NCBI GenBank assembly: GCA_013696965.1
Contig: JACCXN010000098.1
Location: 1 to 31,971, forward strand
Length of the DNA stretch: 31,971 nt
DNA from: Bacteroidota bacterium
Lineage (GTDB): Bacteria; Bacteroidota; Bacteroidia; JACCXN01
Direction: 5' to 3'
The position numbers were made by a program, and so were the translations under genes. The notes under the pieces are model-generated. The model ran no database searches. It worked only from the letters and a program-made list of their open reading frames with translations, and was not told where the DNA came from. This document shows positions 1 through 31,971 of this stretch, one piece after another (the stretch's first letter is position 1; each line of letters starts with the position of its first letter).

Positions 1-260
1 AATGAATATAACCTGGCTATACCATATGACTCTAAAAAACAAATTATACACATATGAAATAGCCATGCACGAACCGTTCACAAACGCTAATGAATATAAC
101 CTGGCTATACCATATGACTATTAAAAACAAATTATACACATATGAAATAGCCATGCACCAAACGTGCGCAAACGCTAATGAATATAACCTGGCTATACCA
201 TATGACTATTAAAAAACAAATTATACACATATGAAATAGCCATGCACCAAACGTGCGCAA
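1..260. repeat. Tandem array of three 88-bp hairpin-bearing units
   Basis: Three near-identical units start at 1, 89 and 177, with an exact 88-base period; the third is cut at about 260. Units differ only in a few bases after the central ATATGACT and in a variable patch before the next unit. In each unit TGGCTAT (14-20 in unit 1) pairs with ATAGCCA (59-65), and CATATG (23-28) pairs with CATATG (51-56) across a 2x2 internal loop, giving a 13-bp interrupted stem with a 22-nt loop. No ORF runs through the array; each unit contains an ATG AAA TAG. The array begins at base 1, so it probably continues beyond the window. Confidence 0.9.
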
Positions 261-371
261 TAACATGGCGTCACGACAAATCGGGATGACAATTAAAAAA
301 CAAACGCTTTAGCATTCATGAGTACCTTAAAAGAACAATTAAACACGAATAAATTATATACATATAAAAAA
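261..371. repeat. Long variant unit of the same repeat family (copy A)
   Basis: After the third 88-bp unit the sequence enters a longer module: TAACATGGC, then a degraded hairpin with right arm ATCGGGATGAC, then a conserved tail ending AAATTATATACATAT. The same module, with the hairpin intact, occurs at 19911-20057. Its last part matches the end of the 88-bp units (AAATTATACACATATGAAA), so short and long units share ends and differ in the middle. No coding potential is seen. Confidence 0.8.
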
Positions 372-737
372 ATGCACTACGCCTTGTTTTACTTTAAAGC
401 CCTTCAATATTTACTTTTAACAGAAGTGAAATAGGTTTTTGAAAACGGATTGAAGTTTCATGCAAAAGGCCCCACTAGCTTTTTTTGATAAAAACGAAAT
501 AAACATATCTTTGAAACAATTTTCAAAATCCCATTAATGAAAAAGCAGTGCTTTGTTTTATTATTTCTTTGATGCCTTTTCTCAGGAATCAGGCAAACAC
601 AACTACAGGATCAATATCAAGGGAAAATTAATCTTGTCTTCACATTTGGATAATCCCTGCTTCGGAGGGAGTAGCGTGCCCGGAGGATCTGCATAAACAA
701 AACAGGAGAACCGAATTTAAGGTTTCTATGTAAGGTT
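372..737. other. Intergenic stretch, no supported gene
   Basis: AT-rich sequence between the repeat array and the DUF2905 gene. A short frame from 537 starts like a signal peptide (MKKQCFVLLFL) but hits a stop after 11 codons; joining two frames gives a sequence ending near QANTTTGSIS, which could be the decayed start of a secreted protein. This is too weak to call. No tRNA, terminator or clear promoter is visible. Confidence 0.5.
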
Positions 738-959
738 TTAGAATAGTTTTCTTGCCAGCCAAATTAATACCGTTAGCAGTATGCTTATTAAAACCATGGT
801 GGTAATTGGAAAATAAATTTTCATGTTTTCCTTTTCTATTTTTATATCTCCGGGCAAGTTTCCTAACCAAGCCATTTTATTCCCAGCAAAGGAAACTAGT
901 AATCCAAGGATAATTAAAACCACTCCGGCAATAATTAGGTATTTTCCTGTTTGATTCAT
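738..959 (-). CDS. DUF2905 family small membrane protein
   Basis: This 73-residue protein has two predicted transmembrane helices (about residues 5-23 and 48-68) separated by the family signature LGNLPGDIKIEKENMKIYFP, the LPGDI...YFP pattern typical of DUF2905. The function of the family is not known; it is a widespread small inner-membrane protein. An upstream TTG at 977 would add six residues (MLKKTG), but the ATG at 959 is preferred because it gives the usual family length of about 70. The gene stands alone, divergent from the Lys/Ser/Thr-rich gene at 1188. Family assignment is firm; role is unknown. Confidence 0.85.
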   Translation of the reverse strand: MNQTGKYLIIAGVVLIILGLLVSFAGNKMAWLGNLPGDIKIEKENMKIYFPITTMVLISILLTVLIWLARKLF

Positions 960-1187
960 TCCTGTTTTTTTTAACAAAATGTTTTCAGTTTCTTAAATTT
1001 TTGATCGTTGAACATTTGTTTTTTCTTTAGTTCCTTCTCCTTAATTAGTTAAGCCGATTATACCCCATGGCTTTTTATTGTTGCTTATTTGTTTGCATTA
1101 TTTATTCTCTTATTAATTAAAAACAAGATCTGTTCATGGCATGATTGTTAAGTTAAAAATAGTTATTAACCATTTAAAAACCAACCC

Positions 1188-1451
1188 ATGAAAACAACAA
1201 AAAAAACAGTAACTAAGGATGACACATTTTCCAAAAAAGACATAAAAAAGGACAGCTCTCCTACAAGTACAACATCAACAAGCAGGACAACCGGGACTAA
1301 AAAAAGCACGAATGGCTCACCTAAAACAGGAACAAAATCGCAAAGTGCTGCTGAAAAAAAATCTGGCCTGAGTTCTACGGGAGCAACGAAAGTGAAAAAA
1401 AATGCTCAAGTTGCCGAGAAATTTTCTGCAAAAAAGGTAAAGAGTTTTTAA
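1188..1451 (+). CDS. Small Lys/Ser/Thr-rich, probably disordered protein
   Basis: This 87-residue frame contains 21 lysines and is otherwise dominated by Ser and Thr, with hardly any aromatic or large hydrophobic residues. It has no signal peptide and no membrane segment, and it should be strongly basic and unfolded. The composition resembles the basic, histone-H1-like tails of bacterial nucleic-acid-binding proteins, but no family motif is recognised and DNA or RNA binding is only an inference. The start follows the motif ACCAACCC ATG, with no alternative ATG nearby. It is likely a monocistron; the next gene (mnmH) starts 171 bases later. Low-complexity composition lowers certainty that it is expressed. 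Confidence 0.6.
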   Translation: MKTTKKTVTKDDTFSKKDIKKDSSPTSTTSTSRTTGTKKSTNGSPKTGTKSQSAAEKKSGLSSTGATKVKKNAQVAEKFSAKKVKSF

Positions 1452-1622
1452 TTCAATTTGGCTTGTCCTTAATTTATGAATGGCCTTTCTCCAGCACAAA
1501 GGATCAATGCTCCCTGAGTTGGGTAAACATTTTCCTTAATCGCCTGCTTTTATTGGTTTATTTGAGTTAATTTTGATTTTTTCCTAAACCTTTTGGGTTA
1601 ATCAATCTGCTTAAATCAACAA

Positions 1623-2651
1623 ATGCCCTCAATTCTCAATATTCAGGAGTTTTTAAAGCTGTCCGAAACAATGACTGTGCTTGATGTGAGAACACCCGCA
1701 GAATTCGAACAGGGACATATTCCCGGTGCATTTAATCTACCCTTATTCAAGGATGAGGAACGAAAAATAGTAGGAACAATTTACAAGCAACAAGGCAAAC
1801 AAGCTGCCATTTTAAAAGGCCTGGAACTTGTTGGACCAAGGTTGAAAGATATTATTGAAGCGGCAAATAAAATAAATGCGGATTCTTCTTTCCTTGTACA
1901 CTGCTGGCGTGGAGGAATGCGCAGCTCTAGTATTGCATGGCTCCTTGAAGCTTATGGACATAAAACCCTGGTCTTAAAAGGAGGTTATAAATCTTTTCGA
2001 AAACTTGCTTTTCAAATATTCACTGAACCTCAAAAACTGCTTGTTTTAGGAGGAAGAACAGGTGCGGCAAAAACCTTATTGCTTTATAAATTACAGAATA
2101 AGGGACAACAAATTATAGACCTGGAAAAATTATCTAATCACAAAGGCTCTTCGTTTGGCTCATTGGGTGAAAACAAACAACCTTCACAGGAAGCATTTGA
2201 AAATGAACTTGCCATGGCTTTTTATTCCTTAGATAAAGACAAAACCATTTGGCTGGAAGACGAGAGCCGTATGATAGGACAAAAAGTTATTCCTGCTGCA
2301 ATTTGGGAGCAAATGCGTTTGGCAAATGTGGTTTATCTTGATATTCCTTTTGTGGAACGCGTGGCATACCTTGTGAGTGAATATGGAAAATTCAAAAGCC
2401 ATGAGCTGATTGAATCAACAAACCGCATTAGTAAACGCTTAGGAGGACAGCATGCAAAACGTGCTGTAGAAGCAATTAAACAAGGTGATTTAAAAACAGC
2501 TTGTGAAATTACCCTTGCTTATTACGATAAAGCCTATGATTTTGGAATTGAAAAACGAGAACCTGAAAAGGTTATTAAATTTAGCTTCGATAAATTGGAT
2601 ACAGAAAAAATTGCAGCTGAAATTATTAAATCAATTACCCAGGTAAAATAG
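1623..2651 (+). CDS. mnmH: tRNA 2-selenouridine synthase (MnmH/SelU)
   Basis: The enzyme replaces the sulfur of 2-thiouridine at the tRNA wobble position with selenium, using selenophosphate, via a geranylated intermediate in the known family. The 342-residue length is close to E. coli YbbB (364). Residues 1-125 form a rhodanese domain with the catalytic loop VHCWRGGMRS; the active-site cysteine is C94. A P-loop follows at 143-151 (GGRTGAAKT), then the family-specific DLEKLSNHKGSSFG at 166-179. It lies 80 bases upstream of selD on the same strand, the enzyme that makes its selenium donor, so the two very likely form one functional unit. Start ATG at 1623 gives the usual N-terminus directly before the rhodanese fold. 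Confidence 0.95.
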   Translation: MPSILNIQEFLKLSETMTVLDVRTPAEFEQGHIPGAFNLPLFKDEERKIVGTIYKQQGKQAAILKGLELVGPRLKDIIEAANKINADSSFLVHCWRGGMRSSSIAWLLEAYGHKTLVLKGGYKSFRKLAFQIFTEPQKLLVLGGRTGAAKTLLLYKLQNKGQQIIDLEKLSNHKGSSFGSLGENKQPSQEAFENELAMAFYSLDKDKTIWLEDESRMIGQKVIPAAIWEQMRLANVVYLDIPFVERVAYLVSEYGKFKSHELIESTNRISKRLGGQHAKRAVEAIKQGDLKTACEITLAYYDKAYDFGIEKREPEKVIKFSFDKLDTEKIAAEIIKSITQVK

Positions 2652-2671
2652 TAAATACAACTTTTATGATT

Positions 2672-2686
2672 TTTGAGATTCTCAAA
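2672..2686. promoter_or_regulatory. 15-nt near-palindrome between mnmH and selD
   Basis: TTTGAGA and TCTCAAA flank a single T in the 80-base gap between mnmH and selD. The symmetry suits a dimeric regulator site or a very tight hairpin; there is no T-run, so it is not a normal terminator. The sequence shows the symmetry only; any role is inference. Confidence 0.3.
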
Positions 2687-2731
2687 CAAAACATTAAAAG
2701 CAATTAAATACAGTAGGAATTAACAAAAATT

Positions 2732-3769
2732 ATGGAAGAAATAAAATTAACAAAATTCAGTCATGGAGCAGGATGTGGTTGTAAAATTGCTCCTAAAGTA
2801 CTGGATGAAATATTGAGATCAGATGTATTTATTCCTGCACATGAAAAATTAGTAGTTGGAAACAGCAGTAAGGACGATGCGGCAATTTTTGATATTGGCA
2901 ATGGCCAAGGCCTTATAAGCACTACTGATTTTTTTATGCCCATAGTAGATGGTGCTTTTGATTTTGGAAGAATTGCATCTGCAAATGCAATAAGTGACAT
3001 TTATGCTATGGGAGGCAAGCCAATAATGGCAGTGGCAATTTTAGGTTGGCCAATTAACAAACTTCCTGTTGAACTTGCTCAAAAAGTGCTGGACGGAGCC
3101 CGATCCATCTGTTCAGAAGCAGGAATTCCCCTTGCTGGAGGCCATAGCATTGATAGCCCGGAACCGATTTTTGGATTGGCTGTAAATGGTTTAATCCAGC
3201 TAAATAATCTTAAACAAAACAATACAGCAAAAGCAGGAGATCTGCTTTATCTTACTAAAAAACTAGGTGTAGGAATACTTGCAACAGCAGAAAAAAAAGG
3301 AATTTTAAAAGACGAGCATATTGGAATTGCCTCCAAGCAAATGATTCAGCTCAATAAAATCGGAGAAGAGCTTGGCAGGTTTCCTGGAGTTACTGCTATG
3401 ACTGATGTTACAGGCTTTGGTTTGCTTGGCCATTTATTGGAAGTTGCCGAAGGAAGTGAATTAACTGCTGTTATAGATTACTCCAAAATTCCGCTATTTG
3501 ATGACCTTAATTTTTATACCTCCCAGTTTTGTTTTCCAGACAATACTTTTCGCAATTGGAGTAGCTATGAACCAAAGGTTTCTGGCATTACAGGTGATTC
3601 TTTGTTAACACTTTGTGATCCACAAACCAATGGGGGCCTTCTTATTTCGGTTAGGCCTGATTCAAAAGAGGAATTCGAGCAATTGCTTGTCAATGCTGGG
3701 CTAAATGCATTTGCAGAGCCATTTGGGCTAATGCAGGAAAAAGGAGAAAAAACAGTATTAATTCATTGA
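2732..3769 (+). CDS. selD: Selenide, water dikinase (selenophosphate synthase)
   Basis: SelD makes selenophosphate from selenide and ATP, the selenium donor for tRNA 2-selenouridine and, where present, selenocysteine. The 345-residue protein has the family N-terminus SHGAGCGCKI (residues 10-19): C15 corresponds to the catalytic Cys/Sec17 of E. coli and K18 to Lys20. It is a cysteine, not a selenocysteine, form: no in-frame TGA is present. The AIRS/PurM-like domains follow, including a DDAA metal/ATP segment near residue 49 and the DVTGFGLLGH motif around 225. It sits just downstream of mnmH and ends 4 bases before the convergent glyS, with no obvious terminator between them. Confidence 0.96.
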   Translation: MEEIKLTKFSHGAGCGCKIAPKVLDEILRSDVFIPAHEKLVVGNSSKDDAAIFDIGNGQGLISTTDFFMPIVDGAFDFGRIASANAISDIYAMGGKPIMAVAILGWPINKLPVELAQKVLDGARSICSEAGIPLAGGHSIDSPEPIFGLAVNGLIQLNNLKQNNTAKAGDLLYLTKKLGVGILATAEKKGILKDEHIGIASKQMIQLNKIGEELGRFPGVTAMTDVTGFGLLGHLLEVAEGSELTAVIDYSKIPLFDDLNFYTSQFCFPDNTFRNWSSYEPKVSGITGDSLLTLCDPQTNGGLLISVRPDSKEEFEQLLVNAGLNAFAEPFGLMQEKGEKTVLIH

Positions 3770-3773
3770 AAAA

Positions 3774-5318
3774 TTAAGCCAGTTTTAACAGGGCTTGTTT
3801 AAAACCAACCTTTTCTTCAAGTATTGAAGACAATTGATCAATTGAAACCCTTTCCTGAGTCATTGAATCCCTATAACGTATGGTTACTGTATTGTCTTCT
3901 TTTGTTTGATGATCAACTGTTACGCAAAAAGGAGTTCCAATTGCATCATTTCTTCTATAGCGTTTACCAATTGCATCCTTTTCATCATATTGACAGTTGA
4001 AATCGAACTTTAATTCATCCATTATCCTATGTGCAATTTCCGGCAATCCATCCTTTTTAAGCAATGGAAGAACAGCAAGCTTAACGGGAGCAAGTACAGC
4101 AGGAATATTTAAAACAACACGTTCCGAGCCATCCTCTAATTTTTCCTCTTTATACGATTGTGCCATAATAGCTAAAAACATACGGTCAAGGCCAATGGAG
4201 GTTTCTACAACATAAGGAACATAGTTTTGATTGAGTTCTGCATCAAAGTACTGAAGTTTTTTTCCGGAAAATTTCTCATGTGCTTTTAAATCAAAATCTG
4301 TACGTGAGTGAATGCCTTCCAACTCTTTAAAACCAAAAGGAAATTCAAATTCTATATCACAGGCTGCGTTGGCATAATGAGCAAGCTTAAGGTGGTCGTG
4401 GAAGCGGTGCTTGGATTCAGGAAAACCAAGAGAACGATGCCAATTAAGGCGTGTTTTTTTCCAGTAGTCATACCATTTCATTTCTTCTCCGGGACGCACA
4501 AAAAATTGTAATTCCATTTGCTCAAACTCTCTCATTCGGAATATAAATTGCCGTGCAACAATCTCATTACGGAAGGCTTTACCAATTTGGGCAATGCCAA
4601 AAGGAATTTTCATCCTACCTGTTTTTTGTACATTCAGAAAATTCACAAAAATACCCTGGGCTGTTTCCGGTCTAAGGTAAATAACATCAGAATCTTCACT
4701 TACAGATCCCATTTTAGTTGAAAACATAAGGTTAAATTGCCTTACATCTGTCCAGTTTTTAGTGCCGGAAACAGGGCAAACAATTTCAAGATCCAGAATT
4801 ATTTGCTTTACTTCTGTAAGATCATTGTTATCCAAAGCCAATTTAAATCGGCTTTTAATTGCATCTATTTTTTCCTGGTATTCAAGTACCCTTTGGTTGG
4901 TAGATTTAAATTGAGCCTCATCAAAAGTTTCCCCAAAACGAGCAGATGCCTTTTCCACTTCCTTGTTGATTTTACCCTCAATCTTTGCCATGTGATCTTC
5001 AATTAACACATCTGCTCTATATCTTTTTTTAGAATCCTTATTGTCTATAAGTGGATCATTAAAAGCATCAACGTGTCCCGAAGCTTTCCAGGTAGTTGGG
5101 TGCATAAAAATAGCAGAATCAATTCCCACTATATTCTCATGCATCTGCACCATTGATTTCCACCAGTACTCTTTTATGTTTTTCTTTAATTCTGCTCCAT
5201 TTTGACCATAATCATAAACAGCACTTAAGCCATCGTAAATTTCACTGGATTGGAAAATAAACCCATACTCTTTTGCATGAGAAATAATATTCTTGAATAA
5301 ATCTTCGTTGTTTGCCAT
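3774..5318 (-). CDS. glyS: Glycyl-tRNA synthetase, homodimeric type
   Basis: This class II aminoacyl-tRNA synthetase charges tRNA-Gly. The 514-residue chain is the single-subunit (alpha2) type usual in Bacteroidota and eukaryotes, not the alpha2beta2 GlyQ/GlyS type. Visible features include the N-terminal segment with GHVDAFNDP (81-89), RPETAQGIF (216-224), motif 2 residues FRNEI (249-253) with REFEQME (263-269), motif 3 SIGLDRMF, and a C-terminal anticodon-binding domain. The open frame extends 30 codons further upstream (to 5408), but ATG at 5318 is chosen because the family starts MANNEDLF and the extension overlaps a good promoter box (5324-5331). It converges with selD and diverges from the DUF3109 gene. 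Confidence 0.95.
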   Translation of the reverse strand: MANNEDLFKNIISHAKEYGFIFQSSEIYDGLSAVYDYGQNGAELKKNIKEYWWKSMVQMHENIVGIDSAIFMHPTTWKASGHVDAFNDPLIDNKDSKKRYRADVLIEDHMAKIEGKINKEVEKASARFGETFDEAQFKSTNQRVLEYQEKIDAIKSRFKLALDNNDLTEVKQIILDLEIVCPVSGTKNWTDVRQFNLMFSTKMGSVSEDSDVIYLRPETAQGIFVNFLNVQKTGRMKIPFGIAQIGKAFRNEIVARQFIFRMREFEQMELQFFVRPGEEMKWYDYWKKTRLNWHRSLGFPESKHRFHDHLKLAHYANAACDIEFEFPFGFKELEGIHSRTDFDLKAHEKFSGKKLQYFDAELNQNYVPYVVETSIGLDRMFLAIMAQSYKEEKLEDGSERVVLNIPAVLAPVKLAVLPLLKKDGLPEIAHRIMDELKFDFNCQYDEKDAIGKRYRRNDAIGTPFCVTVDHQTKEDNTVTIRYRDSMTQERVSIDQLSSILEEKVGFKQALLKLA

Positions 5319-5323
5319 GGCCG

Positions 5324-5331
5324 CAAAAGTA
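5324..5331 (-). promoter_or_regulatory. Bacteroidota -7 box for glyS
   Basis: Read on the minus strand this is TACTTTTG, an exact match to TAnnTTTG, followed by CGGCC and the glyS ATG. Transcription would start at or just before the start codon, giving a very short or leaderless message. A clear -33 TTTG is not visible at the expected distance. Confidence 0.45.
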
Positions 5332-5427
5332 AACATTTCATTGATTTGAAAATAAAAATGAGCAGCTAACTTTAAGGTTATATTTCTTGCTGCATTTATT
5401 TTATACACTCAGAGGCTTATTATTAAT

Positions 5428-5435
5428 TAAATTTG
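5428..5435 (+). promoter_or_regulatory. Bacteroidota -7 box for the DUF3109 gene
   Basis: TAAATTTG matches TAnnTTTG exactly and lies 27 bases before the start at 5463. No convincing -33 element is seen about 20 bases upstream, so only the -7 half supports the call. Confidence 0.4.
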
Positions 5436-5462
5436 CGCCCTTTTCAACTTACCCTTTTCTAA

Positions 5463-6032
5463 ATGATAGCAATAGATCAAACCCTTATTTCCGAAGACCT
5501 TCTAAATAGAAAATTTGTTTGTGATCTTAATGCCTGCAAAGGAGCTTGTTGTGTAGAAGGCGATTCAGGAGCTCCTCTTGAAGACCTGGAGACTGGTATT
5601 TTGGATGATATTTATGAAGATGTTAAACCTTATATGAATCAGGCTGGAATAAAAGCTGTGGAGGAACAAGGCAAATTTATTGTTGATTCTGACGGTGATT
5701 ATGTTACACCTCTTGTAAAAGGAAAAGAATGTGCTTATGTTATTTTTGATAAGGGTGGAATTGCAAAATGTGCAATTGAAAAAGCCCATTCCGAGGGTAA
5801 AATAAATTTTAAAAAACCTGTTTCATGCCACCTGTATCCTGTACGTATTACCAAGCACGAGGGATTTGATGCTGTAAATTACCACAGCTGGGAAATATGT
5901 GACCCTGCCTGCCATTGCGGAAACAAGCTGGATGTAAAGGTTTATAAATTTCTTAAAGAACCTCTTATTAGAAAATATGGAAAAGACTGGTTTGAAAAAT
6001 TGGAGATGGCAGATAAGCAAAAACCGGTGTGA
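5463..6032 (+). CDS. DUF3109 family cysteine-rich protein
   Basis: This 189-residue cytoplasmic protein has ten cysteines in conserved-looking clusters: C20, C25, C29 and C30 (CDLNACKGACC), C90, C103, C122 (SCHLYPVRI), and C146, C150 and C152 (CDPACHCG). The pattern matches the DUF3109 family of Bacteroidota, related to the YkgJ-like putative zinc- or iron-chelating domain proteins. It most likely binds a metal or an Fe-S cluster; the reaction is unknown. It has no signal peptide. It is divergent from glyS and followed by 330 non-coding bases before nrdB, so it is probably transcribed alone. Family confidence is high, function low. Confidence 0.88.
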   Translation: MIAIDQTLISEDLLNRKFVCDLNACKGACCVEGDSGAPLEDLETGILDDIYEDVKPYMNQAGIKAVEEQGKFIVDSDGDYVTPLVKGKECAYVIFDKGGIAKCAIEKAHSEGKINFKKPVSCHLYPVRITKHEGFDAVNYHSWEICDPACHCGNKLDVKVYKFLKEPLIRKYGKDWFEKLEMADKQKPV

Positions 6033-6362
6033 AAACTTTTTAAAAATAATTGATTTTTACTCTTCATAATTCAATAATCCATTTCCCGAATTGTTTTCAA
6101 ATTGCTGACTCCCTTTTAATCAGCACAATGAAACATTTATTAACAATTCACTGTCAATATCCATTGTTTAAAACTTGGCAATATTGTTAACTTAATTGCC
6201 TTGACATCGCGTTTTAAATTTTCAAATTTTGTATTCGTCAATTCGTGCAGCAAAAACTGTTGCTATTCTGATGTGAATAAAAAACCCTGAATTTTACAGG
6301 TAATATAAACAATTACAGGAGTATTTTATGCCCTGTTTTAAACTTTTTAAAACCTATTAGGA
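6033..6362. other. Intergenic leader region upstream of nrdB
   Basis: 330 bases without a gene. It holds two small inverted repeats: TGCTGA/TCAGCA near 6105-6125, and GGCAAT (6177-6182) with ATTGCC (6195-6200). A plausible promoter follows at 6201-6231. No clear NrdR box could be made out by eye. Confidence 0.5.
6201..6231 (+). promoter_or_regulatory. Possible nrdB promoter
   Basis: TTG at 6201-6203, a 20-base spacer and AAATTTTG at 6224-6231 (one mismatch to TAnnTTTG) resemble a Bacteroidota promoter. It lies directly after the GGCAAT/ATTGCC inverted repeat and would give a leader of about 125 bases before nrdB. Confidence 0.35.
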
Positions 6363-7349
6363 ATGACAAACAACAACAACAGCAACGAACCTATACTTCA
6401 GGAGAACAAAGACAGGTTTGTGTTATTCCCCATTAAACATGACGACATTTGGTCCATGTACAAAAAAGCAGAAGCAAGTTTTTGGACAGCAGAAGAAATT
6501 GACCTTTCTTCTGATCAACAGGATTGGGAAAATAAATTGAATTCAGATGAAAGGCATTTTATTAAACATGTACTTGCATTTTTTGCAGCAAGTGATGGTA
6601 TAGTTAATGAAAATCTTGCGGTTAATTTTCTTAATGAAGCTCAGTATCCCGAAGCAAGATGTTTTTATGGTTTTCAAATAATGATGGAAAACATTCATTC
6701 CGAAACTTATTCTCTTTTAATTGATACTTATATTAAGGACAATACTGAAAAAGATAACCTTTTCCATGCTGTTGATACCCTTGATTGTGTTAAAAGAAAA
6801 GCAGACTGGGCTTTAAGGTGGATTGATAAAGGAAATTTTGCCGAAAGATTAATTGCTTTTGCAGCAGTGGAAGGGATTTTCTTTTCTGGTAGTTTTTGTT
6901 CCATTTTCTGGTTAAAGAAAAGAGGCTTAATGCCTGGCTTGAGCTTTTCAAATGAACTAATTTCAAGAGACGAAGGACTTCACTGCGATTTTGCCTGTTT
7001 GTTATACGCTAAACATATTGTAAATAAATTGCCAAAACAAACTGTTAAGCAAATTATTGTTGATGCGGTAAACATTGAAAAAGAGTTTGTTACAGATGCC
7101 CTTCCTGTTAAATTAATAGGAATGAATTCAGATTTAATGTGTCAATATATTGAATTTGTAGCCGACAGGTTATTGGTAGAATTAGGAAATGAGCGTGAAT
7201 ATAATGTTTCCAATCCCTTTGATTTTATGGAATTAATTTCCTTACAAGGAAAAACAAACTTTTTTGAAAAACGTGTGGGAGAATATCAAAAATCAGGAGT
7301 AATGGGTAATAAGGAAGACAATGTTTTTAAACTGGATGTGGACTTTTGA
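6363..7349 (+). CDS. nrdB: Ribonucleotide reductase class Ia, beta (R2) subunit
   Basis: This subunit holds the diiron-tyrosyl radical cofactor that starts reduction of ribonucleoside diphosphates in the large subunit. The 328-residue chain is of the eukaryote-like type: [27 protein letters not shown] and [15 protein letters not shown] closely match mammalian R2. Expected iron ligands are D47, E109, H112, E170, E204 and H207, and the radical tyrosine is Y116; all are present, so this is a normal tyrosyl-radical enzyme rather than a Mn/Fe or radical-less variant. The C-terminus FKLDVDF matches the R1-docking tail FTLDADF of mammalian R2. nrdA follows 147 bases downstream. Confidence 0.97.
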
Positions 7350-7455
7350 TTTTAAAATGAACCTTAAATAATGTAAATGGAGGTAATTAATTCGAGGGTT
7401 GTTCTATTAAATCAAAGCGAATTTTACTCACTATTTTAAAAATATTAATAACTGC

Positions 7456-7476
7456 CTGATAGCCATTTTCTATCAG
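7456..7476 (+). promoter_or_regulatory. Hairpin in the nrdA leader
   Basis: CTGATAG (7456-7462) and CTATCAG (7470-7476) form a perfect 7-bp stem with a 7-base loop, 20 bases before the nrdA start codon. No T-run follows, so it is not a standard terminator. It could affect translation or mRNA stability between nrdB and nrdA; that role is inference. Confidence 0.45.
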
Positions 7477-7496
7477 AAAACAAATCAATAAAAACT

Positions 7497-9875
7497 ATGT
7501 ATGTATTAAAAAGAGACGGTAACAAAGAATCCGTAAAATTTGACAAAATCACTGCAAGAGTGCACAAACTTTGTTATGGACTGGATCCTTTGGTTGCTCC
7601 AATTAAAGTTGCCATGAAGGTAATTGAAGGAATTTTTGAAGGCGTAACAACCTCAGAACTTGATAATCTTGCTGCAGAAATGGCCGCTTCTTTTACCGCT
7701 AAGCATCCTGATTATGCACTGCTTGCTTCAAGAATAGCAGTTTCAAACCTTCATAAAACAACAGACAAGTCTTTCTCGAAAACAATGAAAGCCTTGTATG
7801 AATATATTGACCCTAAAACAGGACAAAAAGCCGCCCTTATTGCTGACGATGTTATGGAAATCATCGAAAAAAATGCGCAGCTTCTTGATTCCACCATTAT
7901 TTACGATAGGGATTTTAACTACGATTACTTCGGTTTTAAAACCCTTGAGCGCTCCTACCTTTTGAAAATGCATGGTAAAGTTGTGGAAAGACCTCAACAT
8001 ATGCTTATGCGTGTATCAATTGGAATCCATAAAGAAGATGTGGATTCAGCAATTGAAACATACAACCTTATGAGTGAACGTTGGTTTACACATGCTACAC
8101 CAACTCTTTTTAATGCAGGAACACCAAAACCACAAATGTCATCATGCTTTTTGCTTACCATGAAAGACGATAGCATTGATGGTATTTACGATACTTTAAA
8201 GCAATGCGCTAAAATTTCTCAATCTGCTGGCGGCATTGGACTTAGTTTACATAATGTTAGAGCTACAGGTTCATATATTAAAGGCACCAATGGCACATCA
8301 AATGGAATTGTACCAATGCTTCGTGTTTTTAACGACACTGCTCGTTATGTAGATCAGGGCGGAGGGAAAAGAAAAGGCTCTTTTGCTATTTATCTTGAGC
8401 CATGGCATGCTGATATTTTTGACTTTTTAGATTTGAAGAAAAATCATGGAAAAGAAGAAAACAGGGCAAGGGATTTATTTTATGCCCTGTGGATGCCTGA
8501 TTTGTTCATGAAACGTGTTGAAGAAAACGGCACCTGGTCCTTGTTTTGCCCACAAGAAGCGCCGGGATTATGTGATACATACGGAAAGAATTTCGAAGAA
8601 TTGTATGTTAAATATGAAAAAGAAGGTAAAGCTAGAAAACAGATAAAAGCACAAGAACTTTGGTTTGCAATTCTTGAATCTCAAATTGAAACAGGTACGC
8701 CTTACATTTTATACAAAGATGCTTGTAACGAGAAATCAAACCAGAAAAACCTTGGAACAATTCGTTCAAGTAATTTATGTACTGAAATTGTTGAATACAC
8801 CGCTCCAGATGAAGTTGCTGTTTGTAATCTTGCTTCAATCGCTTTACCTCGCTATGTAAATGATGGTAAATTTGATCATCAGGAATTGTTCAAAATTACC
8901 TATGTTATAACCAAGAATCTGAATAAGATTATTGACAACAACTACTATCCTGTTCCTGAGGCAAAAAAATCCAATTTGCGCCATCGTCCAATAGGCATTG
9001 GCGTACAAGGACTAGCTGATGCATTTATGCTGTTGCGTATGCCTTTTGATTCCCCGGAGGCAGCAGTTCTTAACAAAGAAATTTTTGAAACAATTTATTA
9101 CGCAGCAATGACTGCCTCAAAAGACCTTGCAAAAGAACATGGAACGTATGAAACTTATCCTGGATCTCCCGTATCCCAGGGAATTTTTCAATATGACATG
9201 TGGAATGTTACCCCTTCCAATAGATGGGAATGGGACGTTTTAAAAGAAGAAGTTGCAAAATTTGGTGTTAGAAACTCCCTGCTTCTTGCCCCAATGCCAA
9301 CAGCCTCCACTTCTCAAATTCTTGGCAATAATGAATGTTTTGAACCCTATACATCAAACATATATTCAAGAAGAGTTTTATCAGGTGAGTTTGTGGTTGT
9401 AAACAAGCATCTTTTGAAAGATCTGGTAAAACTTGGTTTATGGAATGACGGGCTTAAAAACAAGATCATAGCTTCTAATGGATCAGTTCAGGATATCCCT
9501 GAAATCCCTGAAAACATTAAAGAACTATATAAAACTGTTTGGGAAATCAAACAGAAAGCGATTATTGATATGGCAGCAGATAGAGGTGCTTTTATTTGCC
9601 AATCACAATCCCTAAACCTGTTTATCCAGAATGCAAATTTTGCCAAACTAACCTCTATGCATTTTTATGCATGGAAGAAAGGTCTTAAGACTGGTATGTA
9701 CTATTTGAGAACTAAAGCAGCAACTGATGCAATTAAGTTCACAGTTGAAAAACAAGCAGGTTCACAATATGTTGCAGTTGTTGGAAAAGATGAAGAAATA
9801 ACCGAAGAGCAAAGGATGGCGGAAATATCCTGTTCACTTGATAATCCGGATGCTTGCGAGAGTTGTAGCGGTTAA
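7497..9875 (+). CDS. nrdA: Ribonucleotide reductase class Ia, alpha (R1) subunit
   Basis: This is the catalytic subunit reducing NDPs to dNDPs. The 792-residue protein has an N-terminal ATP-cone (about 1-90) for allosteric activity control, then the ten-stranded barrel. Numbering runs one behind mouse R1: redox cysteines C217 (SSCFLL) and C443 (VCNLAS), and the thiyl-radical loop N426, C428, E430 (NLCTEI). The C-terminus DACESCSG carries the redox-shuttle pair C787 and C790. All catalytic residues are present. No intein or other insertion is seen. It is downstream of nrdB in an nrdB-nrdA order, separated by 147 bases with a hairpin, and is followed by a strong terminator at 9895-9937. Confidence 0.97.
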
Positions 9876-9894
9876 TTGATTTTTGTTTTTATAC

Positions 9895-9937
9895 AAAAAG
9901 CACGGGTTTCATAAAAAGGTGAAGCCCGTGCTTTTTT
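9895..9937 (+). terminator. Strong rho-independent terminator after nrdA
   Basis: A 17-bp stem (9895-9911 with 9920-9936, one G-U type mismatch) closes an 8-base loop and has a core of GCACGGG/CCCGTGC followed by a T-run. The A-run on the left arm means it can also act on the minus strand, serving the signalling cluster that ends at 10017. Confidence 0.92.
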
Positions 9938-10016
9938 GTTGACCTTCTATAAAGGATTAGGATTCAAGAAAAAGCCTGTAAATTCTATTTGGCTTATACT
10001 TTTTATCGATAAAATT

Positions 10017-10445
10017 TCAGGTAAGTTCTTTTTGTAAAATATCTTCAATTAAATTGGATATTTTTAACAGGGAAGATGTGTTTTTTACTATATAATCATA
10101 AGCCCCCCCTTGCTGCAAAAATTCTATTGAGGCAAGCATTTCAGCTCGCTGAGACATCAATACCACTTTGCATCTTTCGCAATCTTCCTTTATGGCATTA
10201 AGTACATAAAGGCCTTGAAGGGGATGTCCGGTTTCTTCAAGAAAATAATCAAGAAGAACCACATCAGGATTAAAATTAATGGATTCAATACAGGATCCAG
10301 AGCTATAAAATGATTTTACATCAATCTCATAGTTTTCATATTCGGGATTTCTGGATAAAGTCTTCAAATGATTTGTTAAAATACTATTGTAAAAAGGGTC
10401 ATCATCTACCACAAAAATAACAAACCTTCGTTTTTCCTTTTTCAT
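10017..10445 (-). CDS. Single-domain response regulator (CheY-like)
   Basis: The 142-residue protein is one receiver domain with no output domain. The acidic cluster is DDD at 14-16, the phospho-acceptor is D66 (VVLLDYF), the switch Ser is S98 (VLMSQ) and the conserved Lys is K121 (DYIVKN), so phosphorylation should work. An insertion-like segment after D66 (EETGHPLQG) is longer than in CheY. It follows the NtrC-type gene by 126 bases on the same strand and probably belongs to the same signalling group. A weak hairpin at 9972-9995, with a T-run on the minus strand, may end the transcript. The partner kinase is not in this window. Confidence 0.9.
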   Translation of the reverse strand: MKKEKRRFVIFVVDDDPFYNSILTNHLKTLSRNPEYENYEIDVKSFYSSGSCIESINFNPDVVLLDYFLEETGHPLQGLYVLNAIKEDCERCKVVLMSQRAEMLASIEFLQQGGAYDYIVKNTSSLLKISNLIEDILQKELT

Positions 10446-10571
10446 TGCTTTTTATCTTGTTATTAACACTTACTGTGCTATTATCCGTATTAAATCTTAT
10501 TAACATTAACGCCTTTAAGGGCTAATTTATTTTTTAGCGGACCCTTCATAATTCTTGTTTTTATTGGCCTT

Positions 10572-11954
10572 TTAGTCAAAAAAGTCGTTTCTTGTCCTTG
10601 TTTTTTCCTCTTGTAACATCCTGTAAATTGTTGATTTTCCAATATCCAGTTTTCGTGCTACCAAAAGCACATCATTGTTGTATTTTTCCAGATAAGACCG
10701 AATTAGTTTTTTGATATAGTTTCTTAAAGTGGTTTCTTGTTCAGGTACAAAAACAGGAGTGGACATTTCGCTGAAAACAAGGTCATCAGGACTAATCGTG
10801 TCAGAATCGGAAAGCACAGCGGCCAGTTCAACAACTGATTTTAATTCACGTACATTTCCCGGGAAAGAATAATTAAGGAGTTTTTTCTGGGCTTCCTTGC
10901 TTAGTGCCTTTAGCTCAAGATTATTGTCCTTTGCAAAATGTTCTAAAAAATGTTTGGCCAAAAGAAGGATATCCGTACCTCTTTCCCTTAAAGGAGGAAG
11001 ATGAATATTCAGACCAAGCAACCTGTAGTAGAGATCTTCCCTGAAATTTCCTTTTTTCACCTCTTCTTGTAAGCTTTTATTGCTTGCGGCAATTATCCTG
11101 CAATCTACTTTAACTGTTGCATTACTTCCAACGCGTGAAATTTCCCTTTCCTGCAAAACCCTTAAAAGTTTTACCTGTAAATGTGGTTGCATATCAGTTA
11201 CCTCATCCAGAAAAATTGTTCCGCCATTTGCTTGTTCAAACCTGCCAATTCGCTTGGTTGCAGCTCCGGTAAAAGATCCTTTTTCATGCCCAAATAATTC
11301 ACTCTCAACTAGCTCTTTTGGAACAGCAGAAAGATTTACCGCAACTAAGGGTCCGTTTCGCCTTTTGGAATTATAGTGAACCGCCTTTGCCACAAGCTCC
11401 TTACCTGTGCCTGTTTCTCCTGTTATAGAAATATTTATATCTGTTTGAACAGCTTTTTCAATCATTCGGAAAACTGCTTTAATGGCAGGACTTTGCCCGA
11501 TTATAATATTACCAAATTCATACTTTTTACTAACTTCTTGTTCCAGATGGGTAATCTTTTCCTTAAGTCTATTTTTCTTTCGGATATTATTTACAACATG
11601 AAGAAGTTTTTCCCTTAAATCATCTGTCTTTACAAGATAATCATAGGCACCTTGTTTTAGCATTTCAACAGCAACCTCTAACTTATCCTGCCCCGACACA
11701 ACGATTACTTCTATGTAAGGATCAAACTCCTTTATTTTTTTAAGCACTTCGGTGCCATGTAAATCCGGAAGAGTTAAATCTAAGGTTATAATGTCTGGTC
11801 TTTCATAAAGATGCATTAAAGAATCCTTTCCATTTTCAAACATTTTTACTTCATATTCTGGAACCAACAATAGGTTGTAACTTAAAAATTCCCTATACCA
11901 CTTATCGTCCTCTACAACAAATATTTTTAAATTCTCAGATGTTTCTTTTTCCAT
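10572..11954 (-). CDS. Sigma-54-dependent response regulator, NtrC family
   Basis: This 460-residue activator opens promoters bound by RNA polymerase with sigma-54. Domains run in order: receiver (1-125) with D59 as phospho-acceptor and K109; AAA+ (about 150-375) with Walker A GETGTGKE (179-186), sigma-54 contact loop GSFTGA (226-231), Walker B GGTIFLDE (244-251) and REDLYYRL (305-312); and a Fis-type helix-turn-helix at about 424-447. The contact loop has Ser where GAFTGA has Ala, a variant found in some working family members. It starts 20 bases after the end of the receiver-HPt gene, so the two are co-transcribed. Its targets are unknown; no clean TGGCAC-N5-TTGC promoter was spotted here. 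Confidence 0.95.
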   Translation of the reverse strand: MEKETSENLKIFVVEDDKWYREFLSYNLLLVPEYEVKMFENGKDSLMHLYERPDIITLDLTLPDLHGTEVLKKIKEFDPYIEVIVVSGQDKLEVAVEMLKQGAYDYLVKTDDLREKLLHVVNNIRKKNRLKEKITHLEQEVSKKYEFGNIIIGQSPAIKAVFRMIEKAVQTDINISITGETGTGKELVAKAVHYNSKRRNGPLVAVNLSAVPKELVESELFGHEKGSFTGAATKRIGRFEQANGGTIFLDEVTDMQPHLQVKLLRVLQEREISRVGSNATVKVDCRIIAASNKSLQEEVKKGNFREDLYYRLLGLNIHLPPLRERGTDILLLAKHFLEHFAKDNNLELKALSKEAQKKLLNYSFPGNVRELKSVVELAAVLSDSDTISPDDLVFSEMSTPVFVPEQETTLRNYIKKLIRSYLEKYNNDVLLVARKLDIGKSTIYRMLQEEKTRTRNDFFD

Positions 11955-11974
11955 TTTATTTTTTTTTATTTGTG

Positions 11975-13054
11975 CTAGTCAATAACTTTTTTAAGCCGCC
12001 TAATAACCTTTTCCGTTTTTCTATAAAAAACATCCAGCAACGCAGGAAGTTCATCAAGATGCCTGTTTTCTCCAGCATTTTCTTCTACTATTTTTAAAAC
12101 CTCTGCCATATCCTTAATACCCATATGGGAAAAGGATGGCCTCATTTTGTGCGCAAGCATACTAACTTGCTCCCATTGGTTTTCCTTGGTTGCAGTTTTA
12201 ATTTTTTCTATTGTATCCGGAGTGTTTTCAATAAAAAGTTCTATGATTTTTTTGAAAAAAACTGCATCCCCCTTGGTGATTTTTTTTAATTCACTCAAAT
12301 CGTATAATTCATGCTCGCTGATAGTATCCTTTCCTAATTCAGCTTTGCCTGTATTTCTATTCTTTTGTTTATTCTCTAATACTAAATTAATTTTCTCTAT
12401 TAAATTAATTTCATTGACTGGTCTTAACAAATATGCATTAATACCCCTTAAAATATAAGCCTGTACTTCTTGAACAGATGCATTTTTTGCAATTACAATT
12501 ACTGGTAAATCCACTTCTGTTTGATCTCCCCTTAATTCTTTTACCCATTCCTCAACATGCCTATCAATCATTTCAAAATCCAGCAATATCAAATCAAAAT
12601 TATTTGCCCTAACTAAATTTTTAGCTTCCCAATTGCTACTCGCTTCATCTACCGATGCATTATTCTGTTGAAGGATTGCGCTTAACAAAAACCTGTTAAA
12701 AGTATCAGAATCAACAACAAGAACTTTTATCCTGCTAAGTTCAGATTCGATTTGTTTTGGGTATTCCTTTGAACTAAAATTCTCTTTTTCCGGATTTTCT
12801 TTTTTATTTTGACTACCTAATGCTTCAAATTTTAATTCTTTCCTTGTGTTTTTCAGACTAAATAAAATAACAGTTACAGCTATAGAAAAAAAAGCCATTC
12901 CGCTAATGGCCTTAATAACCTGAGTCAGTGTAGGGCTTAAAAGTGAACTTATACAAGCCATTATTGCCATGGCCAGAAAAAGGCCCGGAACGACCAAAAA
13001 AATTAGTGGAATTGATTTTTTCATATCTTCCAGGTTTCTATTTATGTGCCACAT
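11975..13054 (-). CDS. Membrane-anchored receiver-HPt protein
   Basis: The 359-residue protein has two N-terminal transmembrane helices (about 15-37 and 44-66), a charged linker, a receiver domain (about 108-228) and a C-terminal HPt domain (about 255-355) with the phosphorylatable histidine H302 in MLAHKMRPSF. The arrangement looks like a hybrid sensor kinase lacking its HisKA and ATPase modules. The receiver keeps the aspartate D159 (LLDFEM), but one acidic-pocket residue is Ser (VVDSD, 113-117), the conserved Thr/Ser is A189 and the conserved Lys before Pro is R211, so phospho-switching is doubtful. An internal ATG at 13024, preceded by GGAAG, may be the true start. It heads the operon with the NtrC-type gene. 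Confidence 0.88.
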   Translation of the reverse strand: MWHINRNLEDMKKSIPLIFLVVPGLFLAMAIMACISSLLSPTLTQVIKAISGMAFFSIAVTVILFSLKNTRKELKFEALGSQNKKENPEKENFSSKEYPKQIESELSRIKVLVVDSDTFNRFLLSAILQQNNASVDEASSNWEAKNLVRANNFDLILLDFEMIDRHVEEWVKELRGDQTEVDLPVIVIAKNASVQEVQAYILRGINAYLLRPVNEINLIEKINLVLENKQKNRNTGKAELGKDTISEHELYDLSELKKITKGDAVFFKKIIELFIENTPDTIEKIKTATKENQWEQVSMLAHKMRPSFSHMGIKDMAEVLKIVEENAGENRHLDELPALLDVFYRKTEKVIRRLKKVID

Positions 13055-13237
13055 AAATAGTCCAAGGTTTTACGGGTTATATATTTCATGTTACCAATTG
13101 TTGGATTTCCCGAGCTTTTTTTAGGGGATTTTTTTACCCGTTTTTCAAAAAATATTCAACAATTACATTGTATTTAAAGAATATTTTTCTTGGCATTGTT
13201 TTTTCACTCGGTAATAATATATTACATCCTTAAAACA

Positions 13238-13702
13238 ATGAAACTTCAGCTCCCAAACAAGGAAACCATTCGTTCGGTAACAAACCCCAGGGTAAATGCT
13301 ATAATTGATAAGAGAATAGAAGAAAACATAAGGAAATATACCTATCAGGGAAAATATGAAATAACTCAAAGAATTGAAGAACTCGAACAGGAATGGAACA
13401 TAGAAAGGGTATTACTTTTGAATACCGCTTCAATTGCATTGGTCGGTATTTTGTTTTCTTTTAAAAATAAAAATTGGCTTTTTTTCTCTGGTACAATTTT
13501 ATCTTTTTTGATCATGCAGGCCTTAAAAGGCTCATCACCCCCTATTCCTTTATTAAGAAGACTGGGATTTAGAACTGCCAAGGAAATTGAATGTGAAATT
13601 TTCGCAATGAAATTCTTAAAAGGAGATTTTGTCGATTTTGAATCAGAAGGAAAACGAGATGCTAATTTGGCCATTAAGGAAGCCCTTATTGCCGTTAGGT
13701 AA
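13238..13702 (+). CDS. DUF2892-like membrane protein
   Basis: The 154-residue protein has a polar N-terminal 50 residues, then two short transmembrane helices (about 57-74 and 79-95) with the motif NIERVLLLNTASIALVG, followed by SSPPIPLLRRLGFRT and a hydrophilic C-terminus. This hydrophobic pair plus the PP-L-RRLG segment resembles the DUF2892/YgaP-type membrane domain proteins; no function can be given. A TTG at 13190 would extend the frame by 16 residues, but ATG at 13238 begins the hydrophilic segment naturally and is preferred. It is divergent from the signalling operon, so its promoter lies in the shared 13055-13237 gap. Confidence 0.75.
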   Translation: MKLQLPNKETIRSVTNPRVNAIIDKRIEENIRKYTYQGKYEITQRIEELEQEWNIERVLLLNTASIALVGILFSFKNKNWLFFSGTILSFLIMQALKGSSPPIPLLRRLGFRTAKEIECEIFAMKFLKGDFVDFESEGKRDANLAIKEALIAVR

Positions 13703-13709
13703 GCTTTGG

Positions 13710-13797
13710 TTCTTTGCGAAAAAACCTTTGCATTCTTAGAGTGAAATTTCCCATGGCGTTTTTCACCCAATCGCTTCCTCATGCTGGGCGCAAAGAA
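13710..13797. repeat. Nested inverted-repeat element
   Basis: TTCTTTGCG at 13710-13718 is the exact reverse complement of CGCAAAGAA at 13789-13797. Inside lie GTGAAA (13741-13746) and TTTCAC (13761-13766), a second inverted pair. The block starts 8 bases after the stop of the DUF2892-like gene. It could be a transcript-end structure or a short non-autonomous repeat element. Confidence 0.5.
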
Positions 13798-13937
13798 AAA
13801 ACCTGAACTTAAATAAAAGAAGACAATTAATGTTCTTTGGATTCAGAAGCCTGATTAAATAACAAATCCAAAATACTACGATTGGGAATACTGTACTCTT
13901 TAATTTTAAGAGCCTATCAAAACCAATGGATTTCATT

Positions 13938-14121
13938 AATACCTGCTTTAATAAGAGTTATTTTGATCTGGAAATTCTAGAAAGCTAACCCATATATCCA
14001 GGGAACACCATGGAGAAAACAACTATTTATCCTTAATAACTTCTTTAATAAGAGAATATTTTGATCTGGAAAGTGTACAAAGCTAAACCCAAATACAATT
14101 AACACCAGGGAGAAAACAACT
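13938..14121. repeat. Degenerate direct duplication, 97-base period
   Basis: Copy 1 (13938-14024) and copy 2 (14035-14121) share TTTAATAAGAG, ATTTTGATCTGGAAA, AAAGCTAA and GGAGAAAACAACT in the same order and spacing, with scattered differences and a small indel. Neither copy has an open frame. The rest of the gene-free stretch 13798-14302 shows nothing else recognisable. Confidence 0.7.
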
Positions 14122-14302
14122 TGAAATGTTACCTGACATTAAATTTTAAAGTTGAAATAAAATCATACACCTATTTTTTTAGGTTTATTGTTTTTCAATT
14201 TACCCCTATCTATTAACTCTTATTTTGGTTTTTCTTTTTGAAAATTCGATGTTTTTAAAATTTCGAATTGCATTTCAACTATTACCATTACCTTACTTCC
14301 TA

Positions 14303-15370
14303 CTAAAAATCCAATGTTTTTTCTATCTCCTTTGCCCTGTGAGCATAGGTATGATGGGCCAACACCTTTCTCAATGCGGCTTGTCCTATTTTTTTTGCAA
14401 CAGCGGGGGCCAATTCGTCTAAAATAGAGGCAACTTGCTGGCCATTCTCTGCCAATAAAATTTCCCTGCCTGGTTCAAAAAATGAATTTATTCCCTCTAG
14501 ATTGTCGGTTATAATACAGGCCCCTGCTCCTGCTGCTTCAAAGATTGCTGATGATGGGGAATAACTAGTATTGTTGCTTTCTTCTTTGCCGATGTTTAAA
14601 ACTGTAAGTGGTGTGGAATTTAAAACATTTTGAAAATTTTCTGTCATATCTCCTGCATATTTTATATTCTTTCTCAAAGGTTTATTTTCCCATCCCTTGC
14701 CTCCAATAATAAAAGATTTTTCAGTCATAAGCGTGGCTGGCTTGAAAAAAAATTCCTCAATCATTTCCTCACTCTCCTGTAACCTGTTTCCCATGTATGA
14801 CAAGTCACAATCATAAACAGGATTGGGTTTTGAAGGGAAATGAGTTTCCGGGTCTACGGCATTGTAAACAGGTATACAATGCTTTGCTCCAAGCTTTTTA
14901 TATGCATCAATTACTGCTTGGCCTCCTCCGTTTGTAAAAACAATATCGTATTCAGGAATTAGTTTAATTAGTTGATCATTCGGATCTTTTTGTAGCCTCT
15001 CTAGCGTGGTTTTAACATCTACGTCCCAAAAAACAATTCTCTGTCCTTGCTTGCGAATTTGAATTACCTTTCTTTCAAGTTCCTTGTCAAACATGCCCTC
15101 TCCGCTTATTTTTACAAGTAAATCAGCTTTTGATCCAATTGATAGTATATCCAAAAGTGCAGATTTTTTTGACTGATAGAAAACCCTATTGGCCCAATCT
15201 GATTTCTCTTTATCCGTAAAAGCAGGTCCTCTATAAGTTTCCTGTTCATAGAAAATAATTTTATGCCCGTTTTTATTTAAGGCATTAACAATGCCCTTAT
15301 AATAAGGAGCAGCTGTATTCCTATTGAAAGAAGCCAGACTTGAGCCAAAGAATGAAATTTTAAGTCCCAT
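14303..15370 (-). CDS. CgeB-type glycosyltransferase
   Basis: The 355-residue cytoplasmic protein has the two-domain layout of a GT-B glycosyltransferase of the CgeB type. It has a Rossmann-like N-terminus (MGLKISFFGSSL), a central segment with FTNGGGQAVIDAYKKLGAKH and VYNAVDPETHF, and a C-terminal domain with SSAIFEAAGAGACIITDN, where the Glu of the EAAGAG motif sits in the usual sugar-nucleotide site, followed by FFEPGREILLAEN. The donor and acceptor are unknown. It is the last gene of a minus-strand operon, 17 bases after the dehydrogenase, suggesting a shared role in making or modifying a glycan. Confidence 0.85.
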   Translation of the reverse strand: MGLKISFFGSSLASFNRNTAAPYYKGIVNALNKNGHKIIFYEQETYRGPAFTDKEKSDWANRVFYQSKKSALLDILSIGSKADLLVKISGEGMFDKELERKVIQIRKQGQRIVFWDVDVKTTLERLQKDPNDQLIKLIPEYDIVFTNGGGQAVIDAYKKLGAKHCIPVYNAVDPETHFPSKPNPVYDCDLSYMGNRLQESEEMIEEFFFKPATLMTEKSFIIGGKGWENKPLRKNIKYAGDMTENFQNVLNSTPLTVLNIGKEESNNTSYSPSSAIFEAAGAGACIITDNLEGINSFFEPGREILLAENGQQVASILDELAPAVAKKIGQAALRKVLAHHTYAHRAKEIEKTLDF

Positions 15371-15387
15371 GGTATAATGTATTACAG

Positions 15388-16419
15388 TTAGTCCATTTTA
15401 ATTAAGCATTTCAAATATCCTTCTGGTCTTTGGATTAGAAGATCAAAAGCTTGATTTATTTCTTTCAAATCAAATTCATGCGTATAAAGTTCTTTCGTTC
15501 GCATTTTTCCAGACATTACTGCATCAACAGCCTCCCTCATCCCTTTCAAAAACATTTGGGGTTCCCTCTCATGGGCGTTTATTACATCTAATCCTCGTAA
15601 ATTCCAAAGTTCGATATTCACTTTGCGGATTTCATCCTGATGAAATCCGGCAATAATTAATTTTCCCCGCTCTTTTGTTAATTCACCTGATAAATCAAGT
15701 GGAAATTGCTTTCCGGTAGCTTCAATTACCCGGTCACATAATTTTCCTGAAGTCAATTCCTTTACCAGTTCTATTGTTTTTGTATTTCCTTGGAGTTGAA
15801 TAACTTCATCTGCCCCGCATTGTTTGGCAACATTTAGAGAATAAGGCCTTTTAGAGAATGCTAATACCCTTGCGCCTGCGGCTTTTGCTAACTGAATTAT
15901 CAAAGCACCCAGAAATCCTGCTCCAATTACTGCCACTGTGTGACCTGGCTTTATATCGCTTCTCCTGAAAACATTCATAGCACAACCAAGCGTTTCACCT
16001 GGAAAATCGATGTCGTTTAATTCTTTTGGTAGCCTTATCGCATTTTGCATATTTACTTTATCGTATACTGCAAAACTGTTGTTTGTTAATGCCGCTATTC
16101 GATCACCCGTTTTGAAAGTGTTTACTTTGGAGCCTGTAAAAACAATTTTCCCCCAACTCTCATGACCTGGATTGCCTGCCATTAAGGGATAATCAAATCG
16201 ATTCCTTCCTTGAAAGAGGGGTAAACTGGATGAACAAACTCCACATCCTTCTACCTGAAAAACAATTTCATCAGGTTTAGGCATAGGAACAGGAACGTTT
16301 TTTATAGTGAATTTTCCAGGCTTTTCAAGGATTGCTGCTTGCATTAAACCTGTTTTACTATAAATTGTGCTGGTTTTAGTATTGCATTCTTCTGGTAATA
16401 ATGTGTTCATCTTATTCAT
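15388..16419 (-). CDS. Zinc-type medium-chain dehydrogenase
   Basis: The 343-residue protein is an MDR-family alcohol/polyol dehydrogenase. The GroES-like N-terminal part holds CGVCSSS (59-65; C62 is the expected catalytic zinc ligand), GHE (85-87) and C146 in GETLGCAMN as the likely third ligand. The nucleotide-binding domain has GAGFLG (166-171). The four-cysteine structural zinc lobe of classic alcohol dehydrogenases is not visible, which also occurs in other family branches. Substrate is unknown. It begins 4 bases after the end of an epimerase pseudogene and is followed by the CgeB-type gene, which points to a sugar-nucleotide or glycan pathway. A second Met at residue 4 could also be the start. 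Confidence 0.88.
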   Translation of the reverse strand: MNKMNTLLPEECNTKTSTIYSKTGLMQAAILEKPGKFTIKNVPVPMPKPDEIVFQVEGCGVCSSSLPLFQGRNRFDYPLMAGNPGHESWGKIVFTGSKVNTFKTGDRIAALTNNSFAVYDKVNMQNAIRLPKELNDIDFPGETLGCAMNVFRRSDIKPGHTVAVIGAGFLGALIIQLAKAAGARVLAFSKRPYSLNVAKQCGADEVIQLQGNTKTIELVKELTSGKLCDRVIEATGKQFPLDLSGELTKERGKLIIAGFHQDEIRKVNIELWNLRGLDVINAHEREPQMFLKGMREAVDAVMSGKMRTKELYTHEFDLKEINQAFDLLIQRPEGYLKCLIKMD

Positions 16420-16423
16420 TCCT

Positions 16424-16858
16424 TTATTGGTGGTTCACTAATTTCTGCTTTATTATTGCGGCAATCTGATTATACAATAATTCAAAACCTGTTTCATGGC
16501 TGTTTTTGGCATCCAGCTTTTGCAAGTTCAAATTTCCTAATATCAGACACATAATATTTTGATCTTCTTCTCTCCATGGGCTATAGCTGATATCGATTTC
16601 ATTTTTGCTTATTTTAGAAATCATTTCAAGTAAAGCAATCAAACCTGGCTGAATTACGAATTCCTCCAACATTATTAAATGCCTGACCACTAACGTTGTT
16701 TACGTTTTCCTGAGTCAAGACTATGGCTTCAACCAGATCATCAATAAACATATCTTTTACCTGTTTGCCATCCCCATAAATTCTTGCTTATTAATATATC
16801 ACATAAATGAGAACCAATAAATCCAGCCCCACCAGTAATAAGTACCTTTTCTTTCATT
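16424..16858 (-). pseudogene. Decayed NAD-dependent epimerase/dehydratase
   Basis: Reading the minus strand from ATG at 16858 gives MKEKVLITGGAGFIGSHLCD, the Rossmann start of an extended short-chain dehydrogenase. After DILIS the sequence jumps to IYGDGKQVKDMFIDDLVEAI and then SGQAFN, which lies near residue 240 in intact proteins; some 190 codons are therefore missing and the frame changes at the join. A further shift leads into LIALLEMISKISKN and SYSPWREEDQN, and another into YVSDIRKFELAKAG, ending in stops. At least three frame changes plus the deletion rule out function. Intact relatives include UDP-glucose and CDP-sugar epimerases. An 88-codon frame at 16424-16690 is a leftover of this gene, not a new one. 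Confidence 0.88.
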
Positions 16859-16932
16859 GAATGCTATTTTGGTATTTATGGTTACGGCCTTTATATCTCT
16901 TAATGCCTGTCAAAATTGATATCCTACTATTT

Positions 16933-17151
16933 TTACTTTGTCTGCTTTTTTGTAACAGAATTTAGGTAATTAAATTTGTCCGGCAAATAGAAGACCGAAA
17001 TTACCATCAAGGCTACAAAAGCTATTAAACCTCCCATTAAATAGGAAAATTTTAAAAGGCATTATATTTTTAAACCAAACACTAGGGCAAATAATGGGTA
17101 TGGTTTTCTACAATTTGGGGAATTCTTTATTAGGTGAATTTCTGGCTCTTT
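16933..17151 (-). pseudogene. Remnant of a membrane protein C-terminus
   Basis: On the minus strand one frame reads about 70 codons with a single internal TAA. It gives RKPYPLFALVFGLKI, the stop, then LLKFSYLMGGLIAFVALMV, a transmembrane helix, and ends VTKKQTK at 16933. An ATG after the internal stop would leave a 34-codon peptide. It looks like the tail of a membrane protein, perhaps a glycosyltransferase with C-terminal helices, sitting 75 bases upstream of the decayed epimerase. Identity is uncertain. The remainder of the gap to 17266 is AT-rich and featureless. Confidence 0.45.
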
Positions 17152-17266
17152 TTATACAGGCTAAAAAAGTTTTTCTAAATCCTGTGTTTTTGAAATTTTT
17201 GGATTTTGAATTCTTTTTTTTATTGACTAAATTAGATTGTACCTTTTTTTAAAGCAAGTTGAATTT

Positions 17267-17788
17267 ATGGAATACAAAATTGATAATGCAAAAAGCAACA
17301 TTTTATGGAAAGCTTATCAGCCCAAGAATTACATCACTGGTAAAGTTTCTTTTAAACAAGGAAAAATTGTTCTATCAAAAGGACTTATAACGGGTGGCTT
17401 TGCTCAGGTTGATTTTGCAACAATTAAGGTTACAGATACCAAACTTACTTCTGATCAACAAAACACTCTGGAAAAGCATTTAAAGTCAGGTGATTTTTTT
17501 AATCTACTTGATCATCCCTCTGCACTTTTTGAAGTAGCTGAAGTAAGACCTTCTTCTGGTTTTACCACACATATTGTTGTTGGTGATCTTACTATAAAAG
17601 GTATTACACATCGCTTTGAAATCCCTACTAATATTGTTATTGAAAAGGACAAACTGGATATTAAAGCAAAATTTACAATTACACGTACAAGGTACAACAT
17701 TGATTTTATGATAGAAGAATCATTTGCTGAAAAAAAGATTTTACCCGAATTTGATATTGAAATTCATATCGTTGGAACTGCAAAATAA
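17267..17788 (+). CDS. YceI family protein
   Basis: The 173-residue protein matches the YceI lipocalin-like beta-barrel family: YKIDNAKSNILWKA at the N-terminus, VDFATIKVTDT, FFNLLDHPSALFEV (about residues 77-90) and GDLTIKGITHRFEIPT. Members are thought to bind amphiphilic or polyisoprenoid molecules. No signal peptide is visible, so this copy should be cytoplasmic, unlike the exported E. coli YceI. The frame extends to a TTG at 17237, but ATG at 17267 starts directly at the domain and is preferred. A terminator at 17804 follows, so it is a monocistron. Confidence 0.9.
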   Translation: MEYKIDNAKSNILWKAYQPKNYITGKVSFKQGKIVLSKGLITGGFAQVDFATIKVTDTKLTSDQQNTLEKHLKSGDFFNLLDHPSALFEVAEVRPSSGFTTHIVVGDLTIKGITHRFEIPTNIVIEKDKLDIKAKFTITRTRYNIDFMIEESFAEKKILPEFDIEIHIVGTAK

Positions 17789-17803
17789 GGCGCTTATTTA
17801 ATT

Positions 17804-17827
17804 AAACAGTAGATGCTACTGTTTTTA
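17804..17827 (+). terminator. Terminator after the YceI gene
   Basis: AAACAGTAG (17804-17812) and CTACTGTTT (17816-17824) make a perfect 9-bp stem with a 3-base loop, followed by more T residues. It lies 15 bases after the stop codon. Confidence 0.75.
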
Positions 17828-18103
17828 CTTTAGAATTATTTTATAATTACTTCTGCCCCTAAATAATTCCCATCCAAAACAAACATCCTCTATTTTAGTG
17901 CATTCTTAATTTAATTGAGGATAAACCTTGATTTATCCGAATTAATTCATAAAAGTAATTGAGCGTTTATGTAATAGCTTCTCTTGAATTAACCATTAAA
18001 ATAGAAACCACTGAATTTATGGACATACAAAATATAACTTCCCAAGAAATTCTGATGTAAATAAGTTTAATATATAAAAAATTCCGATTTCTCCTAAAAA
18101 AAA
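17828..18103. other. AT-rich intergenic stretch
   Basis: Together with the flanking terminator and promoter this forms a 418-base gap between genes. I see no open frame, repeat or RNA gene in it. Confidence 0.5.
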
Positions 18104-18134
18104 TTTGCACTAATTATTTATTATACTACTTTTG
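18104..18134 (+). promoter_or_regulatory. Bacteroidota-type promoter
   Basis: TTTG (18104-18107), a 19-base spacer and TACTTTTG (18127-18134) match both halves of the Bacteroidota housekeeping promoter exactly. The start codon at 18207 follows about 72 bases later. An upstream TTG start at 18174 would leave a shorter leader but lacks the signal peptide context. Confidence 0.7.
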
Positions 18135-18206
18135 GCCATAAATCAAAACTTTTAGTTCACTGAATTTAATGTATTGGTCTTTAATTTAAGCCATTTTAAA
18201 GAATTT

Positions 18207-19346
18207 ATGAGGAAATCTTACTTAATTATCACATCCCTATTTTTCATTTCTTTTATTGCAAATGCTCAATGGGTTTCAAATTTTCCGTCTGGAGTAATAA
18301 GATCAATGGCAAGCAATGGGCCAACTGTTGTTGCCGTGGGAAATGGTGTTCACCAAACCACAGATAATGGAAACAGTTGGACTAACATAGGAATGGGATT
18401 AGATGTTAGAACAGTATGTAAAGAGGATAACCAGCTTGTTGGTTTAATGAATAACGGTGGTGTTTATTATTATGATGGAGCAACATGGACTTCACTGGGC
18501 TTAAGTGGAGTAGAAATATTTTCGCTAAAAATAACGACTACTTTATATGCAGCAACCAGTAATGGGGTGTATTTTTATAATGGAACCTGGAACCAAATTA
18601 ATACCGGAATATTCGGTACTGTTTATTGTTTAGAAGCCAGCGGTGGATTTTTGTATGCTGGCACGACTACAGGAGTTTACAGAACTGATGAAGCAACAAT
18701 AAATTGGACAGCTGTTAATGCAGGACTTAATTATGGCAGTGGAGTTAATTCAATTGCTTTTCAAGGGAGCACAATGTTCGTAGGAACCTATGGTGCTGGT
18801 ATTAGTTACTCTTTCGATTTGGGGAATAACTGGACTCAAAGCAATACTGGACTTGCGGATTTGTTTATTTTATCCTTAAATATCCAGGGAACAAACATTT
18901 ATGCAGGAACTAATTCAAATGGGGTATATGTTTCAATTAACGAGGGAGCCAGTTGGTCTGCCTATAATAGCGGATTAGTACCCTCTACCATTTTGGCCCT
19001 TACCAGTAATGCCACACATGTTTTTGCTGGAAATGGTGGAAACGGAGTTTGGGCCAGGCCTCACAACCAATCTTTAGGAATTAAAAACGACCCAAAGAGT
19101 GATTATAGTTTGACTGTTTTCCCTAACCCCTCAAAAGGAAATGTAACTTTAAATTCAGACAATTCAATAGGCATAGATGCTATTGAAATATACAACATGG
19201 CTGGGGTTAAGATGTTTGAAAAACATTTTAATGCAAACAATGCTTCCATAAATATTGATCTTGAACAAATACTTTCACAGGGAGTGTATTTAATACAAAT
19301 TACTTCAGGAGATAAATCAACTAAAAGAAAATTAGTACTTAATTAA
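18207..19346 (+). CDS. Secreted Asp-box propeller protein with T9SS tail
   Basis: The 379-residue protein starts with a signal peptide (MRKSYLIITSLFFISFIANA, cleaved before Q21). The body (about 21-295) is a beta-propeller built from repeats with Asp-box (BNR-like) motifs such as TDNGNSWTNIG, SFDLGNNWTQS and NEGASWSAYN. The C-terminus from about residue 303 is a type A T9SS sorting domain (VFPNPSKG, IEIYNMAGVKMFEK, QGVYLIQI, KLVLN). It is therefore exported by the Sec and type IX systems and released or attached at the cell surface. The ligand is unknown. ATG at 18207 is chosen over TTG at 18174 because it begins the signal peptide. A lipoprotein gene follows after 57 bases. Confidence 0.88.
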   Translation: MRKSYLIITSLFFISFIANAQWVSNFPSGVIRSMASNGPTVVAVGNGVHQTTDNGNSWTNIGMGLDVRTVCKEDNQLVGLMNNGGVYYYDGATWTSLGLSGVEIFSLKITTTLYAATSNGVYFYNGTWNQINTGIFGTVYCLEASGGFLYAGTTTGVYRTDEATINWTAVNAGLNYGSGVNSIAFQGSTMFVGTYGAGISYSFDLGNNWTQSNTGLADLFILSLNIQGTNIYAGTNSNGVYVSINEGASWSAYNSGLVPSTILALTSNATHVFAGNGGNGVWARPHNQSLGIKNDPKSDYSLTVFPNPSKGNVTLNSDNSIGIDAIEIYNMAGVKMFEKHFNANNASINIDLEQILSQGVYLIQITSGDKSTKRKLVLN

Positions 19347-19403
19347 CCTTTTTTATTAACTAATCAAATAACAATTTCTACTCTTACTAAAACAATTACC
19401 TCT

Positions 19404-19868
19404 ATGAGAAAATCAATTAAATTTAGAACTCTTATTGCTTTGGTTACTGCCTTAGTTTTTATTTCTGCCTGCAAAAAAGACGAAGTTCCAGAAGGTAGTA
19501 ATTATACCACCAAATTATCTGGCTTGGTTAAGGCTGAATTAGATCTTACAAATGCAACCACAGAGTTTGCTCCAATAGGTACTAGAATTACCTTTTTGAT
19601 CAATCCAAATGATTTGCAAATGAATCCAGATACAGCTGCAAACTACGATTCATACAGGTATACAACTACTGTGTTGGCTGAGGGGAAATATACAATTGAA
19701 TTGCCTGCTAAAAATGTTGGTTCAATGGTAAAAATCGTAATGGACGATTTTGAATATCAAACAGTATATGTAGGAGGTACAACCCAAAGAAAAATTTATA
19801 AAGGAGATCCTACTGAAACAACTATTTATGCAGGTACTGCCAAAATCATGGATCTTTTCTACCAATAA
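19404..19868 (+). CDS. Lipoprotein of unknown function
   Basis: The 154-residue protein has a lipoprotein signal with lipobox ISAC; C23 is the lipidated residue, followed by KKDE. The mature part is rich in beta structure and Thr, resembling a small carbohydrate- or peptide-regulatory-type beta sandwich (KYTIELPAKNVGSMVKIVMDDF), but no family is recognised. The Lys-Lys-Asp-Glu after the cysteine may favour surface export, as acidic and Lys-rich signals do in Bacteroidota. It lies between the T9SS propeller gene and a repeat element followed by an outer-membrane protein gene. The three downstream genes (19404, 20052, 20892) look like an envelope group. Confidence 0.8.
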   Translation: MRKSIKFRTLIALVTALVFISACKKDEVPEGSNYTTKLSGLVKAELDLTNATTEFAPIGTRITFLINPNDLQMNPDTAANYDSYRYTTTVLAEGKYTIELPAKNVGSMVKIVMDDFEYQTVYVGGTTQRKIYKGDPTETTIYAGTAKIMDLFYQ

Positions 19869-19910
19869 AACCTTTTGAATAAAGAGATTAATTAATAACA
19901 CAGAATATAA

Positions 19911-20057
19911 ATAGCCATGCACTTTCAGTGTAAAAACACGAATGAATATAACATGGCCTCCCGATAAATCGGGATGACAATTAAAAATCAAATGCTTTAG
20001 CATTCTTGAGTTCCTTAAAGGAAAAATTAAAAACGAATAAATTATATACATATGAAA
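19911..20057. repeat. Dispersed repeat (copy B) in front of a barrel gene
   Basis: Begins with ATAGCCATGCAC (the end of the 88-bp unit at the left edge), then AATGAATATAACATGGC, then a perfect hairpin TCCCGAT/ATCGGGA (19959-19974, two-base loop), GATGACAATTAAAAA, a GCTTTAGCATTC segment, and the tail AAATTATATACATATG. It matches the long unit at 261-371 nearly throughout. The ATG at its end is the start codon of the next gene. It fills almost all of the 183-base gap. Confidence 0.85.
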
Positions 20058-20870
20058 AATATTAAATCGCTTATTTGCCTTAGCTTGCTTAGTTTGATTG
20101 GTTCGGCATCATTTGCACAATTATCTGACAGGATAAACAATCCAAGTAAATTTAAAACTGGCACCAGGCCAATTCAAGGAGATATGGGTGTATTTATTGG
20201 TTATAATACTGCCAATATCAAATTAAAACCAGACAGTGTGGATAATGGTATTGAAGAGATAACAAGTGTATTGCCTGATATAAGTATTAAATATTATGTA
20301 GCAGACGATTTGGTATTTAGAGCAGGGGTAAGCACAAAAAAAGAAAAAACATTAAGAAGAGGAACAATTGATCCTGCTTTAAACGGTATCGGTGGTCTTT
20401 CAAGAAGAGATCAGGTAAGCGTTGCTTCTGAATTTTACATAACTCCAGCAATTGAAAAACACTTTCTAAGTTCAAACCTTTTGGATGTTTATGTTGTTGC
20501 AACCTTGCCTTTGGGTTATTTAAGGGAAAAGGGTGAAGACAATGTTGGATATGCTTCAGGTGATTTTGTTTATAAATCAATGAACAAAATGAGCTTTGCA
20601 TATGGCTTGGAAGCCCACGTTGGATTACAGGCATTTATTGCTGATCTCCCTTTGGCAATTGGAGCTGAAATGGGAATTAGTGGGATCGGGTATAGAGGAG
20701 AAAAATTAAAACATGTTGAAAGTTCATCAATCGGTGGTGTGGAAACAAATCAGGTTTATTATACTTTCAAAAATGATCCTCAGAATATTAAATACTCTAA
20801 TTTAAAATCAAATAGCTTTAATACAAGTACTAGTATCCGTATTACTCTTAGCTATTATTTCAGCAAATAA
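20052..20870 (+). CDS. Outer-membrane beta-barrel protein
   Basis: The 272-residue protein has a signal peptide (MKNIKSLICLSLLSLIGSASFA, then Q) and a mature part with alternating hydrophobic residues and aromatic-ended strands (FIGYNTANIKL, SIKYYVADDLVFRAGVS, YGLEAHVGLQAFIADLP). It ends in SIRITLSYYFSK, a terminal strand with a penultimate aromatic typical of outer-membrane barrels. Size suggests 8 to 12 strands; it is not a TonB-dependent receptor. The start codon and the whole upstream region belong to the dispersed repeat, so its expression signals come from that element. The next gene begins 21 bases downstream, indicating an operon with the lipoprotein at 20892. Confidence 0.8.
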   Translation: MKNIKSLICLSLLSLIGSASFAQLSDRINNPSKFKTGTRPIQGDMGVFIGYNTANIKLKPDSVDNGIEEITSVLPDISIKYYVADDLVFRAGVSTKKEKTLRRGTIDPALNGIGGLSRRDQVSVASEFYITPAIEKHFLSSNLLDVYVVATLPLGYLREKGEDNVGYASGDFVYKSMNKMSFAYGLEAHVGLQAFIADLPLAIGAEMGISGIGYRGEKLKHVESSSIGGVETNQVYYTFKNDPQNIKYSNLKSNSFNTSTSIRITLSYYFSK

Positions 20871-20891
20871 TAAATTTAAAATTTGCCAACT

Positions 20892-21368
20892 ATGTTCAAA
20901 TTAAAAACAATATTAGGAGCAGTAATAATCTTTGCTGTTTTATTTTCCTCATGTTCACCTGCTGGTCGCATAGGCACACATACCAAGCACTCTATGCGCT
21001 CGGCCAGCTTTTTGCCAAATGTTGTGCGTTTGGATTTAACTATGAATGATTTTGAATACCTGGGCACTCAAGAGGTTTCAGTTACTTACAACCGTTATCT
21101 TGGTTTGTTTTCTTTTATTAGCAGTGTAAATCAGCAAGAATATGCCAGACGCAATGTTAACATTGTAAATTTAAATGGCAACACAGGTTATCGTGCTTTG
21201 TCATTAAATTATAATTTAATGCAAGCTTTATACGTATCCCTTGTAAATTTTCCTAATGCTGATTTTGTTGTACCTGTTAGCATTGTTGAAGAAAAACAGC
21301 AAATGTTTTTAGGCCGTGTTATAACGAAAAAACTAAAAGTAAAAATGTATAAAATAAAAGAAAAATAG
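20892..21368 (+). CDS. Lipoprotein of unknown function
   Basis: The 158-residue protein has a lipoprotein signal (MFKLKTILGAVIIFAVLF) with lipobox SSC; C21 is lipidated, followed by SPAGR. The mature region contains DFEYLGTQEVSVTYNRYLG and a C-terminal KKLKVKMYKI stretch; no family is recognised. A TTG at 20883 would add three residues, but the ATG is the better start. It is co-transcribed with the barrel gene 21 bases upstream and ends before a strong terminator, so the pair may work together at the outer membrane. Confidence 0.8.
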   Translation: MFKLKTILGAVIIFAVLFSSCSPAGRIGTHTKHSMRSASFLPNVVRLDLTMNDFEYLGTQEVSVTYNRYLGLFSFISSVNQQEYARRNVNIVNLNGNTGYRALSLNYNLMQALYVSLVNFPNADFVVPVSIVEEKQQMFLGRVITKKLKVKMYKIKEK

Positions 21369-21397
21369 ACTCTTTTATTGCTCTTTTAACCTGTTTT

Positions 21398-21447
21398 CAA
21401 AATCCTGAAAGAATAATCAACAAAATCTTTCAGGATTTTGTATTTTT
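21398..21447 (+). terminator. Perfect 15-bp stem terminator
   Basis: CAAAATCCTGAAAGA (21398-21412) and TCTTTCAGGATTTTG (21426-21440) are exact reverse complements around a 13-base loop, followed by TATTTTTG. It ends the barrel-lipoprotein transcript. Confidence 0.88.
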
Positions 21448-21448
21448 G
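21441..21448 (+). promoter_or_regulatory. Possible -7 box of the caspase operon
   Basis: TATTTTTG matches TAnnTTTG and begins directly after the terminator stem, 24 bases before the start at 21472. No -33 TTTG is seen at the right distance, so this is tentative; the same T-run may serve as both terminator tail and promoter. Confidence 0.4.
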
Positions 21449-21471
21449 TTACTAAATATAGTCCTTGTGAT

Positions 21472-22287
21472 ATGCGAAAATACTCTCTTGTAGCAATCCT
21501 GCTAATTTTTATTTCTGTATCCTGTAAAAAACAAAAGGATTCTCCTGCGCTTTTATTTATAAGTCCCACAACAAACCATTACGATGGATTTATTTCGGAA
21601 GTATTAAGGTTTGATATTTCAGGCTCCTCGAATACAGCTCTGGCAAATTTTAAAGTAACCGTAAAGGAGGGAAATTCCTTTTCTCAAACAGTATTTGATA
21701 CCACTTTAAGCACTCCAAAATACAACAGTTCCTTCGAATATAAAATACCTTCAAATGCACAAGGATCAAATATACTGCTTACATTTATTTTAACCGATGA
21801 CCAGGGAAACCAAACCAAAATGGGCAAAACATTAAGTGTATTTCTCACAATTAAAAATCCGGAAGAATCCACTGGACATGAAATGTTTTCTGCATTGTCA
21901 ACAAAAAATGACGCTTATAACTTAATATCAAGAACCCCTTTGTATTCTGTTTCTGAAAGTGAATCAAATCTACATTTAAAGGATGATACAGAGCAAGACC
22001 CTTCTATGAATTATTTATTGGGGAAAAGATGGATTTCTCCTGCAGGTTTAAAATTTGTCCGTTTTAATGAATTTGATTACGCAAACGCAACTTACATTGA
22101 TTTAAAAAATGCATATGAAGCCGGAAATAAAAAAGATTTTGTAGATTTTGTGTCAAATGCAGACATAATTTTAACCCGATTCCCAGATTCTAAACCTGAC
22201 GAAGGTTATATTGCTATTAAAGTAGTGCAGGTAATTGAACAGGGAGGGGCAGATTTCGACAGGTATATTTTCAATTTCAAAAAATAG
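21472..22287 (+). CDS. Lipoprotein, first gene of the caspase operon
   Basis: The 271-residue protein has a lipoprotein signal with lipobox SVSC; C18 is the modified residue, followed by KKQKD. The mature part begins with a beta-sandwich-like segment (LRFDISGSSNTALANFKVTV, TFILTDDQGN) resembling an Ig-like fold, then an alpha/beta region (ADIILTRFPDSKPDEGYIAIKV). No family is recognised with certainty. It stands 21 bases before the caspase gene and should be made with it; a role as a surface or periplasmic partner of the protease is an inference from position only. Confidence 0.8.
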   Translation: MRKYSLVAILLIFISVSCKKQKDSPALLFISPTTNHYDGFISEVLRFDISGSSNTALANFKVTVKEGNSFSQTVFDTTLSTPKYNSSFEYKIPSNAQGSNILLTFILTDDQGNQTKMGKTLSVFLTIKNPEESTGHEMFSALSTKNDAYNLISRTPLYSVSESESNLHLKDDTEQDPSMNYLLGKRWISPAGLKFVRFNEFDYANATYIDLKNAYEAGNKKDFVDFVSNADIILTRFPDSKPDEGYIAIKVVQVIEQGGADFDRYIFNFKK

Positions 22288-22308
22288 TATTAATGTAAAT
22301 CTAAAGGC

Positions 22309-24405
22309 ATGAAAAATATCTTTTTCTTATTTCTGGTTTTAATGTTTACAACCACTTCTGCCCAAAATATGTTTGAAGTGAACTGGGAAAAGAGATTCGG
22401 GGGAGGATACGAGGACCAGGCAAAATCAATTATAAATTCCGGGGATGGGGCTTATGTAATTGCTGGATGGACAAAATCATTAGGAAACGGTGGCAGGGAT
22501 GCAATGGTTGTGAAAGTAAATGCAACTGGAAATAAGATTTGGGAAAAAACCTTTGGAAAAGAACAAGACGATGTTATATACAGTGCAGTGCTTTCTCCAG
22601 AAGGAAATTACATCATGTGTGGGTCAACATTTAACAAACAAACTGAATATTATTCCTGGTGGGTTTTCGCTATAGACAAAAACGGAACAAAATTATGGGA
22701 AAACACATACGGTGGAAGTGAATGGGATGCAGCCAAAGCAATAATTTCAACCACCGATGGATTTGTTATAGCTGGTGTAAGGAAAAACAGGGGTGATATG
22801 GATAAGGAAATGACCCTAATGAAAATCAACAAAAAGGGCGTTAAGCAATGGGAATGTCCACTTGGTGTGCGTTATTATGATGATGAGGCAACTTCGGTTG
22901 CAGCAACTGTTGATGAGGGATTTATTGTTGCAGGTTGGTCAAAAAAAGATTCTGGCCCTAACAAACAAATACATCTTGCAAAGGTGGACAAAAGAGGACA
23001 TGCAGAATGGCAAAAAACTTTTGGTGGAGAAATCTCCGATTTTGCCAAATCAATTACCCCAACCAATGATGGGAGATTTATTATTACCGCTGCTTCTCGT
23101 TCAAAAACAAATGGAGAAGAAGATATCAGAGTTATTAAAATTGATGCTAAGGGTGAATTAGAATGGGACTTAAATTACGGTGGATTATATTCTGATATCC
23201 CTAATGCTATCAGTTCAACTGATGATAATGGCTGCATTATTGCCGGCTATACAAAATCAGTTGGAAATGGAAACGAAAATTTATTTTTAATGCGCCTTGA
23301 TAGAAAAGGTAATATTGTTTGGGAAAGGTTTTTTGTAAACTATAAATGGGTTTCGGCAGAATCAATAGCAATCTCTGATAATGGCTATACAATTGCAGGA
23401 TGGGCAACTTCCGAAGATGGGGACGATTCTGACCTTTTCATTATGAACCTTACTGATAACTTCGATAAGCAAGTAAACAATTACATCACTGAAAATACTA
23501 AATCCGGTGATACCAAAACAAGGGATGAAATAAAAAAAGAAGCCATTAGTAAATTTAAAATAGATAAAGTTTCTTTTGCCGATTATTATAGTGCTCCTAA
23601 TAAAGCAGATATTACTTATAGAGGAGGAGGCGATCCATTAAAAGGGTTAAATGTTACCACCAAGCCTAAAGACAATCAATTTGGAGAATATTATGCCCTA
23701 ATAATTGGCATTGATAATTACAAGGGAATTTGGTCTCCATTGAAAAACGCTGTTCGAGATGCACAAACTGTTGAACAGGTTTTCAAAACAGTTTATAAGT
23801 TTGATCATGTGAAAACCATTTATAATGAAAAAGCGACAAGGGCAAATATTATTCGTGAAATGGAATGGTTAATTGAAAACGTTTCACCAAAGGATAATGT
23901 TTTGATTTATTATTCTGGCCATGGAGAATTCAAAAAAAACCTCAATAAGGGCTTTTGGGTGCCTGTAGATGCCAGTACCAATTCTACCTCAGCATACATA
24001 TCCAATTCGGAAATTCAAACCTTCCTTGGCGGTATTCCTTCAAGACATACACTACTTATTGCCGATGCTTGTTTTAGTGGTGATATTTTCAGAGGCAATA
24101 CAATGTCGGTGCCCTTTGAGCAATCTGAGAAGTATTATGCCGAAGTAAATGCATTAAAATCCAGGCAGGCATTAACCTCAGGAGGCATTGAACTTGTTAT
24201 GGATGGGGGAAAAGACGGACATTCAATATTTGCTTATTATCTTTTACAAGCACTTAAGGAAAATAAAAACAAATATTTTGATGCAAGCCAGCTATATTCA
24301 AAATTAAAAATTCCAGTTGTAAACAATTCAGAACAAACACCAAGTTTTAATCCTATCAAAAGCACAGGAGACGAAGGAGGCCAATTTATCTTCATAAAAA
24401 GATGA
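22309..24405 (+). CDS. Secreted caspase-fold protease with N-terminal repeats
   Basis: The 698-residue protein has a signal peptide (MKNIFFLFLVLMFTTTSA), then seven repeats of about 52 residues each starting with a W-E/Q-K-x-F/Y-G motif (W26, W78, W130, W181, W234, W286, W338), which should close a seven-bladed propeller. A linker (390-455) leads to a peptidase C14 caspase domain (about 460-690): ALIIGIDNY, catalytic H538 in YYSGHGE and C588 in ADACFSG. Both dyad residues are present, so it should be active; cleavage specificity is unknown. There is no T9SS tail. It is the middle gene of a three-gene operon, 25 bases before the SpoIIE sensor. Confidence 0.92.
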   Translation: MKNIFFLFLVLMFTTTSAQNMFEVNWEKRFGGGYEDQAKSIINSGDGAYVIAGWTKSLGNGGRDAMVVKVNATGNKIWEKTFGKEQDDVIYSAVLSPEGNYIMCGSTFNKQTEYYSWWVFAIDKNGTKLWENTYGGSEWDAAKAIISTTDGFVIAGVRKNRGDMDKEMTLMKINKKGVKQWECPLGVRYYDDEATSVAATVDEGFIVAGWSKKDSGPNKQIHLAKVDKRGHAEWQKTFGGEISDFAKSITPTNDGRFIITAASRSKTNGEEDIRVIKIDAKGELEWDLNYGGLYSDIPNAISSTDDNGCIIAGYTKSVGNGNENLFLMRLDRKGNIVWERFFVNYKWVSAESIAISDNGYTIAGWATSEDGDDSDLFIMNLTDNFDKQVNNYITENTKSGDTKTRDEIKKEAISKFKIDKVSFADYYSAPNKADITYRGGGDPLKGLNVTTKPKDNQFGEYYALIIGIDNYKGIWSPLKNAVRDAQTVEQVFKTVYKFDHVKTIYNEKATRANIIREMEWLIENVSPKDNVLIYYSGHGEFKKNLNKGFWVPVDASTNSTSAYISNSEIQTFLGGIPSRHTLLIADACFSGDIFRGNTMSVPFEQSEKYYAEVNALKSRQALTSGGIELVMDGGKDGHSIFAYYLLQALKENKNKYFDASQLYSKLKIPVVNNSEQTPSFNPIKSTGDEGGQFIFIKR

Positions 24406-24430
24406 TTTTACTTTTCTTATTTATTCATTA

Positions 24431-27400
24431 ATGCCATTACGTTTTTTCTTTCCCTTTTTAGCCTTATTCTTGCTTGCCAATTACGCAACAAGCCAGGTAA
24501 ACAATTTCAAACACTGGTCCATACAGGATGGTTTGCCTCAATCGAACGTTTATTGCATTAAGCAGGATAAACGCGGCTTTATTTGGATTGGAACCGGAAA
24601 CGGGGTTAGTTGCTTCGATGGAAAAAAATTCAAATCCTATTCAATAAAAGAAGGGCTATCAGGGAATGTTGTTAGAAGCATAATGGAAGATTCCAGTGGT
24701 AGATTGTGGTTTGGTACCGATAAGGGCATCTCAATTTATAATGGCTTTGAGTTTTTTACCCTTGGTAAGCCAGAAGGATTAATGGGTAGCACCGTTTTGT
24801 GCTTTATTGAAGATAATAACAAAACCATTTGGTCAGGAACCGATGACAATGGAATAAACAAAATTGTTTTTAATTCTAAAAACGATTATAGCATTACAAA
24901 TTATAATGAATCCCTGGGCTTAAGCAGCAATGCTGTTTTTGATTTATATTTTGATAAATACAACAGTATTTGGGCTGCAACATTTGGAGGGATAAATATT
25001 TTATATCAAAAGGATGATAAAATAACCGTAAAGGTTATTAATGGAGAGGAAAATATACCCAGCGATTTACTTTTATCAATATCTGAAGACAATAAAGGGG
25101 ATTTATGGTTTGGAACATACAATGCCGGCGCTTTTAAATTTGACCTTAATTCAGGGAATACTATTGAAAATCAAATTAATGTGGTTTCCTATAACACATC
25201 AAATGGTTTAAATGCCAATTCTGTTTGGGATATTCTTTGCACACAGGATAATAGTATTTGGTTTGGCACCTCCGAGAAGGGCATAAACAGATTTACACCC
25301 CAAAAAAACTCAGATGCCTTTTTAATTACAACTTATTCTTCCAAACAAAGCTTTTCCAGCGACCAGATTTTATGTTTTTTTGAAGATAAACAATCTAATA
25401 TTTGGATAGGCACAAATGGTGATGGATTATTTATGTTGCCAGGAGATCATTTTTCCCACTATTCATTAAAAGAGGGAATTCCTACCAAAATTCAAGGAAT
25501 TGCGCAGGATAAAGATTCTAATATATGGATAGTATCCGATGGGGGTGGGCTTGCTGTAATTAACAACAATAAAGAAATTCCATTTTTAATGGGATATACA
25601 GAAAAAGAAGGATTATCGAGCAGTTTTTTAACCTGTATTGCTACAGGGAAAGCCGGAAACACGAACATTTGGATGGGGACTTCAAGTAGGGGAATCATTA
25701 AATATGATGGAAATAACTTTACAACTTTCGATGAAAATAACGGACTTATTAGTAACAGGGTAAATGCCGTATTTATAGATAAAAATGGAATTCTTTGGTG
25801 TGGCACAGCCAATGGCATTAGCCGTTATGATGGCATAAAATTCCTTAATGTTTCTACTGATATGCTAACAATGGAGAACCAGGGAGTAAAGGCTATAATT
25901 CAAGATAAAAAAGACAATATTTGGTTTGGAACAGCTGGTGGATTAGCAAGATATAACGGAAAGGGAGAAATGAAGACCTTTGATATGGAAGAAGGTTTAT
26001 TACACATTGATATTAATGCAATTACAGAGGATATTTATGGAAATATTTGGATTGGAACAAATGGAGGTGGAATTTATAAATTTAATGGGAAAAAGAAAGA
26101 AAAGGATGCAATTGAATTTATTGCAAATGAAAATTTTTTATCCTCAAATTCAATCCGTTCCTTAATTTTTCTTAATGACTCAACCCTTATAGCAGGTACT
26201 TATAAGGGTTTTGACAAATTGTTTTTAGATAAAAACGGCAAAGTATTAAGGTCAAAAAATTACAATTCTTCTGATGGATTCATCGGGGTTGAATGTAATG
26301 ACAACAGTATTCACAAGGACGCTGATGACAATATTTGGTTTGGTACCGGAAAAGGACTCACTAGATATTCTTCCTATCTGGAAAAAAACATTTCAACTGT
26401 GCCTAAAGTATACATTTCCAATTTGCAGCTTTTTTATAAAAATGTGAATTGGTCGCAAAAAACCGACAGCATTCTTCCTTTCTTTAATGTGCCTTTTTCT
26501 TTACAATTGCCTCACAATGAGAATAACCTGACTTTTTATTTTTCTGCTATTTCTTTAAGCAACCCTGATAAGCTAAAATACACCTATTTATTAGAAGGAA
26601 GAGATGAAGAATGGTCACCAATAAAGCCAGATAATGATGTTACTTTTTCAGGATTAACTCCCGGAAATTATACGCTAAAAATAAGAGCTATTGACTCCAA
26701 TTCAAATTGGTCGGAACCTGCTTTATTTACTTTTACAATATCTCCCCCTTGGTATCAGTCTCTCATGTTTTATTTGCTTTGTGCATTTATAATAGGTTTA
26801 GGTATATACGGATTTATTAGATACAGGGAGAGGGCGCTTTTAAATGAAAAAAAAATACTTGAGCAAATCGTTTCAGAACGTACCCGGGAATTGGTATTGC
26901 AAAAAGAAAAAATTGCAGAAAAAAACAGAGAAATTACCGATAGTATAAATTATGCAAAGGGCATTCAAGATGCAATTTTACCTACATCTGAGTCTATACA
27001 ACAATGGTTTCCCAAATCTTTTGTTCTATTTAAGCCTAAAGCTATTGTGAGTGGCGACTTTTACTGGATGGAAAAAGTGGATCACAAACTTCTTTTTGCA
27101 GCCATAGATTGCACAGGACATGGAGTTCCGGGTGGATTTGTTAGCATGGTGGGGGCAAATGGACTAAATCGGTCTGTAAAAGAATATAACATTATAAAAC
27201 CTTCTAAAATTCTTGATAGGCTTTCTGAATTGGTTGAGGAAACTTTCAGTAAACGAAAGGATGGAATGGATATCGCATTGTGTTCAATCAATTCAATGAA
27301 CAATACCCTTGAATATTCGGGTGCCAACAATTCTATGTACTTGGTAAGAAAAAGCAATATCCCTTTAAACCTTAATGGTGAATTTATTAATCCTGTTTTT

Positions 27401-27721
27401 GAGAATTCAGATGTTCGCCTTTTTGAGATAAAAGCAGACAAACAACCAATAGGATCTTTTGATAACCGTAAAGCTTTTACAAATCATCTTCTCGAATTAA
27501 TGAAGGATGACACTATCTATGTTTTTACGGATGGATACGCGGATCAATTTGGAGGCCAAAACGGAAAAAAATTCAAATACAATCAATTGAAAGAGCTATT
27601 CGTTTCAATTCATAACTTAACTATGGAAGAGCAACAAGTTGTATTGGCTAAAACAATAGAGGATTGGAAAGGAAACCTGGAGCAAATAGATGATATTTGT
27701 ATTGTTGGGGTAAAGATTTAA
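24431..27721 (+). CDS. Reg_prop / Y_Y_Y sensor with SpoIIE-type phosphatase
   Basis: The 1096-residue protein begins with a signal peptide, then 14 Reg_prop blade motifs of the form xIWxGTxxG (two seven-bladed propellers, to about residue 660) and a Y_Y_Y domain (about 690-770). A transmembrane helix (about 777-797) and a coiled coil (about 803-845) lead to a cytoplasmic SpoIIE/PP2C phosphatase (850-1096). Metal-binding aspartates are present: D876 (SGDFYW), D893 (IDCTGHG), D1034 (FTDGY), D1087 and D1088 (QIDDICI). The layout is that of a transmembrane sensor controlling a Ser/Thr phosphatase, which in known systems acts on an anti-sigma antagonist. No antagonist or anti-sigma gene is present here. 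It is the last gene of the operon. Confidence 0.93.
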   Translation: MPLRFFFPFLALFLLANYATSQVNNFKHWSIQDGLPQSNVYCIKQDKRGFIWIGTGNGVSCFDGKKFKSYSIKEGLSGNVVRSIMEDSSGRLWFGTDKGISIYNGFEFFTLGKPEGLMGSTVLCFIEDNNKTIWSGTDDNGINKIVFNSKNDYSITNYNESLGLSSNAVFDLYFDKYNSIWAATFGGINILYQKDDKITVKVINGEENIPSDLLLSISEDNKGDLWFGTYNAGAFKFDLNSGNTIENQINVVSYNTSNGLNANSVWDILCTQDNSIWFGTSEKGINRFTPQKNSDAFLITTYSSKQSFSSDQILCFFEDKQSNIWIGTNGDGLFMLPGDHFSHYSLKEGIPTKIQGIAQDKDSNIWIVSDGGGLAVINNNKEIPFLMGYTEKEGLSSSFLTCIATGKAGNTNIWMGTSSRGIIKYDGNNFTTFDENNGLISNRVNAVFIDKNGILWCGTANGISRYDGIKFLNVSTDMLTMENQGVKAIIQDKKDNIWFGTAGGLARYNGKGEMKTFDMEEGLLHIDINAITEDIYGNIWIGTNGGGIYKFNGKKKEKDAIEFIANENFLSSNSIRSLIFLNDSTLIAGTYKGFDKLFLDKNGKVLRSKNYNSSDGFIGVECNDNSIHKDADDNIWFGTGKGLTRYSSYLEKNISTVPKVYISNLQLFYKNVNWSQKTDSILPFFNVPFSLQLPHNENNLTFYFSAISLSNPDKLKYTYLLEGRDEEWSPIKPDNDVTFSGLTPGNYTLKIRAIDSNSNWSEPALFTFTISPPWYQSLMFYLLCAFIIGLGIYGFIRYRERALLNEKKILEQIVSERTRELVLQKEKIAEKNREITDSINYAKGIQDAILPTSESIQQWFPKSFVLFKPKAIVSGDFYWMEKVDHKLLFAAIDCTGHGVPGGFVSMVGANGLNRSVKEYNIIKPSKILDRLSELVEETFSKRKDGMDIALCSINSMNNTLEYSGANNSMYLVRKSNIPLNLNGEFINPVFENSDVRLFEIKADKQPIGSFDNRKAFTNHLLELMKDDTIYVFTDGYADQFGGQNGKKFKYNQLKELFVSIHNLTMEEQQVVLAKTIEDWKGNLEQIDDICIVGVKI

Positions 27722-27764
27722 AAACTCGAACAAATAAAGGATACCTATTTTGTAGGGATAAAAT

Positions 27765-28373
27765 TTAATTGCATTTTTTTTGAATCGTTTCATACGCTTT
27801 TATAAAGCCCAACTCTCCTGCCCTGCTCCAATCAGTGCAACCTCCAATTAAATCCCCTGAATCTATTTTAGCGCTTCCTCTACTATAAAAAGCTTCCTTA
27901 TCTTTTGGGTTGTTCTCTATTACCCTTGTAAAATCAGAAATACAATCTGAATACTGTTTTAGCTGATAATTAGAAAGAGCACGGTCAAACAAAGCGTCAG
28001 AAAAATCAGGACTAATTTCAAGCGATTTGTTAAAATCAGCTATTGATCCCCTGTAATCTTTTAAATGGGCCTTTAATCGCCCTCTATCTTTGTAATAGGT
28101 GAAATTAACCGTATCAAGCTCAATTGCCTTATTATAATTATCCATTGCAACCTTTGTTCTTTCTAATTTAAAATTTATTTCTCCCAAAAAATAATGGTTT
28201 TTTGCTGATTTTGGATTTTGTTCAAGTGCTTTTTCAAAATAGGGCAAGGCGCCTACAAAATCATTAGAATAAAATAACTCAGTTCCTGTTTTTTCAAACT
28301 CAGAACTTTTTCCCTCCTGGGCATATACCATGGAAAATTGAAGAAAGAAGCAAAATAAAAGCATTTTTTTCAT
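27765..28373 (-). CDS. Exported TPR-repeat protein
   Basis: The 202-residue protein has a signal peptide (MKKMLLFCFFLQFSMVYA, then Q) and about four tetratricopeptide repeats (from residue 25 on), for example ALPYFEKALEQNPKSAKNHY and SIADFNKSLEISPDFSDALF. It ends in a short segment with GGCTDWSRAGELG, a Sel1/TPR-like tail common in Bacteroidota TPR proteins. Such proteins act as scaffolds; no partner can be named. It converges with the SpoIIE sensor gene and has its own promoter box next to the start codon (28378-28385). Confidence 0.87.
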   Translation of the reverse strand: MKKMLLFCFFLQFSMVYAQEGKSSEFEKTGTELFYSNDFVGALPYFEKALEQNPKSAKNHYFLGEINFKLERTKVAMDNYNKAIELDTVNFTYYKDRGRLKAHLKDYRGSIADFNKSLEISPDFSDALFDRALSNYQLKQYSDCISDFTRVIENNPKDKEAFYSRGSAKIDSGDLIGGCTDWSRAGELGFIKAYETIQKKCN

Positions 28374-28377
28374 TGAA

Positions 28378-28385
28378 CAAAGTTA
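28378..28385 (-). promoter_or_regulatory. -7 box for the TPR gene
   Basis: On the minus strand this reads TAACTTTG, an exact TAnnTTTG, only four bases before the ATG at 28373. The message would be leaderless. No matching -33 TTTG is seen. Confidence 0.45.
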
Positions 28386-28743
28386 CGTGTTTTTAACTAA
28401 AATAGACTCATATTTAAGTGTTTAATTATTCATCGCCTGTATATGGTTGTCTGATTTTTTCAAATTTCTGAACTATTTAATTGATTTTATTTAGCAAAAA
28501 TAAAAGGATAAAATCCTTCTCTGCTTAAGCAAGCAATAATTGGATTAGAAAGGGAAACTTTACCTTCAAAAAAAACAAGGCATTTTAAACTATTAATATC
28601 CGCGATAAATGCTTCCTCGTCTTTAAGTAAAAAGGACAGTTTTAGTAGAAATGCAAATTATGAAACTCAATATGAAAATTGATTTTATTTAGTGCTTTAA
28701 TATTTCATTATCATCAGCACAAGAAATGAGATAATGTACATTT
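28386..28743. other. Intergenic stretch with a 16-bp direct repeat
   Basis: No gene is supported. AATTGATTTTATTTAG occurs twice, at 28479-28494 and 28677-28692, enclosing 182 bases without an open frame. The stretch separates the TPR gene from the T9SS-tail remnant. Confidence 0.5.
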
Positions 28744-28887
28744 TTATCTGCTATAAATTACCTTTTCTGTTTTTGTGGTTCCTCGTCTGAGATTTTAACG
28801 AAATAAAGGCCGGGGGAAAAGGCGGAAAGGTCTATGTTAAGAATGCCTGTTCCTCTATTTGATTCATTAACAATAAAATTGCTATGT
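28744..28887 (-). pseudogene. Frameshifted T9SS sorting-domain remnant
   Basis: The minus strand encodes FIVNESNRGTGILNIDLSAF then SPGLYFVKISDE, the second half of a type A T9SS sorting domain. One base is missing after DE; the other frame continues TTKTEKVIYSR and stops at 28744, as an intact tail would. Upstream the gene body is absent and the start region of the serine hydrolase gene begins instead. It is the relic of a secreted-protein gene lost at this junction. Confidence 0.75.
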
Positions 28888-28890
28888 TTG
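28858..28890 (+). promoter_or_regulatory. Bacteroidota-type promoter of the serine hydrolase gene
   Basis: TTTG (28858-28861), 21 bases, then TATGTTTG (28883-28890) match both promoter halves exactly. The ATG at 28884 lies inside the -7 box, so translation should start at 28908 instead. The promoter overlaps the T9SS-tail remnant on the other strand. Confidence 0.7.
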
Positions 28891-28907
28891 CATATAGAAC
28901 AACCAAA

Positions 28908-30002
28908 ATGAAAAAGAAATTTTTAATTGGAATAGGAATATTTGTTGGATTATTGCTTATTGGCGCAGCACTTGGAGTGTTTTATTTTAAGCCAGACAAA
29001 GAAAAAGTTCTAAACTTTATAAAAGAAAACCCCGACAAAGCCAATATTTTGTTGATTAGAAACGATAGTATTTTAGCAGAACAAAATATAGAAAAGCTAA
29101 GTCCGCTAGCAAGTACAGTTAAAATAATAGTTGCTATTGAATACGCAAAACAGGCCAGTGCAGGAACAATAAACCCAGATGAATTTGTAGCGATTGCTGA
29201 TCTTGAAAAATTTCATATCAAAGGAACTGACGGAGGCGCACATCCCGCTTGGCTTTTAACTGTTCAAAATAAAACTTTTGACAATAAAATTGCATTAAGA
29301 GAAATTGCAAAGGGAATGATTAAATACAGTTCAAATGCAAATACAGAATGGCTAATGGAAAGGCTTGGATTGGAAAATATAAATTCCAGAATCGATAGTT
29401 TAGGATTGAAAAACCATACTCAAATATATTATATTGCTTCTGCCATGTTCATTGGAAATGAAGCTTTCCCAGATGTAACTGGAACAGAATTAACTGAAAA
29501 GCTTCAAAACCTGGAGTTGATAAAATATATAGAACTTTCTAAAAGTATTCATGCCAAACTCTTGGTTGATACAGTTTATAAAACAAAAACCGGAGAGATG
29601 ATGGAAATGGATGTTCAAAAAATATGGTCTAACAACCTTCCTAGCTCAACTGTGGCAGATTATGTGAGTATTATGAAAAAAATCAACAACAGGGTTTATT
29701 TTGATGTGAAAACCCAACAATATTTGGACGAAGTAATGGAATATGTTCTGGAAAACCCGGCAAACAAAGAGTGGTTGGAACACAGTGGGACGAAAGGCGG
29801 TTCAACTGCTTTTGCTTTAACAAAGGCATTGTACGCAACTGACAAAAAGGGGAATAAAACAGAACTTGCCTATTTTTTCAATGACCTTTCTCTTTTTGAA
29901 AATTTTCGATTGCAATTCAGTATGAACGAATTTGAATTGCATATTTTGACAAAAAATGAATTTAGAGAAAAAGTGTTTGGAACATTAAAACATCAAAATT
30001 AA
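28908..30002 (+). CDS. Membrane-anchored class A beta-lactamase-like serine hydrolase
   Basis: The 364-residue protein has an uncleaved-looking N-terminal transmembrane helix (about 4-27) and a periplasmic serine hydrolase domain. Active-site motifs of the beta-lactamase/PBP fold are present: S69-T-V-K72, the SxN motif S141-S-N143, and KGGS at 296-299. An Omega-loop Glu166 equivalent is not obvious, so true beta-lactamase activity is uncertain; an esterase, DD-peptidase-like or peptide-hydrolase role is equally possible. The start at 28908 is chosen because the upstream ATG (28884) lies in the promoter box. The next gene begins 7 bases after the stop, so the two form an operon. Confidence 0.87.
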   Translation: MKKKFLIGIGIFVGLLLIGAALGVFYFKPDKEKVLNFIKENPDKANILLIRNDSILAEQNIEKLSPLASTVKIIVAIEYAKQASAGTINPDEFVAIADLEKFHIKGTDGGAHPAWLLTVQNKTFDNKIALREIAKGMIKYSSNANTEWLMERLGLENINSRIDSLGLKNHTQIYYIASAMFIGNEAFPDVTGTELTEKLQNLELIKYIELSKSIHAKLLVDTVYKTKTGEMMEMDVQKIWSNNLPSSTVADYVSIMKKINNRVYFDVKTQQYLDEVMEYVLENPANKEWLEHSGTKGGSTAFALTKALYATDKKGNKTELAYFFNDLSLFENFRLQFSMNEFELHILTKNEFREKVFGTLKHQN

Positions 30003-30009
30003 GCTATAA

Positions 30010-30429
30010 ATGGAGCATAGAGATTATATTCAAAAGATAATTGATCAACTTGGAAAAGTTCTTGAAAAAATTTTGGGTGACTTGATTGGCGCCATTAAAG
30101 AGGGCCAGATAAATCAAGGAATTGAAAAGATTAATTATGCCCTGAAAAATGAAATTAATATGGACATTGCTGAGATAATTATTCTGCCAAATAGTAAGTT
30201 GCTTGAAATTCTTCAGGAAGAAAAAAAGATAAACAATGAAAATTTGGAACGCCTTGCAAATATTCTAATTTTAATTGCAGATTCCACCTCAAAAGACAAA
30301 GTGAATAGTCAAGACAAGAAAAATATGTATGAAAAATGCCTTGTTTTATATGAACATCTTGAAAAAAACGAAAAGCTTTATTCTTTTGACAGACACTTGA
30401 AAATAGAAAGATTAAAAACCATTGTATAG
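30010..30429 (+). CDS. Small protein of unknown function
   Basis: The 139-residue protein is predicted to be almost all helical, acidic-basic mixed and cytoplasmic, with no signal peptide or membrane segment. The N-terminal YIQKIIDQLGKVLEKILGDL and a later ERLANILILIAD segment are amphipathic helices, resembling repeat-type helical hairpins that often mediate protein contacts. I recognise no named family. It is translated from the same message as the serine hydrolase upstream (7-base gap); a joint role is possible but unproven. Confidence 0.75.
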   Translation: MEHRDYIQKIIDQLGKVLEKILGDLIGAIKEGQINQGIEKINYALKNEINMDIAEIIILPNSKLLEILQEEKKINNENLERLANILILIADSTSKDKVNSQDKKNMYEKCLVLYEHLEKNEKLYSFDRHLKIERLKTIV

Positions 30430-30614
30430 AGAAAAAGAGTTGAATTTTCTACATTGAATTACCAAATAAACATTGAATTTTTGTTGAAAAAAGCAATAAA
30501 AAATAGCAATAAAAAAAGCATCCAAAATTAGTTTTTAAAAGATAAAGGTCTTTGTTTATCAAGACAAGCCAGGGTCAATATAAACGTGGATAGCGGCTTT
30601 ATTTTAAAAAAAAC

Positions 30615-31433
30615 ATGACCCCGGAAAATAATTATATAGAAATTAACAAACAATCTTGGAATAACCGTACAGAATCGCATTTGAAATCTGACTTTTATGA
30701 CATGAAGGGATTTTTGAATGGAAAATCGTCATTACAGCAAATTGAATTAGACTTGCTGGGAGATATAAAGGGAAAATCCATTCTTCATTTACAATGTCAT
30801 TTTGGGCAGGATACTATTTCATTAAGCAAGTTGGGCGCCAATGTAACAGGAATTGATTTTTCTGACACAGCAATTCAAAATGCTGTTCGACTTGCAAAAG
30901 AAATGAAATCGGACACAAAATTTATTTGTTGCGATATATACGATTTACCAAACCATTTAAACCAACAATTCGATATTGTTTTTACTAGTTATGGAACAAT
31001 TGGCTGGCTGCCAGATTTGGATAAGTGGGCAAAAGTGGTTTCTAAATTCTTGAAATCAAATGGAAAGTTCGTTTTTGTTGAATTTCATCCTGTAATTTGG
31101 ATGTTTGATGATAATTTTGAAAAAATCGAGTATAATTATTTCAATTCAGGCGCTATTGTTGAAACAGAAAATGGAACTTATGCAGACAGAAATGCCAAAA
31201 TTACGCAACAATATGTATGCTGGAATCACAGCATGAGCGAAGTTTTAAATAGCTTAATATCAAAAGGACTTGAGATTAATTCATTCAAGGAATTTGATTA
31301 TTCTCCATACAATTGCTTTAAAAACACTATTGAATTTGAACCAGGAAAATATAGGATTGAACATTTAGGAAATACCATTCCAATGGTTTATTCAATTAAA
31401 GCAACAAAAAATACTACAGAGCATAATTGCTGA
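30615..31433 (+). CDS. Class I SAM-dependent methyltransferase
   Basis: The 272-residue protein has a Rossmann methyltransferase core: motif I in ILHLQCHFGQD (about 56-66), the acidic residue D81 in VTGIDFS for the SAM ribose, a motif II-like CCDIYDLP around 110, and FDIVFTSYGTIGWLPDLDKW. The variant motif I (HLQCHFGQD instead of GxGxG) marks a recognisable subfamily of the Methyltransf_25/11 type. The substrate is unknown. It is separated from the upstream gene by 185 bases and probably has its own promoter. It ends before a gap leading to a minus-strand fragment. Confidence 0.9.
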   Translation: MTPENNYIEINKQSWNNRTESHLKSDFYDMKGFLNGKSSLQQIELDLLGDIKGKSILHLQCHFGQDTISLSKLGANVTGIDFSDTAIQNAVRLAKEMKSDTKFICCDIYDLPNHLNQQFDIVFTSYGTIGWLPDLDKWAKVVSKFLKSNGKFVFVEFHPVIWMFDDNFEKIEYNYFNSGAIVETENGTYADRNAKITQQYVCWNHSMSEVLNSLISKGLEINSFKEFDYSPYNCFKNTIEFEPGKYRIEHLGNTIPMVYSIKATKNTTEHNC

Positions 31434-31582
31434 AGAATGATCTAATACATGTTGTAGGTTATTTATGAAAAAACTACTGTATTAGGCAGGATAAAAGTTG
31501 ATACCAGAAAAAATGAACCGAGAAAAAACAAGAAGAAATTTTAGTAGAATTTTTTAGCTAAACATTAATTATAGCTAAATAA

Positions 31583-31610
31583 AAAGCCCCACAACTTTTT
31601 GCGGGGCTTT
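31583..31610 (-). terminator. Terminator for the T9SS-tail fragment
   Basis: AAAGCCCC (31583-31590) pairs with GGGGCTTT (31603-31610) around a 12-base loop. On the minus strand the stem is followed by a T-run, so it ends transcription of the gene at 31621. It may also act weakly on the methyltransferase transcript. Confidence 0.8.
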
Positions 31611-31620
31611 CCACAGAAAA

Positions 31621-31932
31621 TTATTTTTGAATCACCACTTTTTCTGTCTGCACAAAATTGTCGCCATTTAATTGCATCAAGTAAATACCATTTGACAAAT
31701 TTTGAAGATCAATAAGGTGATTTTTATCCACTACCTTTTCAGTATAAACAACTTGCCCAGTAATACTCATGATTTTCACATAAACGGGTGTTTTATTCAT
31801 TTCTAAGTATAACCTATCTTTTGAAGGTGTAGGGAAAAACTTAACTGTAATCGGTAAATAGCAATACACAACTTTTGGTAAATAAGAATACACAGAAAAT
31901 GGAAACAAGAGTGCACAGCTTTTAAACTTCAA
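31621..31932 (-). CDS. C-terminal fragment of a T9SS-secreted protein
   Basis: The last about 70 residues are a complete type A T9SS sorting domain: FFPTPSKDRLYLE, KIMSITGQVVYTEKV, LSNGIYLMQL and TEKVVIQK. The N-terminal about 30 residues have no signal peptide, contain an 8-residue in-frame duplication (VYSYLPKV / VYCYLPIT) and begin at a TTG inside the 42-bp palindrome. A stop codon lies in frame just upstream (31954-31956), so the frame does not run off the window edge. The body of the secreted protein is missing; this is a truncated or broken gene, though its terminator (31583-31610) is intact. Start position is unreliable. Confidence 0.6.
   Translation of the reverse strand: MKFKSCALLFPFSVYSYLPKVVYCYLPITVKFFPTPSKDRLYLEMNKTPVYVKIMSITGQVVYTEKVVDKNHLIDLQNLSNGIYLMQLNGDNFVQTEKVVIQK
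31853..31894. repeat. 24-base tandem duplication (in-frame)
   Basis: GGTAAATAGCAATACACA (31853-31870) and GGTAAATAAGAATACACA (31877-31894) are 24 bases apart and differ at two positions. On the minus strand they encode an eight-residue repeat at the start of the T9SS-tail fragment. Confidence 0.65.
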
Positions 31933-31960
31933 AGGGGGTACCCCCTTTGAAGTTTAAAAG
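31919..31960. repeat. 42-bp perfect palindrome near the right edge
   Basis: Arms of 21 bases on each side of the TA at 31939/31940 are exact reverse complements with no spacer; the centre is GGGGGTACCCCC. The next bases outward (31918 and 31961) do not pair. A spacerless palindrome is unlikely to be a standard terminator. It may be a mobile-element end, a recombination scar or an assembly fold-back artefact. Confidence 0.9.
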
Positions 31961-31971
31961 GATATTTGTCG

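Follow-up and report, generated by a model that had tools for sequence, protein, structure and literature searches.

The window, which is the whole 31,971-nucleotide stretch of DNA analysed here, carries a run of genes in which an exported caspase-fold protease is followed directly by a transmembrane phosphatase sensor. The run contains the following features:

20052–20870, + strand: exported protein of 272 amino acids, probably an outer-membrane barrel, which opens the local gene run
20892–21368, + strand: probable lipoprotein of 158 amino acids (161 if the start is the TTG at 20883), with a lipobox read from the sequence
21472–22287, + strand: lipoprotein of 271 amino acids, accessory to caspases of the delta-60 type
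22309–24405, + strand: exported caspase-fold protease of 698 amino acids, assigned by PF00656, structural models and Foldseek
22372–23457, + strand: seven-bladed delta-60/DUF5122-like propeller, residues 22–383 of the caspase protein, with 28 strands in the model
23617–23655, + strand: junction motif YRGGGDPLKGLNV, residues 437–449 of the caspase protein, with candidate self-cleavage after R438
23692–24351, + strand: caspase domain, residues 462–681
23920–23922, + strand: catalytic His, H538 (SGHG), invariant in relatives
24070–24072, + strand: catalytic Cys, C588 (DACFSGD), invariant in relatives
24431–27721, + strand: transmembrane sensor of 1096 amino acids, comprising two Reg_prop propellers, Y_Y_Y and SpoIIE/PP2C
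26753–26821, + strand: transmembrane segment of the sensor predicted from sequence, about residues 775–797
27080–27715, + strand: SpoIIE/PP2C phosphatase domain of the sensor, residues 884–1095, metal Asp residues conserved

The lipoprotein, caspase and sensor genes lie where the first-pass annotation had placed them, all on the forward strand and separated by gaps of 21 and 25 nucleotides. That annotation had missed the near-invariant R-G junction motif, the shuffled front ends of the caspases and the two flanking upstream genes; the latter (20052–20870 and 20892–21368) fall outside its coordinates and are part of the same conserved gene run. Scans for sigma-70 promoters and terminators gave no excess over shuffled sequences.

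The caspase domain matches PF00656 with E=7.7e-22 (residues 462–681; 78.6 bits against a curated cut-off of 21.4), and a C14 domain was matched in 69 of 69 caspase relatives. The His/Cys dyad described as intact in the first-pass annotation is indeed present, and both residues are invariant. The seven repeats counted ahead of it are borne out by AlphaFold2, in which 28 strands before residue 383 make up seven four-stranded blades; the match of this region to delta_60_rpt (E=1.7e-7) is below the cut-off. Foldseek searches with the model returned propellers and metacaspases/MALT1 as matches. Two acidic residues of the putative S1 pocket are also invariant in relatives: D484, which aligns to Asp95 of TbMCA2, and D586, which lies two residues before the catalytic Cys and is equated with TbMCA2 Asp211 by position. 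In TbMCA2 these aspartates are the acidic S1 residues of the metacaspase (PMC6426788). Metacaspases prefer Arg or Lys, and their N-terminal region can block the active site (PMC4357240; PMC6426788). The window caspase is predicted to cut after Arg. By a simple hydropathy rule, this protein and 84 of 88 relatives have a signal peptide-like N-terminus. Conservation of the protease module is striking (about 60–80% identity among relatives), and caspases with a sensor downstream display at least 11 unrelated classes of front end.

Ahead of the protease module is a disordered linker with the pattern (Y/F/M/L)-R-G-x-G-D-P-L-K-G-L-N. The R-G of this linker is present in 93 of 93 caspase relatives and absent from four sister caspases that were read directly. 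As S1 acids of the metacaspase type predict cutting after Arg, self-cleavage at R438 is proposed; its chance is slightly short of even. The linker is disordered or unplaced in both AlphaFold2 models, and thus its docking into the active site cannot be read from them. Low model confidence of a linker, it should be noted, need not mark a cleavage site. A lesser but appreciable possibility is that the linker is a docking or assembly signal for a shared partner (in export, at the outer membrane, or the sensor), with the caspase activated by dimerisation or allostery. Conservation that runs well past the Arg, beyond the minimal need of a protease site, is consistent with such a signal, as are the position of the motif at the junction with shuffled front ends and the activation of paracaspases by dimerisation (PMC4357240). 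The R-G, however, is retained in every relative, including those in which DPLKGLN has changed to DPMKGIN, DPLSGLN or GPMKGLN, and an invariant R-G amid linker drift is what would be expected for the P1-P1' pair of a protease whose S1 pocket is acidic.

The architecture previously assigned to the sensor was recovered with Pfam, which matched Reg_prop (E=5.5e-56), Y_Y_Y (E=1.4e-15) and SpoIIE (E=3.7e-14; 53.5 bits against a cut-off of 25), and a single hydrophobic segment spans about residues 775–797. The PP2C metal site is complete, with D876, D893, D1034 and D1088 present and conserved. The best NCBIfam match of this domain is SiaA, at 172 bits, below the equivalog cut-off of 700. SiaB/SiaC genes adjoin sensor paralogues both here and in a second genome, and SiaC is found in 14 of 14 genomes; among the window's own proteins no SiaC, SiaB or STAS protein was found. 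The sigma-factor output suggested in the first-pass annotation loses ground here: because SiaA is the best match and paralogues lie beside SiaB/SiaC, a target of the SiaC type is no less likely, and we tentatively infer an output of this type. It is somewhat unlikely that the phosphatase acts instead on an anti-sigma/STAS partner switch. STAS proteins do occur in 13 of the 14 genomes, and the STAS partners that the annotation had proposed to seek elsewhere in this genome are represented by three matches, but the similarity to SiaA, the location of the paralogues and the presence of SiaC in all 14 genomes point away from such a switch, although none of these concerns the window's sensor itself.

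A Reg_prop/Y_Y_Y/SpoIIE sensor is encoded downstream, on the same strand, in 36 of 94 distinct caspase relatives; it is the next gene in nearly all of these loci, many of the gaps being shorter than 100 nucleotides. There is no sensor in 50 caspase loci with downstream genes visible. At the locus of the window caspase's nearest relative (L091, 80% core identity) a thiolase gene comes next, and the linked state changes at least 10 times on the caspase tree. In the converse search, from the sensor, 12 of the 22 genomes with a sensor above 700 bits have a caspase just upstream (in two of the 12 a small opposite-strand ORF intervenes), and one further genome probably has the pair split over two contigs. 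All 22 of these genomes, from a sample of 395 Bacteroidia genomes, contain a close caspase homologue, which is found in only 27 of the 395 overall; among the 11 genomes with a best sensor score of 600–700 bits, not one has a strong caspase. This co-occurrence spans 11 families and includes genomes in which the two genes lie apart. The caspase-linked sensors group together in a single clade of 46 members with 100% support, from which four Reg_prop/SpoIIE paralogues of the window's own genome are excluded; 10 sensor genes of the clade have no caspase just upstream. In addition, a second, distant TPR-caspase is encoded ahead of a sensor that belongs to a different clade (L230, L231 and L258). Recurrent adjacency, joint occurrence and the specificity of the sensor clade thus strongly support coupling of caspase and sensor, and the two proteins very probably act in one pathway. 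The lipoprotein, which the first-pass annotation had counted in the same tight coupling, does not share it, as it accompanies the delta-60 type only. Among the open-access papers searched, none describes the pairing, and none brings together caspase with SpoIIE, propeller and Bacteroidetes, or caspase with Reg_prop.

The conservation and frequent adjacency of caspase and sensor suggest a route from envelope proteolysis to intracellular signalling, in which the pairing is well supported and the mechanistic steps are inferred. The exported caspase would be made as a latent proenzyme, triggered by the binding or loss of a target at its front end. The protease would then cut after Arg438 in the flexible linker, and a module of roughly 29 kDa would be freed or activated, either in the periplasm or on the outer membrane. 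The sensor in the inner membrane may read this event through cleavage of its ectodomain at a basic site, or through binding of the released module or product, and its cytoplasmic PP2C would dephosphorylate a partner-switch protein, for which the SiaC kind is the most likely. The sensor ectodomain was searched for a basic cleavage site (Arg/Lys) specific to the clade, and no position was convincing. That caspase and sensor together make up a single signalling system of the envelope, mechanism included, is a tentative proposal, and the caspase is placed upstream of the sensor with similar caution. In the complete extracytoplasmic relay, interchangeable recognition domains would set off the self-cleavage, at the invariant R-G, of an exported caspase specific for Arg, and a transmembrane phosphatase sensor dedicated to this task would turn the proteolysis into a partner-switch signal inside the cell; this is rather unlikely to be right in its entirety.

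The reverse direction, in which the sensor regulates production or use of the caspase, and the caspase is an effector on envelope or extracellular proteins of its own cell, prey or a competitor, is unlikely. Sensor-effector pairs are commonly neighbours, and varied recognition domains would suit an effector with varied targets; against this, it is the front ends of the protease that vary, whereas the sensor ectodomain is of a single clade; the targets of SpoIIE domains are cytoplasmic phosphoproteins, and no regulator gene is conserved beside the pair. It is very improbable that there is no functional link and that common ancestry or co-transfer alone explains why the two genes share a region, for although adjacency is patchy and the sample consists largely of related MAGs, such a view conflicts with co-occurrence in all 22 genomes over 11 families, also with the genes apart, with re-pairing of the sensor with different caspase front ends, and with the second, independent caspase-sensor pair.

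To our knowledge most bacterial caspases have no known role, and ideas about them have focused on intracellular functions in cell death and immunity. Bacteroidetes hybrid two-component sensors combine periplasmic Reg_prop and Y_Y_Y domains with one membrane crossing, a histidine kinase and a receiver; the window sensor resembles them in its periplasmic part and single crossing, but its cytoplasmic portion is a SpoIIE phosphatase rather than a histidine kinase and receiver. The SiaABC(D) partner switch of Pseudomonas (PMC7647112) likewise has a transmembrane PP2C/SpoIIE phosphatase with a metal-complete domain, whereas the window sensor has an ectodomain of Reg_prop propellers and Y_Y_Y, scores far below the SiaA cut-off, and is adjoined by a caspase gene in place of SiaB/SiaC. 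In its C14 domain, His/Cys dyad, acidic S1 pocket and modular front end the window caspase is similar to prokaryotic metacaspases/orthocaspases, including WD40 and other multi-domain types, some of which have possible signal peptides and an operon location (PMC3501461, PMC6426788). It differs in belonging to a tight subfamily with its own R-G-x-G-D-P-L-K-G-L-N motif and a conserved phosphatase-sensor partner; the words 'SpoIIE' and 'phosphatase' are absent from the main text of the 2012 metacaspase/orthocaspase survey. Caspase-like proteases of bacterial immunity, such as those of gasdermin operons (PMC9079055), are also caspase-fold proteases encoded with a partner gene but are cytoplasmic, in contrast to the window caspase with its signal peptide-like N-terminus. 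Pfam and PADLOC detected no gasdermin, pore-forming or other defence partner in the flanking genes.

The caspase-phosphatase-sensor pair, found in many, mostly uncultured Bacteroidota, is a candidate for an undescribed envelope-to-cytoplasm route. As the subfamily is exported and conserved, with a candidate activation site and a signalling partner, its activation, substrate and output are directly testable. If correct, the proposal would establish a new proteolysis-to-phosphatase route across the Gram-negative envelope and the use of caspases in environmental signalling.

The genes upstream of the caspase have a narrower distribution. The 271-residue lipoprotein has an SVSC lipobox by direct reading and a sole, sub-threshold Pfam match to DUF4625, and the 272-residue protein (20052–20870) has no Pfam match. 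A lipoprotein gene precedes the caspase in L091 (=L051), L092 (=L054), L095 (=L053) and L052, and the gene at 20052 and the next three genes have the same order in L051, L052, L053 and L054. The lipoprotein was found only with caspases of the delta-60-propeller type, at five loci of which two have no adjacent sensor; it does not belong to a general system. Nor is the three-gene order, as checked, conserved across Bacteroidota, since the full lipoprotein-caspase-sensor arrangement was found in one other lineage only. Family and gene-order searches returned only three genomes and were little informative. As a conserved unit the trio was rejected: it is complete only in the window and in G170/UBA2669 (L053 = L095), and perhaps partial in L153. 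The window lipoprotein and the two genes that precede it look like lineage-specific accessories of the delta-60 propeller type.

The three plus-strand open reading frames that the first-pass annotation had placed in tandem, with gaps of 21 and 25 nt, were confirmed on the sequence, and two further genes lie upstream of them:

20052-20870, probable outer-membrane protein of 272 aa, upstream of the lipoprotein
20892-21368, probable lipoprotein, upstream of the lipoprotein at 21472-22287
21472-22287, plus strand, lipoprotein with a lipobox
22309-24405, plus strand, caspase with an H538/C588 dyad
24431-27721, plus strand, sensor with Reg_prop propellers and Y_Y_Y outside and a SpoIIE/PP2C phosphatase inside

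Pfam matches to the caspase domain and, in the sensor, to Reg_prop, Y_Y_Y and SpoIIE all score far above cut-off, bearing out the identities previously given to these two proteins; the lipoprotein received no confident family assignment. The source genome contains one PF00656 gene and ~28 SpoIIE genes.

Relatives of the caspase were collected from a class-wide search of 395 Bacteroidia genomes and from a search of one genome per species across 84,980 species, of which the best 80 of 166 relatives were taken. Together these gave 94 distinct subfamily members, nearly all from Bacteroidota MAGs (two records are labelled Chlorobiota and one Deltaproteobacteria), with a C-terminal module ~60-80% identical to that of the window caspase. 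N-terminal classes comprise delta-60 propeller, WD40 (19 of 69 scanned relatives), WG repeats, CARDB, Reg_prop-like and unknown types. In the AlphaFold2 model of the window caspase, built from an alignment of 69 relatives, a 28-stranded seven-bladed propeller is joined to the caspase fold by a short helical segment and then a linker (427-454) that is disordered; the model's Foldseek matches are propellers, metacaspases, GSU0716 and MALT1. As a hydrophobic N-terminal segment is present in 84/88 members by a simple hydropathy rule, most are probably exported. Tandem caspase genes occur at L094, L117, L135, L155 and L273, the last (genome G144) with up to four in a row.

A Reg_prop/SpoIIE sensor lies downstream on the same strand of 36 of the 94 caspases; it is absent there in 50, and eight, at contig ends, are not fully judgeable. 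Because this sample began from caspases, a converse search was begun from the sensor. Twenty-two of the 395 Bacteroidia genomes contain a sensor scoring >700 bits, and in 12 of these the caspase is located just upstream, twice with one small opposite-strand ORF in between; G096, with its pair divided between two contigs, is probably a thirteenth. A strong caspase is encoded in every one of these 22 genomes, compared with 27/395 overall (Fisher p ~1e-31, a value that overstates significance because the genomes are related, with 11 families involved), and is absent from all 11 genomes with a top sensor score of 600-700 bits. In family f21 either gene occurs in just two genomes, G065 and G270, and each has both. 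The absence of any caspase-sensor link is thus unlikely. In family f24 (L249-L252, L247) no caspase adjoins the sensor; it is followed by a Reg_prop-only protein similar to the front end of the 623-aa caspases found in this family.

A tree built from 75 sensors has one branch with 100% support (46 rows) that contains all 35 sensors with a subfamily caspase upstream and 11 rows (10 genes) without. Since four other sampled paralogues from the source genome fall outside this branch, the coupling concerns a single clade of sensors, as opposed to SpoIIE sensors at large. The linked label switches at least 10 times across the caspase tree, and no fewer than 11 classes of front end are represented among linked caspases. 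This sensor lineage has thus come to partner many protease versions, through front-end exchange, repeated loss of adjacency or both.

The lipoprotein is a different matter. The order of the two upstream genes, the lipoprotein and the caspase is kept at L051 (also L091), L052, L053 (also L095, on the same UBA2669 contig) and L054 (also L092), but the five-gene order including the sensor recurs only at L053 (G170). The caspase is followed by a thiolase at L091, by a 217-aa ORF that matched none of the queries at L052 and by a contig edge at L092; the three genomes concerned (G069, G188 and G158) have sensor homologues elsewhere, that of G069 broken across contig ends or frames. These neighbourhoods show that the lipoprotein belongs with the delta-60 propeller type of caspase and not with the wider system. 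Of the trio originally proposed as a coupled unit, adjacency, co-occurrence and clade therefore uphold the caspase-sensor part, while the lipoprotein drops out.

The junction between front end and module carries the motif (Y/F/M/L)-R-G-x-G-D-P-(L/M)-K-G-(L/I)-N. Its R-G pair is retained in 93/93 relatives, 76 of which match the strict pattern; on inspection, the other 17 differ within DPLKGL and keep R-G. The motif was not seen in the readable sister caspases L048, L049, L269 and L270, and in L271 and L272 the core match starts past its position. D484 aligns with Asp95 of Trypanosoma brucei MCA2, and D586, two residues ahead of the catalytic Cys, is positioned like Asp211; in MCA2 these form an acidic pair accommodating basic P1 residues (PMC6426788). 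The caspase is therefore predicted to cut after Arg/Lys, and R438 in the motif would be the obvious internal candidate site. The linker is unplaced in both structure models, and the motif may alternatively act in docking. If R438 is the site, an exported caspase, latent before activation, would cleave itself there and signal to the sensor; the converse, in which the sensor controls the caspase as effector, is a rival reading.

Linked sensors conserve the metal aspartates of the SpoIIE domain. The output had been proposed to reach a sigma-factor switch or another phosphoprotein. STAS proteins do occur, consistent with the former, but the best curated match of the sensor is SiaA, albeit far below the SiaA cut-off, and SiaC proteins are found in 14/14 genomes checked (three in the source genome). 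SiaA dephosphorylates SiaC in Pseudomonas (PMC7647112), and a SiaC-type target is favoured here; it stays a lead because no partner gene adjoins the window's sensor. DUF6272 and SiaC genes do adjoin paralogous sensors in two apparent operons:

L228 (source genome, contig C60), 7542-12755
L238 (G188), 5331-9473

The DUF6272 protein is a candidate SiaB-like component, from its place beside SiaC, and both loci may encode a partner switch of the Sia type whose sensor carries a propeller.

The component families are already known: a 2012 survey covered metacaspases of bacteria in which the protease is joined to WD40 and other domains, some of them probably exported and some in operons (PMC3501461), its main text containing neither 'SpoIIE' nor 'phosphatase'. 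Open-access literature yielded no combination of caspase with SpoIIE, propeller and Bacteroidetes, or with Reg_prop, and no NCBIfam family exceeds its cut-off for the window caspase. What appears undescribed is the subfamily itself, together with the motif at its junction and its conserved phosphatase-sensor partner.

A second caspase family (~30% identity), without the R-G-DPLKGLN motif and with a TPR front end in L230, lies directly upstream of Reg_prop/SpoIIE sensors from another clade in three genomes, which makes it an independent case of this gene arrangement:

L230, 5937-11492
L231, 3804-9493
L258, 3292-8858

Another sensor clade (L255, L256, L257, L259, L261-L264) is regularly preceded by a ~400-460-aa protein, possibly a further conserved pair; this protein is exported in most cases and in L259 contains a carboxypeptidase-regulatory domain. 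Outside Bacteroidia, the sister exported caspases of L269-L272 are downstream of a 157-170-aa ORF; a ~454-aa ORF is also upstream in three of the four (a papain-like peptidase in L269), and in L269-L271 the next protein along has a T9SS tail. In the window, a propeller protein slightly upstream of the gene run (18207-19346) ends in a Por_Secre_tail, the sorting tail of T9SS, which means that substrates of type IX secretion are present in this organism, and a minus-strand cluster (10017-13054) encodes a receiver protein, a sigma-54 response regulator and a receiver-Hpt protein.
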